Assembly: GCA_017542125.1 (NCBI GenBank) | Contig: JAFXXU010000062.1 | Span: 1 to 64,000, forward strand | Length of the DNA: 64,000 bases | Direction: 5' to 3' | DNA from: Ruminococcus sp. | GTDB taxonomy: Bacteria > Bacillota > Clostridia > Oscillospirales > Ruminococcaceae | Part shown: piece after piece, positions 1 to 64,000 of the stretch | How positions within the stretch are numbered: the stretch's first letter is position 1 | Layout: each line of letters starts with the position of its first letter | The notes under the pieces: model-generated | The model's input: only the letters and a program-made list of their open reading frames with translations | Told to the model about the DNA's origin: nothing | Databases searched by the model: none | Program-made: the position numbers and the translations under genes

Positions 1-118
1 CAACTTGTTGACACTATTCTCCTTGCCGGGCGCCAGCCCGCCTGCGTCGAATTTAGGCAATCTGACGAAAACCTGGACTTCGCATCTGACGCACAGGGGT
101 CGTGCGGTGTTGCCTTAA
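1..118 (-). repeat. Partial copy 1 of a short inverted-repeat (MITE-like) element
   Basis: The right end, 97-118, is the same 22 bp as the terminal repeat of the complete element at 29135-29372 (core GGTGTTGCCTTAA). Read on the minus strand it also shares the CTGTGC-TCAG box, the TTTTCGTCAGATTGCC and AAATTCGACGCAGGC blocks and a CAAGGAGAAT box with that copy. The window start cuts off the remainder. There is no coding potential. It is probably a non-autonomous mobile element or its remnant. Confidence 0.75.
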
Positions 119-153
119 GCAAAAACTTTGAAAATCTTTGTTGAATATCGCCT

Positions 154-182
154 TTGACATCAAAAAATATTTTTGCTATAAT
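154..182 (+). promoter_or_regulatory. Consensus sigma-A promoter
   Basis: TTGACA (154-159), a 17-bp spacer and TATAAT (177-182) form a perfect vegetative promoter. The transcript would begin near 189. It would cover a small open frame (230-328) and an RNA segment in which CACGTT (near 213) can pair with AACGTG (near 272). Confidence 0.75.
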
Positions 183-229
183 ATTCAGGTAATAATATTA
201 TAGCACTGACACACGTTGTATTCTCAGGA

Positions 230-328
230 ATGCGTAAATCTGATCACGGAATCCAGCCGCTGATCAGAACGTGCTTCAAAGCTATATTCAGAAGAAAAGC
301 CGAAACAGCTCAGGCTGTAAAGGCGTAA
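230..328 (+). CDS. Possible 32-residue basic peptide
   Basis: A short frame starts at ATG 230, about 40 nt downstream of a perfect promoter, and ends at TAA 326-328. The peptide is basic (begins MRKSDHGIQP, several Arg/Lys) and has no recognisable domain. The ribosome site is poor: AGGA touches the start. The same DNA can fold, with an inverted repeat around TGATCA and the word GCGTAA that recurs in the three downstream leaders. It may therefore be structured RNA and not a gene. I do not recognise a family. Confidence 0.25.
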   Translation: MRKSDHGIQPLIRTCFKAIFRRKAETAQAVKA

Positions 329-347
329 TATTTGTGCAAAACTCCCT

Positions 348-376
348 TTGCATTTTCTTTCGGAAAGTGCTATAAT
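348..376 (+). promoter_or_regulatory. Promoter of the carD-like gene
   Basis: TTGCAT (348-353), a 17-bp spacer and TATAAT (371-376). Transcription should start near 383, so the hairpin at 385-433 lies at the extreme 5' end of the mRNA. Confidence 0.7.
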
Positions 377-384
377 TATATCAG

Positions 385-441
385 AGAACGTGTAGCAGTT
401 ACTGCGTAAGTCCAGTTACTTGCTTCACGTTCTATTTTTTT
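385..441 (+). promoter_or_regulatory. 5'-terminal hairpin leader A with U-tract
   Basis: AGAACGTG (385-392) pairs perfectly with CACGTTCT (426-433), and an inner AGC/GCT and AGT/ACT helix encloses a loop containing CTGCGTAAGTCC. A T7 run follows, then the ribosome site. The same layout recurs before the next two genes. It looks like an attenuator or a protein- or ligand-bound leader. I cannot match it to a known riboswitch class. Confidence 0.65.
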
Positions 442-455
442 GCGAGGTGATACTT

Positions 456-953
456 GTGTATAAAGTTGACGATATGGTAATGTACGGCTCATTCGGTATA
501 TGTAAGGTCACAGCGATAGAAAAGCGTGATCTTACAGGAGAAGAACAGGAATACTATATTCTCAAACATATATACACTGATAAAAACATCTTCTATGTAC
601 CGACCAATAACGACAAGGCTCTCAGTAAGATGCACCCGATATGTTCAAAAGCAGAGGTCGATGAGCTGATCTCCCACATGAACTCTGAGGGTCTTATATG
701 GATAGACAACGACATCAAGCGTAAGGAAGAATACAGCCGCATTATAAAGGATGCAGACAAGCACGAGATCATCAGGCTCATCAAAACGCTGTACCTTCGC
801 CGTAAGGAGCTTGCTGAAAGTGGAAAGAAGCTTCGTTCCACGGAAGAGAATTATCTTAGTCTTGCAGAGAATATGCTGTTTGAGGAGTTTGCCTACGCTC
901 TTGATATCGACAAAAGCGAAGTTGTTGAATATATTGAAAAGCATATCGCATGA
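456..953 (+). CDS. CarD family transcriptional regulator
   Basis: This 165-residue protein begins with the CarD/TRCF RNA-polymerase-interaction fold: residues about 2-60 hold the typical pattern VYKVDDMVMYGSFGICKV and YYILK. The rest is helical, as in CarD/CdnL proteins. Family members bind the RNA polymerase beta subunit and modulate open-complex formation. I chose GTG 456 because GAGGTGA (444-450) sits just before it. The upstream in-frame ATG 420 lies inside the leader hairpin. The gene has its own promoter and a 5'-terminal hairpin, is AT-richer than most of the window, and precedes two genes with the same leader type. Its promoter targets are unknown. Confidence 0.8.
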   Translation: MYKVDDMVMYGSFGICKVTAIEKRDLTGEEQEYYILKHIYTDKNIFYVPTNNDKALSKMHPICSKAEVDELISHMNSEGLIWIDNDIKRKEEYSRIIKDADKHEIIRLIKTLYLRRKELAESGKKLRSTEENYLSLAENMLFEEFAYALDIDKSEVVEYIEKHIA

Positions 954-973
954 GATTTGTGAAAAAACACAAT

Positions 974-1002
974 TTGAAAAATCACGGAAAATTTGATATA
1001 AT
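974..1002 (+). promoter_or_regulatory. Promoter of the 79-residue protein gene
   Basis: TTGAAA (974-979), a 17-bp spacer and TATAAT (997-1002). The distance from the -10 box to the leader hairpin (8 nt) equals that upstream of the carD-like gene. Confidence 0.7.
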
Positions 1003-1010
1003 TAGTACAT

Positions 1011-1061
1011 AACGAGTAGCAATTCTGCGTAAGTCCGGTTATTGCTGCTCGTTTTATTTTT
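1011..1061 (+). promoter_or_regulatory. 5'-terminal hairpin leader B with U-tract
   Basis: AACGAG (1011-1016) pairs with CTCGTT (1048-1053). A T-G wobble and AGCAAT (1018-1023)/ATTGCT (1041-1046) continue the stem to 13 pairs. The loop holds CTGCGTAAGTCCGG, nearly identical to leader A, while the outer stem differs by compensating changes. A T-rich run and ACGGAGG ribosome site follow. Confidence 0.65.
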
Positions 1062-1080
1062 TTTACGGAGGTAGATCATA

Positions 1081-1320
1081 ATGAAAAGAATCAAAGAAGC
1101 GTGTATCTGCCAGACACTGCATTTTATGCTCAAGGAAGATGTCGGTCACGACTACGCTGTCAAGGTCGTAAAGGAAGAAATCACAAAGTACAAAGCTTCA
1201 CTCGAAAGAAGCAGAACAAAGTACAAGATACTCGAAGAAACCGAGCAGCCTGACGGCTCTGTTATCATCAAGATCAAGAAGCAGTACAACACTGCTCCTG
1301 TCGGCTCTTATCTCGACTGA
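1081..1320 (+). CDS. Conserved-looking 79-residue protein of unknown function
   Basis: Starts at ATG 1081 behind a strong ACGGAGG site. The protein is soluble and charged. Residues 1-45 look helical (ICQTLHFMLKED then EEITKYK). Residues 46-79 include a possible beta hairpin (YKILEETEQPDGSVIIKIKKQY). There is no membrane segment, signal peptide or Cys motif apart from CIC near the start. It is expressed from its own promoter with the island's hairpin leader. My impression is that similar small proteins are common in gut Clostridia, but I know no assigned role. Confidence 0.75.
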   Translation: MKRIKEACICQTLHFMLKEDVGHDYAVKVVKEEITKYKASLERSRTKYKILEETEQPDGSVIIKIKKQYNTAPVGSYLD

Positions 1321-1341
1321 TATAACAGAATAGCAGATCAA

Positions 1342-1387
1342 ACAGCGTGTGGCGTAAGCGTAATTCCGGCTTATAGCTTCACGCTGT
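1342..1387 (+). promoter_or_regulatory. Hairpin leader C upstream of the MATE gene
   Basis: ACAGCGTG (1342-1349) pairs with CACGCTGT (1380-1387). An inner TAAGC (1355-1359)/GCTTA (1369-1373) helix retains the words GCGTAAG and TCCGG found in leaders A and B. A weak promoter (CTGTCG 1298-1303, 17 bp, TATAAC 1321-1326) would start RNA just upstream. The U-tract is weaker here (TATTTATT). AGGAGG follows. Confidence 0.55.
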
Positions 1388-1407
1388 ATTTATTAGGAGG
1401 AAATCAA

Positions 1408-2850
1408 ATGGAACAAACCGCAAATCAATTCTTAGGGCTTGAGCCTGTGGGCAGACTGATGAAAAAGTACGCCGTGCCGTGCATCATTTCTCTGCTGGTG
1501 GGGGCACTCTACAACATCGTTGACCAGATATTCATCGCCAACGCAAGCTACCTCGGCTCTTACGGAAACGCCGCTAATACAGTGGTGTTTCCGCTTACTG
1601 TCATAGCTCTTGCGATCGCTGTGATGATCGGTGACGGCTGCTGTGCCTTTGTGAGTTTGAGTCTCGGCAGGAGCGAACCTGATAAAGCAAAGAAAAGTGT
1701 CGGAAACTCTGTTCTTATGACGATCGTGAGCAGCCTTATCCTTTGTGCCGTGTATCTGCTATTCAGCGACGGCATCATCGCTATGTTCGGCGGTACGGTC
1801 AATGAAGAAACCTTCCGTCACTCAAAGGAATATTTCTTCTGTATCTCGCTTGGAATCCCGTTCTATATGTTCGGACAGGCTATGAACCCTGTGATTCGTG
1901 CCGACGGCAGTCCGAAGTTTGCTATGATCTCCACCCTTGCAGGTGCGGTATTGAATATGATACTCGATCCAATATTCATTTTCGCTTTCAGGTGGGGTAT
2001 GATGGGAGCAGCGGTCGCAACTGTCATCGGGCAGATCGTGACAGCAGTGCTTGCGATATGGTATCTTTGCAATATGAAGCTCGTAAAGCCTGCAAAGACG
2101 GATTTCAAGCCCGAAAGTGCAATTATCCGCAAAACGCTGACACTTGGACTTACCAGCTTTCTCTCGCAGATCTCCCTTGTGGCAGCAATGGCAGCGATCA
2201 ATAATATGATACGCAAATACGGTGCAATGGACGCTGTTTTCGGGCAAGAGCAGTATGCGCAGATACCTATGGCGGTAGTCGGCATCGTTATGAAGTTCTT
2301 CCAGATCGTTATTTCTATCGTAGTCGGTATGGCGGCAGGCTGTATCCCGATAGTCGGATTCAATATGGGCGCAGGGCTGAAAATCCGTGTGCGTGAGCTG
2401 TTTTCAAAGCTCCTTATAGCGGAAGCGGCTGTCGGCGCGGTCGCCCTGATCTTTGTAGAGTTCTTCCCACGTCAGCTTATCGGCATATTCGGTGCAGCGA
2501 ACGAGAGCAGTTATTATACTGATTTTGCAGTACACGCATTCCGCATTTATCTCTGCATGATGATATTTGCCTGTGTGAACAAGGCTTGCTTTATCTTCCT
2601 GCAAGCTATGGGGAAGGCTGTGGAATCTACTGCTCTTTCTATGATCAGGGAGATCGTGTTCGGTGTGGGCTTTGCGGTAATTCTGCCCCTGTTCTTTGGG
2701 CTTGACGGTGTGCTTTACTCAATGCCTGTGTCGGATATTCTTACCTTTGCAGTCGCTTTGTTCCTTATCATCAGAACTTATAAGGAGCTTAGTGCAGAGA
2801 GAAAAAGCAAGCCAGTGAACAGTTCTGAGCCTGTAAGCGAAGCATCTTAA
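1408..2850 (+). CDS. MATE family multidrug/sodium efflux transporter
   Basis: This 480-residue, 12-helix membrane protein carries the two MatE repeats and the MepA-like N-terminal pattern (PCIISLLVGALYNIVDQIFI). Family members exchange Na+ or H+ for cationic drugs or metabolites across the cytoplasmic membrane. Length is normal and the frame is intact. The start is ATG 1408 with TAGGAGGAAATCAA directly before it. It is the last gene of the AT-richer island and shares the hairpin-leader arrangement with the two genes upstream. Substrate cannot be read from sequence. Confidence 0.9.
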   Translation: MEQTANQFLGLEPVGRLMKKYAVPCIISLLVGALYNIVDQIFIANASYLGSYGNAANTVVFPLTVIALAIAVMIGDGCCAFVSLSLGRSEPDKAKKSVGNSVLMTIVSSLILCAVYLLFSDGIIAMFGGTVNEETFRHSKEYFFCISLGIPFYMFGQAMNPVIRADGSPKFAMISTLAGAVLNMILDPIFIFAFRWGMMGAAVATVIGQIVTAVLAIWYLCNMKLVKPAKTDFKPESAIIRKTLTLGLTSFLSQISLVAAMAAINNMIRKYGAMDAVFGQEQYAQIPMAVVGIVMKFFQIVISIVVGMAAGCIPIVGFNMGAGLKIRVRELFSKLLIAEAAVGAVALIFVEFFPRQLIGIFGAANESSYYTDFAVHAFRIYLCMMIFACVNKACFIFLQAMGKAVESTALSMIREIVFGVGFAVILPLFFGLDGVLYSMPVSDILTFAVALFLIIRTYKELSAERKSKPVNSSEPVSEAS

Positions 2851-2854
2851 TATT

Positions 2855-3004
2855 TTTATAAGGCCAAGTTTTTCCCTCGCCTTCCGCGCTCGCCGTAATA
2901 GCTGTATCAAACAGGCCTGTATTGCCAAATGTGGGCGCATAAGCCGCAACGTACAGCACCGCAAGCCCAGCTGCAAGCGTGCGCTTGAAAATGTTATGTT
3001 TCAT
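2855..3004 (-). pseudogene. 5' remnant of a secreted-protein gene
   Basis: A real-looking gene start reads leftward from 3004: AAAGGAGGAATAATATG, then a classic signal peptide (MKHNIFKRTLAAGLAVLYVAA ... TAITASAEGE). About 45 codons in, the composition changes, the product becomes unlike a mature domain, and the frame stops at 2789. The break coincides with the 3' flank of the AT-rich island ending at the MATE gene. I infer that the gene was truncated by the rearrangement that brought the island in. The mature function cannot be told. Confidence 0.6.
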
Positions 3005-3020
3005 ATTATTCCTCCTTTAA

Positions 3021-3070
3021 TTTTAGAAAACAAAAGCACACCCCACGGGACTTATCCCGCAGAGTATGCT
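3021..3070 (-). terminator. Hairpin with U-rich tail in the leader of the truncated gene
   Basis: On the minus strand AGCATACTC (3070-3062) and GGGGTGTGCT (3044-3035) form the outer arms, with GGG/CCC nested inside, and the sequence then runs into TTTTGTTTTCTAAAA. It resembles an intrinsic terminator placed between promoter and start codon. The stretch 3071-3340 shows no gene. It holds T-rich DNA and a repeated G-rich TGGTTGGGTGG-like run near 3260-3300. Confidence 0.4.
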
Positions 3071-3343
3071 GTTTCAACGTATGAAAAATGGGCGCAATTA
3101 GCCTGCCTTTTTTTGATTAACGATATATTACGCTGCCTTAGTCTGTCTTGGACAACTTTTGGTCAACAAAGTTATATGAAGCTGCCCGAAGTTGGACGAA
3201 TGTGATTTCGGTTATTTTTGCATAAATGGCTGTTTTGCGAGGGTTGAGGTTATGGTATGGTTGGGTGGGATGTTTTGGTTTAATTGGGTGGTTTAATACC
3301 ACAGAAAGCTCAAAAATGCAACACGGCAGGCTCGTTCACCCGA

Positions 3344-3376
3344 CAAAAAAAGAGACTGCCCGCAGGCAGCCTCTTT
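3344..3376 (-). terminator. Intrinsic terminator after rplL
   Basis: On the minus strand AAAGAGGCTGCC pairs with GGCAGTCTCTTT across a short GC loop and is followed by a T7 run. Confidence 0.85.
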
Positions 3377-3388
3377 GAGAGTCTTAAA

Positions 3389-3763
3389 TTACTTGAGCTC
3401 AACGGTAGCGCCGGCAGCCTCAAGCTTAGCCTTGAGCTCCTCAGCGTCAGCCTTGGAAACGCCCTCCTTGATAGCCTTGGGAGCGCCCTCAACGAGCTCC
3501 TTGGACTCCTTCAGGCCGAGGCCGGTGATCTCCTTAACAGCCTTGATAACGCCCATCTTAGCGTCACCGAAGGAAGCAAGGATTACGTCAAACTCGGTCT
3601 TCTCCTCAGCGGCAGCAGCGCCTGCACCGCCTGCAGCGGGAGCAGCAGCGATAGCAGCGGTAACGCCGAACTCCTCCTGGATAGCGTCAACGAGCTCGGA
3701 AAGCTCGAGAACGGAAAGACCCTTGATATCTTCTACGAATTTTAAAATCTTCTCTGAAGCCAT
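3389..3763 (-). CDS. rplL: Ribosomal protein bL12 (L7/L12)
   Basis: The 124-residue protein has the usual N-terminal dimerisation domain ([18 protein letters not shown]), an Ala/Gly-rich hinge at about 40-54 and the C-terminal factor-binding domain ([19 protein letters not shown] ... [12 protein letters not shown]). It forms the stalk that recruits elongation factors to the 50S subunit, anchored by L10. It lies 93 bp downstream of rplJ in the same operon and ends at a strong terminator. The rpoBC genes that normally follow are absent, and what lies beyond is a truncated gene and an island. Confidence 0.98.
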
Positions 3764-3856
3764 GGTATTTTACTCCTTTTCAAATTATTAAAGTGTCGGG
3801 GGCGATGCCCCTTTTGTTACGCCGCCTCTATGCGGCATCGATGTGTGCCGCGGTAA

Positions 3857-4366
3857 TTACGCAGCGCCGTTCTCCTTGTCCACGATAGCCTGGATCGTAG
3901 CAGCAAGCTTCTGGAGGGGACCCTGGAGGGAGCCGACCAGCTGTGCCAGCAGGATATCCTTGGAGGGGATCTTCGACAGAGCCTTAACGCCTGCCTCATC
4001 ATAGATCTCGCCGTCAACGAAACCGCCCTTGAGCATAAATCTTTCGCCCTTGCAGTCCTCAGAGAACTTTCCGAGGATCCTTGCGGGAGCGGTCTGATCC
4101 TCAGCGGAAACAGCGATAGCGGTGGTGCCCTCGAGCTTGTCGGTCAGACCGTCGAGGCCGCAGTTCTTCATAGCGAAGCGGAGCATGGTGTTCTTCTCAA
4201 CGAAGTAGCTCACACCTGCCTCACGCAGCTCCTTACGAAGCTTGGTGTCCTCCTCAACGGTGATGCCCTTGTAGTCAACGAGCACGCCCGAAACGGAGCC
4301 CTTGAGGAGCTCGGTCAGCTTGGCGACCTTTTCCTGCTTTGCAAGCAAAACCTTTTCACTCGGCAT
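3857..4366 (-). CDS. rplJ: Ribosomal protein uL10
   Basis: The 169-residue protein has a typical L10 start (MPSEKVLLAKQEKVAKLTELLKGS), the GVLVDYKGITVEEDTKLRKE rRNA-binding region and a C-terminal helix that carries the L12 dimers. It forms the base of the ribosomal stalk. Upstream are a perfect promoter and an L10-type leader, implying autogenous repression by the L10-L12 complex. Here rplJL stand alone, separated by about 50 kb from rplKA, which is unusual for Firmicutes. Confidence 0.97.
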   Translation of the reverse strand: MPSEKVLLAKQEKVAKLTELLKGSVSGVLVDYKGITVEEDTKLRKELREAGVSYFVEKNTMLRFAMKNCGLDGLTDKLEGTTAIAVSAEDQTAPARILGKFSEDCKGERFMLKGGFVDGEIYDEAGVKALSKIPSKDILLAQLVGSLQGPLQKLAATIQAIVDKENGAA

Positions 4367-4385
4367 TTTTTGATTTCACCTCATT

Positions 4386-4540
4386 CATAATAGATTGCAG
4401 CGCATCAAAAAAATCCTTTCGTCAGAAAGACAAAAGGACAGTAATAAGCAAAAATATATTCTTGCTATTCCTTCCTCGGCCGGACTTCCGCCGAAACGAA
4501 GCTCGTTTCACACTGCCGGCTGTCTTTAGATACGAATGCA
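4386..4540 (-). promoter_or_regulatory. L10 (rplJL) leader RNA with attenuator hairpin
   Basis: The transcript from the promoter at 4547-4575 runs about 150 nt before rplJ. It contains the words GACAGCCGGCAG and GCCGAGGAAGG expected of L10-binding leaders. A hairpin follows (TCCTTT/AAAGGA, 4414-4438) with a T7 run just before the gene. L10-leader regulation is established in Firmicutes; the assignment here is by position and motif. Confidence 0.75.
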
Positions 4541-4546
4541 AGAAAT

Positions 4547-4575
4547 ATTATATCACACCCGCCCCCATTTGTCAA
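4547..4575 (-). promoter_or_regulatory. Promoter of rplJL
   Basis: On the minus strand TTGACA (4575-4570), a 17-bp spacer and TATAAT (4552-4547): a perfect match to the vegetative consensus. Confidence 0.85.
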
Positions 4576-4600
4576 GGGCCGGTAAGGGGATACCGTAAAC

Positions 4601-4628
4601 AAAAATATCGCCCCGGCAGGGGCGATAT
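4601..4628 (-). terminator. Terminator of the gene at 4640-5374
   Basis: ATATCGCCCC and GGGGCGATAT form a perfect 10-bp stem with a 4-nt loop, followed on the minus strand by TTTTTG. Confidence 0.85.
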
Positions 4629-4639
4629 GATATGCACTT

Positions 4640-5374
4640 TTACCAATCTGCGAAGATCGAATCCGCCTTCTTGTCCTTTTTGCGCTTCTTGCGGTTCTCG
4701 CGGATGACCTCCAGCGGGTCGCCGAACATTTCCTTGGCCTTTGCAGGGTCCAGGGGTTGTACCTCGGGCTGCTCCTCGTTCCCCAGGAAGGAGGTCATTT
4801 CCTTGAGCAGCAGCTTCTGCTCGAACACGGCCACCGCATCCTCACAGGTATCGGCCTCGCCGTTAACGAGTATCTCCTCGATCTGGTCTATATTGTCCAT
4901 ATAGTCCAGCGACATAAAGTCGATCCTCTTTTTCAGGCCGCGGTAGTAATCGTCGCGCTGCCTGATGAGCTGCTGGTCGCGGAGCTCCAGACCGGCGATC
5001 TGCTCCTTGATGCCCTCGTTGACCTCGTGCTGGTTATCCTTGGTATCGTTCAGACGGATCTTGAGGACGTACGCCGCAAGAATCGCAAGACCTGCGGTGA
5101 GAACGCCGAACACGATGGCGCCTACCAGCCACATCCCGGTGATGAGGAAGAGCAGCAGACCCATTACCAGGCCTATCGCTGCCGCAACTCCGAGAGTTTT
5201 CATGAACTTGCCCTTGAAATTGAATTCGTCCTCTACATCGTAGTCGTTATGTATATAGGTTTTAAGATATTCCTTATTTTGCTGATTGACTGCTACTGCG
5301 TCATCGAACTGATAGTAGCGCTGGAAGTAGTCCTTAGCTTGCTTAATTCGTTCAAGCTCGTTAGCCTCGGCCAT
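4640..5374 (-). CDS. Hypothetical protein with two membrane helices and coiled regions
   Basis: This 244-residue protein has a charged helical N-terminus (about 1-55) and two adjacent hydrophobic segments at about 60-105 (VAAAIGLVMGLLLFLITGMWL then IVFGVLTAGLAILAAYVL). A long, probably coiled, acidic region follows (KDNQHEVNEGIKEQIAGLELR). The C-terminus is Lys/Arg-rich (RENRKKRKKDKK). Start ATG 5374 is preferred over GTG 5386 because GAGGTG lies at 5390-5385. It is monocistronic with its own promoter and terminator. I recognise no family. The shape suggests a membrane-anchored scaffold. Confidence 0.7.
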   Translation of the reverse strand: MAEANELERIKQAKDYFQRYYQFDDAVAVNQQNKEYLKTYIHNDYDVEDEFNFKGKFMKTLGVAAAIGLVMGLLLFLITGMWLVGAIVFGVLTAGLAILAAYVLKIRLNDTKDNQHEVNEGIKEQIAGLELRDQQLIRQRDDYYRGLKKRIDFMSLDYMDNIDQIEEILVNGEADTCEDAVAVFEQKLLLKEMTSFLGNEEQPEVQPLDPAKAKEMFGDPLEVIRENRKKRKKDKKADSIFADW

Positions 5375-5431
5375 GTTCAAAAACACCTCAATTATGCATA
5401 ATAGCGCGTGTAAAGACAGTTATCCTTAAAC

Positions 5432-5460
5432 AGTATAACACACAATACATACTTTGTCAA
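5432..5460 (-). promoter_or_regulatory. Promoter of the gene at 4640-5374
   Basis: Minus-strand TTGACA (5460-5455), 17 bp, TATACT (5437-5432). The remaining stretch to 5626 holds no gene that I can support. Confidence 0.7.
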
Positions 5461-5626
5461 TCATTTTTTCAACGATTATTTGGTTTTTTGCTGTTGAAAG
5501 ATAAGGGGCTCAGAATAGGTCATCCTTTATCCGGAAAGGTCGCTCCGGGGTGTATTGTAATAATGGCGGTTTTTGCGGACGGGTAAAGATCAAAACTGTC
5601 TAAAGCGCCAAAAATCGGATTTGCGG

Positions 5627-5655
5627 TTGCAATCTGACCTTTGCTGTACTATAAT
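5627..5655 (+). promoter_or_regulatory. Promoter of the antiporter gene
   Basis: TTGCAA (5627-5632), 17 bp, TATAAT (5650-5655). The leader contains a small hairpin, TTTCGG-aaaca-CCGAAA, at about 5669-5686. Confidence 0.6.
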
Positions 5656-5705
5656 AGGTAAAGCGTATGTTTTCGGAAACACCGAAAGGAAAGAAGTGTT
5701 ATAAC

Positions 5706-6953
5706 GTGGATAAAATAGGTTTCTTCCGAGACCTGGCGATCATATTCCTCTGCGCGAAGCTGATGGGTCTGGGGGCGCAGAAGCTCAAAGCCCCCCAGGT
5801 AGTGGGCGAGATCGTGGCGGGACTGCTCATAGGCCCCTCGGTGCTGGGCTGGGTAGGGCAGTCGGATTTCCTCTCAATGATGGCGGAGATCGGCGTTATC
5901 CTGCTGATGTTCGGCGCAGGCATCGATACCGATATGAGAGACCTGCTCAAAACCGGTCCCAAGGCTCTGCTGATAGCCTGTGTGGGAGTGCTGATACCTC
6001 TTTGCGGCGGAACGCTGCTCTACGGTGCTTTCTACGGCTTCGGCACCTTCGGCAGCGATCAGTTCCTTTCGGCGGTGTTCATCGGTACGATAATGACAGC
6101 CACCTCCGTGGGCATAACCGTCCAGACCCTTAAAGAGCTGGGCAGGCTCAAGGGGCATATCGGCACCCTTATCACCAGCGCCGCCATAATCGACGATATC
6201 ATCGGCATCGTCGTCCTGACCTTTGTCATCGGCTTCAAGAACCCCGACAGCAATCCTCTCGACGTGGTGCTGCATACGGGTCTGTTCATAGCCTTTGCCC
6301 TGGGCGTGGGGTTTGCCGTCTACTATCTTTTCAAGCTCATCGACAAGCGCTGGCCCCATCAGCGCCGCATTCCCATCCTGGGTCTGGCTCTCTGTATGTT
6401 CCTGGCATATGCCGCCGAGGAATACTTCGGCATCGCGGATATCACCGGCGCATATGTGGCGGGGCTCATCCTCTGCTCGCTGCACGACTCCAACTATATC
6501 GCCCGCAAGATCGACATCAGCTCCTATATGATGTTCGGCCCCGTGTTCTTTGCCAGTATCGGCATCAAGACCAAATTCGAGGGCTTCACTCCGGAGCTGC
6601 TGGCATTCTCCCTGGGCTTTGTGGCAGTCGCAATGCTGACCAAGGTGATGGGCTGCGGACTTACCGCCCGCCTTATGAAGTATAGCCGCCGTGACAGCCT
6701 AAAAGTGGGCGTCGGTATGATGACCCGAGGCGAGGTGGCGCTGATAGTTTCCCAAAAGGGTCTCTCCGTGGGGATGATGGATGCCAAATACTTCACCTCG
6801 GTGATACTGCTCATAATCATTTCCTCCATATCCACTCCGATAATCCTGAAGCTGCTCTACCGCGGCGAGCCCCCGGAGGAGGGCTCGGAGGAAGAGCCGA
6901 AACAGGTACCGGCAGAAGCATCGAAGCCCGCCGAAGCCCTGACTGCACAGTGA
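5706..6953 (+). CDS. CPA2-type cation:proton antiporter (Na+/H+ or K+/H+ exchanger)
   Basis: This 415-residue membrane protein of about 12 helices belongs to the monovalent cation:proton antiporter-2 (KefB/NapA-like) family. The N-terminal half has KAPQVVGEIVAGLLIGPSVLG. The ion-binding region SAAIIDDIIGIVVLTFVIG contains the paired aspartates. MMTRGEVALIVSQKGL lies near the C-terminus. There is no RCK/TrkA domain, only an acidic tail. GTG 5706 is chosen because AAGGAAAG lies about 13 nt upstream; ATG 5667 has no ribosome site and would sit only about 5 nt from the transcript start. Its role is ion and pH homeostasis; the exact cation is not determinable. Confidence 0.88.
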   Translation: MDKIGFFRDLAIIFLCAKLMGLGAQKLKAPQVVGEIVAGLLIGPSVLGWVGQSDFLSMMAEIGVILLMFGAGIDTDMRDLLKTGPKALLIACVGVLIPLCGGTLLYGAFYGFGTFGSDQFLSAVFIGTIMTATSVGITVQTLKELGRLKGHIGTLITSAAIIDDIIGIVVLTFVIGFKNPDSNPLDVVLHTGLFIAFALGVGFAVYYLFKLIDKRWPHQRRIPILGLALCMFLAYAAEEYFGIADITGAYVAGLILCSLHDSNYIARKIDISSYMMFGPVFFASIGIKTKFEGFTPELLAFSLGFVAVAMLTKVMGCGLTARLMKYSRRDSLKVGVGMMTRGEVALIVSQKGLSVGMMDAKYFTSVILLIIISSISTPIILKLLYRGEPPEEGSEEEPKQVPAEASKPAEALTAQ

Positions 6954-6968
6954 ACCGAACACACAAAG

Positions 6969-6995
6969 AAAGCCCCGGGAGCTCCCGGGGCTTTT
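6969..6995. terminator. Shared bidirectional terminator
   Basis: AAAGCCCCGGGAG/CTCCCGGGGCTTT is a perfect palindrome between convergent genes, with T-rich flank on the plus side and T on the minus side. Confidence 0.85.
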
Positions 6996-7015
6996 GTTGT
7001 TCTTTTGATAGCTTA

Positions 7016-7972
7016 TCAGGCGAACATATCGAGCAGAGCAGAGTCGATGCCGTTATCCTTGGCGATCTTCTTTACTACCTCAAGCATTTCGTCGCCCATT
7101 CCGGCAAGCTGATCATAGGTGTAGCCTGCCTTGGTGACCATATCCTCGGTGATGCCGAGAACGGAGAGAGTCATCTTGATGGCCTCTGTCGGGTCAGTGT
7201 TGGTGGGATCGTACTTGGTCATCTTGGAAAGATCGGGGAGCTCGATGGTAACATCGTCAAAGGAGATGGAATCGATCTCGACAGTCATATCGCCAAAATC
7301 AGAGCCGCTGGTAACGATCTTCTTGATATTGCCGTCGCTGTCGAAGCAGAACTTGCCTTCGCCGCCGCCCGCAATGGTGTACTTCTCAACGGTCAGGCCG
7401 TCCTCTTCGGAGCTGCCCACATAGGTGGCGCCGTCGGGAAGAGTCAGGTTATCAGCGAAGGATACATTGACGTTGCTGCCCTCCTGATAGGTGTTGCTAG
7501 CGGTGAGCACGGTAATGGAGGTGCCGGCTACAGTGTAGATCTCGGTCTCCATACCCATAAGGGTGGTGTGAACGTAGGAATCACCGTTGTTGTACTTAAA
7601 CTCGGTGTCGATCATTCCGGTAGCGCCCAGGAACGCGCTTGCATCCATCTTCATCTTCATGGCATACTTGCCGGCTTTGATCTTATCGGCAAAAGCCTGG
7701 GTGAGGGGGCCGAAAGTGCCTTCGCCCTCGGGCTCAGAGTCCTCATCGGGCTCAGACTCATCCTCGGAGCTGTCAGCAACGCTCTCCTCGGGGTCCTTCT
7801 CTTCGGGCTTGGTCTCCTCGGGCTCGCTCTCATCATCGGCGAGAGTGGTAACGGGAGCCTTGTCATCAGCCTTGCTGGAATCCTTCTTGCTGGAGGAATC
7901 GGAATCGCCGCAGGAGGTCAGTACCATAGCGGTCATAACAACAGCTGCGAGCAGTGCACAAAACTTCTTCAT
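7016..7972 (-). CDS. Lipoprotein with acidic linker and repeat-poor C-terminal domain
   Basis: The 318-residue precursor starts at ATG 7972 (AAAGGAGAAC just upstream) with MKKFCALLAAVVMTAMVLTSCG, a lipoprotein signal whose LTSC box gives a lipidated Cys near residue 21. Residues about 25-85 are a Ser/Asp/Glu/Pro-rich linker. The C-terminal 230 residues are a folded beta-rich domain (YAMKMKMDASAFLGATG ... GGEGKFCFDSDGNIKKIV) resembling LolA/LppX-like surface lipoproteins in general style. That similarity is only an impression. It is monocistronic. The function is unknown. Confidence 0.75.
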   Translation of the reverse strand: MKKFCALLAAVVMTAMVLTSCGDSDSSSKKDSSKADDKAPVTTLADDESEPEETKPEEKDPEESVADSSEDESEPDEDSEPEGEGTFGPLTQAFADKIKAGKYAMKMKMDASAFLGATGMIDTEFKYNNGDSYVHTTLMGMETEIYTVAGTSITVLTASNTYQEGSNVNVSFADNLTLPDGATYVGSSEEDGLTVEKYTIAGGGEGKFCFDSDGNIKKIVTSGSDFGDMTVEIDSISFDDVTIELPDLSKMTKYDPTNTDPTEAIKMTLSVLGITEDMVTKAGYTYDQLAGMGDEMLEVVKKIAKDNGIDSALLDMFA

Positions 7973-8061
7973 AGTATTTGTTCTCCTTTCATTCAAGGGC
8001 AGTACAGATGAACATACCCTTTATAATAACAGATAATAGCACACTTTTCTTGATTTGTCAA

Positions 8062-8541
8062 CTATTTGATTATCCCGGCCAGGTATTCGTCTGCCGCAGC
8101 CTCGTCCTCCGGGTCTTTGAACACCTTTGCTGCGATCAGCCTGTAATCACCGGAGATGAAGGGGCGCAGCTTGCCCACGGTCTTGCCGATGTCGCTGCCG
8201 CCGGAGGTGGCAAAGAGCGCGATACGCTTGCCCGTCCAGTCGAACTGCTTCATAAAGCTCTGGATGATGTTGGGAGCGCCGTAATACCAGATGGGGAAGC
8301 CCACCAATACGGTATCGCAGCTCTCAAAGGTCTCGGGCTTGCCCACGGTGGGGATGTCCTTCTTGCCGATCTTTTCCTTGTTGCAGCGCGAGATGGGGTT
8401 TTTCCAGTTGATGTCAGCCTCGGTGTAGGGCACCTCGGGCTTTACCTCGAAAAGCTCGCCCCCCGCCTTAGCGGAGATCTTCTCTGCCAGCGCGGCTGTC
8501 CTGCCGCCCGCCGAAAAATAAACTGTCAGTACCTTGCTCAT
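8062..8541 (-). CDS. Flavodoxin family protein
   Basis: This 159-residue protein starts at ATG 8541 behind GGAGGATCAAT. It opens with the flavodoxin beta-strand and phosphate loop (VLTVYFSAGGRTAALAEKI) and continues with the flavin-contacting strands VLVGFPIWYYGAPNIIQSFM and IALFATSGGSDIGKT. This matches the flavodoxin-4/NAD(P)H-oxidoreductase-like group, which binds FMN and acts in electron transfer or quinone reduction. Promoter TTGAAA-17-TATAAT lies at 8597-8625 on the minus strand. No partner gene is adjacent. Confidence 0.88.
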   Translation of the reverse strand: MSKVLTVYFSAGGRTAALAEKISAKAGGELFEVKPEVPYTEADINWKNPISRCNKEKIGKKDIPTVGKPETFESCDTVLVGFPIWYYGAPNIIQSFMKQFDWTGKRIALFATSGGSDIGKTVGKLRPFISGDYRLIAAKVFKDPEDEAAADEYLAGIIK

Positions 8542-8596
8542 ATTGATCCTCCTTTTTGCTTTCTCCGTCGGGATCGCTCCCGCAGCTTTCTTACAC

Positions 8597-8625
8597 ATTA
8601 TAACATATCCCGCCCGGGATTTCAA
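8597..8625 (-). promoter_or_regulatory. Promoter of the flavodoxin gene
   Basis: Minus-strand TTGAAA (8625-8620), 17 bp, TATAAT (8602-8597). Confidence 0.7.
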
Positions 8626-8638
8626 GCCGCAAATAAAA

Positions 8639-8667
8639 GCCGCCGCCCGTTTTTCACGGACGGCGGC
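8639..8667 (-). terminator. Terminator of the 88-residue membrane protein gene
   Basis: GCCGCCG (8639-8645) pairs with CGGCGGC (8661-8667). On the minus strand it runs into TTTTATTTG. Confidence 0.75.
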
Positions 8668-8672
8668 AAAGC

Positions 8673-8939
8673 TCAGTTGTATTTCATGAATTTCAGCAGA
8701 TCGGCGAACATCCCCACCAGGGAATAGCCAATGGCGATCACTCCGATTATCCAGAGGATGACCCCAAGTACAACGACCTCCCCCAGCAGAACTATCAGCA
8801 TTATCGCGGCAATGATTATGCCCAGATAGATGCCGACGTTTATCAGCAGGTTCTTAACATCGAGATCCTTGTCGTGCAGCGGGAATACGGTGGAGAATTC
8901 TATATCCCTCAGCTTGTCCAGCAGATCCTGAAATTTCAT
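8673..8939 (-). CDS. Small two-helix membrane protein
   Basis: The 88-residue product starts at ATG 8939 with GGGGGG 9 nt upstream. Residues 1-28 are charged (MKFQDLLDKLRDIEFSTVFP). Two hydrophobic helices follow (about 30-52 and 53-76: LINVGIYLGIIIAAIMLIVL and VVVLGVILWIIGVIAIGYSL), then a short basic tail. There is no signal cleavage site and no recognisable family. It ends at a strong terminator and is transcribed toward the flavodoxin gene. Confidence 0.7.
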   Translation of the reverse strand: MKFQDLLDKLRDIEFSTVFPLHDKDLDVKNLLINVGIYLGIIIAAIMLIVLLGEVVVLGVILWIIGVIAIGYSLVGMFADLLKFMKYN

Positions 8940-9070
8940 TGAAAAAGCCCCCCTGTAATCATATTGTTTTCTGTTCTGATTATACATCAATAATTTGATA
9001 AAATAAATACCCAAAATCAAAAATCGTGATTTTATATTAACGGGGCCGGGGCGATTTGTTCATAATGACA

Positions 9071-9099
9071 AAAAAGCCGGCGGGACACATCCGCCGGCT
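9071..9099 (-). terminator. Terminator of rpsT
   Basis: AGCCGGCGG (9075-9083) and CCGCCGGCT (9091-9099) form a perfect stem followed on the minus strand by a T run. Confidence 0.85.
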
Positions 9100-9115
9100 C
9101 ATAATGCCTGAATAA

Positions 9116-9370
9116 TTAAGCGTTCAGCGACTTGGCAAGCTGCGACTTCTTTCTTGCAGCCTTGTTCTTGTGGATGATACCCTTCGAGCAAGCCATGTCT
9201 ACCTTCTTGATAGCAGCCTTTACAGCCTCGGCCTTATTCTCAGCGCCGTCTGCAACAGCGGTATTGGCCTTCTTCAGAGCAGTCTTGAGATCGGACTTGA
9301 GAGCCTTGTTTCTCATAGTCTTGGCCTCGATGACCTTAACTCTCTTCTTAGCGGATTTAATGTTCGGCAT
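9116..9370 (-). CDS. rpsT: Ribosomal protein bS20
   Basis: The 84-residue, Lys/Ala-rich three-helix protein is typical of S20 ([20 protein letters not shown] ... [18 protein letters not shown]). It binds 16S rRNA helices 9 and 44 in the 30S body. Start ATG 9370 has GGGAGGTGTCGGTA just upstream; a longer in-frame extension has no support. It is divergent from gpr, the conserved Firmicutes rpsT/gpr pairing. Confidence 0.97.
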
Positions 9371-9476
9371 TACCGACACCTCCCTCAGTTTTCTGAATAA
9401 TCTGCACTTATTCGCATAAACTAACTGCACGACTGAGAGGAAATGCAGCCAGCCACTTAAACAAGCCTCATTGGTT

Positions 9477-9505
9477 ATTATAACACACCGAAAAAATAAT
9501 TTCAA
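9477..9505 (-). promoter_or_regulatory. Promoter of rpsT
   Basis: Minus-strand TTGAAA (9505-9500), 17 bp, TATAAT (9482-9477), about 110 nt upstream of the start codon. Confidence 0.75.
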
Positions 9506-9590
9506 GGGGCAAGCCAAAAAAATTTGACTTTTTTTGATGACTTTTATTGTGCAATCTGCAACAAAACACCGCAGAAAGGGGCGTTTTACC

Positions 9591-10451
9591 ATGAGGACCG
9601 ACTTGGCTCTCGAATCCGAGCAGAGGGCTTCCGCTTCGGGGAAGCTGAAGGGCATCCGCAAGCGCGAGCGTTCATACGACGAGGCGGAGCTGGACGTCAC
9701 CGAGATAGATGTCCTCACCGACGAAGCTGCCGAGCTTATCGGGAAGCCGGTGGGGAGGTATATAACCATAGCCTGCCGCAGCGGGCGGCTCTCAGACCTC
9801 TGTGAAAATGCCGAGGCCAGGGCAGAATGCTTAGCCCGGGAGCTGTCGCGGCTGGTGGGCCTGCCGGAAAGGGTGCTGTTCGCAGGGCTGGGGAATGCCC
9901 ATATAACCCCCGACAGCCTGGGCCCGAGGACTGCCTCGGGGGTGTTGGCGACCCGTCACATCAAGCGCCTCGCCAAGGATATCGACAGCTCGCAGCTCTC
10001 GGAGGTCTCGGTGATCTCCGCGGGGGTAATGGCTCAGACGGGGATGGAATCCCAGGAGATGATCCGCTCGGTATGCCGTGAGGCAGGAGCGGAGCTGGTC
10101 ATCGTGGTGGATGCTCTGGCCTGCGCGGAGCTCTCCCATCTCGGCAGCACCGTTCAGCTCTGCTCAACGGGCATCTCACCGGGGAGCGGTGTGGGCAACT
10201 GCCGCTCGGAGCTCTCCGAGGCGACACTGGGGGTACCCTGCGCCGCCATAGGCGTCCCCACCGTGGTGGACTGCGCTGTCATCGCCGAGGCCGCGGGCGG
10301 GCAGCCCCTCCCCGAATACACGGGGATGATCGTCACTCCCAAGGATATCGACGAGCTCACCGCCCGGAGCGCCTCGCTTATCGCCAAGGGCATAAACCGC
10401 GCACTCCACCCCGAGCTCTCCTTTGAGGAGCTGGATCTCCTTATGAGCTAG
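9591..10451 (+). CDS. gpr: Spore germination protease GPR
   Basis: This 286-residue protein belongs to peptidase family A25, which degrades small acid-soluble spore proteins when spores germinate. It carries the [15 protein letters not shown] and VIVVDALAC segments that hold the two proposed catalytic Asp residues, plus SPGSGVGN and [12 protein letters not shown]. It is somewhat shorter than Bacillus GPR (about 370), lacking much of the N-terminal propeptide. Start ATG 9591 has GAAAGGGG upstream. It indicates a sporulation gene set elsewhere, or a relic of one. No spoIIP follows, unlike in many Clostridia. Confidence 0.93.
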
Positions 10452-10488
10452 GGCAGCGCCGCATAAAACCTGCGGGTCGCTGCCCTAG
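10448..10488. terminator. Convergent 11-bp hairpin between gpr and the permease gene
   Basis: CTAGGGCAGCG (10448-10458) and CGCTGCCCTAG (10478-10488) are perfectly complementary. Each arm contains the stop codon of one of the two convergent genes. No clear U-tract. Confidence 0.55.
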
Positions 10489-11630
10489 AAAAAGCTCCAG
10501 CTGCTCAGCAGGAAGCCGGGTATCACTACAATGATAAAGAAGGCCCAGCTCACCAGCGTGAACACCTTGATGAACCGCTTGCCCTCACCGGGGTATTCCC
10601 GGACGTAGATGCGGTAGTTTATCACAGAGGCCAGGGAGCCTATCAGCGAGCATAGCCCCGCCGTGTCGGCACCGTAGATGAGCCCCGCGAAGTTCTCGGT
10701 GAAAGGGTAGAGTACTATGGAGGCGGGCACGTTTGAGATCAGCTGGCTGAGGCCTATGGCCCACCAGTATTCGTTCCCCGCAACGGCCTTGCCCAGCAGC
10801 CCTGCGATCTTCTCGTTGGCAGCTATCGAGGATGAGAAGATGAAAAAGCAGAGGAAGGTGAACAGCAGCACATAATCGACTTTGAGAAACAGCCGCCTGT
10901 CAACTATCGCCACCGCCCCGATGACTATTGCCACGGCTATGTACCAGTATTCCGTGCGGGTGACTATGGTGAGTATCACCAGTAGGAAGAGCAGGGGGTA
11001 CATTATCCGCTTCTTTCTGCCCTCGGAGGCCCATTCTCCCAGCATCCGGGATGGGTCGGCTGAGATAGGCTCACGCAGATCCTTGCGGTAGAGCACCAGC
11101 ACGAATATAATGAGCAGTACAGCCGACATGGCGCAGAGGGGCAGCATATGCAGGATAAAGTTCCCCGCACTCGTCCCCGACTGACCGTACAAAAATAGAT
11201 TCTGGGGGCTTCCGAAGGGCATCAGCAGAGAGCCCCTTATGGCTGCGATGTTCTCCATTGAGATGACCGGCAGGATGTATTTCTCCTTGCCGCCCCCGCG
11301 GAAAATGATTATCGTCAGCGGGACGAATATCATCAGCGAAACATCGTTGGTGACGAACATAGAGGTGAAGAACACCCCGAATATCAGAAACAGCGACACC
11401 GCCGTCATATTTCCGAGTTTTGAGGCAAAGCCTATCACCGGCCGCAGGACGTTCTCCTGCTTGAAGCCCTCAAGCACGCAGAGCATCATCAGCAGGGTGC
11501 CCAGGGTATGCCAGTCGATATCCCGGAGCAGCTGAGTGCTGGGGGGCGTGATGAACAGCGCCGCTGCTGCCGCCGCAGCCGAAACGGTGAGCATCAGCTC
11601 CTTCTTTAAAAATGCCCCTACCTTTTTCAT
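10485..11630 (-). CDS. SLC13/ArsB-NhaD-like membrane permease
   Basis: This 381-residue protein of about 10-11 helices resembles the CitMHS/ArsB/NhaD ion-transporter superfamily. Marks include an Ala-rich first helix (VSAAAAAAALFIT), IDWHTLGTLLMMLCVLEGFK, FGVFFTSMFVTNDVSLMIFVPLTI and, near the end, LSQLISNVPASIVLYPFTENF. The two internal repeats each have an N-D or N-P turn. Such proteins move anions or organic acids. Start ATG 11630 has AAAAGGGGGG upstream; promoter at 11675-11703. The substrate is unknown. Confidence 0.82.
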   Translation of the reverse strand: MKKVGAFLKKELMLTVSAAAAAAALFITPPSTQLLRDIDWHTLGTLLMMLCVLEGFKQENVLRPVIGFASKLGNMTAVSLFLIFGVFFTSMFVTNDVSLMIFVPLTIIIFRGGGKEKYILPVISMENIAAIRGSLLMPFGSPQNLFLYGQSGTSAGNFILHMLPLCAMSAVLLIIFVLVLYRKDLREPISADPSRMLGEWASEGRKKRIMYPLLFLLVILTIVTRTEYWYIAVAIVIGAVAIVDRRLFLKVDYVLLFTFLCFFIFSSSIAANEKIAGLLGKAVAGNEYWWAIGLSQLISNVPASIVLYPFTENFAGLIYGADTAGLCSLIGSLASVINYRIYVREYPGEGKRFIKVFTLVSWAFFIIVVIPGFLLSSWSFF

Positions 11631-11674
11631 ACACTGTTCCCCCCTTTTCCGGAATAATAAGACCGCCAAAGGAA

Positions 11675-11703
11675 ATTATAGCACACCGCCGTGGATAAAT
11701 CAA
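11675..11703 (-). promoter_or_regulatory. Promoter of the SLC13-like permease gene
   Basis: Minus-strand TTGATT (11703-11698), 17 bp, TATAAT (11680-11675). Confidence 0.65.
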
Positions 11704-11727
11704 TTGTCGAAATCCCGAAACGCGGCA

Positions 11728-11778
11728 AAAGAGCAGCCCTCTGTTCGTCAGATCAGACAAAAACAGGGGCTGCTCTTT
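11728..11778. repeat. Long imperfect palindrome between divergent genes
   Basis: AAAGAGCAGCCCT (11728-11740) and AGGGGCTGCTCTTT (11765-11778) pair, with a nested CTGTT/AACAG, giving nearly 18 pairs around a short loop. It lies between the permease promoter and the lipoprotein start. It could be a terminator-like element, a leader hairpin or a regulator site. Confidence 0.5.
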
Positions 11779-11874
11779 GTGCGTGTATACAAAGCTAAAA
11801 AGAATGTGAGTGATCTCCGGGGCTTTGTCGTATATAGAGACAGAACGGCCCGGAAGGGCAGAAGGAGGAAAAAT

Positions 11875-13173
11875 ATGAAGAAAACAGTTTTGTTGCTTTC
11901 GGCGGTTCTGATACTCTCCGCCTGCGCCGATACTCCCGAGGATGTAAAGACAAGGACCGAGCAGCGGGAGTCGGTGCTGAGCGCCGCCCAAAGCGCCGAA
12001 GAGAGAGCAAAGTCCCCGGAGAGCAGCTCCGCGCCGGAGCTTGCAAAGCTGCCTGTCTCGGAGCTTGCCGCAGATGCGGAGCAGGCGATCTCAAAGAAGT
12101 ACTCCAATTTCGTGTTCCGTGAGGGCCTGAAGGCGGAGATCCCCGAGACCCTGCCGGTGTGCGATTTCGAGCAGGTGCGTTACGACCTGGCCAATGCGGA
12201 GAAATACGCAAAGCGCTTCTTCACCGAGGAACAGCTCTCGAAGGAAACTCTGGAGGAAAGCTCCTGGACGACGCTCAGTAGTAAATTTCAGGGAGCTTAC
12301 CCCGAGCTGGTGTTCCGGAGTATGGCCTTCCACGATGAGGATGCGGGTCTGCATTTCTGCTACAACGATAACGGCTTCCTCTGCATGATGACCCCCATCG
12401 GCATGGACAGGACCATGAACCATACCGCAGCAGGTGTCGAAGCAATGATCCGTCCCGAGCAGGGCGATGACCTCTCCTATAAATGCGTCCTCGGAGAGGA
12501 CACCGAGCCCACCACCGCTGCAGAGGCTGTCGAGACAGCGGAGAAGTGGCTCTCCGAGGTCTACGCCGACAACGAGCCCTTCTATGACTTCCGTATCAGC
12601 TCAGTCGCCGCAGTGCTTGACGACCTGGGGCAGTATTACTACTCCATCACCGCCGAGAAATACTACAAGGGCATCAAGCTCAATAATTTCGGCATCCGAA
12701 ACGGGGAAGATGTGGTAGAGGAGTCAACGGGCTATACTTATCACTGCGACATGGACACTCAATGGGAGCTTTGTCTGTTGATGTACAGCAAGGGAAATAT
12801 TGATTACTTCACCAACGGCTCCGGAGTTATCGAGCCTATCGAAAAGGGCACCCTTGAAGAGGCGGTGTCCCTATCGGCGGCGCTGGAGCATATGCAGCAG
12901 ACCTTCACCGACTTTAACCAGCCCTTTGAGATAAGCGAGATCAAGCTGAGGTATATGATCACCCCCGACAGCTACGACCCCATAGTTATCTCGATGCCCC
13001 GCTATTCCGGGATGAAGAGCACCGGCAGGATAGTCTGGGAGTTCACCTCGGATGTCCCCGCAGAGCAGCTTGTGGGGCTGGGCTCCGCCGACGATGTCCG
13101 CAAGTATATCGTCGTCGATGCCGAGACCGGCGAGCTCTGGTTCAATTTCGACCTCAACAACGGATTGTTGTGA
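11875..13173 (+). CDS. Lipoprotein, paralogue of the gene at 40749-42089
   Basis: The 432-residue precursor starts at ATG 11875 behind GAAGGAGGAAAAAT. MKKTVLLLSAVLILSACADTP gives a lipobox ending in SAC. A charged Ser/Glu linker and a large extracellular region follow. Its Cys-proximal motif (CADTPEDV) and C-terminal block (WEFTSDVPAE ... IVVDAETGELWFNFD) match the other lipoprotein in this window (CADVPDNV, WEFRLDRRLRD, ITVDVRTGELNTYFD). The two define a small family. The VD-x-TGEL pattern resembles PepSY-like or substrate-binding beta domains, but I assign no function. Confidence 0.75.
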   Translation: MKKTVLLLSAVLILSACADTPEDVKTRTEQRESVLSAAQSAEERAKSPESSSAPELAKLPVSELAADAEQAISKKYSNFVFREGLKAEIPETLPVCDFEQVRYDLANAEKYAKRFFTEEQLSKETLEESSWTTLSSKFQGAYPELVFRSMAFHDEDAGLHFCYNDNGFLCMMTPIGMDRTMNHTAAGVEAMIRPEQGDDLSYKCVLGEDTEPTTAAEAVETAEKWLSEVYADNEPFYDFRISSVAAVLDDLGQYYYSITAEKYYKGIKLNNFGIRNGEDVVEESTGYTYHCDMDTQWELCLLMYSKGNIDYFTNGSGVIEPIEKGTLEEAVSLSAALEHMQQTFTDFNQPFEISEIKLRYMITPDSYDPIVISMPRYSGMKSTGRIVWEFTSDVPAEQLVGLGSADDVRKYIVVDAETGELWFNFDLNNGLL

Positions 13174-13179
13174 TAAAAA

Positions 13180-13206
13180 GAGCCCCGAGGTCGTCCCCGG
13201 GGCTCT
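13180..13206 (-). terminator. Terminator of the BMP-family gene
   Basis: GAGCCCCG/CGGGGCTC stem. On the minus strand it is followed by TTTTTATC. Confidence 0.8.
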
Positions 13207-13210
13207 GCTG

Positions 13211-14413
13211 TTAATCTGTGACTACCGTAACGATCCCGTCAAGTATATAATGGAAGGAGGGGGCCGAGGAATTCTCGTTCTCGATATACTCCTTGCTCAG
13301 ATCAACGGTATCCGAGGGATCGTTGGGGTCGGTGCCGGTGTAATCCCCGCAGAAGACCTTGATCCTGCCCTTCTTGAGATCGGCGATGGCTTTGTCAGCC
13401 AGCTGGGCGCTGTCCTTGGTGGCGGCAGCCTCGTTGATGTCTATGAGCTTGACCCAGCCCTCCTTGAAGCCTGCGCTGGCATCGTTGCCGTGGATGCTGC
13501 CATTGATCCGCTTTTCGATGACCTTGCGGTCAAGCACCGCGCCCACCGCCGAGACCATATAAGGTGCCCAGTCGATGCGGCAGCTGGTCAGGGAGGATGT
13601 GGGAGCTACGCTCATCATATCCTGATTGTACCCCACGTGGTAGACGGGGTAGGGCTTGTCGGCATTCTCGCAGGCGATAGCCGAGCCTATGGTGTTGGTG
13701 TGGTGTGAGATTATAACGCAGCCATCGTCAATGAGCTTCTCCGCCAGACGCTTTTCAAGGGAGAAGTTGCCCCAGCTGTCGCTGTAACGCACCTTCATGA
13801 CTGCGCTCGGGCACTGTGACCTGACGCCCAGCAGGAAAGCCGTATATCCCGAGATGACCTCTGCCACGGAGTAAGCCGCAACGTAGCCCACCACAGCCTG
13901 TTCCGGGGTTATGAGCCCCTGATCTATCATCTCGTTGAGCTTTGCGCCCGCCAGGATGCCTGTCACATATCTTGCCTCGTAAATCTCACCCATAAAGGTG
14001 TGATAGTTGTTCAGGTCGTCAGAGGCGTTGTCGCAGGTGGCGGCGCAGATCTGAACGTCCGGGTGCTTGGCGGCAGCCGCCTTAGCGCCCTCGCCGTAGC
14101 CGTAGGAGTTGGTGAAGATTATCTCGCAGCCCAGGGACGCCAGCTCGTCGATGACCGCCTCGCCGGATTCGTGGGGAACGTTGAAGCGCTCGATGATCTC
14201 GGCTCTGCCGTCGTACTCGGCGGCTATCATCTCGGCGGCGTCTGTGAAGTTGGCGCTGTAGGGGGTGCCCTCGTCGCCGTCGTATATCAGCCCCACCTTT
14301 ACCTTGTTCTGGGAGGTATCGGTCTTAAGAGCCACGAAAAGGAGCCATGCTATGCTCAGAGCCAGCAGTGATGCGATCACCGCGCAGAGTATGCCTTGCC
14401 TTGATCGCTGCAT
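13211..14413 (-). CDS. BMP-family (Med/PnrA-like) substrate-binding protein
   Basis: This 400-residue protein is anchored by an N-terminal membrane segment (ILCAVIASLLALSIAWLLFV) with no lipobox. The body follows the basic-membrane-protein fold that binds nucleosides or related ligands: KVGLIYDGDEGTPYSANFTDA, EIIFTNSYGYGEGAKAAAAKHPDVQIC, TGILAGAKLNEMI and CVIISHHTNTIGSAIACENA. It starts 3 nt after the HD-GYP receptor stop, with its ribosome site overlapping that gene's end, so the two are cotranscribed and probably act together. No ABC permease or ATPase is adjacent, suggesting a sensing and not a transport role. Confidence 0.85.
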   Translation of the reverse strand: MQRSRQGILCAVIASLLALSIAWLLFVALKTDTSQNKVKVGLIYDGDEGTPYSANFTDAAEMIAAEYDGRAEIIERFNVPHESGEAVIDELASLGCEIIFTNSYGYGEGAKAAAAKHPDVQICAATCDNASDDLNNYHTFMGEIYEARYVTGILAGAKLNEMIDQGLITPEQAVVGYVAAYSVAEVISGYTAFLLGVRSQCPSAVMKVRYSDSWGNFSLEKRLAEKLIDDGCVIISHHTNTIGSAIACENADKPYPVYHVGYNQDMMSVAPTSSLTSCRIDWAPYMVSAVGAVLDRKVIEKRINGSIHGNDASAGFKEGWVKLIDINEAAATKDSAQLADKAIADLKKGRIKVFCGDYTGTDPNDPSDTVDLSKEYIENENSSAPSFHYILDGIVTVVTD

Positions 14414-14416
14414 AGC

Positions 14417-17400
14417 TTATCCCTCCTTCTTGGTATCCTGGGTTCCTTCTGACTTGTTTTCCTTGTCCCCGTCGGGCTTGCTTTCCTCGGGCTTGGAGGC
14501 CTTATCCTCCGCCGGCTTTGTCTCCGGGACTTCCTGGGGGACGTCCTTGTAAAGCGCGTCGATATCTATCTTCTTCTCGTCAATGAGCTTTAAGAAGATA
14601 TCCAGCAGCTCCGGGTCGAACTGGGTGCCTCTGCCCCTGTGGAGCTCGCCCATAACGTAGTCGATATCCTGCTTCTTGCGGTACACACGGTTGGCGGTCA
14701 TAGCATCGAAGGCATCGGCAATGGCGATTATCCTGCCGTAAAGCGGGATGTCGTGGCCTTTAAGTCCGTCGGGGTAGCCTCTGCCGTCATAACGCTCGTG
14801 GTGATATCTCGCGCCCTCAACAACGTGCTCGATGAGGGTAAAGTCCTTGAGTATCTCCGCGCCGCGGGTAACGTGGGTCTTCATGGTGGCGTATTCCTCG
14901 TCGGTAAGGCGGGCGGGCTTGTTGAGCACCGAATCGGGTATGGCTATCTTGCCTATATCGTGGAGCAGAGCCGCCTTGCGGAGGTTCTCGCACTCCTCGG
15001 GGGTGAAGCCGTACTCCGCGGCGATCATCGCCGAGTAGTCGGAAACACGCTGTGAATGCTTGCTCGTTCTCAGGTCCTTGGCATCGACGGTCTTTGCTAT
15101 GGCAAGGATCGTTTCGTTGCCCATCTGTACCTGATGCAGAGCCATGGTCAGTTCTGCTTCCTGCAGCTGTAAGGTGTGCTGCATCTGCTGCCTTGTGATG
15201 AACCAGGTGAGCCAGCCTACGAAGATGCCGGCCACCGTGATCAGATAGATCTTGAACCAGATGTTGTCGTAGATCGCTTTATCCTTGCGGATAGAGTAGG
15301 AGCTCTCTTCAAGTATCTCTCCCTTGTCGTCCCGGACGGCCAGGTGGAAGGTGTACTTCCCGGGATCAAGGTTGGTATATACCACCGTTAGAAGCTCGCT
15401 CTGGCGCACATTCGTCCAGTCGGTATCGAAGCCTTCAAGGTAATAGGATACGGTGGGATCCTCCAGCGTGTAGTTGATGATCTCGGGAACGAACTCCACC
15501 TTTGCAGTATCCCTTGCGACCGCGAACTCGTTGGAGCGGTCGATGCTCTTTGTCTCATCGTCTATCCTGATCTCCGAGACCTTCAGTCTGAAGGAGCGCT
15601 GCTTCATGATGTAGCGGTCGAGATCCAGGCTGAAAACGCCTCTGTCAGCGGAGATATAGAGCCTCTTGTTCTGATCAACGGCGTTCCAGGCGTTTGCGGT
15701 CAGCGAGCCGATCATACCCATTTTCGAGTCCAGCAGGACAGTCTCGGGCGTATTGCCGCTGAGCAACTCCTCTCTGTCCACCACATATATTCCCGCACTT
15801 CCGGGAATGAACATCTCGCCGTCGTCATCTATGATGATATCGTAGTTGTTGGAGTAGGGGAAATTGCTGAGAGTGGATATATGCTCGTTTTCCATCCGGC
15901 TGATGCTGTTGGAGGTCACGATATAGATGCTGCCGTCTATGGGGTCGGCTACCAGACGGAGTATTACCTCCGAGGTCAGGCCGTCCTCACGGACGAGGCG
16001 TCTGACAACTCCTTCACGCCTGATAACGGTTATGCCGTTGCCGTCGGTGCCTGCATAGAGGGTGCCTCCCTCGGTCTCCAGGAAGCAGAGGGCCTGAGCG
16101 TAGCCGAACTCGTCGCTGAAGGGTATGCTGCCGATGAGGGCGCCGTTCATTATGAAGAACACACCCTCGGAGCTGCCCACCACCACAGAGCCGTCGGAGA
16201 GCTCATATGCTACTCTAACTCTGCTGCCCAGCTCGGGTATCTCCTCGGAAAAGCGGGTGATGTTCCCGCTGCGGTCCACGGAGATGAGCCCTGCGCCGTA
16301 GCTGCATATCCAGAGGTTCCCCGACGAATCGGGTATTATGCACCTGATGCGGGAGCCATCCAGCAGCTCGGTGAGCTCGTTCTTTATGCTGAAATGCTTT
16401 GAAATGTCGATTATGGTCAGGCCGTCGTCGGTGCCGGCATAGAGCAGCCCGCCGAAGAGCGCAGTAGAGTTCACAACGCTGGGCTCAAGACCCGTATCGG
16501 CGTAGATATCAGTAACGGGGGAGGCTGTCATCCTCAGCAGACCAAGCCTCGAGGATGCGAACCACAGGTTCCCCTGATAATCGGCGGTCATATTCTCCAC
16601 CGAATGGTCAAACTCGTTGGATTCCTGTTTTGTAAAGTTCCGGTTCTTATCCAGGCAGCCGATGCCGTTGTCGGAGCAGATCCATATGGTGCCGTCGGAG
16701 GCATGGGTGATGCAGTTTATCTTGGTAAGGCTGCCGCAGAGATCCGAGCGCAGCTCCTTGAAGCTGCCGGAGGAGATATCCAGCTCGTAGATTATGCCGT
16801 CCGTGGCACCGACGAACAGGGTGTCATCGGGGCCGAAGCTGCAGCAGGAGAAATTGCCGCAGTCAGGGTCGGGGGACTTCTTTAAGGCTGCCTGCCCGCC
16901 GCGTATCAGATAGAGGTCGCCCTCGGAATTCACGGCTGCGGTGGTACCCTTGCTGTCAGAGTCCATCCTGCCCACATACCCGAGCTCGGATATGACCGAT
17001 TTGACCGAGAAGCCTATCTTGAGCTCCAGCTCCACCACTCCGTCTGAGGTGCCGATGTAGTATTCGCCGGAGGCGTTCTGGGTTATGGAGCGTATCGAGT
17101 CGGAGGGGAGACCGTCCGAGGTGGTAAGGACGTTGGTCACCTTGCCGTCTATGACTATCGCCAGACCCGTGTCGTTGGTGCCGACCCAAAGCCTGCCCTC
17201 GTCGTCAACATAGAGGCAGTTGACGTTCTTGATGTTGGTGAGCTGCGACATATGGGTGAACTCGGTGCCGTTGTAGCGGTAAAGACCCGCATAGGTGCCT
17301 ATCCACAGGATGCCGTCATTTGTCTGAGCCACGGCATTGGCGTGCCCGGGAGGAAGCCCGTTATCGCCGCTGTAAACGGTCTGGATGTAGGAGACCTTCT

Positions 17401-18067
17401 CGGAAGCATCCTCGGCGCTGGCGATGTCGGGGTTCCCGACGGTCACGGCTCCGAAGAGCAGCAGTATCGCCGGGAGGATGGCGGCATCCTTGGCGAGCCG
17501 TTTGGAGTCCCGCTTACGCAGAGCCCGTATGATCTTTATCGTTGCGAACATCATCAGGGCGGTGAGCAGCTTATCGGCGAATTCAAGGTAGAATTCCCCG
17601 ATGAACACCGAGGGTATCTTCGGCAGACCTATTTCCATAAAGTAGTCCTTGACGCCGTCGCCCCATACGTTGTTGGTACTGCCTTCCGAGAGCACCAGAC
17701 TGAAAACGGTGGAGATCACAGCGGAGCCTACCGTTACCGAGCCGGCTACGGTGGTGGTGTTGAAAAGGGTGTCAAAGTATTTCTTTCTTGCGAACCAGCC
17801 CACAGCCAGGGCGATGAATATGCTTACTACCGAATATGCCGCCACTACCGGGCGGGTCAGAGCGATTATGAAATTGCTGGTGGCACCGACTATCGCGCCG
17901 GGTATCGGCCCCGCGATATAGGCTGCCAGGAATGTCCCGAAGGAATCCAGCCAGCCGGGGAGCTCAAAATACGAAGCGAATACACGCCCTGCATAGTTTA
18001 TGAGTATGCAGAGAAAAAGCACCGCGGTCGTGCGGACGTATCCGAAGCTGCCGTTCTTTTTGTACAA
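14417..18067 (-). CDS. Giant membrane receptor: S-component-like domain, beta-propeller, HD-GYP
   Basis: About 1216 residues. Residues about 5-210 form 5-6 membrane helices with an ECF S-component-like pattern (WLDSFGTFLAAYIAGPIPGA). Residues about 225-800 are beta-propeller repeats of the two-component-regulator type (ILWIGTYAGLYRYN, LWVGTNDTG, IWICSDNGIG, LWICSYGAGL). A Y_Y_Y-like domain follows (YLEGFDTDWTNV), then a single helix (IYLITVAGIFVGWLTWF) and an HD-GYP phosphodiesterase domain with LLHDIGKIAIP and HHERYDGRGYPDG. A Lys/Glu tail ends it. It should sense outside ligands and hydrolyse cyclic-di-GMP. The start is taken as TTG 18067 after GGTGAGG; GTG 18076 is possible. Confidence 0.85.
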   Translation of the reverse strand: MYKKNGSFGYVRTTAVLFLCILINYAGRVFASYFELPGWLDSFGTFLAAYIAGPIPGAIVGATSNFIIALTRPVVAAYSVVSIFIALAVGWFARKKYFDTLFNTTTVAGSVTVGSAVISTVFSLVLSEGSTNNVWGDGVKDYFMEIGLPKIPSVFIGEFYLEFADKLLTALMMFATIKIIRALRKRDSKRLAKDAAILPAILLLFGAVTVGNPDIASAEDASEKVSYIQTVYSGDNGLPPGHANAVAQTNDGILWIGTYAGLYRYNGTEFTHMSQLTNIKNVNCLYVDDEGRLWVGTNDTGLAIVIDGKVTNVLTTSDGLPSDSIRSITQNASGEYYIGTSDGVVELELKIGFSVKSVISELGYVGRMDSDSKGTTAAVNSEGDLYLIRGGQAALKKSPDPDCGNFSCCSFGPDDTLFVGATDGIIYELDISSGSFKELRSDLCGSLTKINCITHASDGTIWICSDNGIGCLDKNRNFTKQESNEFDHSVENMTADYQGNLWFASSRLGLLRMTASPVTDIYADTGLEPSVVNSTALFGGLLYAGTDDGLTIIDISKHFSIKNELTELLDGSRIRCIIPDSSGNLWICSYGAGLISVDRSGNITRFSEEIPELGSRVRVAYELSDGSVVVGSSEGVFFIMNGALIGSIPFSDEFGYAQALCFLETEGGTLYAGTDGNGITVIRREGVVRRLVREDGLTSEVILRLVADPIDGSIYIVTSNSISRMENEHISTLSNFPYSNNYDIIIDDDGEMFIPGSAGIYVVDREELLSGNTPETVLLDSKMGMIGSLTANAWNAVDQNKRLYISADRGVFSLDLDRYIMKQRSFRLKVSEIRIDDETKSIDRSNEFAVARDTAKVEFVPEIINYTLEDPTVSYYLEGFDTDWTNVRQSELLTVVYTNLDPGKYTFHLAVRDDKGEILEESSYSIRKDKAIYDNIWFKIYLITVAGIFVGWLTWFITRQQMQHTLQLQEAELTMALHQVQMGNETILAIAKTVDAKDLRTSKHSQRVSDYSAMIAAEYGFTPEECENLRKAALLHDIGKIAIPDSVLNKPARLTDEEYATMKTHVTRGAEILKDFTLIEHVVEGARYHHERYDGRGYPDGLKGHDIPLYGRIIAIADAFDAMTANRVYRKKQDIDYVMGELHRGRGTQFDPELLDIFLKLIDEKKIDIDALYKDVPQEVPETKPAEDKASKPEESKPDGDKENKSEGTQDTKKEG

Positions 18068-18107
18068 TTTCCTCACCGCCTTTTGACGAGATATCCATAC
18101 ATTGTTT

Positions 18108-18136
18108 ATTATAGCACATCTGAAATCGATTATCAA
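18108..18136 (-). promoter_or_regulatory. Promoter of the propeller/HD-GYP operon
   Basis: Minus-strand TTGATA (18136-18131), 17 bp, TATAAT (18113-18108). RNA would start near 18101, which supports a start codon downstream of that point. Confidence 0.75.
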
Positions 18137-18226
18137 CCGTTTTGACGCATTTTTGGCAAAATTAGACTATCGGAAATGTGCAAATTGCCGTTTTGAGCCG
18201 GAAAGAAAATATTTTTCAAAAAACGC

Positions 18227-18255
18227 TTGACAAATCATCGGTTATGTTATATAAT
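18227..18255 (+). promoter_or_regulatory. Promoter of tRNA-Thr
   Basis: TTGACA (18227-18232), 17 bp, TATAAT (18250-18255), about 25 nt before the tRNA 5' end. Confidence 0.85.
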
Positions 18256-18279
18256 ATATAAACGTGATACGGTTCAGAT

Positions 18280-18355
18280 GCTGCTATGGCTCAGGTGGTA
18301 GAGCACATCCTTGGTAAGGATGAGGTCACCAGTTCGAATCTGGTTAGCAGCTCCA
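18280..18355 (+). tRNA. tRNA-Thr (anticodon GGT)
   Basis: The cloverleaf reads clearly. The acceptor stem GCTGCTA pairs with TAGCAGC. The D arm has AGGTGGTAGA, the anticodon stem CATCC/GGATG encloses TTGGTAA with anticodon GGT, and the T arm has TTCGAAT between ACCAG and CTGGT. The CCA end is encoded (18353-18355). Own promoter and terminator. Confidence 0.97.
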
Positions 18356-18387
18356 ACCGCCCCCGATGACCTCGGGGGCGGTTTTTT
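18356..18387 (+). terminator. Terminator of tRNA-Thr
   Basis: ACCGCCCCCGA pairs with TCGGGGGCGGT and is followed by T6. Confidence 0.9.
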
Positions 18388-18406
18388 GTGTTTTTTGCTC
18401 CTGCGC

Positions 18407-18435
18407 TTGATTTTGCGCAGAGGGTGTGATATAAT
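18407..18435 (+). promoter_or_regulatory. Promoter of the lipoprotein gene at 18497
   Basis: TTGATT (18407-18412), 17 bp, TATAAT (18430-18435). Confidence 0.7.
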
Positions 18436-18496
18436 AAACAATGTATGGATATAACAGTTTCTCGGCTTTTGCCTTGTGTGAAAGGAGATGTCTGAT

Positions 18497-19612
18497 TTGA
18501 GATCGAGAATACCGGCCGCCCTTGGGCTCAGCGTCCTGCTGCTGCTCTGCGGCTGCGATAAGAACGAGGAAAGCTCGGCGCAGACCGGTGCCGTCACCTC
18601 AACGACCACCACGGCCCAGCAAGCCTCCCCGGTAGAGGTGCGGGATTATGAGTTCCCGGAGTTCCTGGAGCTGGACAGCACCGGAGATATGCTGGCAAAC
18701 GTGGTGCAGGCAGGCTTCGACCCCGAGACTGCCTCCGTTTCGGTGGAGGAGAGCCCCTCGGATAAATACGACTGCAAGAAGTGCCTGCTGGGCGGGTATT
18801 ACAGCTTCGCCCAGGACGGCTATGTGGGTCTTATCAACTCAGAAGGCACCCTTATCCTCAAGCCGGATAAATACATCTCAGCCACCCCCGTATCCAACGA
18901 GCTCATTGAACTGGTCTACCGCGACGATGAGGGAGAGCACAGGGATCTCTTCCTGGTGCGCAGCGGCTTCGGAAGGTTCATCAAGCAGGGCTACGACCCC
19001 GCCGAGATAGCCATTACCGAGATAGCCCCCGAGAACGAGCAGGGTACGGCACAGTACTGCCTCAACGTCAGAGGTATCGGCGCAACTCAGGCCTACGATA
19101 CCATCGAGCCTCTGACTCAGGGGGCTCTCAAGACCTCCACCGTTTACCGCTCGGCTTATAAGGCCTCAGTAGGCGGGAGGTACTACTATCTGATCCTGGA
19201 CGATTACAGCAGCGTCACCGTCTGCGAGGCGGCCTATGCTCAGATAAGAATGAAGATCGCCGGCACCTACGGCGAGTGCTATATCTTAAACGGCGACCAC
19301 TACTCCGAGCTCAACAAGATGATCAAGAGCTTCGGCAGGGAGCAGCAAGCTGTCAAGCCCAGTAAGGACGAGGCGCTGGACTACATCCAGATAGTTTTCG
19401 GCATCTGTACCGGCGAGCAGCTGACCGTCACCGTCTCCGCCGACGGGCTCTGCCTCACCGACGGCCTCACCGTTAAGGGTCAGCCGGTCAACAAGTTCTT
19501 CACCGCCTATCCCAAGGAGGTCTTTGCCGACCTGGTGGGATGGGTCAGCGAGGTGGCGGCTTCGGAATACACCGCCGCGGAATTTGCCGAAGCCCCGGGA
19601 GAGGAGCAGTAA
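18497..19612 (+). CDS. Lipoprotein with Thr-rich linker
   Basis: The precursor has 371 residues. The signal (MRSRIPAALGLSVLLLLCGCDK) has lipobox LCGC, followed by a Ser/Thr-rich linker (AVTSTTTTAQQ). The mature part is a mixed alpha/beta surface domain of unknown family with a GGYYSFAQDGYVGLINSEG segment resembling WG-repeat style motifs. ATG 18488 sits directly against AAAGGAG with no spacing, so TTG 18497 (8 nt from GGAG) is the better start. Monocistronic, between tRNA-Thr and uppP. Confidence 0.7.
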   Translation: MRSRIPAALGLSVLLLLCGCDKNEESSAQTGAVTSTTTTAQQASPVEVRDYEFPEFLELDSTGDMLANVVQAGFDPETASVSVEESPSDKYDCKKCLLGGYYSFAQDGYVGLINSEGTLILKPDKYISATPVSNELIELVYRDDEGEHRDLFLVRSGFGRFIKQGYDPAEIAITEIAPENEQGTAQYCLNVRGIGATQAYDTIEPLTQGALKTSTVYRSAYKASVGGRYYYLILDDYSSVTVCEAAYAQIRMKIAGTYGECYILNGDHYSELNKMIKSFGREQQAVKPSKDEALDYIQIVFGICTGEQLTVTVSADGLCLTDGLTVKGQPVNKFFTAYPKEVFADLVGWVSEVAASEYTAAEFAEAPGEEQ

Positions 19613-19621
19613 GAGGCTGCA

Positions 19622-19653
19622 TTTTGCAGGAAAATGCAATTTTTCCTGCAAAA
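19622..19653. repeat. Perfect 13-bp inverted repeat upstream of uppP
   Basis: TTTTGCAGGAAAA (19622-19634) and TTTTCCTGCAAAA (19641-19653) flank a 6-nt centre, just 5 bp before the uppP -35 box. It could terminate the preceding lipoprotein mRNA or bind a regulator of uppP. Confidence 0.6.
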
Positions 19654-19657
19654 ATCC

Positions 19658-19685
19658 TTGCGAAAAGGTTGACAGGGACTATAAT
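19658..19685 (+). promoter_or_regulatory. Promoter of uppP
   Basis: TTGCGA (19658-19663), 16 bp, TATAAT (19680-19685). Confidence 0.6.
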
Positions 19686-19773
19686 ATATGGTATCATTAC
19701 AATCGGGTCAGAATGAAAGGACAGAGGATCGTCCTTCATCCTGCATTTTTCCGGTTTGAAAGGGTAATAGACA

Positions 19774-20637
19774 ATGAGTTTGTTTGACACGATATCGCAG
19801 GCGATAATCCAGGGCCTTACCGAATTTCTGCCTGTATCCAGCTCGGGGCATCTTTCGCTGTGGCAGCATTTTACCGGCAACAGCGGCGAGGGTGCGCTGT
19901 TCTTCTCGGCGGTGCTGCATCTCGGCACGCTGGTGGCGGTCTTCGTTGCCTTCCGCAAGCGTATAATCGCCATGATAAAAGAGCTGGGCGTTCTGATAAA
20001 GGATATATTCACGGGCAAGTTCAAGTGGAGCGAGATGAACACCAACAGGCGTATGATCGTGATGATCTTCATATCCTGTATGTGCCTGCTGCCTTTCGCG
20101 CCGTTTCTGGATTTCTTCGAGGATATCGCCCAGGACAGCAGCATACTGGCCGAGGGCATCTGCTTCATCTACACCGCCGCCATACTCTATATGTCGGACA
20201 GATGCACCAAGGGCAAGAAGACCGGCGATGACATCAAGGTCAAGGATTCGGTGACGGTGGGCTTTATGCAGGGCGTTGCGATGCTCCCCGGAGTTTCCCG
20301 GTCGGGCTCCACCATATCCTCCGGGCTCTTCTGCGGGTTTACCAGAGAGACCGCCGTGGAGTATTCCTTCATCCTGGGAATGCCCATTATCCTGCTGGGC
20401 TGCCTTACCGAGGTAAAGGACGCGGTCAAGTCCGAGACCGCCATAGACTGGGGCAGCTGTGCGCTGGGATTTGTCGTGGCGGCGCTGGTGGGTCTGGCGG
20501 CTATCAAGATGGTCAGCTGGCTGGTAAAGTCGGATCGCTTCAAGTGGTTCGCCTACTACACGCTCCTGCTGGGTATGGCTGTGATCTCCATAGCGATAGC
20601 AGAGCTTGTTATCGGTCATCCGATAGTATTTTACTGA
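19774..20637 (+). CDS. uppP: Undecaprenyl-diphosphate phosphatase
   Basis: This 287-residue integral membrane protein of the BacA/UppP family recycles undecaprenyl pyrophosphate to the monophosphate carrier used for peptidoglycan. Both signature regions are present: QGLTEFLPVSSSGHLSLW near residue 12 and MLPGVSRSGSTISSGLFCG near residue 170, holding the catalytic Glu, His, Ser and Arg positions. Start ATG 19774 lies behind GAAAGGG. It has its own promoter and lies directly upstream of the translocase gene, with which it may be partly cotranscribed. It confers basal bacitracin tolerance in known bacteria. Confidence 0.96.
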   Translation: MSLFDTISQAIIQGLTEFLPVSSSGHLSLWQHFTGNSGEGALFFSAVLHLGTLVAVFVAFRKRIIAMIKELGVLIKDIFTGKFKWSEMNTNRRMIVMIFISCMCLLPFAPFLDFFEDIAQDSSILAEGICFIYTAAILYMSDRCTKGKKTGDDIKVKDSVTVGFMQGVAMLPGVSRSGSTISSGLFCGFTRETAVEYSFILGMPIILLGCLTEVKDAVKSETAIDWGSCALGFVVAALVGLAAIKMVSWLVKSDRFKWFAYYTLLLGMAVISIAIAELVIGHPIVFY

Positions 20638-20740
20638 TATGAGACGGACTGTGCGGGGGCTGCAAGGGAGCAGCCGCCCGGCAGTCTTTCGGCGTTTTTA
20701 TAAGATATGCGACTGAGACTTCAAGAGGTGAAAACAGTAA

Positions 20741-23449
20741 ATGGCTTCAGGCAAGAGGCAAACGACATCAAAGACGAAAAAGACGGGCAGCACCGCTAAA
20801 AAGCCCGCAGCAAAGAAGGGCGCCGCAGCCGCAAAATCGGCTTCGGGAGCAAAGGAGGCCAGGCGCTTCTGGAGCTATATAATGTTCTTCTTCGGCATAG
20901 CCGAGCTGCTGCTGACCTATGTCAGGGGCGAGGGGCTCTGGGAGTCTATGTTCTTAGCGAACCGGGGCATCTTCGGGCTCACCGTATTCCTGGTGGGGCC
21001 CATGCTCATATATATCGCCATACTCATAGCTTCGGACAAGCCCAACGGCGTTCTCGCCGCCAGGATGATAGAGACCTTTGTGCTGCTGCTGCTGCTTTCT
21101 GGCACAGCACAGATCCTTTTCGGCTCCGCAGTGACCGGCAGCTCCTTCGGGGACAAGCTGGGTATGCTCTATAAGGACGGAACACGCCTCCAGGGCGGAG
21201 GATTCATCTCTGCGGCTCTGGGCTGGCCGCTGCTTGCCTTCTTCAAGAAGGTGGGGGGCGCCATAATCATTATCCTGCTGGATCTGCTCTTCATAATGCT
21301 GCTGACCCATGTGACCCTGCCGGATGTGTTCAAGGCAGTGTCGAAGCCCTTTGTCAGCGGGTATAAGGCCATCGACGAGGACAGAGCCCTCCGCGCCGCC
21401 GAGCACGAGGAAAAAATGCGCCGCCGCGCCGAGGAGGAGCAGGCTTTTGCCGTTGAGAAAGCCAAGGCGGAGAAGGAGTCCGGCAAGGAGAAGAAAAGGG
21501 TGGATATCGCCAAGTATTACCGCGACGAGACCACCGAGCAGGAGGCCAAAAGCAAAAAGGTCAACAAGTTCACAGATATATTCACCACCGACCCCGACGA
21601 GTTCAAGAACGAGGATAAAAAGCCTCAGAAGGCTGATATCTCCAAGCTCATCGAGGAAGCTGTCGGCATGAGCGGCAAGAAGACCGAGGCTGAGCTCATC
21701 GCCGAGGAGCAGGAGAAGGAGGAGCGCGCCAAGGCCAACTCCGACCACCCGGAGATCACCCTCCCCCGCTTCGGCAGAGGCTCGGTGTGGGATCTCCCCG
21801 AGGACAAGAGCAGGCTGGCTATGGAGGATACCGAAAAGCCCGCCGAGGAACTCAAGCCCATAGCCGCAGAGCCCAAAAAGAAGGTCACAAAGCCCCGGGA
21901 GGAAAAGCAGAAGGAGGTCTATGTCGATAAGAGCGGCCAGACCTCTATGGTGGAGCAGAAGGATAAGATCCCTGTCTATACCTATCCCCCGGTGGATATA
22001 CTCAAATATGCTTCAAACCTCACCTCCCCCGCCGATGCCCAGGCAGAGGTGGCGGATAAGTCCCAGAAGCTGGTGCAGACCCTGGACGATTTCGGCATCA
22101 AGACCACCCTTGTGGGCATCCGCCGCGGCCCCTCGGTAACGAGGTATGAGCTGGAGCCCGGGCGGGGAGTTTCGGTCAGCAAGATCGAGAACCGCGCCAA
22201 GGATATCGCCCTTAATCTTGCCACCAACGGCGTTAGAATAGCGCCCATCCCCGGCAAGGCGGCAATAGGCGTCGAGGTTCCTAATATCAACCGCGACAGC
22301 GTATCTCTCCGCGAGCTCATCGACAGCGACAGCTACCGCAGGGCTCAGAGCAAGCTGGCCTTTGCCGTCGGCAAGGATATCGACGGCAACGTGGTCATGG
22401 GCGATATCGCCACCATGCCCCATATGCTCATAGCAGGCACCACCGGTTCAGGTAAGTCGGTGTTCACCAACTCCATAATCCTGAACCTGCTGTTCCACTG
22501 CACCCCCGAGGAGGTCAAGCTCATCCTCATCGACCCCAAGAAGGTGGAATTCCCCGTGTATAACGGCATCCCCCACCTGCTCATCCCCGTAGTCACCGAC
22601 CCCATGAAGGCGGCAGGTGCTCTGGGCTGGGCGGTCAACGAGATGATGAGGAGATATAACCTCTTTGAGGCCAACGGCGTTAAGAACATCGAGGACTTCA
22701 ACGAGTTCGTTGACGAAAACCCCGACCTCAACTACAAGAAGCTCCACTATGTGGTCATCATCATAGACGAGTTCGCAGACCTTATGCTCGCCGCCAAGAG
22801 CGAGGTAGAGGAAAGCGTTATGCGTCTGGCACAGCTGGCAAGAGCCGCCGGAATGCATATGCTCATTGCGACCCAGTCCCCCCGTACCGACGTTATCACC
22901 GGCCTTATCAAGGCCAATATCCCCAGCCGTACCGCCCTCTCGGTATCCTCAAACGTGGATTCCCGAGTTATCCTCGACGAGATCGGCGCCGAGGATCTGC
23001 TGGGCCGCGGCGACCTGCTCTACAAGCCGGTGGGCTTCCCCAAGCCTCTGAGAATACAGAGCGGCTTCGCCTCCACCTCCGAGATACGCAACGTGGTCAA
23101 GTTCCTGAAAAACGAGCTGGGCGGCGAGTACGACGAGGAGATCGTTCACGAGGTGGAGCGCAATCAGCGTGAGCTGGAGCTGGCCAAGAGCAAGAACAGC
23201 GTCTCGGTGGACGATATTGAGGTCAACCCCGAGGACGACCTGATAAATCAGGCGATAACCATTATCGTGGAGACGGGCAATGCCTCCACGGCCTTCCTCC
23301 AGAGAAAGCTCAAGCTGGGCTTTCCCAGAGCTGCCAGGATAATGGACGATATCGAGGCTATGGGAATCATCGGCCCCGCCGAGGGCTCCAAGCCCCGAAA
23401 GATCAATATAACCAAGGAAGAATGGTACGAGCGCCAGGGCAGGAGCTGA
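20741..23449 (+). CDS. ftsK: FtsK/SpoIIIE-family DNA translocase
   Basis: The protein has 902 residues. A Lys/Ala-rich start is followed by four membrane helices (about 45-190), a long charged linker (about 200-420) and the RecA-like motor. The motor has Walker A GTTGSGKS near residue 567, Walker B VVIIIDEFADLM and ARAAGMHMLIATQSPR. A C-terminal gamma winged helix (residues about 830-895, DDLINQAITIIVETGNAST) reads chromosomal KOPS/SRS sites. Family members pump DNA at the division septum or into the forespore. The gamma domain fits both FtsK and SpoIIIE. Ribosome site GAGGTG; the downstream P-loop gene follows within 7 nt. Confidence 0.96.
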   Translation: MASGKRQTTSKTKKTGSTAKKPAAKKGAAAAKSASGAKEARRFWSYIMFFFGIAELLLTYVRGEGLWESMFLANRGIFGLTVFLVGPMLIYIAILIASDKPNGVLAARMIETFVLLLLLSGTAQILFGSAVTGSSFGDKLGMLYKDGTRLQGGGFISAALGWPLLAFFKKVGGAIIIILLDLLFIMLLTHVTLPDVFKAVSKPFVSGYKAIDEDRALRAAEHEEKMRRRAEEEQAFAVEKAKAEKESGKEKKRVDIAKYYRDETTEQEAKSKKVNKFTDIFTTDPDEFKNEDKKPQKADISKLIEEAVGMSGKKTEAELIAEEQEKEERAKANSDHPEITLPRFGRGSVWDLPEDKSRLAMEDTEKPAEELKPIAAEPKKKVTKPREEKQKEVYVDKSGQTSMVEQKDKIPVYTYPPVDILKYASNLTSPADAQAEVADKSQKLVQTLDDFGIKTTLVGIRRGPSVTRYELEPGRGVSVSKIENRAKDIALNLATNGVRIAPIPGKAAIGVEVPNINRDSVSLRELIDSDSYRRAQSKLAFAVGKDIDGNVVMGDIATMPHMLIAGTTGSGKSVFTNSIILNLLFHCTPEEVKLILIDPKKVEFPVYNGIPHLLIPVVTDPMKAAGALGWAVNEMMRRYNLFEANGVKNIEDFNEFVDENPDLNYKKLHYVVIIIDEFADLMLAAKSEVEESVMRLAQLARAAGMHMLIATQSPRTDVITGLIKANIPSRTALSVSSNVDSRVILDEIGAEDLLGRGDLLYKPVGFPKPLRIQSGFASTSEIRNVVKFLKNELGGEYDEEIVHEVERNQRELELAKSKNSVSVDDIEVNPEDDLINQAITIIVETGNASTAFLQRKLKLGFPRAARIMDDIEAMGIIGPAEGSKPRKINITKEEWYERQGRS

Positions 23450-23455
23450 TGATCT

Positions 23456-24046
23456 ATGCTGGATTTCATATTCCTGACCGGAGCCCCCGCCGTGGGCAAG
23501 ACCACCCTCGCCAAAGAGCTTTATAAGCGGCTGGGCGGGGTATATATAGAGCAGAACGGCGTCCCCGAGTTTGCCATACCCGCCTACGTCCGGGACGAGG
23601 GGGAGTATGAGGAAAGGGTCTGCTGGGGCTGCATGCTCCGCCAGGCGGAGTATTTCCGCAGCCTGGGTCTGCACAATATCATCGTCCTTGACTTTGACGA
23701 CATCAGAGCCCGGGAGATCCCGCTGCTTTTCAAGGGGCAGAGGTTCATGATGCTGCGGCTCGTATCCTCCGACCCGGAGCAGATAAAGGTGCAGATGATC
23801 CGCCGCGCCGGGAACGAGGGCGGCCTCTACGACCCGGATATGGCTTTTAAGATCAACTCCCTGCTGCAAAGCAGACCCCTGCTCCCCAATGAGCTCTGCC
23901 TCGATGTGGCGGGCAAGAGCAGGGAAGAGGTGCTGGATGAAGCCGCAGGGCTTGCCGGGAGCTTCGTTCCCGTTACCGAGTACGAATATGAGCTCGGGGA
24001 TGAGAAAAACTACTATTCCTGGGTGCTGAGCAGAGGTCTCAGATGA
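23456..24046 (+). CDS. Small P-loop NTPase/kinase-like protein
   Basis: The 196-residue protein opens with FIFLTGAPAVGKTTLAKEL, a clear Walker A motif of the nucleotide/small-molecule kinase type. It continues with VYIEQNGVPEFAIPAYV and a DFDDIRA strand that may serve as Walker B. No known substrate motif is present. It follows the translocase gene by 6 nt and precedes the ComEC-like gene by 20 nt, so all are probably one operon. A second small P-loop protein of similar style lies at 28621. Substrate unknown. Confidence 0.75.
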   Translation: MLDFIFLTGAPAVGKTTLAKELYKRLGGVYIEQNGVPEFAIPAYVRDEGEYEERVCWGCMLRQAEYFRSLGLHNIIVLDFDDIRAREIPLLFKGQRFMMLRLVSSDPEQIKVQMIRRAGNEGGLYDPDMAFKINSLLQSRPLLPNELCLDVAGKSREEVLDEAAGLAGSFVPVTEYEYELGDEKNYYSWVLSRGLR

Positions 24047-24066
24047 CTAAAACGGAGAGGTGAGCT

Positions 24067-24996
24067 ATGAGCGCTGCGGCTAAGAAACGCAGAAAAAGGC
24101 CCGGCTTCGGGGGCGGGATAAGGCTGCTGATCATAGCCGCACTTATCGCTGCCGGGGTGCTGGCGCTGCTCATATCCTTCGGGGTCATAGGCCCCGGGGC
24201 CTTTTCGGCCTACAAGCGCCCCGCCGCTGCCGATGCCTCCACTTCGGTGAGATTCATTGATGTGGGGCAGGGGGACTGCACCCTCGTAGTCTCAAAGGGT
24301 GAGGCTATGCTCATCGACACCGGCGAGACCGACGGGCAGGATCGGGTCATCTCCTACATCAGAAGCCTGGGGATCGAGCGCCTGCGGTATATCATTATCA
24401 CCCATCCCCACTCCGACCATATGGGCGAGGCGGCCGATATCATAAACAGTTTTGAGGTAGGCGGGATCATAATGCCTGAGCTGCCAAAAGCCCTTACTCC
24501 CACGGCCTACTCCTATGAGCGGCTGCTGAAAACCATGGAAAAGCGGGGAGTGCCCCTCACCGCTGCCGGAAACGAAGAGTTCCCTCTGGGTGAGATAAGG
24601 GTGAGGACATATATCCCGGATAAGTGGGGAGAGGATCTCAACAACTGCTCGGCGGTGGTCAGGCTGATACACGGCAGCAACTCCTTCCTGATAACCGGTG
24701 ACTGCGGCAGAGATGAGGAGGCAGAGCTGCTCAGACAGGGCTGCGATCTCCGGGCTGATGTGCTCAAGGTCGGGCATCACGGCAGCTCCTCATCCAGCTC
24801 CGAGGCCTTCCTCGCAGCGGTGAGACCCCTATATGCGGTGATCTCCTGCGGGGCGGACAACGACTACGGCCATCCCTCCGAAAAGACGCTGCTGCGCCTT
24901 AAAGCTATTGCCAAGGAAACATATATCACCCGGGACAGCGGCACCGTAACCTTCGTCTCTGACGGCCGGGGGCTGACCGTGCATACAGAGAGGTGA
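24067..24996 (+). CDS. ComEC-like secreted/membrane-anchored metallo-beta-lactamase-fold hydrolase
   Basis: The 309-residue protein has a basic N-terminus and one membrane helix (about 18-42). A metallo-beta-lactamase domain of the ComEC/Rec2 C-terminal type follows: FIDVGQGDCTLVV, IDTGET, the metal site THPHSDHMGEA, TGDCG and VGHHGSSSSSSEAF. In ComEC this domain is thought to degrade one DNA strand during uptake. Stand-alone versions are widespread and of uncertain role. The stop codon overlaps the ribosome site of a DUF3006-like gene, a recurrent partner of these hydrolases. Confidence 0.88.
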   Translation: MSAAAKKRRKRPGFGGGIRLLIIAALIAAGVLALLISFGVIGPGAFSAYKRPAAADASTSVRFIDVGQGDCTLVVSKGEAMLIDTGETDGQDRVISYIRSLGIERLRYIIITHPHSDHMGEAADIINSFEVGGIIMPELPKALTPTAYSYERLLKTMEKRGVPLTAAGNEEFPLGEIRVRTYIPDKWGEDLNNCSAVVRLIHGSNSFLITGDCGRDEEAELLRQGCDLRADVLKVGHHGSSSSSSEAFLAAVRPLYAVISCGADNDYGHPSEKTLLRLKAIAKETYITRDSGTVTFVSDGRGLTVHTER

Positions 24997-25000
24997 GCCT

Positions 25001-25216
25001 GTGCTTTGCGTTGACAGGACAGAGGGTGAGCTGATCCTCTGTGAGGATAAGGACGGCAGGAGGGTCGCGCTGCGAAAAGAGCAGTGCGAGGGAGCTCCCG
25101 CCGAGGGAGATGTGCTGGTAAAGCGCGGCGGGCTATACCGTGTCAGCCGCAGACTGACGGAGAAGCGCCGCCGGGAGCTCAATGCCCTGCGGGACAGGCT
25201 CCTGAACAAAAAGTGA
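25001..25216 (+). CDS. DUF3006-like small protein
   Basis: The 71-residue product uses GTG 25001 with AGAGAGGTGA just upstream, inside the end of the preceding gene. It begins with short beta strands (CVDRTEGELILCEDKDGRRV) and ends in a basic helix (RRLTEKRRRELNALRDRLLNKK). This matches the short DUF3006 proteins encoded after ComEC-like metallo-beta-lactamases in many Firmicutes. The pairing suggests a joint, still undefined, nucleic-acid or envelope task. No motif indicates an enzyme. Confidence 0.7.
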   Translation: MLCVDRTEGELILCEDKDGRRVALRKEQCEGAPAEGDVLVKRGGLYRVSRRLTEKRRRELNALRDRLLNKK

Positions 25217-25291
25217 GTATACCCCCATCAACATATCGCTGAAAGGGAAATATATACGCCGGAGGGGTTCCGGCGGCAGGAGGTACTTTCT

Positions 25292-26176
25292 ATGGAAAAG
25301 GATCTTTTCACACTGATAAACGAAAGGCTGCCCAAGCTCTCTAAGGGGCATAAGCTCATTGCCAACTACATCCTTTCGCATTACGACAAGGCTGCCTTTA
25401 TGACGGCGCAGAGGCTGGGCGCCACGGTGGGCGTCAGCGAATCCACGGTGGTGCGTTTCGCCACCGAGCTGGGCTACGACGGCTACCCCGCGCTGCAAAG
25501 AGCACTGCAGGGGCTCATGCGCAACAAGCTCACCGCTGTTCAGCGTATAGAGGTAATGAACGACCGCCTCACCCGTGACGATGTGCTGGAGCGGGTCCTC
25601 TCGCTGGATATCGAGAAAATACGCCGCACCCTTGAGGAGACCTCGGTGGAGGATTTCAACAGGGCTGTGGATATGATAACCTCCTGCAACACCATATATA
25701 TCCTGGCTGCCAGGAGCACGGCGCCCCTGGCCAGCTTCCTTGGTTACTACTTCACGCTGATATTCCCGAAGGTAAAGGTGGTGCACAACTCCACCACCAG
25801 CGAAATGTTCGAGCAGATAATGCACATCGACGAAAGAGATGTGATGATAGGCATATCCTTCCCCCGCTACTCCCGCCAGACGGTGAAGGCGCTGCAGTTC
25901 GCCAAGAGCAAGGGCACCCACGTCATCGCCCTGACCGATTCCATAAGCTCACCTCTGGCTCAGTATGCCGACAGTCTCCTGCTGGCTCACAGCGATATGG
26001 CCTCCTTCGTGGATTCGCTGGTAGCGCCCCTGAGCCTGATAAACGCCCTGATAGTCGCCGTTTCCATTAACGACATCGGCCGCGTCTCGGAGAACTTCGA
26101 GCGCCTGGAGCAGATCTGGGAGGAATATGACGTCTACGAGAAGACCGATAACAGCAGCGAGCCGCTGAAGCCGTAA
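25292..26176 (+). CDS. MurR/RpiR-family transcriptional regulator
   Basis: The 294-residue protein has an N-terminal HTH_6 domain (residues 1-77: ERLPKLSKGHKLIANYIL, VGVSESTVVRFATELGYDGY). A C-terminal SIS sugar-phosphate-binding domain follows (residues about 125-265: TIYILAARSTAPLASFLGYY, VMIGISFPRYSRQTV). RpiR regulators sense phosphosugars and usually control nearby sugar genes, but none is adjacent here. The next gene is a glycosyltransferase 10 nt downstream. Start ATG 25292 with GGCAGGAGG upstream. Confidence 0.93.
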   Translation: MEKDLFTLINERLPKLSKGHKLIANYILSHYDKAAFMTAQRLGATVGVSESTVVRFATELGYDGYPALQRALQGLMRNKLTAVQRIEVMNDRLTRDDVLERVLSLDIEKIRRTLEETSVEDFNRAVDMITSCNTIYILAARSTAPLASFLGYYFTLIFPKVKVVHNSTTSEMFEQIMHIDERDVMIGISFPRYSRQTVKALQFAKSKGTHVIALTDSISSPLAQYADSLLLAHSDMASFVDSLVAPLSLINALIVAVSINDIGRVSENFERLEQIWEEYDVYEKTDNSSEPLKP

Positions 26177-26186
26177 GGAGAAGACA

Positions 26187-26924
26187 ATGAAAAAGCCCCT
26201 TGTCACTGTGGTCATACCTGCCCACAATGAGGAAAGATACGTGGAACGCTGCATAGGCTCCGTCAGGAAGGCTGCCGCCCGCTACGGCGGAGAGGTTGAG
26301 GTCATAGTCGTCTGCAACCGCTGCACCGACAGGACGGCGGAGCTCGCCGAAGCCTGCGGAGCGAGGGTGCTCTATAACGAGGAGCGCTGCATTGCCGGTG
26401 TCCGCAACACGGGCATCAGGGCGGCAGAGGGCAGCATCGTTATGACCATAGACTGCGACAACCGTATGACCGAGGGGACTATCAAAGAAGCGGTCTATCT
26501 GCTCACCACCGGCAGGGCTGCCGCCGGGGGAGCCCCCATAAGATTCGAGAGATATTCCTTCCCGCTGTGGCTCAACGACCTGATGTGCCGGGTGTCCTTC
26601 GGGATAACAGGGCTCTGGTGCGGTATCTTCTGGGCGGAGAAAAGAACCTTTGAGGCCGTCGGAGGGTTTGCCGAGCTGAAAGCCATGGAGGACGCTGCCA
26701 CCGCCAAAAAGCTGAAAGCCTATGCCAAAAGCATCGGCAGCAGCTACGGCGTGCTGCGGCACAATCATCTGATAAACTCCACCCGCAAGTACGACGACCT
26801 GGGAGATTGGCTCTATTTCAAGCTGATGGCAAAGAACGCCGGGACCCTCATCAAAGCTGCCTTCGGCGACCGCAAGGGTCTTGACCGGCTGCTGGATGAG
26901 ATGTTCTACGACTATAACGGGTGA
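26187..26924 (+). CDS. Glycosyltransferase family 2 protein
   Basis: The 245-residue GT-A fold protein has a nucleotide-sugar binding start (VTVVIPAHNEERYVERCIGSV), VIVVCNRCTDRTAELA, and the DxD-like metal site IDCDNRM near residue 93. There are no transmembrane segments. It would transfer sugars to a lipid, protein or polysaccharide acceptor at the cytoplasmic face. It is likely translationally linked to the regulator upstream and the GNAT gene 3 nt downstream. Acceptor unknown. Confidence 0.88.
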   Translation: MKKPLVTVVIPAHNEERYVERCIGSVRKAAARYGGEVEVIVVCNRCTDRTAELAEACGARVLYNEERCIAGVRNTGIRAAEGSIVMTIDCDNRMTEGTIKEAVYLLTTGRAAAGGAPIRFERYSFPLWLNDLMCRVSFGITGLWCGIFWAEKRTFEAVGGFAELKAMEDAATAKKLKAYAKSIGSSYGVLRHNHLINSTRKYDDLGDWLYFKLMAKNAGTLIKAAFGDRKGLDRLLDEMFYDYNG

Positions 26925-26927
26925 GAT

Positions 26928-27371
26928 ATGAAAAGGGCTTTATCCGTGTTTTTATGCACCGATACCGAAAAACTCCTGTCACGGGAAGCGTTTGAGGTAT
27001 ACTCGCAGTGTATGTATAAACCTTCATTCGATAAGTATAAAGAAACGATGAGTTCGTATCTTGACAGAAGAGATGTGAATGTATATCTGTGTGAAGAAAA
27101 CGGCACCATCGCGGGGATGCTTGTGACAGACCGCTCGGGCGGGATCACCGAGATCACAGGCATAGCTGTGGCAAGGGATCGCCGGAAGTGCGGTATTGGG
27201 AGAAAAATGATAGGCTTTGCACTAAAGTGCGAAAATACAGATAAGCTCAAAGCCGAGACAGATGATGATGCCGTAGGGTTTTACCGAAGCTGCGGCTTCT
27301 CGACTGTAATGATTAAAAAAGAGTACCCCGACGGAGTCGATGTGCGCTATGAATGTTATCTTGGCAAATGA
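26928..27371 (+). CDS. GNAT-family N-acetyltransferase
   Basis: This 147-residue protein has the GNAT acetyl-CoA pyrophosphate loop IAVARDRRKCGIGRKMIGFAL (motif R/Q-x-x-G-x-G/A) near residue 82 and the terminal strand VGFYRSCGFSTVMI. Substrate unknown. The first part of the gene is richer in A/T codons than its neighbours, hinting at separate acquisition, although it is packed 3 nt after the glycosyltransferase stop. Start ATG 26928 follows GGGTGAGAT. Confidence 0.88.
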   Translation: MKRALSVFLCTDTEKLLSREAFEVYSQCMYKPSFDKYKETMSSYLDRRDVNVYLCEENGTIAGMLVTDRSGGITEITGIAVARDRRKCGIGRKMIGFALKCENTDKLKAETDDDAVGFYRSCGFSTVMIKKEYPDGVDVRYECYLGK

Positions 27372-27385
27372 ACGGATGCTGACTG

Positions 27386-28603
27386 ATGAAATGTGACAGA
27401 CTTATAATCGGAGGAGGAGCCTCGGGGCTTTTCTGCGCCGTGCAGGCGGCGTGGCTGGGCGAGGAGGTCATCGTTGCCGAGCACGAGAAAAAATGCGGCA
27501 GGAAGCTGCTCATAACCGGCAAGGGGCGCTGCAACGTCACCAACAACTGCGATGCCGCAGAGGTGATGAAGAACATCCCCCGGAGCCCGAAATTTATGTA
27601 TTCTGCCCTTTCCCGCTTCGCCCCGGAGGACACTATGGCCTTCTTTGAGAGCCTGGGGGTCCCCCTTAAGACCGAGCGCGGCAACCGGGTGTTCCCCGTC
27701 AGCGACAGGGCGGAGGATATCCGCAATGTCCTGGTGAACGCCTGCCGGGATGCGGGAGTGCGCTTCGTCACCGATGAGATAAACGGCATCCTTACCGAGA
27801 ACGGTAAAGCGGTGGGAGCCAGGTCGGATACGGCGGAGTATTACGCCCCCAAGGTGGTAGTCGCCACCGGCGGCCGGAGCTACCCCGTTACCGGGTCTAC
27901 GGGTATGGGCTACAGGCTGGCTGAGAGCGTGGGGCATACCGTTACCGAGATAAGACCCTCGCTGGTGCCGGTGGTCTGCGCCGGGAAGGACTGCGCCGAG
28001 ATGATGGGGCTCTCCCTCCGCAACTGCACCCTCTCCCTCTATGACGGCGCGGGGATAAAGCCCGTGTTCACCGAGCTGGGAGAGCTGCTGTTCACCCATT
28101 TCGGGGTCAGCGGCCCGCTGGTGCTCTCCGCATCCGCCCATATGGACGGCCTTAAAGAGCCCAGGCTGGTCATCGACTTCAAGCCCGGCCTCACGGAGGA
28201 AAAGCTGGACGACAGGCTCCTGCGGGATATCGCCGAGCAGCCCAACAAGGATCTATCCAACCTCTTCCGGAAGCTGCTGCCCGCCAAGGCCATACCCGTG
28301 GTGCTGAAACGCTGCGGGCTGGAGGGCTTCCGCAAGGGCAACGGCCTCACCGCCGAGGAACGGGCGAGGGTGGTGGCTGTACTTAAAGGCTTTGGACTGA
28401 CCGTCAAGGGGCTGCGCCCCGTGGAGGAAGCCATAATCACCCGGGGAGGGGTCTCGGTGGACGAAATATCCCCGAAGAATATGGAATCAAAGCTCGTAAG
28501 CGGGCTTTACTTCATCGGCGAGGTGCTGGACGTTGACGCCTACACCGGCGGATTCAATTTACAGATCGCGTTCTCCACGGCATACGCCTGTGCGAACGGA
28601 TAG
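27386..28603 (+). CDS. HI0933/BaiN-family NAD(P)/FAD-dependent oxidoreductase
   Basis: The 405-residue flavoprotein opens with the Rossmann FAD-binding motif LIIGGGASGLFCAVQAAWLG. It has the family signature KKCGRKLLITGKGRCNVTNN near residue 38 and VVATGGRSYPVTGSTGMGYRLAE in the middle. The end includes VDAYTGGFNLQIAFSTAYA, typical of the C-terminal FAD contact. Members are widespread and mostly of unknown substrate; BaiN acts in bile-acid dehydroxylation. No bile-acid genes are adjacent, so only the general class is supported. Confidence 0.9.
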   Translation: MKCDRLIIGGGASGLFCAVQAAWLGEEVIVAEHEKKCGRKLLITGKGRCNVTNNCDAAEVMKNIPRSPKFMYSALSRFAPEDTMAFFESLGVPLKTERGNRVFPVSDRAEDIRNVLVNACRDAGVRFVTDEINGILTENGKAVGARSDTAEYYAPKVVVATGGRSYPVTGSTGMGYRLAESVGHTVTEIRPSLVPVVCAGKDCAEMMGLSLRNCTLSLYDGAGIKPVFTELGELLFTHFGVSGPLVLSASAHMDGLKEPRLVIDFKPGLTEEKLDDRLLRDIAEQPNKDLSNLFRKLLPAKAIPVVLKRCGLEGFRKGNGLTAEERARVVAVLKGFGLTVKGLRPVEEAIITRGGVSVDEISPKNMESKLVSGLYFIGEVLDVDAYTGGFNLQIAFSTAYACANG

Positions 28604-28620
28604 TATCGGAGGGATAGGGC

Positions 28621-29109
28621 TTGGCTAAGGTCTTTATGATGTGCGGAAGGATATGCAGCGGCAAGAGCACCTATGCTCAAAGGCTCAGGAAAGAGCATAA
28701 TGCAGCGCTGCTCTCGGTGGATGAGATCACCCTGGCGCTCTTCGGCGGAGACACCGGCGACAAACACGACCTCTACGTCGAGCGGGCGAAGGAATACCTC
28801 TACCGCAAATCCCTGGAGCTTATCGAGTGCGGGATAAACGTGGTGCTTGACTGGGGCTTCTGGCAGAGATATGAGCGTGACTGCGCCAGAGACTTCTACG
28901 GCTCCCGGGGGATAGATCACGAATTCTTCTATATCGGCATCGGCTCCGAAGAATGGCGGCGCAGGGTGGAAAAACGCAATAAGGACATAACCGAGGGCAG
29001 GCTCTCAGCCTACTATGTGGACGAGGGTCTCATGCAGAAATTCGAGGCTGTGTTCGAGCCCCCGCAGGAGGGCGAGGAGATCACCGTTGTTTCGCAGGAA
29101 AGCATTTGA
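28621..29109 (+). CDS. Small P-loop kinase-like protein
   Basis: The 162-residue protein uses TTG 28621 with GGAGGGATAGGGC directly before it. Walker A is MMCGRICSGKSTYAQRL, followed by LLSVDEITLALFGGD and NVVLDWGFWQRYERD. This is the arrangement of zeta-toxin/AAA_33-type small-molecule kinases. No antitoxin partner is adjacent. It may phosphorylate a metabolite or aminoglycoside-like compound. It ends just before the promoter of the cmk operon. Confidence 0.75.
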   Translation: MAKVFMMCGRICSGKSTYAQRLRKEHNAALLSVDEITLALFGGDTGDKHDLYVERAKEYLYRKSLELIECGINVVLDWGFWQRYERDCARDFYGSRGIDHEFFYIGIGSEEWRRRVEKRNKDITEGRLSAYYVDEGLMQKFEAVFEPPQEGEEITVVSQESI

Positions 29110-29134
29110 CACATTTACGAAAATGTGATATACT
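29106..29134 (+). promoter_or_regulatory. Promoter of the cmk-plsC/ispH-rpsA operon with possible operator
   Basis: TTGACA (29106-29111), 17 bp, TATACT (29129-29134). The spacer carries an inverted repeat, CACATTT (29110-29116) and AAATGTG (29121-29127). The repeat element begins at 29135, so RNA would start about 6 nt inside it. Confidence 0.7.
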
Positions 29135-29372
29135 TTAAGGCAACACCGCACGACCCCTGTGCATCAGTATGCGCAACCTCAACTGGCGTTGAGGCACAGA
29201 TTTTCGTCAGATTGCCTAAATTCGACGCAGGCTTGCGAGCGAAGTGTGCTTCGCTTTGCGCAACGTCAAGGAGAATTTGGGTAATATGACGGATAAGCCG
29301 GTCGTCAAGCAGGCTTGACACGGCAGATGATGTGCAGAGGCGTTAGCCGCGGGTCGTGCGGTGTTGCCTTAA
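29135..29372. mobile_element. Complete 238-bp inverted-repeat (MITE-like) element, copy 2
   Basis: The element is bounded by perfect 22-bp terminal inverted repeats (29135-29156 and 29351-29372; arms begin TTAAGGCAACACCGCACGAC). The TTAA at each end could be a target duplication or part of the repeat. Inside are a hairpin (CCTCAAC/GTTGAGG), the blocks GATTTTCGTCAGATTGCC and AAATTCGACGCAGGC shared with copies at 1-118 and 49691, and CAAGGAGAAT. There is no coding capacity. It separates the cmk promoter from its start codon and so forms the mRNA 5' leader. Confidence 0.8.
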
Positions 29373-29401
29373 TGTACTACTTTTGTGGGAGGAACCGGAA
29401 A

Positions 29402-30766
29402 ATGGGAATAAATGTTGCTCTTGACGGCCCTTCGGGAGCCGGAAAATCCACTATTGCCAAAAGGATAGCCGCAAAGCTGGGCTATGTGTATGTTGATACG
29501 GGGGCGCTTTACCGCTCCATTGCTCTGTATATGGTCTCGGAGGGCATACCTGCCGACGACAGCGAAAAGGTAGTTCCCGCGCTGCCCTCGGTGAAGGTGG
29601 AGCTGGAGTACCGGGAGGGCTCCCAGCACGTTATCCTCAACGGCGAAGACGTCTCCGATAAGATCAGGACTCCCGAGATCTCCATGGCAGCCTCCAAGGT
29701 CTCTGCCATTCCCGAGGTCAGGACGTTCCTGTTCGACCTCCAGAGGGATATTGCCGCCCGCAACGATATAATCATGGACGGCAGGGATATAGGCACCGTT
29801 GTCCTCCCCGACGCGGATGTGAAGATATTCCTCACCGCCACCCCCGAGGAACGTGCAAACAGGCGCTTCAAGGAGCTTCAGGAGAAGGGCGACCCCTCCA
29901 CCTATGAGGAAGTGCTCAAGGATATCATCCAGCGGGATTACAACGACACCCATAGGGAGACAGCTCCCCTCAAAAAGGCCGAGGACGCCGTAGAGGTTGA
30001 TTCTACCTCCATGACCCTTGACGAGGTGGTGGAGCATATCTCCGCCATCATAGAGGAGAAGGCGGCTAAAAAAAAACGACCCGCTGAAAAGGTAAAGAAG
30101 GAGCGCAAGCCCCTGCTGGACTTCTCGGATGTGGAGCCCGTTAAGCGCGGCAAGAAGCTCAACCCCATAAGGATGTTCTTCTATAACATCCTGCGCTATC
30201 TGGTGATATTCGGCTTCAAGATAGCCTATAACCTCAAATACGAGGGCAAGGAGAACGTGCCGAAGGACGGCAGCAATATCTTTGCCTCGAACCACAGAGG
30301 CTATGTGGACCCCGTGTTCATCAGCCTTGCCTGCCGCGTACCCAACACCTTTATGGCGAAGGAGGAGCTCTTCCACGCCAACAAGTTTTTTGTGTGGATA
30401 ATCAAGAAGTTCGGTGCCTTCCCCGTTGAGAGAGGAAAGGGCGATATGCAGGCCATAAACACTTCCTTTGAGAAGCTCAATTCCGGGCGCAACCTGGTGA
30501 TCTTCCCCGAGGGTACCCGCTCCCACGACGGTAAAGTCGGCAGGGGCAAGACCGGCGTAGCCCTGATAGCAGCGGTGGCACAGTGCCCCGTTATCCCGGT
30601 AGGCATAAACTATGAGGGCGAAAAGCTCAAATTCAGGAAAAAGGTCGTTATCCGCTTCGGCAAGCCCATCAGCCCCGAGCAGCTGAAGGTCACCACCCCG
30701 GGACCCAAGGAGCTCAAGCTGCTGAGGGCCACAATAATGGACGCGATAGTCGATCTGGTACATTAA
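29402..30766 (+). CDS. cmk: Cytidylate kinase fused to 1-acylglycerol-3-phosphate acyltransferase
   Basis: The fusion has 454 residues. Residues 1-220 are CMP kinase (VALDGPSGAGKSTIAKRIA, YVDTGALYRSIAL, IIMDGRDIGTVVLPDADVK), which phosphorylates CMP/dCMP. Residues about 221-265 are a basic linker. Residues about 266-454 are a PlsC acyltransferase with the H-x4-D motif SNHRGYVDP and FPEGTRSHDG, making phosphatidic acid at the membrane. Start ATG 29402 follows GGGAGGAACC. An A9 run (30068-30076) encodes three Lys at the domain joint. Either +1 or -1 slippage there meets a stop within nine codons and would release CMK alone. The genes are normally separate neighbours. Confidence 0.92.
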   Translation: MGINVALDGPSGAGKSTIAKRIAAKLGYVYVDTGALYRSIALYMVSEGIPADDSEKVVPALPSVKVELEYREGSQHVILNGEDVSDKIRTPEISMAASKVSAIPEVRTFLFDLQRDIAARNDIIMDGRDIGTVVLPDADVKIFLTATPEERANRRFKELQEKGDPSTYEEVLKDIIQRDYNDTHRETAPLKKAEDAVEVDSTSMTLDEVVEHISAIIEEKAAKKKRPAEKVKKERKPLLDFSDVEPVKRGKKLNPIRMFFYNILRYLVIFGFKIAYNLKYEGKENVPKDGSNIFASNHRGYVDPVFISLACRVPNTFMAKEELFHANKFFVWIIKKFGAFPVERGKGDMQAINTSFEKLNSGRNLVIFPEGTRSHDGKVGRGKTGVALIAAVAQCPVIPVGINYEGEKLKFRKKVVIRFGKPISPEQLKVTTPGPKELKLLRATIMDAIVDLVH

Positions 30767-30767
30767 G

Positions 30768-32777
30768 ATGTTAACAAATTGTAAAATTTGCGTTGCAAAG
30801 ACCGCAGGTTTCTGTTTTGGTGTAGACAGAGCCGTAAAAATAGTGTATAATGAATTAGATATCCGTAATAATACAGTGACGTTGGGACCCATAATCCATA
30901 ACGGTAACGTGGTCGCGGATCTGGAGCGCAAGGGCTGCAGATCGGTGTCTCTCGATGAGGTAAAGCCCGATAATACCGTTATCATACGTTCTCACGGAGT
31001 TGCGCAGAGCGTCTACGACAGGCTGGGCGAGATAGGCTGCCGTATAGTTGACGCCACCTGCCCGTTCGTCGCAAGGATACATAAGATAGCCGAGGAAAAG
31101 ACCCGCGAGGGCTATACTCTGCTGATCGCAGGCGACCCCTCCCACCCCGAGGTCGAGGGGATAAGAGGTCACTGCGTTGCCGAATCCTTTGTGTTCGACG
31201 GGTGTGAACAGCTTGAAAGTTTGGTGAAAAGCGACGGGCTTCGCCAAAAAAAGCTTGCAATTCTTGCACAGACCACGTATAATAAGAGAAAATGGGATGA
31301 TTGCTGCGAGCTGATCAAAAGGCTCTCACCCGATACGCTGATCTTCCATACCATCTGCAGCGCCACCGCCGAAAGGCAGGCCGAGGCAGTGAGCCTGGCA
31401 AAGCAGGCTGACGCTATGGTGATCGTCGGCGGCAGGAACAGCTCTAATACCCAGAAGCTCAAGGCCGTATGCGAGCCCTACTGCCCCTGCTATCTAGTCG
31501 AGGGGGCGGACGAGCTTTACGGCATCGACCTGACGGGCGCTAAATTTATAGGGATTTCTGCGGGCGCATCGACACCCGCTTATATAATCAAGGAGGTACT
31601 ACGGACCATGAGTGAGATCATCAACAAGGAAGAAGAATTTAACTTTGAGGAGGCACTGGAAGCTTCTCTGAAGCCTATACATATCGGTAAGAGAGTGCAA
31701 GGCACTGTCCTGAGTGTAAACAGCAATGAAGTTTACGTTGACCTCGGCACCAAGCAGCAGGGCATCATCCCCGCGTCCGAACTGAGCGACGACCCCTCAG
31801 CCAAGCCCGAGGACGTTGTAAAGCCCGGCGAGACAGTTGAGCTCTATGTGCTCAAGACCAACGACCAGGATGGCATCGTTACCCTCTCCAAGAAGAGAGT
31901 TGACGCAGCTCTCGGCTTCGAGAAGATCTGCGCCGCCAAGGAGGAGGATACCGTTCTCTCCGGCGTCGTTACCAATGTTATCAAGGGCGGCGTGCTGGTA
32001 AGCTCCAACGGCGTGAAGGTGTTCGTTCCCGCTTCCCAGGCAGCTCCCAAGAGAGATTTCGACCTCAACGCTCTTCTGCGTCAGCAGGTAGAGTTCAAGA
32101 TCCTCGAGGTAAACGAGGGCAAGCAGAGAGCAGTAGGCTCTATCCGTGCAGTTGCACGTGAGCAGAGAAGCGCCGCTCAGAACGCTTTCTTTGAGAACAC
32201 CAAGGTGGGCGATACCGTTAACGGTGAGGTAAAGAGCATCACCGATTACGGCGTATTCGTTGACCTCGGCGGCGTGGACGGCCTCGTAAGAAGAGCAGAC
32301 CTGTCCTGGAACCGCTTCAAGCATCCCTCCGAGATCGTAAGCGTCGGCGATAAGATCGACGTTACCATCAAGGATATCGACCCCGAGACCAAGAAGGTGG
32401 CTCTCACCTACAAGAAGGATTCCGAGAATCCCTGGGAGCTCTTCAAGGCCAACTATGAGCAGGGTCAGGTCATCCAGGCTACCGTTGTTTCCATCACTTC
32501 CTTCGGTGCGTTTGCTCAGATCATCAACGGCGTTGACGGTCTTATCCACATCTCGCAGATCGCTAACCGCAGAGTTGACAACGTTGCCGATATCCTCAAG
32601 GTGGGCGATGTGGTCGATGTTAAGATCACCGAGATCGACACCGAGAAGAAGCGCATCAGCCTCTCTATGAGAGCTCTGCTCCCCGATGACGAGCCTGTTT
32701 ACGATTCCGAGGCTGAGGAAGCCGAGGAGGCTGCTCCCGCTGAGGAGACTGCTGAGGAGGCTCCCGCAGAGGAGTGA
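30768..32777 (+). CDS. ispH: IspH (HMBPP reductase)-ribosomal protein S1 fusion
   Basis: The protein has 669 residues. Residues 1-278 are IspH, the 4Fe-4S enzyme of the last MEP-pathway isoprenoid step, with the three cluster cysteines in AGFCFGVDRA, DATCPFV and TICSAT, and SHGVAQ/THPEV-like active-site loops (SHPEVEGI). Residues about 281-640 hold four S1 RNA-binding domains (GTVLSVNSNEVYVDLG, GEVKSITDYGVFVDLGGVDGLV and others), then an Ala/Glu tail. This fusion is known in Clostridia. The start lies 1 nt after the cmk-plsC stop. A strong internal AAGGAGG (31590-31596) precedes in-frame ATG 31608, which would give separate S1. Confidence 0.95.
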   Translation: MLTNCKICVAKTAGFCFGVDRAVKIVYNELDIRNNTVTLGPIIHNGNVVADLERKGCRSVSLDEVKPDNTVIIRSHGVAQSVYDRLGEIGCRIVDATCPFVARIHKIAEEKTREGYTLLIAGDPSHPEVEGIRGHCVAESFVFDGCEQLESLVKSDGLRQKKLAILAQTTYNKRKWDDCCELIKRLSPDTLIFHTICSATAERQAEAVSLAKQADAMVIVGGRNSSNTQKLKAVCEPYCPCYLVEGADELYGIDLTGAKFIGISAGASTPAYIIKEVLRTMSEIINKEEEFNFEEALEASLKPIHIGKRVQGTVLSVNSNEVYVDLGTKQQGIIPASELSDDPSAKPEDVVKPGETVELYVLKTNDQDGIVTLSKKRVDAALGFEKICAAKEEDTVLSGVVTNVIKGGVLVSSNGVKVFVPASQAAPKRDFDLNALLRQQVEFKILEVNEGKQRAVGSIRAVAREQRSAAQNAFFENTKVGDTVNGEVKSITDYGVFVDLGGVDGLVRRADLSWNRFKHPSEIVSVGDKIDVTIKDIDPETKKVALTYKKDSENPWELFKANYEQGQVIQATVVSITSFGAFAQIINGVDGLIHISQIANRRVDNVADILKVGDVVDVKITEIDTEKKRISLSMRALLPDDEPVYDSEAEEAEEAAPAEETAEEAPAEE

Positions 32778-32844
32778 TCCTTCGGTCAATAAAATACCGA
32801 TCGCTCGTTTCATCGGTGCTTTGTGCACGATTTGAAAAAGCAGC

Positions 32845-32880
32845 AAGGGGGCGAGTTTCGTCCCCTTTTGATTTTCTTTT
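32845..32880 (+). terminator. Terminator of the cmk-rpsA operon
   Basis: AAGGGG-GCGA and TCGTCCCCTT stem, followed by TTGATTTTCTTTT. Confidence 0.75.
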
Positions 32881-32975
32881 GCGTTCTGTGAAGGGGATAT
32901 ATCCTCCGTTTTGAAGAATAATAGATGCAGAACGTCAGGGAAGGGAGGCATCAGCTCCGCATTCTGCGGAAAAGT

Positions 32976-35195
32976 ATGGAAAAAGTAAAAAGAAAAGCTT
33001 CCTCAAAAAAGCGCAGCAGGAAAAAGAAGAATACAGCCCTGACCGTCGCCGTCAGAACCCTTAAAGTGTTCGGGACGCTGGCGCTCTCGCTGTTCCTCAT
33101 AATCATCATCACCGGCTCGATCTTCGTGACGGTGCTGACTATCTATGTCCTGAATTTTGCCGAGACCGACGATGTCATCACCATCGACAAGGTAACGGCC
33201 ACCAGCAATATCTCCAGATTCCTCTACGAGAATCCCGACTACGATCCGGAGGATCCCGATTCCAGCCAGTTTTTGCTCTACTACGGCCTGACCAATAACG
33301 CCAGGCGCTCGGTTTGGGTGGATCTCTCGGAGATACCCACCTACGTCCAGGATGCCTATATGGCAGCCGAGGACGAGCGCTTTATGGAGCACGACGGCGT
33401 TGATTTCAAGCGTACCTTCGCTTCCATAGTCTACACCCTGCTGGGAAGGACTCAGGGCGGTTCGACAATAACGATGCAGACCATCAAGAACCTCACTCAC
33501 GAGGATTCGAGAAGCGGTATCGAGGGCGTTGAGCGTAAGATCAAGGAGATTTTCCGCGCTATCAATGTTGAGAAGAAATATACCAAGGATGATATTTTAC
33601 AGTGCTACCTGAATATCATCGGTCTGGGCGACGGCTGGCAGGATATCGTCGGCGTTCAGGCGGCGGCGAATTATTACTTCGGCAAGGATATCACCCAGAT
33701 AGATATCGCCGAGGCGGCTTCGCTGGCAGCGATAACCAAGTACCCCGTTGACCTCAACCCCCGCACCAACCTGGAGAACAACCGCGACAGACAGCAGTGG
33801 ATCCTGGGCAAGATGCTGGAGCTGGGCGCCATCACCGACGCGGAGTACGAGTACGCCATGAACGAGGAGCTGGTCATCACCGGCGACCCCGACTTCCAGA
33901 GCCGTGAGGACCCCGACGCCGAGGAGATCGCCAACCAGGGCATGACCTCCTGGTATATGGACGAGGCTATCGACGAGGCGGTAATGCGTATCTCCGAGAG
34001 GAGAGGCATCAGCACCGAGGACGCCAAGACCGAACTCTATTCCGGCGGCTATAACGTGTATATCTCCATTGATGTGGATATGCAGGAAAAGGTCGAGAAG
34101 GAAATGCAGGATAACTCCAATTTCCAGAGCTATCCTTTCAACGAAGACGAGCTGCAGTCAGGCTTTATCTGTATGGACTACCAGGGCAATGTAAAGGCGG
34201 TAGTCGGAAAGCGTACAAAGAAGGATACCTGGGACGAGTTCAACAACGCCACCGATGCGGAGCGTTCACCCGGTTCGTGTATCAAGCCCATAGCTTCCTA
34301 TGCACCGGCGGTGGAGCAGGATCTGCTGACCTATTCCACCCTCTCGAACGATAAGCCTATCGACCTTCCGAAGGGCGACGGCACCACGGAGAAATGGCCT
34401 GTCAACTATTCGGATACGGGTCTTTCGGAGAACTGGTCATATAAGAACCTCTACACCTGGCAGATGCTGATGCGTTCGCTGAATACTCTGCCCGCACAGC
34501 TGATAGAGAAGATGACCCCCGAGTATTCCTACAACTTCCTGAAAGAGAAGCTGGATATATCCACCCTCTATGAATCGGATGCGTATTACGCTCCTATGAC
34601 CGTCGGAGCTCTGACCACGGGTACCAAGCTCAAGGAGCTGGTGGGCGCCTATATGATCTTCGGCAACGGCGGCAAAAAGTATGACGTTACCTTTGTAAAC
34701 AGGATAACCAATACCCAGGGCGATGTCATCTATGAGAAGAACGACGGCTACAAGCAGGCTATAAGCGAGTCCACAGCCTTCGTTATGAACAAGATGATGC
34801 AGAAGGTCGTCACCGAGTCTATCGGTACAGGCCGTTACGCGAAGCTGAGAAATACCCAGCTCGCCGCCAAGACCGGTACCTCCAACGAGTGGAAGGACCT
34901 CTCATTCGTAGGCGTTACCCCCGACTATGTAAGCGGCGTGTGGATAGGCTATAAGGTACAGGAGCAGATCCCCACAACTCAGTACCAGAACATCGGCGCT
35001 ATCTGGAAGAACATTTTCGGAGACATCGCCGAGACCGAGCAGCATCACGAATTCACGATGCCCTCCACGGTGGCTGAGATGAACTACTGCACCAAATCGG
35101 GACTTATCGCCAGCGAAAGATGCACCTCGACGGAGGTGGGCTACTACAAGCGCACCAACATCCCCGAGACCTGCAGCGGCTCCCATTTCTCCTGA
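32976..35195 (+). CDS. Class A penicillin-binding protein (PBP1A-type)
   Basis: The bifunctional peptidoglycan synthase has 739 residues. It has a very basic cytoplasmic N-terminus (KRKASSKKRSRKKK) and one membrane anchor (about 28-58). The GT51 glycosyltransferase domain contains AAEDERFMEHDGVDFKRT and RTQGGSTITMQTIKN. The transpeptidase domain has SxxK in GSCIKP, SxN in RSLNT and KTGTS. It polymerises lipid II and crosslinks peptides outside the membrane. ATG 32976 is chosen because the protein then starts at the basic tail. It has only a weak GGA site; ATG 32925 is an alternative. Lys-rich codons and length are normal. Confidence 0.94.
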   Translation: MEKVKRKASSKKRSRKKKNTALTVAVRTLKVFGTLALSLFLIIIITGSIFVTVLTIYVLNFAETDDVITIDKVTATSNISRFLYENPDYDPEDPDSSQFLLYYGLTNNARRSVWVDLSEIPTYVQDAYMAAEDERFMEHDGVDFKRTFASIVYTLLGRTQGGSTITMQTIKNLTHEDSRSGIEGVERKIKEIFRAINVEKKYTKDDILQCYLNIIGLGDGWQDIVGVQAAANYYFGKDITQIDIAEAASLAAITKYPVDLNPRTNLENNRDRQQWILGKMLELGAITDAEYEYAMNEELVITGDPDFQSREDPDAEEIANQGMTSWYMDEAIDEAVMRISERRGISTEDAKTELYSGGYNVYISIDVDMQEKVEKEMQDNSNFQSYPFNEDELQSGFICMDYQGNVKAVVGKRTKKDTWDEFNNATDAERSPGSCIKPIASYAPAVEQDLLTYSTLSNDKPIDLPKGDGTTEKWPVNYSDTGLSENWSYKNLYTWQMLMRSLNTLPAQLIEKMTPEYSYNFLKEKLDISTLYESDAYYAPMTVGALTTGTKLKELVGAYMIFGNGGKKYDVTFVNRITNTQGDVIYEKNDGYKQAISESTAFVMNKMMQKVVTESIGTGRYAKLRNTQLAAKTGTSNEWKDLSFVGVTPDYVSGVWIGYKVQEQIPTTQYQNIGAIWKNIFGDIAETEQHHEFTMPSTVAEMNYCTKSGLIASERCTSTEVGYYKRTNIPETCSGSHFS

Positions 35196-35203
35196 TAAAA
35201 CAC

Positions 35204-35236
35204 AAGACCGGACAGCGTAAAGGCTGCCCGGTCTTT
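35204..35236 (+). terminator. Terminator of the PBP gene
   Basis: AAGACCGG-ACAGC pairs with GCTG-CCCGGTCTT, followed by TTTCAATTT. Confidence 0.85.
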
Positions 35237-35393
35237 TCAATTTACAATGAACGATTATGGAGTGCGCCTGCGTGTGAAGATACACCCGGCTTGCCGGGTA
35301 AAACACAAAGCCTGCCGCTGTCACCATCTGCGGCGCCCGAATGGGCATAATACCGATGCGCATGCTTAATTGTGCATTGCACTGTCGTGAGAA
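35237..35393. repeat. Intergenic spacer with degenerate repeat sequence
   Basis: There is no gene. Near its right edge, 35364-35376, is TTAATTGTGCATT, the exact reverse complement of the left edge of the repeat at 49681. The left edge has the related CAATTTACAATGAACG. A short GC hairpin (CCCGGC/GCCGGG) lies near 35290. This is probably a decayed copy of a second short repeat family. Confidence 0.4.
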
Positions 35394-36008
35394 TTATTTC
35401 TTGGTAAGGATAAAAAACATCGTCGGCGCGTCGCAGACTGGTATCCCCGCCCGGAGGGTCTCGCCGTCAAAATCAAAGGGGAGGAAATGGACGATGTAGT
35501 CCTTTGAAGGATCCTTGTTGATTATCTTGAAATTATTGCCCGTTTCCCAGTTGTACTTTATCGCCGCCACATATTCGGTCCGGTCGCCGTTGACCGTTAC
35601 CTTGTCCCCCTTGAAGGAGAGGCTGATGAAGCCCCGCTCGTCGCTCCACTTGCCCTGCAGCAGCGGCAGGACGGTGTCGTTTACCACGGTCACGTTCCCG
35701 TAGCGGCTGTGCTCGGTCCTTGCCAGAGCCGTAACGCTCTCGCCTGAGATGGGGAAAAACTCGGTGAGGACTATCTGCTCCCCCTCCAGCCGGCAGGAGG
35801 TCAGGGTGGCATAGGGCTCGTTGTCATAGGCGGTGCGCAGACCGTTCTCCTTCAGGGAGAGCTCGCCGTCTGCATTCAGCTTGTATTTCGTATCGAGGAC
35901 GGGGGAGTTCCGCCACAGCAGCAGGAACCTGCTGCCCTCCAGCTCCAGGCGCAGCCCGTAGCTGCCGTCGGCAGGTATGTACGCTCCGTCCAGCTTAGTT
36001 CCGGACAT
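35394..36008 (-). CDS. Hypothetical soluble protein, beta-rich
   Basis: The 204-residue product begins at ATG 36008, overlapping the region of the amidohydrolase stop, and is probably its operon partner. It has no signal peptide or membrane helix and many alternating polar/hydrophobic strands with repeated small turns (LEGSRFLLLWRN, GKWSDERGFISLSFKGDKVTVNGDR). This suggests a lipocalin- or jelly-roll-like beta barrel duplicated once. No catalytic motif and no family recognised. Confidence 0.65.
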   Translation of the reverse strand: MSGTKLDGAYIPADGSYGLRLELEGSRFLLLWRNSPVLDTKYKLNADGELSLKENGLRTAYDNEPYATLTSCRLEGEQIVLTEFFPISGESVTALARTEHSRYGNVTVVNDTVLPLLQGKWSDERGFISLSFKGDKVTVNGDRTEYVAAIKYNWETGNNFKIINKDPSKDYIVHFLPFDFDGETLRAGIPVCDAPTMFFILTKK

Positions 36009-36009
36009 A

Positions 36010-37170
36010 TCAGCAGCCTCCGTTTCTGTGTATCTTCCCTCCGCATACCGTCAGCGCAGGGGAGGACATGACCTCAAAGGGGAAGCCCTCAAACAGCACC
36101 ATATCCGCCCGCTTGCCGGCTTCGATCGAGCCGGTGAGATCGGCGATCCCCGCGATCTCCGCAGCGGTGACAGTTACCGCGTCCAGCGCCCTGTCAAAGG
36201 GCAGGCCGTGCTTCATACAAACCCCAACGCTTATGGGCAGATACTCAATGGGTATCTCGCTGTGGTCGGTGCAGATCGCTACCTTAACGCCCGCCTTTGA
36301 GAGCAGCGCCGCATTGGCAGGGGTGATGTTGGCAAGCTCCGGCTTGCAGGCATCACACATTATGGGCCCCACAACCGCGTCAGCCCTTTCGGAGGCAAGC
36401 TCGTCGGCGATAAGGTGCCCGTCGGTGCAGTGGATAAGAACGTATTCAAGGGAGAATTCCTTGGCTATGCGCACCGCCGTGAAGATATCGTCGGCGCGGT
36501 GGCAGTGGAAATGCGCCTTGACCTTCCCTTCCAGCAGGGGGATTAGAGCCTCGCAGCCCAGGTCGAGATCGGGCATATCGCCGTCCTCCTCCGCGGCGGC
36601 CTTTATGTCCTCCATATATCTTCTGGCCTTGGCAAGAGCCTCACGGATCATCGCCGCGATAGCCATTCTCGTGCAGGGGCTCTCGTCACGGTTCATATAG
36701 GTCATTTTCGGGTTCTCGCCCAGGGAGAATTTCATCCCCACCTTGCGCAGCAGCATCTTGTCGATCCGCTTGCCGTCGGTGGAAACCGCGCAGATGTCCC
36801 CCGCCACGGGGTTCATCGAGCCGGGGGAGACCAGCACCGCCGTAACTCCCGCCTTTACCGCGTTGGCAAAGCTGACGTCAAAGGGGTTTATCCCGTCCAG
36901 GATGTGCAGGCTTGCGGAGTTGGGCTCGCTTTCCTCGTTGAAGTCCTCACCCTCAACGCCTGTGCCGCCGGTGGTGAGACCCAGATGAGTGTGTATGTCG
37001 ATAAAGCCCGGATAAAGAGTCATCCCCCGGGCGTCGATATCGCTGTCGGTATGAGGGGGAACACCCTCACCCACCTCGGTGATGACACCCTCCTCAAACC
37101 GAACAAAGCCGTTTTTAATGACCCGCCGCGCCTTGTCCTGAGTGTATATCTCGGCATTGTAGATTATCAT
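36010..37170 (-). CDS. Amidohydrolase-superfamily metal-dependent hydrolase
   Basis: The 386-residue TIM-barrel hydrolase has the metal motif GFIDIHTHLGL, later metal ligands in AHFHCHRADD and HCTDGHL, and the catalytic Asp in CTDHSEIP. An imidazolonepropionase-like C-terminal composite sheet follows (GSIEAGKRADMVLFEGFPFE). Members cleave cyclic amides or related bonds. A GGTTGGTGVEGEDFNEESEP-style insertion after the HxH marks the subgroup often annotated simply as amidohydrolase. Start ATG 37170 has GAAAGGAACTG upstream. Substrate unknown. Confidence 0.88.
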   Translation of the reverse strand: MIIYNAEIYTQDKARRVIKNGFVRFEEGVITEVGEGVPPHTDSDIDARGMTLYPGFIDIHTHLGLTTGGTGVEGEDFNEESEPNSASLHILDGINPFDVSFANAVKAGVTAVLVSPGSMNPVAGDICAVSTDGKRIDKMLLRKVGMKFSLGENPKMTYMNRDESPCTRMAIAAMIREALAKARRYMEDIKAAAEEDGDMPDLDLGCEALIPLLEGKVKAHFHCHRADDIFTAVRIAKEFSLEYVLIHCTDGHLIADELASERADAVVGPIMCDACKPELANITPANAALLSKAGVKVAICTDHSEIPIEYLPISVGVCMKHGLPFDRALDAVTVTAAEIAGIADLTGSIEAGKRADMVLFEGFPFEVMSSPALTVCGGKIHRNGGC

Positions 37171-37189
37171 TTTTCAGTTCCTTTCGGTG

Positions 37190-37627
37190 TTATCGTGACG
37201 ACCCGAAGCCGCCCTCGCCCCGCTCTGTCTCGCTCAGCTCCGATACCTCCTCCACATCCGGGAGCAGTATGGGAGTGACCACCAGCTGAGCTATCCGCTC
37301 ACCCGGCTCGATGACCCTGTCCTCGCCCGAATGGTTGCGAAGAGCCACCAGCACCTCGCCCCGGTAGTCGGTGTCCACCACCCCTACGCAGTTCGCAGGG
37401 GCAAGACCCTTCCTGGTCGCCGTGGAGGAACGGGCGTATATCAGCAGCACGCAGTCCGGGCAGCCCTCGACGGCTACGCTGAGCCCCGTAGGGACTTTTT
37501 CCGTCTCCCCGGCCTTGATGATCAGCGGCGCCTCCAGGCAGGCCGAGAGATCGTACCCGGCGCTTTCAGCAGTAGCACGCCTGGGGAGAAGGGCATTCTC
37601 TTTCAGCTTCTTGACCAGCAGCTTCAT
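37190..37627 (-). CDS. dut: Deoxyuridine 5'-triphosphate nucleotidohydrolase
   Basis: The 145-residue trimeric dUTPase hydrolyses dUTP to dUMP and pyrophosphate, keeping uracil out of DNA. Conserved motifs appear in order: AGYDLSA (1), ARSSTATRKGL (2), NCVGVVDTDYRGE (3), GERIAQLVV (4) and the Gly-rich tail RGEGGFGSS (5). The ATG overlaps the end of the GtrA gene by 4 nt, showing translational coupling. Length is normal. Confidence 0.97.
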   Translation of the reverse strand: MKLLVKKLKENALLPRRATAESAGYDLSACLEAPLIIKAGETEKVPTGLSVAVEGCPDCVLLIYARSSTATRKGLAPANCVGVVDTDYRGEVLVALRNHSGEDRVIEPGERIAQLVVTPILLPDVEEVSELSETERGEGGFGSSR

Positions 37628-38160
37628 TCTGTTTCACCCTCCTGCTCTTTGGGCTTTGCCGTCTCCGCCCGCTTGCGGAAAACTATCAGCTTGCTGATAA
37701 CGTAGTTGAGTATCAGCACCACGATATTTGCGATTATCTTGACTACCCAGTAGTTGAAGCCCATTACCTTGTAGCCCAGCCACATCATGATTATCTCCAC
37801 GAAATAGGTGAAGAGCCTCCCGCTGAAAAAGGAGAGAGCCTCGGCTAAAATGCCCCGCTTGCTCTTTATCAGCGAGTGGAACACCCAGGTGCGGTTGGTC
37901 ACATAGGCAAAGCCCGCAGCCACTACCCAGGCGATGGAGGTGCTCAGGAATGAGACCGTTCCCTTTGAGGCGCCTGCCGACTCCAGCAGGTTTTTAGATA
38001 TGCCCGCCACGACGAAGTTCACCAGTGTGGCCAGCGCCCCGAAGAAAAGGTACATCAGCGCACCCTTGTTTTTCTTGTAGAAGGGCTCGAAGATCCTGAA
38101 GCCGGGCAGGCGCATTATCTTGTCGAATATATCGGGCTTTAACTGTTCATTATCTTCCAT
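37624..38160 (-). CDS. GtrA-family membrane protein
   Basis: The 178-residue protein has four membrane helices in the GtrA/DPMS pattern (YLFFGALATLVNFVVAGISK, AWVVAAGFAYVTNRTWVFHS, a helix with FTYFVEIIMMWLGYKVMG, and IIANIVVLILNYVISKLIVFRK). GtrA proteins are implicated in moving or handling lipid-linked sugars for envelope glycans. It lies between alr and dut, overlapping dut by 4 nt. N- and C-termini are charged and cytoplasmic. Confidence 0.9.
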   Translation of the reverse strand: MEDNEQLKPDIFDKIMRLPGFRIFEPFYKKNKGALMYLFFGALATLVNFVVAGISKNLLESAGASKGTVSFLSTSIAWVVAAGFAYVTNRTWVFHSLIKSKRGILAEALSFFSGRLFTYFVEIIMMWLGYKVMGFNYWVVKIIANIVVLILNYVISKLIVFRKRAETAKPKEQEGETE

Positions 38161-38178
38161 TATGCCGCCTCCGTGCGA

Positions 38179-39342
38179 TCATATCTTATATACTCCCTGC
38201 CTTGTGCCGTCGCGGTAGACGACCCTCGGGACTCTCGAGGTAAGACCGCAGGTTATCTCGTAGCCGATGGTGCCTGCCCAGGCGGCAACGTCGTCGGCGG
38301 TGATGCGTTCCTCACCGTCTATGCCGATGAGGGTCACCGTATCGTGAGGCTTGGTCTCCGGTATGTGGGTAACGTCTATCATAAACTGATCCATGCAAAC
38401 TCTGCCGACTATCCTCGCCCGCTTGCCGTGGATAAGCACCTCGCCCTTGTTGGAGAGGGCTCTGGGGTAGCCGTCGGCATAGCCGCAGGTGACTGTTGCC
38501 AGCAGCATGGGCTTCTCGGCCCGGAAGGTCCTGCCGTAGCTGACACATTCCCCCGCCTCGATCCTCTTTACCTGGGAGACGGTGGAGTAGAGCTCCATTA
38601 CCGGCACCGGCTCAAAGGGCAGCGGCACAGCAGGGTCGGGGTAAAGGCCGTAGAGGATTATCCCCAGGCGGGCCAGAGTCGAGCGGCTGTCAGGAGCATA
38701 TACCCCCGCTGCGGAGTTGAGGCAGTGGTACTGCCGCAGCTGGGTGCCCAGCTTTTCAAGCTCGTCTCTGACGGCGAAGAATTTCTCTGTCTGGGCGGCG
38801 GTGTAGGCAACGCAGTCGGGATCCAGGCTGTCGGCAACGGCGTAGTGGGTGAACATACCGTCCAGCAGCAGATCGTCCATATCGTATATGCGGTAGAGAG
38901 CCGCTGCGATCTCCGCAGGCTCACCCCTCAGACCTATGCGGGTCATACCCGTATCTATGGCGGCGTGGCAGCGCAGGGGAGTGCCGGAAACACAGGCGTT
39001 CAGATCCTCGGCGTAGGCCTCGTCGGTTATGGTCTGGATGATGTTGTGCTCTGCAAGGTCAGAGGCAGCCTCCGGCGGGGTGTAGCCCAGCACCAGTATC
39101 TCCCCGGAGATGCCCATATTCCGCAGCCTGAGTGCTTCGTCGGCATTGGATACCGCGAACCAGCTCACTCCCAGCTGCTTTTCGAGATAGGGGCATACCG
39201 CCAGATCGGCATGACCGTAGCAGGAGGCCTTTACGACGCACAGCAGCTCCGTCCCCTCGGCGAGATGCGACTTGTAATTATTCACATTGACCGCGAGCCT
39301 GTCGAGGTGTACCTCAGCCCACGTTCTTTTAAGAAAATCCAT
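38179..39342 (-). CDS. alr: Alanine racemase
   Basis: The 387-residue PLP-dependent fold III racemase makes D-alanine for peptidoglycan. The PLP lysine lies in LCVVKASCYGHAD near residue 37. The second catalytic Tyr region is CVSYGRTF, with the usual RVCMDQFMIDVT nearby. The family consensus after the Lys is usually ANAYGHG, so ASCYGHA is a mild variant. The promoter TTGCTT-17-TATAAT lies at 39384-39412 on the minus strand. It probably heads the alr-gtrA-dut string. Confidence 0.96.
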   Translation of the reverse strand: MDFLKRTWAEVHLDRLAVNVNNYKSHLAEGTELLCVVKASCYGHADLAVCPYLEKQLGVSWFAVSNADEALRLRNMGISGEILVLGYTPPEAASDLAEHNIIQTITDEAYAEDLNACVSGTPLRCHAAIDTGMTRIGLRGEPAEIAAALYRIYDMDDLLLDGMFTHYAVADSLDPDCVAYTAAQTEKFFAVRDELEKLGTQLRQYHCLNSAAGVYAPDSRSTLARLGIILYGLYPDPAVPLPFEPVPVMELYSTVSQVKRIEAGECVSYGRTFRAEKPMLLATVTCGYADGYPRALSNKGEVLIHGKRARIVGRVCMDQFMIDVTHIPETKPHDTVTLIGIDGEERITADDVAAWAGTIGYEITCGLTSRVPRVVYRDGTRQGVYKI

Positions 39343-39383
39343 AGCTTTGCTCCTTGATCTGATCGTTTGACAATACCAAATAT

Positions 39384-39412
39384 ATTATAACACATCTTCT
39401 TCAAAAAAGCAA
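39384..39412 (-). promoter_or_regulatory. Promoter of alr
   Basis: Minus-strand TTGCTT (39412-39407), 17 bp, TATAAT (39389-39384). Confidence 0.65.
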
Positions 39413-39489
39413 ACCCATTTTTGCGCGGATGGGGATAAAAACGGAGCATCCTCCCGCTCCTGCTGCCGAAAAATCCTTCGGAATTTTGG

Positions 39490-39530
39490 TAACAATGACT
39501 ATTGTTATCGGTTTGTGAATAAGCTATAAT
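39490..39530 (+). promoter_or_regulatory. Promoter with overlapping inverted-repeat operator for the GGDEF gene
   Basis: TTGTTA (39502-39507), 17 bp, TATAAT (39525-39530). The -35 box is the right arm of a perfect inverted repeat, TAACAAT-gact-ATTGTTA (39490-39507). A repressor bound there would block polymerase. Confidence 0.7.
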
Positions 39531-39565
39531 AGAAGTAGCGTTATTTTTTGCCAGGAGGTGACAGT

Positions 39566-40696
39566 ATGCTCTTCAAACCGACAAAGCAGCTCAGCGCGGC
39601 GAAGTATTCCCGCCGTCCGCTGCACGTTACTCTGCTGCTTATCGACCTCTGCTTCCTGGCTGTGCATATCTTCTTCCTGGTCTATTTCAAGAGCAAGGGC
39701 ATCGAGGAGATGTTCCGATTGAACATCCTGAGCGTGCTGATATATGTCGTGATGGGTGCGGCGGCTTACAAAAAGCCCACCCATACCACCCTCTACGCCT
39801 GCATCACGATGATCGAGGTGCTTATCCACGCGGGGGCGGCGCTGGTATGCGTCGGGTGGGAGACGGGCTTTGCCATGTTCATAGTCTGCTGCGCACCCTT
39901 CCCCTTCTTCCTGGAATTCAAAAAGACCTATGTCGCCTACCTGTTTGCGGCGGTCATAGCCACCGAGTTCATAGTCATCAGGATCATCACCTACGAGTAT
40001 CACAACACCGTCTACAACACCATTTCCGAGCAGGAGGCCAGCAGACTTTTCCTGTTCAATTCCTGCATATCATTTATGATAATCACCATATTCTCGGTGG
40101 TGTATAAGCGGGCGAAGCAGCTGGATCAGCTTAATATGAAAGCCAAGAACGAGTCGCTGACCATGCTCGCCAAGATCGACCCCCTCTCCCAGCTTTTCAA
40201 CCGCAGGGCGATGATCGACTTCTTAAAGAAGATCGAGCAGGATGCCAAGGAGGGCAGGGGAGCCTACGTCCTGGCAATGGGGGATCTGGACAGCTTCAAG
40301 CATATCAACGACACCTACGGCCACTCGGCGGGTGATAACGTCATCACCACCGTTTCCCGTATGATGACCGAGGAGGTACCCTCGGAGGGCTACGTTTGCC
40401 GCTGGGGCGGTGAGGAGCTGCTCTTCGCAGTGCCCTATGCCGATGTTAAAAAGGGCACAGCTATCGCCGAGCGCATCAGGGAACGCCTAAGTCAGCACAG
40501 CTTCGTTGCAGGGGACGGCAGGGAGTATCACGTTACCGTGACCTTCGGCGTCTGCGGGTGCGACGGCAGCTTCTCCTACGAGCGGGCGGTCAGCATCGCC
40601 GACAAGCGCCTCTATTACGGCAAGCAGCACGGCAAGAACAGAGTTGTCTCGGAGCCCGTTGAAAACGAGAACCCCGAAAATACCGAAACAGAATGA
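39566..40696 (+). CDS. Diguanylate cyclase (GGDEF) with membrane sensor
   Basis: The protein has 376 residues. The N-terminal half (about 20-190) contains about six membrane helices with no known sensor name. A short coil (RAKQLDQLNMKAKNESL) leads to a complete GGDEF domain (about 210-365) with DPLSQLFNRRAMIDFL, GDLDSFKHINDTYGHSAGDNV and the active-site variant RWGGEELL. GGEEL is catalytically competent in known cyclases; it makes cyclic-di-GMP. ATG 39566 follows CAGGAGGTGACAGT. It is the only cyclase here, opposing the HD-GYP protein at 14417. Confidence 0.93.
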   Translation: MLFKPTKQLSAAKYSRRPLHVTLLLIDLCFLAVHIFFLVYFKSKGIEEMFRLNILSVLIYVVMGAAAYKKPTHTTLYACITMIEVLIHAGAALVCVGWETGFAMFIVCCAPFPFFLEFKKTYVAYLFAAVIATEFIVIRIITYEYHNTVYNTISEQEASRLFLFNSCISFMIITIFSVVYKRAKQLDQLNMKAKNESLTMLAKIDPLSQLFNRRAMIDFLKKIEQDAKEGRGAYVLAMGDLDSFKHINDTYGHSAGDNVITTVSRMMTEEVPSEGYVCRWGGEELLFAVPYADVKKGTAIAERIRERLSQHSFVAGDGREYHVTVTFGVCGCDGSFSYERAVSIADKRLYYGKQHGKNRVVSEPVENENPENTETE

Positions 40697-40730
40697 CCGG
40701 ACCCGCCGATTTGGTGAGCCCGGTCATTTT
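40692..40730. terminator. Shared terminator of convergent genes
   Basis: AATGACCGG (40692-40700) and CCGGTCATT (40720-40728) stem with T-rich plus side. Confidence 0.7.
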
Positions 40731-40748
40731 GTTATGGGAGGATAAGGT

Positions 40749-42089
40749 TCATCTCTGAGAAATGCAATCGAAATAGGTGTTCAGCTCTCCGGTGCGGACA
40801 TCCACGGTGATCATATCGCAGGCCTCCCGCTGGAGGAAGAAGCCGTCCTTGTCCCGCAGCCGCCTGTCAAGCCTGAACTCCCAGACCGGGTAAGCCCGGT
40901 ATCTTCTGCCGGGAATAAGGGTGGGGTTGCCGATCAGAGCCTGCTGCTCCTTGGTCATATCCTGATAGTTTGTGGTCTCCCTGACTTTAAGGGCTGCCTC
41001 CACATCCGCGGAGTCATAATCGCACATATAGCAAAGCCTGATATCTGAAATGTGCAGCTCTATCTTCGGCGAGAGCTCGTTGTTCATAATGTCAAGGGCC
41101 TGGGGCAGAGATACCAGCCCTCCGGAAAGCTCCGTCTCGGAGATCACCTTATCTATGCCGTTGGGGCAGTCAATATCGAAGATGTGATCCGGCTCATCCA
41201 CCTCGGCGATGTATATCGGAGCATACTGCATCCTGCCCTCGACGGGGTAGTTCTTTTTGGGCTCGGGCACCCCGTAGAGCTGATCAACTATAATATGGTT
41301 ACAGAAGGGGACGCCCTTGTAGCAGCGCTCCATATCAATATACATCCAGCAGGTGCCGTCCTCGGCGGTGTAGGGGTATATCATCCCGGCGCGGTAGCTG
41401 TACTGATCGGTGAAGCTGCCGAGGACCTCATTGAACTTTTTCTCCGTATTCTCGGCGAGAGCTTTGAGACTGCATTTTTCCCCGTTTTTAAAGGTGTATT
41501 CCCTGTCGGGGAGGGGTAAGCTCCCCGCGTTGATTATCTCAGCCAGACTGCCGGCGGTGTCGTATCTTTCATCGCGGAAAAACAGAAACCCGCCTGTGCT
41601 TACGTCCAGGTACATAGTATATTCCGGGGGCTCGCAGTCGCCGCCGGCGTAAATGATGCTGCTGCCCATAGTAGACCAATCGTCAAAGAAATAGCCGTGC
41701 TCGTTTATGTGCTCGGAGTAGTGCATAAGCTCCGAGAAGTCCTTCACGCCGCTGTCCTCGTAAAAATCCCGGCCGAACAGCTTTGAATACACCTCCGGAA
41801 ATTTCAGCTGCGCCTCCGAAACGGTCTCGGTCTCCAGCTCATAGAGCTGCTCCGGCAGGTCGATATGCACATCGCTTTCGAGAACGAATTTTGCCCCGTA
41901 GCCCTTCTCCTTGATGTACGCCGATACATCCTCGGCACCCTCCAGAAGCCTGTCAACGGTCACGCCGCTGCCCACAGCGACCTCGCTGTCCTGTCCCTCG
42001 GGCTTGTTCCTGACGTTGTCGGGAACATCCGCACAGGAGGCAAGCAGAGCCGCCGCAGATAAAAGGATAACTGCTTTCTTCTTTATCAC
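40749..42089 (-). CDS. Lipoprotein, paralogue of the gene at 11875-13173
   Basis: The 446-residue precursor uses GTG 42089 with GGGAGGGATG upstream. The signal (KKKAVILLSAAALLASCADVP) has lipobox LASC. The extracellular part ends with a PVWEFRLD ... DMITVDVRTGELNTYFD block, paralleled in the lipoprotein at 11.9 kb, as are the CAD-x-P start and a Leu-x-ALxxM segment before a YMCDYDS-like strand. It is unlikely to be an enzyme from visible motifs. The pair probably has related envelope functions. Confidence 0.75.
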   Translation of the reverse strand: MIKKKAVILLSAAALLASCADVPDNVRNKPEGQDSEVAVGSGVTVDRLLEGAEDVSAYIKEKGYGAKFVLESDVHIDLPEQLYELETETVSEAQLKFPEVYSKLFGRDFYEDSGVKDFSELMHYSEHINEHGYFFDDWSTMGSSIIYAGGDCEPPEYTMYLDVSTGGFLFFRDERYDTAGSLAEIINAGSLPLPDREYTFKNGEKCSLKALAENTEKKFNEVLGSFTDQYSYRAGMIYPYTAEDGTCWMYIDMERCYKGVPFCNHIIVDQLYGVPEPKKNYPVEGRMQYAPIYIAEVDEPDHIFDIDCPNGIDKVISETELSGGLVSLPQALDIMNNELSPKIELHISDIRLCYMCDYDSADVEAALKVRETTNYQDMTKEQQALIGNPTLIPGRRYRAYPVWEFRLDRRLRDKDGFFLQREACDMITVDVRTGELNTYFDCISQR

Positions 42090-42190
42090 AGCGCATCCCT
42101 CCCTTTGTATATGTAGTGGCGCGGAGAGCGGAAAAGCTATTGAACAAAAATTGAATTTTCTGTTAACTTTATCGCTTCGGCCGCAGAAAC

Positions 42191-42218
42191 AAAAAAACAG
42201 CGGGCCGACACCCGCTGT
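42191..42218 (-). terminator. Terminator of the nptA-like/M15 operon
   Basis: ACAGCGGG/CCCGCTGT stem followed on the minus strand by T7. Confidence 0.8.
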
Positions 42219-42234
42219 CTACTGTGTTCTGTTG

Positions 42235-42801
42235 TCAGGGCATATAGAAATGCTGATAATCCTTCTCGCCGGCCCAATCGCCGCCCCATTTCCAGCCCCG
42301 CTTTTTGAACAGCTTGAGGCAAAGGTCGCCGCTGTCGATCTTGTGGGGGAAATCCCGGCTGCGGTCGGCATACTCGGCTCCGTTGGAGGGGAGTATCTTC
42401 CCGCCGGTGATGTAGGGGTTGTAGCGGGGGTTGATGTCCACCGCTCTGCCCAGAGCGTGCATCGAAAGGGTGGTGGTACCCGCCACGAAGCGGTAGTTGA
42501 AGCAGGAGGAGCAGTTGTCCGCCATGATGAGGTCGTCATCACCGCCGTATTCGTCTGCAAGGCGGATCTTCTCGATCTGATAGCGTGCCTTGTAGAGCTC
42601 GCTGAATATCCAGAGCAGATCCTCCGCAGCCTCGGCGGCGCAGATCATCAGACCCACCTTTTCCTTGCCCTCGAAGTCGATGTAGGTGAGAGTCAGCTGA
42701 CGCAGGCGGTCAATGGTGATGTGGGGGTTCTCGGAATAGGTCACGCCGGTGATGTGGGCAACGGTCTCGGCAGAGAGCATATTAGCAGTGAAAAGGGGCA
42801 T
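42235..42801 (-). CDS. M15-family (VanY-like) peptidase domain protein
   Basis: This 188-residue protein has zinc-site motifs of the M15 D-Ala-D-Ala carboxypeptidase/endolysin group: SMHALGRAVDINP near residue 116 and KRGWKWGGDW-x6-DYQHF at the end. There is no signal peptide, so export is uncertain. The first 60 residues are family-specific. It would trim or cut peptidoglycan stem peptides. It starts 3 nt after the Na/Pi transporter stop and shares its operon and terminator. Confidence 0.85.
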   Translation of the reverse strand: MPLFTANMLSAETVAHITGVTYSENPHITIDRLRQLTLTYIDFEGKEKVGLMICAAEAAEDLLWIFSELYKARYQIEKIRLADEYGGDDDLIMADNCSSCFNYRFVAGTTTLSMHALGRAVDINPRYNPYITGGKILPSNGAEYADRSRDFPHKIDSGDLCLKLFKKRGWKWGGDWAGEKDYQHFYMP

Positions 42802-42804
42802 ATC

Positions 42805-44577
42805 CTACACCTCCAGCTGTGAGAGATACTTATCCATATACTGCTTGTAGAGGGTGCGGAACTGCTCGTCGTTCTCCTTGACATCTGTCCAGTATTCGTG
42901 GATGTTGGTCTTTTCCTCGATCTCGATCAGGCAGCCCGCGATGTTGGAGCAGTGGTCGGAGATACGCTCTAAGTTTATGAGGATATCCTGGAAGATATAC
43001 CCCAGCTGAACGGTGCAGTTGCCTGACTGGAGACGCTCGATGTGCCTGTTTTTCAGCTCGACGATTATCCCGTCCACCACTTCCTCAAGGGGCTCGACGG
43101 TGTGGGCCACAGCCAGGTCATCATCAATATATGCTTTGATGGCGTTATGTATGTTCTCATTGACGGCGGCGCAGATGACATCCAGCTCCATGATGCCCTC
43201 GTCCGAGAAGGCAAGCTCCTTCTCACGCATCTCCTGGGCAGACTCCACCAGGTTCACCGCGTGGTCGGAGATACGCTCCAGATTGCCGATAACGTGCATC
43301 ATCTTGGAGACCTTTCTGCCGTCAGCAGAAGTAACCGAGGACTTGGAGATTTTCACCAGGTATCCCCCCAGCTTGTCCTCGTATCGGTCTATGAGCTGCT
43401 CGCCCTCGACTACCTTTTCAGCCAGCTTGTCGTCGTAGCTGCGGAGGACGCTCAGCGCGTCGGAGATAGTGGTCTCGGTATGCTTTGCCATTTCAACGGC
43501 AGCGCCTCTGCAGGCCTCTACCGCAACGGCAGGGATCTTGAAGAGGTTCATATCCAGCTCGGGGCCGTTATCGACGATCTCGTCGTCATCCTTCTTGTCG
43601 GAGACCACCTTGCGGGACAGCTTGACCAGCTGATTGGAGAAGGGCAGCAGCAGGAAGGTGATAGCCAGGTTGAAGATGGTGTGGCCTATCGCTATGCCGA
43701 TGGGTGAGATAGTGCTCTCAAAGAAGCTCTTGGCAACGGTGTGCTCCAGCAGGATGGTGATCGGCAGCAGTACCAGCACGCCGATGATCTTGATGGAGAT
43801 ATGTATCGCCGCCACACGCTTGGCGTTCTTCTTGACGCCTATGGAGGAAAGCAGCGCGGTGACGCAGGTGCCTATGTTAAGACCCATGATGATAGGCGCA
43901 GCCATAGCCACGGTCATACCGCCTGTCTGGGAGAAGGCCTGCAATATACCGATAGAAGCCGCCGAGCTCTGGATGATTCCCGTGAAGGCCGCACCCACAA
44001 GCACGCCCAGCAGGGGATTCTTGAACATTACCAGGAACTCCTGGAAGCTCTCGTTCTCGGCAAGGGGAGCCGCCGCCCCGGACATAAGGGTCATGCCCGT
44101 CATAAGTATGGAGAAGCCCAGCATTATCGAGCCGATATCCTTCTTCTTCGAGCGCTTGGAGAGCATTATCATCATGATGCCCGCCAGAGCTATAAGAGGC
44201 GAGAAGCTGGAGGGCTTCAGCATCCTGATAAAAAAATTATCGCCCTTGAGACCTGCCAAGCTGAGTATCCACGCGGTCAGCGTAGTGCCTATATCGGCAC
44301 CGAAGCAGACTGCGACGGTCTGCTCGAGCTGCATGATGCCCGAGTTTACCAGACCTACCAGCATAACGGTCACAGCGGACGAAGACTGTATAGCAATAGT
44401 GATGCCCATACCCAGCAGGAGGCTTTTGAACCTGCTGGAGGTCATTTTTCTGAGAGCTGTTTCGAGCTTGCCTCCCGTGAGCTTTTCAAGGCTCTGAGAC
44501 ATAACGTTCATACCGTAGAGGAAGAACGCAAGCCCGCCCAGCATAGTAAATACTGAAAAAATGTCAAATGTCTCCAT
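42805..44577 (-). CDS. Na/Pi cotransporter-family protein with PhoU-like tail
   Basis: The protein has 590 residues. The first 330 contain two inverted NaPi repeats with the QSSSA motif twice (AIQSSSAVTVMLVGLVNSG and IIQSSAASIGILQAFSQTG). The last 230 form PhoU-like helical bundles (ERISDHAVNLVESA and ERISDHCSNIAGCLIEIE). This is the NptA/YjbB class that moves sodium with phosphate or exports phosphate under PhoU control. ATG 44577 is used because AAAGGACC lies upstream. Promoter TTGACA-18-TATAAT lies at 44655-44684 on the minus strand. Confidence 0.93.
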   Translation of the reverse strand: METFDIFSVFTMLGGLAFFLYGMNVMSQSLEKLTGGKLETALRKMTSSRFKSLLLGMGITIAIQSSSAVTVMLVGLVNSGIMQLEQTVAVCFGADIGTTLTAWILSLAGLKGDNFFIRMLKPSSFSPLIALAGIMMIMLSKRSKKKDIGSIMLGFSILMTGMTLMSGAAAPLAENESFQEFLVMFKNPLLGVLVGAAFTGIIQSSAASIGILQAFSQTGGMTVAMAAPIIMGLNIGTCVTALLSSIGVKKNAKRVAAIHISIKIIGVLVLLPITILLEHTVAKSFFESTISPIGIAIGHTIFNLAITFLLLPFSNQLVKLSRKVVSDKKDDDEIVDNGPELDMNLFKIPAVAVEACRGAAVEMAKHTETTISDALSVLRSYDDKLAEKVVEGEQLIDRYEDKLGGYLVKISKSSVTSADGRKVSKMMHVIGNLERISDHAVNLVESAQEMREKELAFSDEGIMELDVICAAVNENIHNAIKAYIDDDLAVAHTVEPLEEVVDGIIVELKNRHIERLQSGNCTVQLGYIFQDILINLERISDHCSNIAGCLIEIEEKTNIHEYWTDVKENDEQFRTLYKQYMDKYLSQLEV

Positions 44578-44654
44578 AAAAGGTGGTCCTTTCGGTCGTT
44601 TGTTACCCAACAAAACCCTGGTATTTAAATATAATCCCTCTATCTTACGATTAT

Positions 44655-44684
44655 ATTATATAGGTTTTGCAGGGGCTTTGTCAA
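44655..44684 (-). promoter_or_regulatory. Promoter of the Na/Pi cotransporter operon
   Basis: Minus-strand TTGACA (44684-44679), 18 bp, TATAAT (44660-44655). Confidence 0.7.
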
Positions 44685-44806
44685 CAGGGGGAGAAATATT
44701 CTCCGATTTGTAGAAATAGTATCGGGCTTTTGGGCAGGTTTTTGTCGAAAAGCGGCATAGTGCAGAGAAGAAGGGAGCTTTTTCCGAGAAAGGGGGCATG
44801 ATCCTC

Positions 44807-44835
44807 TTGATTTTCTCTCCCCAATGTGGTATAAT
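44807..44835 (+). promoter_or_regulatory. Promoter of the iorAB-paaK operon
   Basis: TTGATT (44807-44812), 17 bp, TATAAT (44830-44835). Nothing else is visible in the divergent spacer between 44685 and 44806. Confidence 0.7.
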
Positions 44836-44894
44836 GTAATTTGGAGTTTTGTGAGCTGTCACAAAGCAGCGAAATACGAAAGGAACGAATAGCT

Positions 44895-46622
44895 ATGAAG
44901 AAACTTATGCTGGGCAACGAAGCGTTTGCCAGAGGCTTGTATGAAGCAGGCTGCAAGCTCGCCTCGTCCTACCCCGGTACACCCTCCACTGAGATAACTG
45001 AGGAGGTGGCTAAGTACGATGAGGTCTATGCCGAATGGGCTCCCAATGAGAAGGTAGCCATGGAGGTAGCTCTCGGAGCTTCCATCGCAGGTGCCCGGAG
45101 CTTCTGCGCCATGAAGCACGTGGGCCTCAATGTTGCAGCCGACCCCCTCTATACCGCAGGATATACAGGCGTTACGGGCGGTATGGTCATCGCCGTTGCC
45201 GATGATCCGGGAATGCATTCCTCCCAGAACGAGCAGGATTCCCGCCACCACGCCATCGCCTCGAAGGTAATGATGGTGGAGCCCTCCGACTCCGCCGAGT
45301 GCAAGGAGTTCGCAAAGGCAGCCTTCGACCTCTCCGAGAGGTTCGATACCCCGGTCATCGTCAGGATGTCCACCCGTGTGGCTCACTCCCAGTCGGCTGT
45401 TGAGCTCTGCGAGCGTGAGGAGAAGGAGCTCATCCCCTACAAGAAGAACATACAGAAATTCGTTATGATGCCCGGCAATGCTATCCGCCGCCACCCTCAG
45501 GTGGAGCAGAGGCTTGTGGATATCAGAGAGTATGCCGAGACCTCGCCCCTCAACAGAGTCGAGTACAACGACACCAAGATAGGCGTTATCGCCGCTGGCA
45601 TCTCCTATCAGTATGCGAAAGAGGCTCTGGGCAGCAAGGCTTCCTATCTGAAGCTGGGTATCGTTAACCCCCTGCCTGTAGAGATAATCAAGGACTTCTG
45701 TCAGAAGTGCGAGACCGTTTATGTCATCGAGCAGCTGGACGATGTTATCGAGACCCACTGCAAAAAGCTGGGGCTCACCGTTCACGGCAAGGATACCTTC
45801 TCGCTGCTGGGCGAGATCTCCCAGTCAATAGTCCGTGAGAAGATACTGGGCGAGACCGCTGAGTTCGCCGAGTTCCCGGAGAACGTTCCGGTGCGTCCCC
45901 CCGTTATGTGCGCGGGATGTCCCCACAGAGGCCTGTTCTACTGTCTCTCGAAGCTGGGGGTAATGGTATCGGGCGATATCGGCTGCTACACCCTGGGCGC
46001 TACTGCACCCCTCTGCGCTATGGATTCCACCATCTGCATGGGCGCTTCCATCAGCGGCCTCCACGGCTTCAACAAGATCAGAGGCGCAGAGAGCGAGAAG
46101 AAGTCGGTGGCTGTTATCGGTGATTCCACCTTTATGCACAGCGGCATGACCGGCCTTGTGAACATCGCCTACAACGCCACCAACTCCACCGTTATCATCC
46201 TTGATAATTCCATCACCGGTATGACCGGTCATCAGCAGAACCCCACCACCGGCAAGAACCTCAAGGGCGATCCCGCCGCTGCGGTAAATCTTGAGGAGCT
46301 CTGCAAGGCTATCGGCATAAAGAGCGTTCGCGTGGTAGACCCCTACCATATGGCCGAGACCGAGGCTGTCATCAAGGAAGAGCTTGCCAAGGACGAGCCC
46401 TCCGTCATCATCAGCCGCAGGCCCTGCGCTCTGCTGAAATATGTAAAGCACAATCCTCCGCTGAAATGCGACCACGACAAGTGCGTGGGCTGCAAGCAGT
46501 GTTTAAAGATCGGATGTCCCGCTATCTCCATCCACGACAAGAAGATGACCATAGACCACACCCAGTGCGTGGGCTGCGGCATCTGCACCGAGATGTGCAA
46601 GCTGGGCGCTATCGTAAAGTAA
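44895..46622 (+). CDS. iorA: Indolepyruvate:ferredoxin oxidoreductase, alpha subunit
   Basis: This 575-residue ThDP enzyme subunit catalyses oxidative decarboxylation of aromatic 2-oxo acids to acyl-CoA with ferredoxin; it can run in reverse. It has the N-terminal pyrimidine domain (GNEAFARGLYEAGCKLASSYPGTP) and the ThDP-binding GDIGCYTLG region. Two C-terminal 4Fe-4S motifs follow, CVGCKQCLKIGCP and CVGCGICTEMCK. ATG 44895 follows GAAAGGAACG. It is cotranscribed with iorB and paaK, placing it in aryl-acid/aromatic amino acid conversion. Confidence 0.96.
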   Translation: MKKLMLGNEAFARGLYEAGCKLASSYPGTPSTEITEEVAKYDEVYAEWAPNEKVAMEVALGASIAGARSFCAMKHVGLNVAADPLYTAGYTGVTGGMVIAVADDPGMHSSQNEQDSRHHAIASKVMMVEPSDSAECKEFAKAAFDLSERFDTPVIVRMSTRVAHSQSAVELCEREEKELIPYKKNIQKFVMMPGNAIRRHPQVEQRLVDIREYAETSPLNRVEYNDTKIGVIAAGISYQYAKEALGSKASYLKLGIVNPLPVEIIKDFCQKCETVYVIEQLDDVIETHCKKLGLTVHGKDTFSLLGEISQSIVREKILGETAEFAEFPENVPVRPPVMCAGCPHRGLFYCLSKLGVMVSGDIGCYTLGATAPLCAMDSTICMGASISGLHGFNKIRGAESEKKSVAVIGDSTFMHSGMTGLVNIAYNATNSTVIILDNSITGMTGHQQNPTTGKNLKGDPAAAVNLEELCKAIGIKSVRVVDPYHMAETEAVIKEELAKDEPSVIISRRPCALLKYVKHNPPLKCDHDKCVGCKQCLKIGCPAISIHDKKMTIDHTQCVGCGICTEMCKLGAIVK

Positions 46623-46640
46623 GAGAGGAGTGGGAAGATA

Positions 46641-47216
46641 ATGGAAACAAAGTCTATAATGATAGTCGGCGTGGGCGGACAGGGCTCGCTGCTGGCTTCC
46701 AGGATAATCGGAAACGTGCTGCTCTCCCAGGGCTTTGAGGTAAAGGTCAGCGAGGTGCACGGTATGAGCCAGAGAGGCGGATCGGTAGTTACCTACGTCA
46801 AGTACGGCGACGAGGTGAGCTCGCCTGTTATCGTAAAGGGCGAGGCGGATATAATCATCAGCTTCGAGCAGCTTGAGGCTGCACGCTGGCTGCCTTTCCT
46901 GAAAAAGGGCGGTCATCTTGTGACCTCCACCCAGAAGATCGACCCCATGCCCGTTATCAACGGCGCTGCGGTATATCCCGATGATATAATCGAGAAGATC
47001 AAGGCCCAGGGCGTTGACGTTATCGCCGTAGATGCGCTGACCCTTGCCGAGCAGGCAGGCACCGCAAAGGCTTCAAACGTAGTGCTTATGGGTGTGGTAT
47101 CCAAGAAGATGCAGTTTGAGGAAAGCGTATGGCAGGCAGCGCTGGAGCAGTGCGTACCGGCCAAGTTCCTTGAGCTGAACAAGAAGGCCTTCGCTCTCGG
47201 CAGAGCAGCGGAGTAA
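46641..47216 (+). CDS. iorB: Indolepyruvate:ferredoxin oxidoreductase, beta subunit
   Basis: The 191-residue gamma/POR-type subunit begins with SIMIVGVGGQGSLLASRIIG, the Gly-rich motif of this family. It continues with SEVHGMSQRGGSVVTYVKYG, the hallmark of IorB/POR gamma domains. It pairs with IorA to form the complete enzyme. It starts 18 nt after iorA behind GAGAGGAGTGGG. Length is standard. Confidence 0.95.
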   Translation: METKSIMIVGVGGQGSLLASRIIGNVLLSQGFEVKVSEVHGMSQRGGSVVTYVKYGDEVSSPVIVKGEADIIISFEQLEAARWLPFLKKGGHLVTSTQKIDPMPVINGAAVYPDDIIEKIKAQGVDVIAVDALTLAEQAGTAKASNVVLMGVVSKKMQFEESVWQAALEQCVPAKFLELNKKAFALGRAAE

Positions 47217-47381
47217 ATATTTGCAAACAGTCCATTGACAGGTACCCCTCCGGGGTGCCTGTCGGGACATGGCTTTAATGATTTAAAGCAGAATATTCAC
47301 AAGGATTATCCCTGCATGAGGCAGGATAAGCAATAAATATCCGCTGCAAAGCCGGCGGGAACTCAAAAAGGAGGAATTCCA

Positions 47382-48689
47382 TTGGGCAAATACTGGAACG
47401 AAGAGATCGAATGTATGGAACCCGACAAAATGCGTGCGCTGCAGAGCGAGAGGCTCGTCAAGCAGGTGCGCCACGTCTGGGATAACGTACCTTACTACCG
47501 CGCAAAAATGGAAGAAAAGGGCGTAACGCCCGATGACATCAAGGGCATAGAGGATCTGCACAAGCTGCCTTTTCTCTCTAAGGCTGATCTGAGAGACGCT
47601 TACCCATTCGGGCTGCTGGCCAAGCCCCTTTCGGAGTGCGTTCGCATCCACTCCACCAGCGGCACCACCGGCAAGCGCGTCGTTGCGTTCTACACTCAGA
47701 ACGATATTGACCTCTGGAACGACTGCACCGCAAGAGCTATCACCGCTGCGGGTGGCACCAAGGAGGATGTGGTACAGGTTGCCTACGGCTACGGCCTCTT
47801 TACCGGCGGCGCAGGCCTTGACGGCGGCTCCCACAAGGTAGGCTGCCTCACCCTGCCCATGTCCTCGGGAAATACCGAGAGGCAGATACAGTTTATGGAG
47901 GATCTGGGCGCTACTATCCTCTGCTGCACACCCTCCTATGCCGCGTATATAGGCGAGACCGTGAAGAAGATGGGCAAGTCCCCCGATGACCTCAAGCTGA
48001 AGGCAGGCATCTTCGGCGCCGAGCCCTGGACAGAGGAAATGCGTCAGGAGATCGAGAAGAGCCTGGGTATCAAGGCTTACGATATCTACGGCCTCACCGA
48101 GACCAGCGGCCCGGGCGTGGCATTTGAGTGCGAGTGCCAGAAGGGTATGCACATCAACGAGGATAACTTCATCGCCGAGATCATCGACCCCGATACCGGC
48201 GAGCCTCTCCCCGACGGAACAAAGGGCGAGCTGGTATTCACCGCTATCACCAAGGAGGCCTTCCCCCTGCTCCGTTACAGGACAAGGGATATCTGCGTGC
48301 TGACCAGAGGCAAGTGCGCCTGCGGCAGAACGCTGGTCAAGATGGCCAAGCCCATGGGCCGCTCTGACGATATGCTCATCATCCGCGGCGTAAATGTATT
48401 CCCGTCCCAGATCGAGAGCGTGCTGCTCAAGCTCAGCAACGCCAGCCCCAACTATCAGATCGTTGTGGGCAGAGAGAACAACACCGATACCTTTGAGATC
48501 CGCGTTGAGCTCACCGACGAGATGTGGAACGACACCATCCGTTCGATCGAGGAGCTGGAGCGCAAGATCGCTCAGGATATGCTCTCTGTTCTCGGCATCA
48601 AGGCCAAGATCAGGCTGGTCGAGCCCAACACCATCCCCCGTTCCGAGGGCAAGGCCAAGCGCGTTATCGACACGAGGAACCTGGTATAA
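47382..48689 (+). CDS. paaK: Phenylacetate-CoA ligase
   Basis: The 435-residue AMP-forming ligase of the PaaK group activates phenylacetate or related aryl acetates to CoA thioesters. It has the P-loop HSTSGTTGKRV, the motif YDIYGLTETSGPG and the C-terminal GRSDDMLIIRGVNVFPSQIE. TTG 47382 is the start, with AAAAGGAGGAATTCCA directly before it. With IorAB it can feed phenylacetyl-CoA to reductive carboxylation giving phenylalanine precursors, a route known in rumen ruminococci, or run the reverse fermentation. Confidence 0.95.
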   Translation: MGKYWNEEIECMEPDKMRALQSERLVKQVRHVWDNVPYYRAKMEEKGVTPDDIKGIEDLHKLPFLSKADLRDAYPFGLLAKPLSECVRIHSTSGTTGKRVVAFYTQNDIDLWNDCTARAITAAGGTKEDVVQVAYGYGLFTGGAGLDGGSHKVGCLTLPMSSGNTERQIQFMEDLGATILCCTPSYAAYIGETVKKMGKSPDDLKLKAGIFGAEPWTEEMRQEIEKSLGIKAYDIYGLTETSGPGVAFECECQKGMHINEDNFIAEIIDPDTGEPLPDGTKGELVFTAITKEAFPLLRYRTRDICVLTRGKCACGRTLVKMAKPMGRSDDMLIIRGVNVFPSQIESVLLKLSNASPNYQIVVGRENNTDTFEIRVELTDEMWNDTIRSIEELERKIAQDMLSVLGIKAKIRLVEPNTIPRSEGKAKRVIDTRNLV

Positions 48690-49195
48690 TGAGCCTGGGA
48701 GTTCTGTTCGCCGTCCCCGGTGAGACGGTGGAGCATTTAAAGAGCCTGCCTGCGGAGGAACGCCCCGTCTATATCTCCGAGGAGCTTGAGGAGCTTTATT
48801 TCGAGGACTACCCCGAGCGCACCGCGGAGCTTGACAAGGCCTGGGACGCTATCCACCGCGCCCTCACCGACGGCTCTCTGAGCTATGACTGCTCCGGCTG
48901 GCCTCTGGGAGGGGTCATCCTGGGCGGAGAGGTGCTCTACGGAGGCTGTGAGGATCAGGACGACTATATCATCACGGCAAAGCCTCCGATAATGGTCTCG
49001 GAGCTGGCTAAGGGTCTTGAGACCCTTACCAAGGCAAAGTTCAAGAGGGGCTATGACGCTATCGACAGCACATACCCCGAGCCTCTTTCAAAGGAGGATA
49101 TGGAATACTCGTGGGAGTATCTGGGCGATGCGGTGCCGTTCTTCACATTCGCGGCAAAGCACGGCCTCTGGGTGCTTTTCACGGCAGACCAGTAA
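48689..49195 (+). CDS. DUF1877/YfbM-like protein
   Basis: The 168-residue protein starts at ATG 48689, sharing one base with the paaK stop (TAATG), so it is translationally coupled. MSLGVLFAVPGETVEHLKSL, WDAIHRALTDGSL and PLGGVILGGEVLYGG fit the DUF1877 family of small soluble proteins with no known activity. Its position inside the iorAB-paaK-ACT unit is unusual and may be incidental insertion. Confidence 0.75.
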   Translation: MSLGVLFAVPGETVEHLKSLPAEERPVYISEELEELYFEDYPERTAELDKAWDAIHRALTDGSLSYDCSGWPLGGVILGGEVLYGGCEDQDDYIITAKPPIMVSELAKGLETLTKAKFKRGYDAIDSTYPEPLSKEDMEYSWEYLGDAVPFFTFAAKHGLWVLFTADQ

Positions 49196-49218
49196 TACCA
49201 ACAAAGGAGTGAATGTAA

Positions 49219-49650
49219 ATGACAGTCAAGCAGATATCTATTTTTGCGGAGAACCGTCCCGGCAGGATCTCGAACATCACCCACCTGCTGGCGGTGAACG
49301 GTATAAACATCAGAGCTATGAGCGTGGCCGACACCAAGGATTTCGGCATCCTGCGCTTTATCGTAAACGATGCCGACAAGGCTGTGGCAGCTCTTAAAGA
49401 GGGCGGCTGCACCGTATCGGTGAGCAACGTCCTTGCCATCCAGATCCCCGACCGTCCGGGCGGGCTGGCAGCGGCTATGCAGGTGCTTTACGATAACAAC
49501 GTCAGCGTTGAGTATATGTACTCCGCTTTCGTGAGCGAGAAGAGCGCCGAGGCTTATCTCATCCTCCGCGCCGACAGCAACGAGGCTGCCGAGCAGGCCT
49601 TTGAGGGCAGGTATCATCTGCTCTCCCAGGAAGAGCTGCTCACAAAATAA
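49219..49650 (+). CDS. Tandem ACT-domain regulatory protein
   Basis: This 143-residue protein consists of two ACT domains (VKQISIFAENRPGRISNITHLL and VLAIQIPDRPGGLAAAMQVLY), folds that bind amino acids and regulate enzymes. Stand-alone tandem ACT proteins commonly sit beside paaK and iorAB, suggesting sensing of an aromatic amino acid. It ends the operon at a strong terminator. Start ATG 49219 follows AAAGGAGTGAATGTAA. Confidence 0.92.
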   Translation: MTVKQISIFAENRPGRISNITHLLAVNGINIRAMSVADTKDFGILRFIVNDADKAVAALKEGGCTVSVSNVLAIQIPDRPGGLAAAMQVLYDNNVSVEYMYSAFVSEKSAEAYLILRADSNEAAEQAFEGRYHLLSQEELLTK

Positions 49651-49680
49651 AAAAGTGCCGCCTTCGGGCGGCACTTTTTT
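49651..49680 (+). terminator. Terminator of the iorAB-paaK-ACT operon
   Basis: AAAGTGCCGCC-ttcg-GGCGGCACTTT followed by T-run: a textbook tetraloop terminator. Confidence 0.93.
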
Positions 49681-49820
49681 AATGCACAATTAAGGCAATA
49701 CCGCACAACCCCTGTGCGTCAGATACGCAGTCAATTTTTTCGTCAGAGTGCATAAATTCGACGCAGGCGGGCTGCGGCGATGTGTATCTGTCCGCGAAGC
49801 GGACACCTTCATTGTGCATT
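49681..49820. repeat. Composite repeat containing element copy 3
   Basis: The outer inverted repeat AATGCACAAT (49681-49690)/ATTGTGCATT (49811-49820) encloses a diverged copy of the short element. TTAAGGCAATACCGCACAAC starts at 49691, with 2 mismatches to the canonical 22-bp end, followed by CTGTGCGTCAG, TTTTCGTCAGA and AAATTCGACGCAGGC. The matching right terminal repeat is missing. A GTCCGCGAAGCGGAC hairpin lies near 49790. Confidence 0.6.
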
Positions 49821-49831
49821 ATGAATTGAAA

Positions 49832-50518
49832 TCATCCGTATATCTCTTTTATCCTGGCATCTATCCGCTGCTGTGACTTTTCCGGCGCCTCACTGTAAGC
49901 TGAGGACAGGAGCTCATAGCCCCAGACGGATTCCGGTGTGGAATACTGAGCTACCGGCATACCGTATTCCTCGCCCCGTTTGTTTCGGCGGCAGCGGAAA
50001 TCGGTAACTACCAGATAGAGCTTCTCCTGGAGCCCTGTCATTATGCCGCTGAAATTCTTAAGCCCGCCCTTGCCGAAGCCTGCCATAGTCTTTATCTCGT
50101 GGGAAAAGAGGCTCTCTCGGCTGTCGAAGAGCTCCATTATCCGCTTCTCACGGGCTTTGGCAAGACCCTCCTCATAGAGGCTGTCGAAGTCGTAGCCGTC
50201 CCGGCGGGCGTTGGCGAAATAGGGGAGCCATTCCAGGGAGATGAACCCCGCCCTGCCGTCAAAGAGCTTGCCGTAGGCCACCTTCCGGGATCTCGCCGCC
50301 TGGACTCGCCACTCCCAGGGGTCACGATCCTCGTTGCCGCTCCACCAGTAGCGGGCGTCGGCGTGTTCCTCCACCGAGAAGCCCTCGGTCTCGCCGGAGA
50401 ACAGGGGCAGGAAGCCCACCCGGTCAACATATTCGATAAGCTCGGAACAGTTGTGTATGAGCCCCTTGCTTTTGGGAGAGGCGCCCTTCATTATCCATTG
50501 GCCGTTTTCAATGATCAT
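49832..50518 (-). CDS. AlkZ-related (YcaQ-like) protein
   Basis: The 228-residue protein has a Trp-rich core (YWWSGNEDRDPWEWRVQAARSRKVAYGKLF) and ESVWGYE near the end. This is the pattern I associate with proteins annotated as AlkZ-related, distant relatives of the winged-helix DNA glycosylases AlkZ/YcaQ that unhook crosslinked bases. Catalytic residues of true AlkZ are not evident. ATG 50518 overlaps the HAD gene stop by 4 nt, so the gene is the last member of that operon. Confidence 0.6.
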   Translation of the reverse strand: MIIENGQWIMKGASPKSKGLIHNCSELIEYVDRVGFLPLFSGETEGFSVEEHADARYWWSGNEDRDPWEWRVQAARSRKVAYGKLFDGRAGFISLEWLPYFANARRDGYDFDSLYEEGLAKAREKRIMELFDSRESLFSHEIKTMAGFGKGGLKNFSGIMTGLQEKLYLVVTDFRCRRNKRGEEYGMPVAQYSTPESVWGYELLSSAYSEAPEKSQQRIDARIKEIYG

Positions 50519-51318
50519 AGCTGTTCCTCCCCGAAAAATCCGAAATGAGAAAGGGCGTTGTATATGCCGTCCTGCATAATGTCATCGGTGACGTAGTCGG
50601 CGTAGGGGATGAGCATTTTTCCGTTGCCCATGGCTATGGAGGTCCCCACCGCGGAGAACATTGGCAGATCGTTGAGGCTGTCGCCTATGGCAAAGGCGTT
50701 CTCTTTCGGGACGCCGCAGTGGGAGAGCACCAGCTCTATACCCGTAGCCTTTGAATAGGGCTTGGGGACAATCTCCGCGAAGCCCTCGCCCCGGTCTATC
50801 CAGAAGAAGTTCTTCTCCAGAGCAGGGCGCAGGGAAGCGATGTCGCTCTCTGCGTCGTAGTTTATGATGAACTTGTCAAAGGAGAAATCCGCATCAGCGG
50901 TGGAGCGGTCAACGTCCTTGCCCTCGGCGGCAAAGCCCCGGCGGATGTCCCGTATCATAGGCAGCTCCCGCATTGTGAAGTCGAACAGCACGCAGTCCCG
51001 CCGCTCAAACATGGGGACGGCATTGCATTTTCTCAGCAGAGCAACCGTCTTCCGGCAGAGGGCGGGGTCTACGGTATGGTAGAGCAGCTCACGGCCCTCA
51101 TACTCGATGTGGGTGCCGCAGCCCATAACGTAGCCGTCAAAGCCCAGCTTCCGCACCACTCTGCCCACATTCATCGCGGGGCGTCCGGTGTTGATGAACA
51201 GCAGGTTCCCCGCCCTGCGGGAGAGCTCCAGCGCTTTCCTTGCGCTGTCGGGCACACGCTGCTCGCCGTTCTCGGGGACGAGGGTGCCGTCTATATCAAA
51301 AAACATTATCTTCTTCAT
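50515..51318 (-). CDS. Cof-type HAD-IIB family hydrolase
   Basis: This 267-residue phosphatase starts at ATG 51318 (GGAGTCCGACCA upstream) with the catalytic MKKIMFFDIDGTLVPE motif. Motif II is FINTGRP. The C2B cap contains IEYEGRELLYHTVDP, and motifs III/IV are NAFAIGDSLNDLPMFSAVG. Family members dephosphorylate sugar phosphates, nucleotides or pyridoxal phosphate. It overlaps the EamA gene upstream by 4 nt and the AlkZ-like gene downstream by 4 nt. Confidence 0.92.
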   Translation of the reverse strand: MKKIMFFDIDGTLVPENGEQRVPDSARKALELSRRAGNLLFINTGRPAMNVGRVVRKLGFDGYVMGCGTHIEYEGRELLYHTVDPALCRKTVALLRKCNAVPMFERRDCVLFDFTMRELPMIRDIRRGFAAEGKDVDRSTADADFSFDKFIINYDAESDIASLRPALEKNFFWIDRGEGFAEIVPKPYSKATGIELVLSHCGVPKENAFAIGDSLNDLPMFSAVGTSIAMGNGKMLIPYADYVTDDIMQDGIYNALSHFGFFGEEQL

Positions 51319-52199
51319 TGGTCGGACTCCTTGGCGTGGCGCTTGTTGTTGTAGATGAAATTCGCCAGCGCCATACTTATGATTATCGCATACCCCAGAA
51401 AGCTCCACACATCCGGCACGTCACCGAAGAGCCAGAAGCCCAGCGTCGTTGAGAATATGAGCTGCGAATAGTCGTAAATGGATATCTCCCTTGCGGGGGC
51501 GCAGCTGTAGGCGGCGGTGATGGAGAACTGTCCTCCCGCAGCGGCAGCGCCCGCTCCCAGCAGGCAGAGCAGCTGAGTCACCGTCATAGGCTGGTAGGAG
51601 ATCATAAGCATCGGCAGGCAGAACAGGCAGGAAAAAGCAGAGAAGAAGGCCACGATAAAAGGTCCGTTCTCCCCCTTGCTGCCCAGATACCGGACGCAGG
51701 CATATGCAAGCCCCGCACCCATCCCTCCCAGGAAGCCGGCGGCAGCAGGCAGCAGTGAGACATTTGAAAAGCTGGGCTTGATTATCAGCAGGCTGCCCCC
51801 GAAGGCAACAGAGACAGCGAGTATCTGAAAGGGGGTGAGCTTCTCTTTTAAGAATATGTAGGAGAACACTATGGCAAAAAAAGGCGACATCTTATTGAGC
51901 ATCGAGGCATCCGAGAGGACGAGATGGTCTATGGCGTAGAAGTTGCCGAAGAGTCCCACGGTGCCCGCCAGAGCGCGGACTATCAGCGCCTGGAGCATGG
52001 ACTTGTTCTTGGGGCGGAAGGGGAGGTGCTGCTTTTTCAGCACCCCTATGGCAAAAAACAGCGCCACGAAGTTGCGGAAGAAGGTCTTCTGAAAAATCGG
52101 GAGATCCCCCGACAGCCTTACGAATACCGCCATTACCGCAAAGCAGAATGCCGATATGATGATGCAGATTATGCCCTTGTATTTTCGGGGCAGCTTCAT
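51315..52199 (-). CDS. DMT/EamA-family transporter
   Basis: The 294-residue protein has ten membrane helices in two EamA repeats. The first starts ICIIISAFCFAVMAVFVRLSG and includes SDASMLNKMSPFFAIVFSYIFLKEKLT. The second ends YDYSQLIFSTTLGFWLFGDVPDVWSFLGY. Such proteins export amino acids or metabolites. ATG 52199 is chosen with GGGGGATCGAA upstream and a 4-nt overlap with the DUF3783-like gene. Confidence 0.92.
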   Translation of the reverse strand: MKLPRKYKGIICIIISAFCFAVMAVFVRLSGDLPIFQKTFFRNFVALFFAIGVLKKQHLPFRPKNKSMLQALIVRALAGTVGLFGNFYAIDHLVLSDASMLNKMSPFFAIVFSYIFLKEKLTPFQILAVSVAFGGSLLIIKPSFSNVSLLPAAAGFLGGMGAGLAYACVRYLGSKGENGPFIVAFFSAFSCLFCLPMLMISYQPMTVTQLLCLLGAGAAAAGGQFSITAAYSCAPAREISIYDYSQLIFSTTLGFWLFGDVPDVWSFLGYAIIISMALANFIYNNKRHAKESDQ

Positions 52200-52591
52200 T
52201 TCGATCCCCCGCCTGTCATATATTTGTGCTCCCGGGTCAGCTCCTTTATAAGGTCGGAGAGCTTCCACGGTTGGTTCGAGGGGGTGCAGACGGCCTTGAG
52301 GGCTACCTTCACACCCGCAGCTTTCAGCCCGTCCACAGCCTCCGAGAGAGCCCTGCGGTCAAAGCCGGAGAAGATCAGGCACTCGTCCTTCGGGGGCTCG
52401 GTGCAGCCAGCCCCGGGCGCAAAGCCGGCGAAGCCGCACAAAAAACCCACCGGGAAGTCAGCCTCATAGGGCTCCACCCCCCGGAGGATGATCCCCTGCT
52501 TATCGCAGTACCCCGCGAGAGCCCCCAGCTTGTCCTCGCCGAGGCCGTAGGCCGCAATGAGCCGTCTGGCATTTATCGTCCTTGCTTTCAT
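52196..52591 (-). CDS. DUF3783-like protein
   Basis: The 131-residue soluble protein starts at ATG 52591 with CGAAAGGAAAGT upstream. It has a central DECLIFSGFDRRALSEAVDGL helix-strand unit and VKVALKAVCTPSNQPWKLSDL, features of the short DUF3783 family. No activity is known. It heads the four-gene operon DUF3783-EamA-HAD-AlkZ-like with 4-nt overlaps throughout, behind a palindrome-containing promoter. Confidence 0.75.
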   Translation of the reverse strand: MKARTINARRLIAAYGLGEDKLGALAGYCDKQGIILRGVEPYEADFPVGFLCGFAGFAPGAGCTEPPKDECLIFSGFDRRALSEAVDGLKAAGVKVALKAVCTPSNQPWKLSDLIKELTREHKYMTGGGSK

Positions 52592-52661
52592 TTTTACTTT
52601 CCTTTCGTGCAGGGGATCGCATTTCCCTCTTGCATTTTCCTGCATTTTCATATATAATAGT

Positions 52662-52690
52662 ATTATACAGTACATATATGTACTATTCAA
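52662..52690 (-). promoter_or_regulatory. Promoter with a 16-bp palindromic operator
   Basis: Minus-strand TTGAAT (52690-52685), 17 bp, TATAAT (52667-52662). The spacer is filled by the perfect palindrome AGTACATATATGTACT (52669-52684), a strong candidate site for a dimeric repressor. Confidence 0.8.
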
Positions 52691-52774
52691 GCGTTAAAAA
52701 TGAACGGAGCAGAGCCCCCGGAGGCCCCGGCCTTTGTGCAGAACCGAAAATTTACAGATAATTCACAGGAATGC

Positions 52775-52803
52775 TTGACAAGCAGGGGAGAATATGTTAT
52801 AAT
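52775..52803 (+). promoter_or_regulatory. Promoter of the rpmG-secE-nusG-rplKA operon
   Basis: TTGACA (52775-52780), 17 bp, TATAAT (52798-52803): a perfect consensus. Confidence 0.88.
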
Positions 52804-52809
52804 AACTGT

Positions 52810-52834
52810 ACCTCTTTATGAGGTCTATTTTTTT
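52810..52834 (+). promoter_or_regulatory. 5'-terminal hairpin and U-tract in the rpmG leader
   Basis: ACCTC-tttat-GAGGT (52810-52824) starts right at the predicted transcript start and is followed by CTATTTTTTT. The 14-mer TCTATTTTTTTGCG is identical to that after leader hairpin A at 431-444. Confidence 0.6.
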
Positions 52835-52888
52835 GCGCTGTTTTTTCCGGAGCTGTGCAGCCGGGGAGGAGGGCGCGTCATAAGTAAA

Positions 52889-52948
52889 CCTCATAGCCGG
52901 CGTTTCGATAACGTCGGCGGTGCTTGCTGAAATGCAGGCGCTATGAGG
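52889..52948 (+). promoter_or_regulatory. Candidate three-way-junction RNA in the rpmG leader
   Basis: CCTCATAGC (52889-52897) pairs perfectly with GCTATGAGG (52940-52948). Inside are two side hairpins, one around CGGCGTT-tcgat-AACGTCGG and one around GCTTGC-tgaaat-GCAGGC. The predicted leader is about 200 nt. A ribosomal-protein or translation-linked control element is likely; I cannot name it. Confidence 0.55.
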
Positions 52949-53009
52949 GAGGCAGACCCGTTCCCCGTTTGTTCTTGCGGGGCGGAAATTTCGTCAGGAG
53001 GTGCCGAAA

Positions 53010-53159
53010 ATGAGAGTTAAGATCACACTTGCGTGCACAGAATGCAAGCAGAGAAACTACAACACTAAGAAGAACAAGAAGAATGACCCTGACAGGCTTG
53101 AAATGAACAAGTATTGCAAGTTCTGCAAGAAGCACACTCTTCACAAAGAGACCAAGTAA
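53010..53159 (+). CDS. rpmG: Ribosomal protein bL33
   Basis: A 49-residue protein, [20 protein letters not shown] through HTLHKETK, with two CxxC zinc-ribbon pairs (C9/C12 and C36/C39). It is therefore the zinc-containing form of L33. It contacts the 50S E-site region. ATG 53010 follows CAGGAGGTGCCGAAA. It is the first gene of the secE-nusG-rplKA operon, an arrangement conserved across Firmicutes. Confidence 0.97.
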
Positions 53160-53178
53160 GTCCTGAGGGAGGTTTATT

Positions 53179-53448
53179 ATGGCTAAAAAAGAAACCGATC
53201 CCAAGGCTGCTGCAAAGGCCGCTGCCAAGTCTGCTCCCAAAGCAGAGAAGGTCAAGAAGGGCGGTCTGAAGAAGTACTTCAAAGATCTCAAGTCTGAGAT
53301 CAAGAAGGTCGTATGGCCCAGCAGGAAGCAGGTCGTTAATAACACCGGCGTCGTTATGACTGTTATGGTTATTACCGGTATGTTCCTCTTCGCTATCGAC
53401 ACAGGTCTTGCTGCTGTTATCAAAGCGCTTTTGAGCATAGGCAGCTAA
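53179..53448 (+). CDS. secE: Preprotein translocase subunit SecE
   Basis: The 89-residue protein has an Ala/Lys-rich N-terminal extension (AAAKAAAKSAPKAEKVKKGG), the conserved amphipathic segment YFKDLKSEIKKVVWPSRKQ, and one membrane helix (VVMTVMVITGMFLFAIDTGLA). SecE clamps SecY in the SecYEG channel. Start ATG 53179 follows GGGAGGTTTATT, 19 nt after rpmG. Confidence 0.96.
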   Translation: MAKKETDPKAAAKAAAKSAPKAEKVKKGGLKKYFKDLKSEIKKVVWPSRKQVVNNTGVVMTVMVITGMFLFAIDTGLAAVIKALLSIGS

Positions 53449-53490
53449 GGCAGAAACGGTTTAACGCGATCATAACGGAGGTATAAAGCT

Positions 53491-54027
53491 ATGGCTGAAG
53501 AAGCAAAGTGGTACGTGGTCCACACATATTCGGGCTACGAGAACAATGTAAAGCAGAATATCGAAAAGGTCGTAAAGAACCGTAAGCTCGAGGATCTCAT
53601 CTGCGAGGTGAAGATCCCGACTGAGATCCTTACCGAGGAGAAGGACAACAAGGTCTCGGAGAAGGAAAGCAAGCTGTTCCCCAGCTATGTATTCGTCAAG
53701 ATGGTCGTTACCAACGATTCCTGGTATATCGTAAGGAATACCAGAGGCGTTACGGGCTTTGTAGGCCCTGCGTCCAAGCCTGTTCCCCTTTCTGAGGCGG
53801 AGGTCAAGGCTCTCGGCATCGAGTCGGGTGAGGTCAAGACCGCACAGGCCAAGATCAGCTTCGCGGTAGGCGACAGAGTTGACGTTGTTTCGGGAATGTT
53901 CGACGGTTATTCGGGCGAAGTCTCCGGCATAGATGAAGAAAACGCACAGGTTGAGATCATCGTTTCAATGCTCGGCAGACCCACACCTGTTAAGATCCCC
54001 GTTTCCGACGTAAAGGCTGCGCAGTGA
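53491..54027 (+). CDS. nusG: Transcription termination/antitermination factor NusG
   Basis: The 178-residue protein has an NGN domain (KWYVVHTYSGYENNVKQNIE, FPSYVFVKMVV, RNTRGVTGFVG) and a C-terminal KOW domain (AVGDRVDVVSGMFDGYSGEV). It binds RNA polymerase and promotes processivity and pausing control, and couples to ribosomes or Rho in other bacteria. Gene order secE-nusG-rplK is standard. ATG 53491 follows ACGGAGGTATAAAGCT. Confidence 0.97.
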   Translation: MAEEAKWYVVHTYSGYENNVKQNIEKVVKNRKLEDLICEVKIPTEILTEEKDNKVSEKESKLFPSYVFVKMVVTNDSWYIVRNTRGVTGFVGPASKPVPLSEAEVKALGIESGEVKTAQAKISFAVGDRVDVVSGMFDGYSGEVSGIDEENAQVEIIVSMLGRPTPVKIPVSDVKAAQ

Positions 54028-54139
54028 GCACGACGCTCTGAAAAGGGCGGAAAAGTACGTTTTTACAGAAGCATTTGTGATATAAAAGATCATGCGCTGG
54101 AAATAATGCGCAGGTCTTAATGTCATCGCTTCAAAAAGA

Positions 54140-54172
54140 GTGGGAGAGCTCCCCCTGAGCTCGCCTTACCAC
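54140..54172 (+). promoter_or_regulatory. Hairpin before rplK, possible L1 autoregulatory site
   Basis: GTGG (54140-54143) and CCAC (54169-54172) enclose a GAGCTC/GAGCTC helix just upstream of the rplK ribosome site. In known bacteria L1 binds a mimic of its 23S site at this place to repress rplKA. This is inferred by position only. The 150-nt nusG-rplK gap otherwise holds no gene. Confidence 0.5.
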
Positions 54173-54192
54173 AAATTATGGAGGTGCGAAAG

Positions 54193-54618
54193 ATGGCACA
54201 GAAAGTAGTAGGCTACATCAAGCTTCAGATCCCCGCAGGAAAGGCAACTCCTGCACCCCCGGTCGGCCCCGCACTGGGTCAGCACGGCGTGAACATCATG
54301 GCATTCACTAAGGATTTCAACGAGAGGACCAAGAACGATATCGGTCTTATCATCCCTGTTGTTATCACTGTTTATGCTGACAGATCCTTCACATTCATCA
54401 CCAAGACTCCTCCCGCTGCAGTCCTCATCAAGAAGGCTTGCAAGATCGAGTCCGGTTCCGGTACACCTAACAAGACCAAGGTAGCTACCATCACCAAGGA
54501 GCAGATCCAGAAGATCGCCGAGCAGAAGATGCCCGACCTCAACGCAGCCAGCATTGAGACTGCAATGAGCATGATCGCAGGTACCTGCCGCTCCATGGGC
54601 GTAACCGTTGTAGACTAA
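54193..54618 (+). CDS. rplK: Ribosomal protein uL11
   Basis: The 141-residue protein has the typical N-terminal domain ([23 protein letters not shown], thiostrepton site Pro residues) and the rRNA-binding C-terminal domain ([30 protein letters not shown]). It forms the base of the GTPase-associated centre. ATG 54193 follows GGAGGTGCGAAAG; the in-frame ATG 54178 lies upstream of that site and is unlikely. Confidence 0.97.
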
Positions 54619-54632
54619 AGGAGGATCGGAAT

Positions 54633-55328
54633 ATGAAACATGGCAAGAAGTATGTTGACGCCGCAAAGGCAGTTGACAGAGCTAAGCTCTACGATGCTCC
54701 TGAGGCTCTTGATCTCGCTGCAAAGGGTGCTAAGGCTAAATTTGACGAAACTATCGAAGCGCATATCCGTCTGGGCGTTGACTCCCGTCACGCTGACCAG
54801 CAGGTTAGAGGCGCTGTTGTACTCCCCAACGGAACCGGTAAGAGCGTAAGAGTTCTCGTGTTCTGCAAGGAGGACAAGTTTGAGGCTGCAAAGGCAGCAG
54901 GTGCCGAGTATGTCGGCGGTATGGATCTTGTTGACAAGATCATGAAGGAAAACTGGATGGAGTTCGACGTTGTAGTTGCTTCTCCTGATATGATGGGCGT
55001 TGTAGGCCGTCTCGGTAAGGTCCTCGGTCCCCGCGGACTTATGCCGAACCCCAAGGCCGGCACTGTTACCCCCGACGTAGCAAAGGCTGTTACCGATGCT
55101 AAGGCCGGTAAGATCGAGTACCGTCTTGACAAGACCAACATCATCCACTGCCCCATCGGCAAGGCTTCCTTCGGTGCAGAGAAGCTTGAGGAGAACTTCA
55201 ACACTCTCCTTGACGCTATCGTAAAGGCCAAGCCCGCCGCTGCAAAGGGTCAGTACCTCAAGAGCGTAGTCGTTGCTTCGACTATGGGTGTTGGTATCAA
55301 GGTTAACACTGCAAAGTACGGTGTTTAA
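54633..55328 (+). CDS. rplA: Ribosomal protein uL1
   Basis: This 231-residue two-domain protein of the L1 stalk has [43 protein letters not shown] and a [21 protein letters not shown] segment. It binds 23S rRNA helices 76-78 and usually its own mRNA. Here the operon ends after rplA at a strong terminator; rplJL are 50 kb away. Start ATG 54633 follows AAAGGAGGATCGGAAT. Confidence 0.98.
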
Positions 55329-55346
55329 GCTTTAAGAGCAAAACAA

Positions 55347-55376
55347 AAACGGGAAGCGCGAGCCTCCCGTTTTTTT
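55347..55376 (+). terminator. Terminator after rplA
   Basis: AAACGGGA and TCCCGTTT stem with T7. Confidence 0.85.
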
Positions 55377-55383
55377 ATTTGTG

Positions 55384-55542
55384 TTATTCCTGCGCCTCGA
55401 ACTGATCCTTGCCTACGCCGCAAAGGGGGCAGACGAAATCCTCGGGGACATCATCCCAGGCGGTACCCGGTGCCACGCCGCTGTCCGGCTCGCCGGCCTC
55501 GGGATCATAGATATAGCCGCAGATCGAGCATACATACTTCAT
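55384..55542 (-). CDS. Rubredoxin
   Basis: The 52-residue protein has two CxxCG iron knuckles ([10 protein letters not shown] near residue 6 and [12 protein letters not shown] near residue 39) and the usual [15 protein letters not shown] core. It is a mononuclear Fe(Cys)4 electron carrier, in anaerobes often serving rubrerythrin or peroxide/oxygen reductases. ATG 55542 follows AAAAGGAGGTCTTGACCT. It has its own promoter and no redox partner adjacent. Confidence 0.96.
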
Positions 55543-55573
55543 AGGTCAAGACCTCCTTTTATTTGGTAAATCC

Positions 55574-55602
55574 ATTATAACATATTCAGAGAAAAAATGC
55601 AA
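55574..55602 (-). promoter_or_regulatory. Promoter of the rubredoxin gene
   Basis: Minus-strand TTGCAT (55602-55597), 17 bp, TATAAT (55579-55574). Confidence 0.7.
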
Positions 55603-55673
55603 GCGTTTTTTTGTGTGGGGGCTTGCCGCAATAATTTGGCCGCCTATGGTCCTCTCCATCGGCGGCCTGTTTG

Positions 55674-56357
55674 TTATATTCTGTCTATCCCCGTTACCGT
55701 CAGCGTTTCTTTATCTATCCTGAAATGGATATCCCTGCCCGCAAACCGCATACTGTATACCCTCTCCGGGTCGTGCTGATATGAAGGCCTCGGATCGTCC
55801 GCAAGACATTCGATCAGAGCCTCCAGCTTATCCTCCGGTATCTGTGACTTGAACTCCTCCGGGAATATCACCGCCAACTTATGGTCGGTGAATTCATCCG
55901 CATAGCCACCCACAGCCCCCTCAACGCAGTCCGCCGAGGGCAGATAGGGCTTGATGTCGATGATCGGTGTGCCGTCCAGGAGGTCGCACCCTGACACAAG
56001 CAGCACGGTCCCCTCGGGGGTCTGCTCGGTGCCCTCCAGCTTTACGCAGGATAATCCCAGCGGGTTGGGTCTGAAAGGCGAACGGCTGGCAAAGACTCCT
56101 ATTCGCTTATTTCCTCCGAGGCGGGGCGGTCTCACCGTGGGTGACCACTCGCTGCGGTGGCTTTCGGAGAAGTCAAATATCAGCCAGAGGTGCGAAAAGC
56201 CCTCGATGCCCCGGAGCGCCTCCAGGCTGCGGTATTCGGGCAGGAAGACTATCCTCCCCCGTGAGGAGGGCGAGCGCCCGCTCTGCCGGGGTATGCCGAA
56301 TTTCTCCTCAAAGTCGGTGTGGATGACCGCTATGGGTCTGACGGTAAAGCCCTCCAT
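55674..56357 (-). CDS. trmO: tRNA (adenine37-N6)-methyltransferase TrmO-like
   Basis: This 227-residue TsaA/YaeB-family protein opens with PIAVIHTDFEEKFGIPRQSGR and has GFSHLWLIFDF and the signature RIGVFASRSPFRPNPLGLSCV, with SAM-binding features of TrmO. It adds a methyl group to N6-threonylcarbamoyladenosine at position 37 of Thr tRNAs. It starts 3 nt after the upstream lipoprotein stop and is thus the last gene of the zinc operon, with no evident functional tie. Confidence 0.9.
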   Translation of the reverse strand: MEGFTVRPIAVIHTDFEEKFGIPRQSGRSPSSRGRIVFLPEYRSLEALRGIEGFSHLWLIFDFSESHRSEWSPTVRPPRLGGNKRIGVFASRSPFRPNPLGLSCVKLEGTEQTPEGTVLLVSGCDLLDGTPIIDIKPYLPSADCVEGAVGGYADEFTDHKLAVIFPEEFKSQIPEDKLEALIECLADDPRPSYQHDPERVYSMRFAGRDIHFRIDKETLTVTGIDRI

Positions 56358-56360
56358 CGG

Positions 56361-56957
56361 TCAGAGCACCTGCATGGTGGAATCCTTGAGCTGATTGTAC
56401 TTCCAGCCGTTTTCCTCATACTGGTTGAAATAGCCCACGACCATTATCTCGTCGCCGATATTGGGGTAGTCCTCGGGGTACTTATGCTCACCCGTCAGGA
56501 CGAACTCTATACCCTGCTGGCAGCAGGCGGAGGCATCCGCGATGAACACGGCGAAATACTCACCGCCGGTGGCGGCATCGGTGGTATAGGCAAAGGTGCC
56601 CTTGGCTTTTACCTTCTTGCCGAGGTATTTCTTGGGTGTGTTTATCATATCCGACACCTGGGCATAGCAGATGTTTCCGGTGAGCTTCGAGAGGTCAACG
56701 TCGATATCGCCGTCGGTGAGATCCAGCTTGGAAAGGTCTACCTGCTCGGGGACCGGGGTAGTGGCCTTCTCGGCCTGCGCCCAGTATTCCGAAGCCAGCT
56801 GCTCCGCATCAGCCGCAACAGATTCATCGGTCTTGTTGAGCGTTACGGTGTCGCTCACAGCCTTGCTGTTATTATCAATGATGCTGTCGATATTGGATGT
56901 ATTGCCGCAGCCTGCCAGCAGCAGAGCCGCAGCCAGAAATGCCGCGGTCCTTTTCAT
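56361..56957 (-). CDS. Zinc-operon lipoprotein with OB-like domain
   Basis: The 198-residue precursor MKRTAAFLAAALLLAGCGNTS has lipobox LAGC. After a polar linker the domain VSDMINTPKKYLGKKVKAKGTF ... ACCQQGIEFVLTGEHKYPED ... DEIMVVGYFNQYEENGW reads like an OB fold with a conspicuous CC pair and His. It starts 1 nt after the znuB-like stop, so it belongs to the zinc uptake operon. It may help bind or hand over metal at the outer face of the membrane. That role is inference. Confidence 0.75.
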   Translation of the reverse strand: MKRTAAFLAAALLLAGCGNTSNIDSIIDNNSKAVSDTVTLNKTDESVAADAEQLASEYWAQAEKATTPVPEQVDLSKLDLTDGDIDVDLSKLTGNICYAQVSDMINTPKKYLGKKVKAKGTFAYTTDAATGGEYFAVFIADASACCQQGIEFVLTGEHKYPEDYPNIGDEIMVVGYFNQYEENGWKYNQLKDSTMQVL

Positions 56958-56958
56958 A

Positions 56959-57873
56959 TCAAGCCCTCCTTAATACCTTAGAGATCAGACAGAATACGAA
57001 GAACACTGCCATATCGGCAACGACTATGGTCGAGCCGACGGGAGTGGAGAAAAGTATCGAAGCTATAAGCCCTGCCGCCGCGCAGATCACAGAGATCAGC
57101 GCCGAGCAGATGATAACGGCCCGGAAGCTCTTGAACACCCTCATAGCCGAGAGGGCGGGGAAGATTATCAGCGCCGAGATCAGCAGCGAGCCCACGAGAT
57201 TCATCGCCAGAACGATTATCAGCGCGGTGATCACCGCTATCAGCAGATTGTAGGCATTGGCCTTTACGCCGGAGGCTCTGGCGAAGTTCTCGTCAAAGGT
57301 GACAGCGAAGATCTTGTTGTAGAATATGAGGAATATGCCGATGACGACTACTGCAAGTATCGCGCTGATCCAGACCTCCTCCGAGGTGAGGGTGAGTATG
57401 GAGGTGGAGCCGAAAAGTGTGCTGCACACATCACCCGCCACGTTAGCCGAGGCCGAGAACACATTGACCAGCATATAGCCTATGGCAAGGGAGCTCACCG
57501 AGATCATAGCTATGGCGGCATCGCCCTTGATCTTGGTGTTCTGCCCGGTCTTCAGCAGGAGTATGGCAGCTATCAGCGTTACGGGGAGTATGATGACCAT
57601 ACTGTTGGTCTTGTCGATGAGCTCGGTTATCCACCTTGCAACGGCGTTGTTGCCCGAGGCAGCGCTTTTGAGCCCCACCGAAGTCACCGTTGCCGCCGAC
57701 ATTGCTCCGAAGGCAACGTGTGAAAGCCCGTCACCGATGAAGGAGAAGCGTTTGAGCACCAGGGAAACTCCCAGCAGCGAAGAACAGAGCGCTATCAGCA
57801 GCCCGACGATAAGAGCATATCTCACGAACGGGAAGCTGAAATAATACATCAGCTTATCAAGCATTGCGCTCAC
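56959..57873 (-). CDS. znuB: Zinc/manganese ABC transporter permease
   Basis: The 304-residue membrane protein has 8-9 helices of the ABC-3 family (YALIVGLLIALCSSLLGVSLVLKRFSFIGDGLSHVAFGA, a typical start, and LVGSLLISALIIFPALSAMRV). Family members import Zn2+ or Mn2+. The presence of Zur and a His/Glu-rich binding protein argues for zinc. The start overlaps the ATPase gene by 17 nt, indicating tight coupling. Confidence 0.93.
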   Translation of the reverse strand: MSAMLDKLMYYFSFPFVRYALIVGLLIALCSSLLGVSLVLKRFSFIGDGLSHVAFGAMSAATVTSVGLKSAASGNNAVARWITELIDKTNSMVIILPVTLIAAILLLKTGQNTKIKGDAAIAMISVSSLAIGYMLVNVFSASANVAGDVCSTLFGSTSILTLTSEEVWISAILAVVVIGIFLIFYNKIFAVTFDENFARASGVKANAYNLLIAVITALIIVLAMNLVGSLLISALIIFPALSAMRVFKSFRAVIICSALISVICAAAGLIASILFSTPVGSTIVVADMAVFFVFCLISKVLRRA

Positions 57874-58726
57874 CCCTCTTCACATAATGATGTATCGAAG
57901 CACTTGCCCCGATGACGAATGCCCCGGCGCCCGCGGCGATGGCTGCCTTGGCGGCGCTGCTCATGGGCTTTTCCTCAGGGGCAGCTGTCTTTGCCGGAGC
58001 TTCCGGCTCATCCTCAGCCTCACCGCCCTCGGTGATGATAAAGCTGCGCCCCAGCCTGCTGGAGAGGTACTCGTCCTTGGTGCCGTAGAACAGCTGTTTC
58101 CCGTTTCCGATGTGGAGTATATGGCTGGCGAACCTGACGGCTCCTATATCGTGGGAGACCATTATTATGGTGACGCCGCTTTTGTTCAGCGTGCCGATTA
58201 TCTCATAAAGCTCCGCCTGTGCCTTGGGGTCGAGACCCGTAACGGGCTCGTCAAGCAGCAGGATGCGTCCCGTGGCGCAGAGGGCTCTTGCCAGCAGAAC
58301 TCTCTGCTGCTGACCGCCTGAAAGCTCACGGTAGCAGCGCCCTGCCAGCGCCGAGATCCCCAGCCTTGCCATATTGGTATCGGCGAGAGCCTTTTCCTCC
58401 TTGCTGTAAAAGGGGCGCAGGCCGCATTTCTTTATGCAGCCCGAGCGGACTATCTCTCTTACCGAAGCAGGGAAATCCCGCTGTACCACAGTCTGCTGAG
58501 GAAGATAGCCGATGCCGTCGGCAGCCGTGACGCTGTCGCGCAGGATCTCTCCCGACATAACGGGCATAAGCCCGAGCAGAGCCTTGATAAGGGTGCTCTT
58601 GCCCGAGCCGTTCTCGCCGAGTATGCAGAGGTAGTCGCCCTCGGAAATGGTGAAATCCAGATCCTCCGCGACAGCGCTGCCCTCATAGCCGAGAGTTACA
58701 TTTTTGCAGATAAGCTGCTCTGACAT
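57857..58726 (-). CDS. znuC: Zinc ABC transporter ATPase with C-terminal membrane-like tail
   Basis: The protein has 289 residues. The first 225 form the ABC domain with Walker A LGENGSGKSTLIKAL, Q-loop LPQQT, signature YRELSGGQQQRVLLARAL, Walker B RILLLDEP and switch VSHD. An unusual tail of about 60 residues follows: acidic/Pro/Ala linker (EDEPEAPAKTAAPEEKP), then a hydrophobic Ala/Gly helix (AAIAAGAGAFVIGASASIHH) and basic end. ZnuC proteins usually lack such a segment. It may tether the ATPase to the membrane. Confidence 0.93.
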   Translation of the reverse strand: MSEQLICKNVTLGYEGSAVAEDLDFTISEGDYLCILGENGSGKSTLIKALLGLMPVMSGEILRDSVTAADGIGYLPQQTVVQRDFPASVREIVRSGCIKKCGLRPFYSKEEKALADTNMARLGISALAGRCYRELSGGQQQRVLLARALCATGRILLLDEPVTGLDPKAQAELYEIIGTLNKSGVTIIMVSHDIGAVRFASHILHIGNGKQLFYGTKDEYLSSRLGRSFIITEGGEAEDEPEAPAKTAAPEEKPMSSAAKAAIAAGAGAFVIGASASIHHYVKRGERNA

Positions 58727-58746
58727 CAGCCTTTACCTCCGTGTTA

Positions 58747-59748
58747 TCAGCCCAGCGTGGTGCTGAGCGTTTCGTAGTTCTTTCTCATCAGGCTGAGATA
58801 ATTCTCGCCTGCATCCAGCTGCTCGCGGCTCACCGATTGGATGGAGTTGAGGGCAGCTGTCTTTGCGTTCTTGGCCTTTGAACTGTCGATTATGGACTGT
58901 GCGATCTTTCCGTCACTGTTCTCCAGGATATAGACGGTGCCGGCGTTCAGCTCATCCACCTTGCCCGCCAGGAATGCGATGGTCTCAAAGCTTGCCTCGG
59001 TCTCAGCGGAGCAGCCCACGAAAGCGGCGTAGTAATCAAGGCCGTAGTCCTCCACAAAGTATCTGAAGGGGAACCTGTCGCCGAAGATGAGCGCCTTGCT
59101 GCCTGCCTTTTCCGTAAGAGACTTGAAGTCGCCGTCCAGCTTATCCAGCTCCTTGTTGTAGCTTTCGAGGGAGGCCTTATAGGCGCTCTCGTTATCCTTG
59201 TCCAGCTCGCAGAGCTTATCGCATAGGACTCCGCAGAGCTTCTCGGCATTTCTTACTGAGAGCCAGATATGCTCGTCGTACTCGGGCTCCTCTTTTTCTT
59301 CCTCGGAGCCGTGTTCTTCCTCTTCTTCGCCCTGCATACCTTCTTTGAGTTCCTCCTCCTTGGCATCGGAGCCCAGGGCTTCCATCAGGCTCACAGCCTT
59401 CATATCCTTGTTTACCGATTCCTTGAGGACATCCTCGGCCCACTTATCCGACTCACCGCCGATATACACGAACATATCACAGGTGGATATCTTCATTATA
59501 TCCTCTGCCGTGGGCTGGAAGCTGTGCAGGTCTGCGCCCTTGTCCAGCAGATAGGTGATCTCGGTGTCCTTCTTGCTGTCCTTGGTCAGCTCTCTTACCC
59601 AGTCGTAGGCGGGGAAGATGGTGCATACTATCTTGAGCTTGTCCGGGCTGCTGTCAGCAGCCCCCGAGCTTGCAGACGAACCGCAGCCCGCTGCGCTCAC
59701 TGCAACCACCGCGCAGGCCAGTAAACTGATTATTCTCTTGATCTTCAT
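58747..59748 (-). CDS. znuA: Zinc-binding ABC transporter lipoprotein
   Basis: The 333-residue cluster A-I binding protein has a lipobox in VAVSAAGCGSS. It shows the domain pattern IVCTIFPAYDWVRELTKD, a metal His in GADLHSFQPTAEDI, an acidic loop with His (GEEEEEHGSEEEKEEPEYDEHIW) typical of zinc-type ZnuA/AdcA, and later GDRFPFRYFVEDYGLDYYAAF. It captures Zn2+ outside the membrane for ZnuBC. It is preceded in the operon by zur and a small Cys-rich membrane protein. Confidence 0.94.
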   Translation of the reverse strand: MKIKRIISLLACAVVAVSAAGCGSSASSGAADSSPDKLKIVCTIFPAYDWVRELTKDSKKDTEITYLLDKGADLHSFQPTAEDIMKISTCDMFVYIGGESDKWAEDVLKESVNKDMKAVSLMEALGSDAKEEELKEGMQGEEEEEHGSEEEKEEPEYDEHIWLSVRNAEKLCGVLCDKLCELDKDNESAYKASLESYNKELDKLDGDFKSLTEKAGSKALIFGDRFPFRYFVEDYGLDYYAAFVGCSAETEASFETIAFLAGKVDELNAGTVYILENSDGKIAQSIIDSSKAKNAKTAALNSIQSVSREQLDAGENYLSLMRKNYETLSTTLG

Positions 59749-59804
59749 TTATGATACCTCCGTTATTTGCTGTTAATGAGTATGTGTTTCTTCCGCGGAG
59801 ATAT

Positions 59805-60113
59805 TCAGTTCAGCATCAGGACCTTCATCAGAACGGGTGTCTCCCTTTTTTCACATTCCCTTACCTTTGCAGCCGAAGCGCAGAGGGCATATCCCGCCCT
59901 TACGGCAGCCGCAGCCGACACAGCGGCGATACCGCCCGCCAGCACAGCCTCGCAGACCGCAGCTGTCTCGCAGATCCGGCACCCCTCGCCGCAGCATTCA
60001 TGGGAGGAATGTATGGCAATGAACGCCGACGAAAGCAGCAGCGCAAGTATCAGAAGTATCGCCGCACCCAGCGCCGCGATGCGCTTTTTATCAGTATATC
60101 TCAGCTGCGGCAT
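59805..60113 (-). CDS. Small Cys-rich membrane protein of the zinc operon
   Basis: This 102-residue product overlaps the end of zur by 13 nt. A basic start is followed by a membrane helix (ALGAAILLILALLLSSAFIA). A cysteine-rich external loop follows, with HSSHECCGEGCRICETAAVC holding five Cys and two His, then a second helix rich in Ala (LAGGIAAVSAAAAVRAGYAL). The loop is a plausible metal-binding site. I recognise no named family. Location between zur and znuA suggests a zinc-related role. Confidence 0.7.
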   Translation of the reverse strand: MPQLRYTDKKRIAALGAAILLILALLLSSAFIAIHSSHECCGEGCRICETAAVCEAVLAGGIAAVSAAAAVRAGYALCASAAKVRECEKRETPVLMKVLMLN

Positions 60114-60505
60114 TTATTGCATACCCCCGTGAGGACCATTCCCGTATCAAGGGAGAAGCCCTCCTCCTCCAGCAGCCTTTCGGCAAGATGCTCGCTGCTC
60201 TCGTGCTGCATATGCAGAAGCTCGCCGCAGACGCTGCATTTCATATGCAGATGCCCGCCGCAGTCCTCCTGACCGGCAAGCTGGTAGCGGAACTCTCTGC
60301 TGCACCCGCTGACCGTCCGCTTGACCCTGCCCTCGCCCACCAGTTCCTTGATGAGCCTGTAGACCGTGCTCTCGGCAGGAGGCTTTTTAAAGGAGCGGTC
60401 GCTCCTCATACAGTCGGTTATCTCCGAGACGGTAAAGGCGCTGTCGCTGTGGGCGCTGAGAAAGCTCAGCAGCTCCCCCCGCTGTTCGGTGTTGTATTTA
60501 GCCAT
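60101..60505 (-). CDS. zur: Fur-family zinc uptake regulator
   Basis: The 134-residue protein has an N-terminal winged helix (residues 1-75: LSFLSAHSDSAFTVSEITDC, PAESTVYRLIKELVGEG). The metal-binding C-terminus has HLHMKCSVCGELLHM and VLTGVCNKC, giving the structural Cys4 zinc site plus His ligands. In the zinc-operon context it is Zur-like, repressing uptake when Zn2+ is plentiful. ATG 60505 follows ACGGAGGCGGG. Promoter at 60551-60579; its binding box is not obvious. Confidence 0.92.
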   Translation of the reverse strand: MAKYNTEQRGELLSFLSAHSDSAFTVSEITDCMRSDRSFKKPPAESTVYRLIKELVGEGRVKRTVSGCSREFRYQLAGQEDCGGHLHMKCSVCGELLHMQHESSEHLAERLLEEEGFSLDTGMVLTGVCNKCRS

Positions 60506-60550
60506 TTTCCCGCCTCCGTTCTCAAAAATGAAAGTAACTCTCAATTTGTG

Positions 60551-60579
60551 ATTATAACACACCCCGCCCTCAATGTCAA
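60551..60579 (-). promoter_or_regulatory. Promoter of the zinc operon
   Basis: Minus-strand TTGACA (60579-60574), 17 bp, TATAAT (60556-60551). Downstream, 60526-60548 holds an imperfect inverted repeat (TTGAGAG ... TTTTTGA) that could be a Zur site. Confidence 0.7.
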
Positions 60580-60764
60580 TCAAACAGGGCTTTTGTTTAC
60601 ATATATTTCATATACTTCGGGCTGCGTGTTTCTGAGCTTTTTAAGCCCCTTGAAATAAAGCGGCAAAATGCAAAAAACATCCTCAGCCCGCCCTGTGCCC
60701 CGCCTTGTCATCCGCCCGGCGGCCAGAAATGTTTTCAGACTTGCTGTTGTCACTTGCGTCCTTC

Positions 60765-60914
60765 TCAGAGGCTGTCTGTCTGCGAAACAACGTTGCTATC
60801 AGTTACCGAGCTGTCAGCAGGAACAAAGGGCAAGTCGATCGCCGTAGCGACGATGCTTCCCTGCATAATGACAACAGCGAATGCCGTTATTATTATTCTG
60901 ACCAGCTTTTTCAT
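60765..60914 (-). CDS. 49-residue predicted secreted or membrane peptide
   Basis: Reads MKKLVRIIITAFAVVIMQGS followed by IVATAIDLPFVPADSS and a short polar tail. It thus has a signal-peptide-like N-terminus with a possible A-x-A cleavage near residue 25 and a mature part of about 24 residues. ATG 60914 has GGTGA 9 nt upstream. It lies just below a strong hairpin (60941-60969). No family recognised. It could be a secreted signalling peptide or a remnant. Confidence 0.45.
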   Translation of the reverse strand: MKKLVRIIITAFAVVIMQGSIVATAIDLPFVPADSSVTDSNVVSQTDSL

Positions 60915-60940
60915 ATTGCTGCTCACCGCTTTCAAATGTA

Positions 60941-60969
60941 ACAGCAGGACAGAAAACCTGTCCTGCTGT
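60941..60969. terminator. Perfect 12-bp hairpin between two tiny genes
   Basis: ACAGCAGGACAG (60941-60952) and CTGTCCTGCTGT (60958-60969) are fully complementary. T-rich on the plus side (ATTGTTTT) and TACATTT on the minus side, just after the 39-residue gene. Confidence 0.7.
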
Positions 60970-60975
60970 ATTGTT

Positions 60976-61095
60976 TTATGGATATACGATTTCGGTTATA
61001 TCTTTATTCGGATTGTGTGTTGAGCAACTCGTCACGATTACATCCTCCACTTCAAACCTGATGATCTCCATTGCGGAAGAGATGTTTTTTTCCAT
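60976..61095 (-). CDS. 39-residue peptide with a leader-like N-terminus
   Basis: Reads MEKNISSAMEIIRFEVEDVI followed by VTSCSTHNPNKDITEIVYP. The EIIRFEVEDVIVTSC segment resembles the acidic leader motif I recall from many tiny Clostridial genes of unknown or RiPP-precursor-like character; that resemblance is from memory. ATG 61095 has AAGG about 10 nt upstream. It follows the lipoprotein gene by about 50 nt and ends at a perfect hairpin, consistent with a real short gene. No modifying enzyme is seen nearby. Confidence 0.5.
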   Translation of the reverse strand: MEKNISSAMEIIRFEVEDVIVTSCSTHNPNKDITEIVYP

Positions 61096-61143
61096 TATCA
61101 GCTGCCTTGGCTGCGGAGCGTGCGGTATTGCCCTGATACTTTT

Positions 61144-62370
61144 TTACATCATATCACTGATCACGGATAAATGCTCATCCATATCTGCAAGGAACGCTAC
61201 CGGATCGTCATATTCGGTAAAATCCTTGTCAAGCTCAACATCGTGGTTTTCGATATCAAGGGATATCCCCTTTACAATATAATCGTCTACTGTGAGCTCT
61301 GTGATCTCTCTGCCCTCGGCGGAAAGTCCGAGATTGTATTTAAAATAATCCTTAAAATCATAGTCGAAGATCAGCAGCTCTTCTTTTTCACCGTCAAATA
61401 TGACACGCCCGGAGATCACGGGAGCATCCTTGATCTCCTGATCCGTTATTTCAGCAAACATATCATCCGTTTTGAATTCAAAGCTCACGACCCTTCCGAC
61501 CTCATCCTCCGAGAAGCTGATGCCGTTGTTTTTTATGAATTCATTCACTGCGGAGGGATCGTTAAGATCCAGACTGTCCTTATAGGAAGAGGCCATATAG
61601 CTGAACTGAGCCAGATACTCCAACGCATCCAAAAACATAGTTTTCCGCCTGATCGTTTCGACATAGTCCTCCGAAGCATACTCCAGGAAATCGTTCTTCT
61701 TGATCTTGCCGTTGAAGCTGTCGTCTATGTTGCTGCTGCCATCCTGATCTGAATAGGTCGTCTTATTCTGCACATAGAGATCCGCATTGTCAGATTTGAT
61801 TATGAGGTCTGACTTCACTTCGTATTTTTTCGCTTCTTTGGTTTCCTCCTTTGAGCCTGTCTTGCTGACCGACTTGTAACTGTAGTCGGTCTTTTCTTCC
61901 TGTGTGAAATCCAGATGCCCGTCGCCGTTTTTCAGCATCTCATAAAGGCTTATATCGAAAAAGCTCTTGCCGCCTCCGGCATCGGAAGCATTATCGCTCC
62001 CGAAATCCATTACGGACATACCGCTCATATAGGTATCGATGAGGAATTCCACGCTCTCGTTTTCGGTCTCGGACTTGTATCCGAACTTATACTTCTGTTC
62101 AACGTAGGAAAAGAAATCGCTATGGTCAACAGCTCCCGAGCTTATGGTATCGAGCAGCTTTCCAACCATTCTCGCATTGAATTTGTCCTCTGCACTGCGG
62201 GAGCTTGGATCCTCCGAGGCTGTCGCAGAGGTCTCGCTTTCGGTCACGGATGAGGTCTCGTTCTGAATGCTTGCCGTATCGCTGCCTGACTCACTGCTGT
62301 CCCCGGAGCAGCCTGCCAGTCCTGCTGCTATAAACGGGATCAGCAGAAGAATTTTAACTGTATTTTTCAT
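61144..62370 (-). CDS. Lipoprotein of unknown function
   Basis: The 408-residue precursor MKNTVKILLLIPFIAAGLAG is followed by CSGDSSESGSD, lipobox LAGC and a Ser/Thr/Glu linker. The mature region is acidic and mainly helical/beta mixed (FSYVEQKYKFGYKSETENES, MSVMDFGSDNASDAGGGKSF, FDGEKEELLIFDYDFKDYFKYN). AT-richer than the core genes. ATG 62370 follows GGGGAGGGAGAATGAT. It starts about 20 nt after the truncated lipase-like gene, so the two may have formed one operon. Confidence 0.72.
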   Translation of the reverse strand: MKNTVKILLLIPFIAAGLAGCSGDSSESGSDTASIQNETSSVTESETSATASEDPSSRSAEDKFNARMVGKLLDTISSGAVDHSDFFSYVEQKYKFGYKSETENESVEFLIDTYMSGMSVMDFGSDNASDAGGGKSFFDISLYEMLKNGDGHLDFTQEEKTDYSYKSVSKTGSKEETKEAKKYEVKSDLIIKSDNADLYVQNKTTYSDQDGSSNIDDSFNGKIKKNDFLEYASEDYVETIRRKTMFLDALEYLAQFSYMASSYKDSLDLNDPSAVNEFIKNNGISFSEDEVGRVVSFEFKTDDMFAEITDQEIKDAPVISGRVIFDGEKEELLIFDYDFKDYFKYNLGLSAEGREITELTVDDYIVKGISLDIENHDVELDKDFTEYDDPVAFLADMDEHLSVISDMM

Positions 62371-62390
62371 ATCATTCTCCCTCCCCGATT

Positions 62391-63800
62391 TCAGGTGTCA
62401 TAGTAGCGCCAGTACTGATCGGAGCTGAACCAGCAGGAAGCTATATGATAATCCAGCTGATTTCTGATCTTCCCGTCGTTTATGAGACTGCTGTGCTGGA
62501 TATTCACCCAGTATTCATAGGTGTGAGACCAGAATTTCTTGGAATAGTCTTTCATGCCTACGCAGTATCTTTTGCCTACAGGGGCAAACATCTCTGTCTT
62601 TTCATTATCGGAATAAGAATAGTAGCCTACCGCATACCCGGGGTCACACTGCACGACCTTGCTTTTTCCCATTTTAGTACCTTCGAGCCTTACGACCTGT
62701 TGTGTGTCTCCGAGCCAGAGGCTGTTATCGTTCATACCGTTGCAGGAGACACGGAACATTTCGGCACTGTCCATAAGCGGAACAAGAGTCAGAGTATTCT
62801 TTTTATTATTAGCGTTTTCATGATCAATATAGTAGCTGTCCTGTGCCATCAAGTGCGCAATGGTCACATAGGTATCATGGTTCTGGAACACCTCCGACAT
62901 CTGCTTTGCAACAGAGGTCAGTTCATTGGGTTTATTTTGCCATGTTCCGACAACCGCAAAAAGAAACGGATTGAACATACCGCCGCCCAGGTTCAGCGCT
63001 TCATTTCCTGTCATCTTTGCATAAGCCGCACCCACCTCTTCGCTGAGTTTCGGGCTTGACTTTCTTGTAATAACATAATAAACGATCGCCATCGGCAGAT
63101 TACTTAACGTATCATCTATATTCTGGCTCATCTTGCCGGCCTGATCCGCCATAACGACCTTCATCAGATCTCTCAGACCCGGCTGTATCCTTTGGGCATA
63201 ACGCTCTCTGGTGCCGATCTGCTCCACCAGCTCCTCCAACAGTATGGTACACGCGATATTTGCATCATAGTTTGCTTTCGTATCGTCCTTTTCTATCCAG
63301 TCACTATCGATCAGCGACTTACCGCTGCCTACCCAGTAGCCTCCCCCGAACAATAAGACTGCAGTAGAAAGTTTCTTTATAACTGTTCCGACGGACATAC
63401 CGTACATCTGGAAATTATCAGCCTTATAACCGTCCCAGCTGCGCCCTGTGCTTTCATAAAGAGCTCTGAAGACCTTTCGGTTCTTTTCATAGCCTTCGGC
63501 ATCAAAGAAATATGTGGTGATAAACTTGTCAGTACCGAATCTGGTAAACCCGAACCCGCTCATAGCCACCTTCGGCACAAGATCGTTGGGGTTGACGATA
63601 TTCCAGATATTATTATAGATCGCATCCTTGGGAGACTTGACGGTCTTTGAGTATACGTTTGCCCCCTGAGGTGCTTCAAAGGTGTATGCAAAGAGGTCAT
63701 TGTGAGCCAGTGACGCACCGTTGTCGAAAACCCGATAAAGCAAGACATACGCAAATACGACGTTTTTGGATCCCCCTGCAAATAAAGCAGCAGTATTCAT
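62391..63800 (-). pseudogene. 5'-truncated lipase-like (alpha/beta-hydrolase) gene
   Basis: The product contains DNGASLAHNDLFAYTFEAPQ and WNIVNPNDLVPKVAMSGFGF, the pattern downstream of the nucleophile elbow in class-3-lipase/Mbeg1-like proteins, plus about 350 further residues. The expected N-terminal half is missing, and the elbow appears only as GGSKN where GHSRG is expected. The open frame begins inside a terminator-like inverted repeat (63784-63818) with no ribosome site. I infer a deletion that removed promoter and N-terminus. ATG 63800 or 63821 could start a shortened product. Confidence 0.6.
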
Positions 63801-63818
63801 AGCAGATACTGCTGCTTT
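63784..63818. terminator. 13-bp inverted repeat at the truncation point
   Basis: AAAGCAGCAGTAT (63784-63796) and ATACTGCTGCTTT (63806-63818) form a terminator-like hairpin exactly where the lipase-like frame loses homology. Confidence 0.65.
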
Positions 63819-63846
63819 CATTATAGGTAACCTATAAAACATGAAA

Positions 63847-63875
63847 CGGCATACCCGCACAAAGCAGGTATGCCG
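63847..63875 (-). terminator. Terminator of the gene running off the window end
   Basis: CGGCATACC (63847-63855) and GGTATGCCG (63867-63875). On the minus strand followed by TTTCATGTTTT. Confidence 0.8.
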
Positions 63876-63882
63876 CAAGCTA

Positions 63883-64000
63883 TTATTTGCTTCTCTTTTC
63901 TTTCAATTTTTCTATAAGCTGTTCAAAGCGTTCGTTGCCTTTGAACACCTCGCAGAATTTGTTGTCGGGCTTCGTGATGATATCATATATGGTATCATAA
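63883..64000 (-). CDS. 3' end of a gene cut by the window edge
   Basis: The last 38 codons read TIYDIITKPDNKFCEVFKGN then ERFEQLIEKLKEKRSK and stop at 63883-63885. The segment is helical and basic at the end. Followed by a good terminator. The family cannot be recognised from this fragment. Confidence 0.65.
   Translation of the reverse strand, partial: YDTIYDIITKPDNKFCEVFKGNERFEQLIEKLKEKRSK

Follow-up and report, generated by a model that had tools for sequence, protein, structure and literature searches.

Three hairpins before CarD-like, 79-residue and MATE exporter genes of a Ruminococcus seem to be copies of an apparently undescribed RNA switch

The window analysed here, a stretch of 64,000 nucleotides from Ruminococcus sp. 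(contig JAFXXU010000062.1), carries three hairpins in front of three consecutive genes. These seem to be copies of a type of RNA switch that occurs in gut Firmicutes and has apparently not been described; it would either stop transcription or let it run into exporter and stress genes, probably in answer to a signal. The favoured reading, given a probability of roughly 0.6, is a transcription-attenuation switch in which a pseudoknot held by a ligand or factor would block termination and turn the genes ON. Comparison of relatives gives good support to the competing structures; a ligand is proposed, and the architecture and the genes suggest the ON direction. The features of the window are:

371–376, + strand: -10 box (TATAAT) of the promoter of switch 1, from the sequence and a promoter scan; a -35-like TTGCAT is at 348–353
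385–433, + strand: hairpin of switch 1, the probable 5' end of the CarD-like transcript (fold z -5.26; match to model R1 with E 1.5e-17, switch 1 being one of the three source sequences of R1)
387–389, + strand: strand A (AAC) of switch 1, pairing with GUU at 415–417 (pseudoknot) or with the 3' arm (terminator), from the sequence and the covariation of the family
404–414, + strand: constant loop of switch 1, GCGTAAGTCCA (exact match; conservation)
415–417, + strand: strand A' (GTT) of switch 1, pseudoknot partner of 387–389
426–441, + strand: terminator 3' arm and U-run of switch 1, CACGTTCTATTTTTTT (sequence; covariation of the lower stem)
456–953, + strand: gene for a CarD-like protein, stop included (PF02559, E 2.2e-12; PF21095, E 3.5e-6)
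997–1002, + strand: -10 box (TATAAT) of the promoter of switch 2, from a promoter scan; the -35 box TTGAAA is at 974–979
1011–1053, + strand: hairpin of switch 2, before the 79-residue gene (fold z -5.37)
1011–1013, 1027–1037, 1038–1040 and 1054–1064, + strand: strand A (AAC), loop, strand A' (GTT) and U-run of switch 2
1081–1320, + strand: gene for a 79-residue protein of a conserved family, with no Pfam or NCBIfam match
1342–1387, + strand: intergenic hairpin of switch 3, between the 79-residue gene and the MATE gene (fold z -5.69)
1344–1346, 1358–1368, 1369–1371 and 1388–1394, + strand: strand A (AGC), loop, strand A' (GCT) and U-rich tail of switch 3
1408–2850, + strand: gene for a MATE family exporter (PF01554, E 1.1e-29; TIGR00797 above cut-off)

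An earlier note on this DNA had described three hairpins whose outer stems differ yet remain paired, and the positions it gave are exact. The arms, as read from the sequence, are AGAACGTG (385–392) and CACGTTCT (426–433) in switch 1, AACGAG (1011–1016) and CTCGTT (1048–1053) in switch 2, and ACAGCGTG (1342–1349) and CACGCTGT (1380–1387) in switch 3. Hairpins 1, 2 and 3 have folding energies of -21.9, -19.8 and -24.5 kcal/mol, with the z values listed above (-5.3 to -5.7) taken against dinucleotide shuffles, and equal stability was found in 0 of 200 shuffles for each. A stable stem followed by a run of U is present, as in an intrinsic terminator. The GCGTAAG that the loop was said to keep is there in switches 1 and 2, but switch 3 reads GCGTAAT.

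Across the family the element is about 55–65 nt long and consists, in order, of strand A (3–4 nt), L1 (GWGU), B (RGC plus a variable stem), the loop GCGUAANUCCR, A', B', the 3' arm and the U-run. In four loci (L051, L053, L054 and L059) B and B' form, by eye, an unbroken stem of 8–11 pairs, G-U pairs included, that frames the loop and A'. The second G of GNG is G in 98 of 98 rows, though the parser allowed C, while its partner in the terminator is C in 73 of 87 and U in 13 of 87; invariance opposite a varying partner is a sign of a role beyond pairing. The loop parts TAA and CC and the first G of GNG were demanded by the parser, and their invariance is therefore partly the product of selection. 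A local CYG/CRG helix beside the loop was considered and set aside as not universal; it is paired in 80% of cells and clashes with the pseudoknot at one base. Before MATE genes there are tandem pairs in which the second hairpin (L013 119–177 and L015 1567–1624) has kept its stem and lost the constant loop, with GCGTTGACCC and GCGATAACAG in its place.

The earlier note had proposed a covariance-model search and could name no known riboswitch as a match. The search reveals a family. Model R1 was made from the three window hairpins and R2, a 15-sequence model with no pseudoknot encoded, was grown from it. At E <= 0.05, R1 has matches in 19 of 120 genomes, the window's own genome and weak matches included. 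At E <= 0.001, R2 has matches in 64 of 396 genomes of the window's family, 27 of 391 of the class and 8 of 398 of the phylum, each count including the own genome; the weakest of these matches are doubtful and some are plain terminators lacking the core. An exact pattern scan of the species collection gave at least 118 stretches, and of the 80 stretches listed, 79 by hand count have an R2 match at E <= 0.001. Also among the matches listed are Ruminococcus (R. flavefaciens FD-1 and Y1, R. albus KH2T6), Blautia, Butyricicoccus, Oscillibacter, Acetatifactor, Mediterraneibacter, Angelakisella, other Lachnospiraceae and Oscillospiraceae, and many Clostridia. No Rfam 15 family lies over the motif at the gathering threshold in the window or in 18 other loci, in agreement with the earlier note. 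When two places were scanned against Rfam below threshold, the matches were to unrelated families, foremost the microRNA family mir-9 (E 1.8e-4, 31.9 bits against a cut-off of 58.6).

From 177 matches at E <= 1, 95 were taken on by hand, omitting antisense images of the same hairpins and weak matches. Of these, 81 were parsed; the 14 that were not comprise one duplicate, one true-looking member (L092), two degenerate second copies and ten that are mostly plain terminators. Addition of class-level matches gives 101 rows, of which L073, L075 and L094 are misparsed; these three are excluded from the 98-row counts and kept in the energies.

In the listed matches the three bases that follow the constant loop resemble the 3' arm, and are therefore complementary to the 5' arm. 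The loop had previously been taken as no more than a loop, and the pseudoknot formed by the bases directly after it was missed. Strand A at the 5' end (AAC, AGC, GAU and others) has two alternative partners, the 3' arm of the terminator and the post-loop bases (GUU, GCU, AUC and others). The window alone displays such pairs, and with differing letters: AAC/GUU in switches 1 and 2 and AGC/GCU in switch 3. All three A-A' pairs are present in 72 of the 81 parsed matches, a count that includes the misparsed L075, against a mean of 49.3 and a maximum of 57 in 5000 shuffles. When the register is slid by 1 to 4 positions either way, 0–9 of the 81 are fully paired. The pairs are AAC/GUU (41), AGC/GCU (7), GAU/AUC (6), AAU/AUU (3), AUC/GAU (2), GAC/GUC (1) and UGC/GCA (1), the remaining fully paired matches being versions with G-U pairs; GAU/AUC and AAU/AUU each recur in four or five genera. 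The nine matches without the full three-pair pseudoknot include six in which AGC faces GCA or GCG and one misparsed row.

With the class-level matches added, full A-A' pairing is found in 91 of 101. Later class-wide matches, which had no part in finding the pseudoknot, have the A-A' pairs in 20 of 20 parsed (24 tried), where the shuffle mean is 15.7 and 0 of 5000 shuffles reach 20. A scan of all loci has 222 of 244 distinct instances fully paired, a descriptive figure as some loci were fetched with a pattern fixing GTT.

Covariation of both helices was counted on 87 distinct anchored pieces, with shuffle controls, which do not correct for relatedness, and with slid registers, which preserve it. 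In the pseudoknot helix 89.7% of 348 cells are paired, compared with at most 37.6% in slid registers, and there are 65 double-change cells against 21.0 in shuffles (0 of 500). In the lower stem of the terminator 95.6% of 522 cells are paired, with 61 double-change cells against 18.4 (0 of 500); slid by +2, it still has 69.0% of cells paired, yet 2 double-change cells. Of the five measures two say less: 310 and 223 of 500 shuffles reach the observed number of pairs that have a double change at all. On this comparative evidence the pseudoknot helix and the lower stem of the terminator, which have strand A in common, both covary strongly and are mutually exclusive. The compensatory change that had been taken as the signature of a selected RNA is seen in 15, and then in 87, distinct relatives.

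This second, competing helix, together with the constant loop and the position before genes, argues against an element that does not switch, be it a common stabilising hairpin at the 5' end, a plain terminator or a dispersed repeat. Such a reading would account for those weak model matches that are plain terminators without the core, but it is very unlikely for the family, and the assembly holds only three convincing copies. A dispersed repeat as such was ruled out: R1 finds three convincing copies in its own genome (2.9 Mb assembly, approximately 90% complete), and the loop word GCGTAAKTCCRG occurs there four times, the fourth being inside an open frame of 552 residues on contig C29. A search for plasmid copies gave one irrelevant match of 211 bases.

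A conserved structured RNA in cis before a gene is what is expected of a riboswitch, and this is what is found. By comparison, its expression platform also appears to be exclusive with the sensor fold, strand A being shared. The switch is proposed to work as follows. During transcription B/B' and A/A' could form before the 3' arm is complete. An effector would recognise the constant loop and the GWGURG strand, the candidate contact parts being this strand and GCGUAANUCC, and would thereby hold the pseudoknot. With the pseudoknot held the terminator could not close, and the exporter, CarD-like or 79-residue gene would be transcribed. With no effector, A would move to the 3' arm and transcription would end after approximately 60 nt. 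Mean contributions over the 101 rows are -11.0 kcal/mol for the lower stem and -0.4 for the pseudoknot duplex by itself, the latter calculated with no pseudoknot energy model. The pseudoknot is therefore expected to give way to the terminator unless it gains stability from contacts of the loop, from a ligand or from a factor.

Of the two partners of the 5' end one is made early and the other late, a kinetic design that would also suit a sensor of the state of transcription, where a polymerase slowed by drugs or DNA damage would let the pseudoknot form and prevent termination with no ligand involved. CarD/TRCF-RID-like proteins and UvrA are linked to polymerase or repair, and both the former and one UvrA are among the targets. 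Pure timing, however, gives no reason for an 11-nt loop to stay constant from family to family, and the terminator is predicted to be far more stable than the pseudoknot, so this explanation is considered improbable.

The earlier suggestion that either a ligand or a protein may bind is retained. In a protein-controlled attenuator, a trans-acting factor would bind the constant loop and stabilise or melt the pseudoknot. The constant loop and GWGURG strand fit a protein as well as a ligand, and autoregulation is conceivable as two of the targets encode small conserved proteins (79-residue and CarD-like). The 79-residue protein is the one whose distribution was followed. Its family comprises 16 aligned sequences, with 46–85% identity to that of the window (1081–1317) and an invariant MKR start, and a sequence search of the PDB gave no relative below E 0.5. 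It is present in 17 of 54 RNA-positive and 2 of 26 RNA-negative genomes. The former were picked from the 64 R2-positive genomes of the family, omitting weaker ones; the latter are a convenience choice that includes G012 and G021, which have weak matches resembling plain terminators, G021 being one of the two that carry the protein. Higher frequency in RNA-positive genomes is expected of a target. Of the 54 RNA-positive genomes, 37 gave no match to the protein, as did 32 of the 46 of better quality. This makes it unlikely as an obligatory partner or general factor, and more likely a target. Control by a protein is a minority reading, less probable than a ligand but ahead of the sensor of transcription state.

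Among the 81 core matches, a set selected by a slightly different rule from that of the 81 parsed matches and not identical to it, 80 have an assigned first frame. Sequence clustering of these frames gives 46 MATE, 13 CarD-like, 11 79-residue, two related membrane proteins and eight singletons. Some singletons are misassigned frames, L059 being a relative of the 79-residue protein and L024 and the inner L048 looking MATE-like by eye; another resembles what is presumably an ABC exporter, judged on its motifs. Further loci have VEG (two, just above cut-off), rubrerythrin, UvrA, DUF2798 and two MFS proteins, one of which is above the cut-off of a DHA2 exporter model; an M20 peptidase is also present, farther away. 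The switch before the UvrA gene (L238, around 1501–3064) is the sole case observed of a DNA-repair gene under the switch. At L064 an azaaromatic (yjdF) riboswitch, RF01764 (2642–2740, - strand), lies beside a CarD-like gene that bears the switch. These two, each a single case, are a hint of toxic or DNA-acting compounds.

A conserved loop before exporter genes suggests a small molecule that is pumped out and an ON response. The effector is most likely a small molecule removed by MATE and other exporters, which would make this an orphan riboswitch class. The Veg, rubrerythrin and CarD-like targets fit no single obvious ligand. An orphan class that is possibly a general sensor of toxic compounds in gut Clostridia, with its first bases contested and aptamer and terminator in one hairpin, is a tentative proposal. 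If right, gut Ruminococcus, Blautia, Oscillibacter, Butyricicoccus and their relatives would widely share a transcriptional switch of very small size, one that would tell when they open their MATE exporters and that ties poorly known families (CarD-like, 79-residue, Veg and DUF2798) to one signal. Three compensatory base pairs would decide between the two outcomes, which is a precise and testable prediction.

Competition between an H-type pseudoknot and an intrinsic terminator is known from preQ1-I, fluoride and other small riboswitches. The competition proposed here is of the same kind, and the Rfam scan, the sole means of comparison with them, gave no match at gathering score. Leader-peptide conditional terminators attenuate exporter or resistance genes. 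The present element acts before similar genes, but in its promoter-proximal copies the hairpin begins at the probable 5' end and there is therefore no room for a leader frame with a ribosome site. The azaaromatic riboswitch is a broad sensor of ring compounds, with one copy seen here, at L064, and the motif does not match it; it is reported to act on translation (PMC9142559).

The closest likeness is to the guanidine-IV riboswitch and its variant Gd4v. These are described as two hairpins joined by a pseudoknot (PMC9788692), and guanidine-IV (GGAM-1) is a reported ON switch with MATE genes among its targets (PMC7736828, PMC9788692). Shared with the window RNA are the position before MATE genes, the pseudoknot and a Rho-independent terminator hairpin that is, or here would be, part of the binding structure; in addition, Gd4v is reported to be enriched in gut samples (PMC7736828, PMC9788692). 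In those RNAs, however, the terminator is the 3' of two hairpins, with constructs of 95 nt, whereas here it is the sole hairpin, approximately 60 nt long and at the probable transcript start, and its pseudoknot partner is its own 5' arm. The most frequent start of the hairpin, some 8 nt downstream of the -10 box, leaves no space for a first hairpin of the guanidine-IV type. Neither sugE (guanidine-IV) nor a transaminase (Gd4v) is among the assigned targets, although 58 of 199 places, many of them chance matches, are without assignment and some of these were followed. Identity with either RNA was rejected on architecture, as compared with the published description, and is given very little weight.

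A literature search of titles and the beginnings of abstracts, with supplements and subscription papers outside its scope, brought up no description of such a motif, and look-ups of terms in motif-discovery papers gave no relevant passage. The motif is rated as a new class within the transcription-attenuation, riboswitch-like RNAs, though an earlier listing in a supplement or subscription paper is conceivable.

That the switch co-ordinates the island of three genes, as first suggested, is too local a view, since the same switch is found alone or in series in many genomes. There are 37 neighbouring pairs of switches within 420 nt, of which 14 are within 130 nt, 4 at 131–250 nt and 19 at 251–420 nt; several of the last, including that of the window, have the 79-residue gene in between. 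Neighbours have different three-base A strands in 34 of the 37 pairs and different A' strands in 36, and in every pair the combination of the two differs, some pairs being from close relatives. The differing letters may prevent cross-pairing, or may reflect two lineages, a leader type and an inner type. Neighbouring copies with different pseudoknot letters could be separate gates in series. A short frame with a start that is signal-peptide-like by eye (2789–3004, - strand) overlaps the end of the MATE gene and has the look of a truncated gene for a secreted protein.

The gap of 8 nt claimed between -10 box and hairpin in the first two switches is true of both, and the distance from the -10 box to strand A is 10 nt in switch 1 and 8 nt in switch 2. 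The promoter scan gave no convincing promoter for switch 3. Where matches have a fair -10 box, the gap to strand A is 8 nt in 32 of 72 and 6–10 nt in 50 of 72, which places strand A probably among the first few transcribed bases of the promoter-proximal copies.

A DNA element, TTTGTGCAAAANNNCCTTTG, occupies 331–350, directly ahead of the -35 box of switch 1 and overlapping it, and is found again before many switch copies in other genera. Its only exact match in the genome is at this site, with seven more at three mismatches compared with four for the reversed control. It is also found before the 79-residue gene in L258 and, more loosely, in L263, two loci where inspection of 300 bases by eye shows no switch. 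The element is possibly an operator or a special type of promoter. Further upstream, the window has at 137–285 a promoter-like stretch with a similar upstream element (three mismatches), followed by a hairpin-like stretch containing GCGTAAATC and AATCCAG in altered order. It is not reported by R1 or R2, and has the appearance of a switch relative that has decayed or been rearranged.
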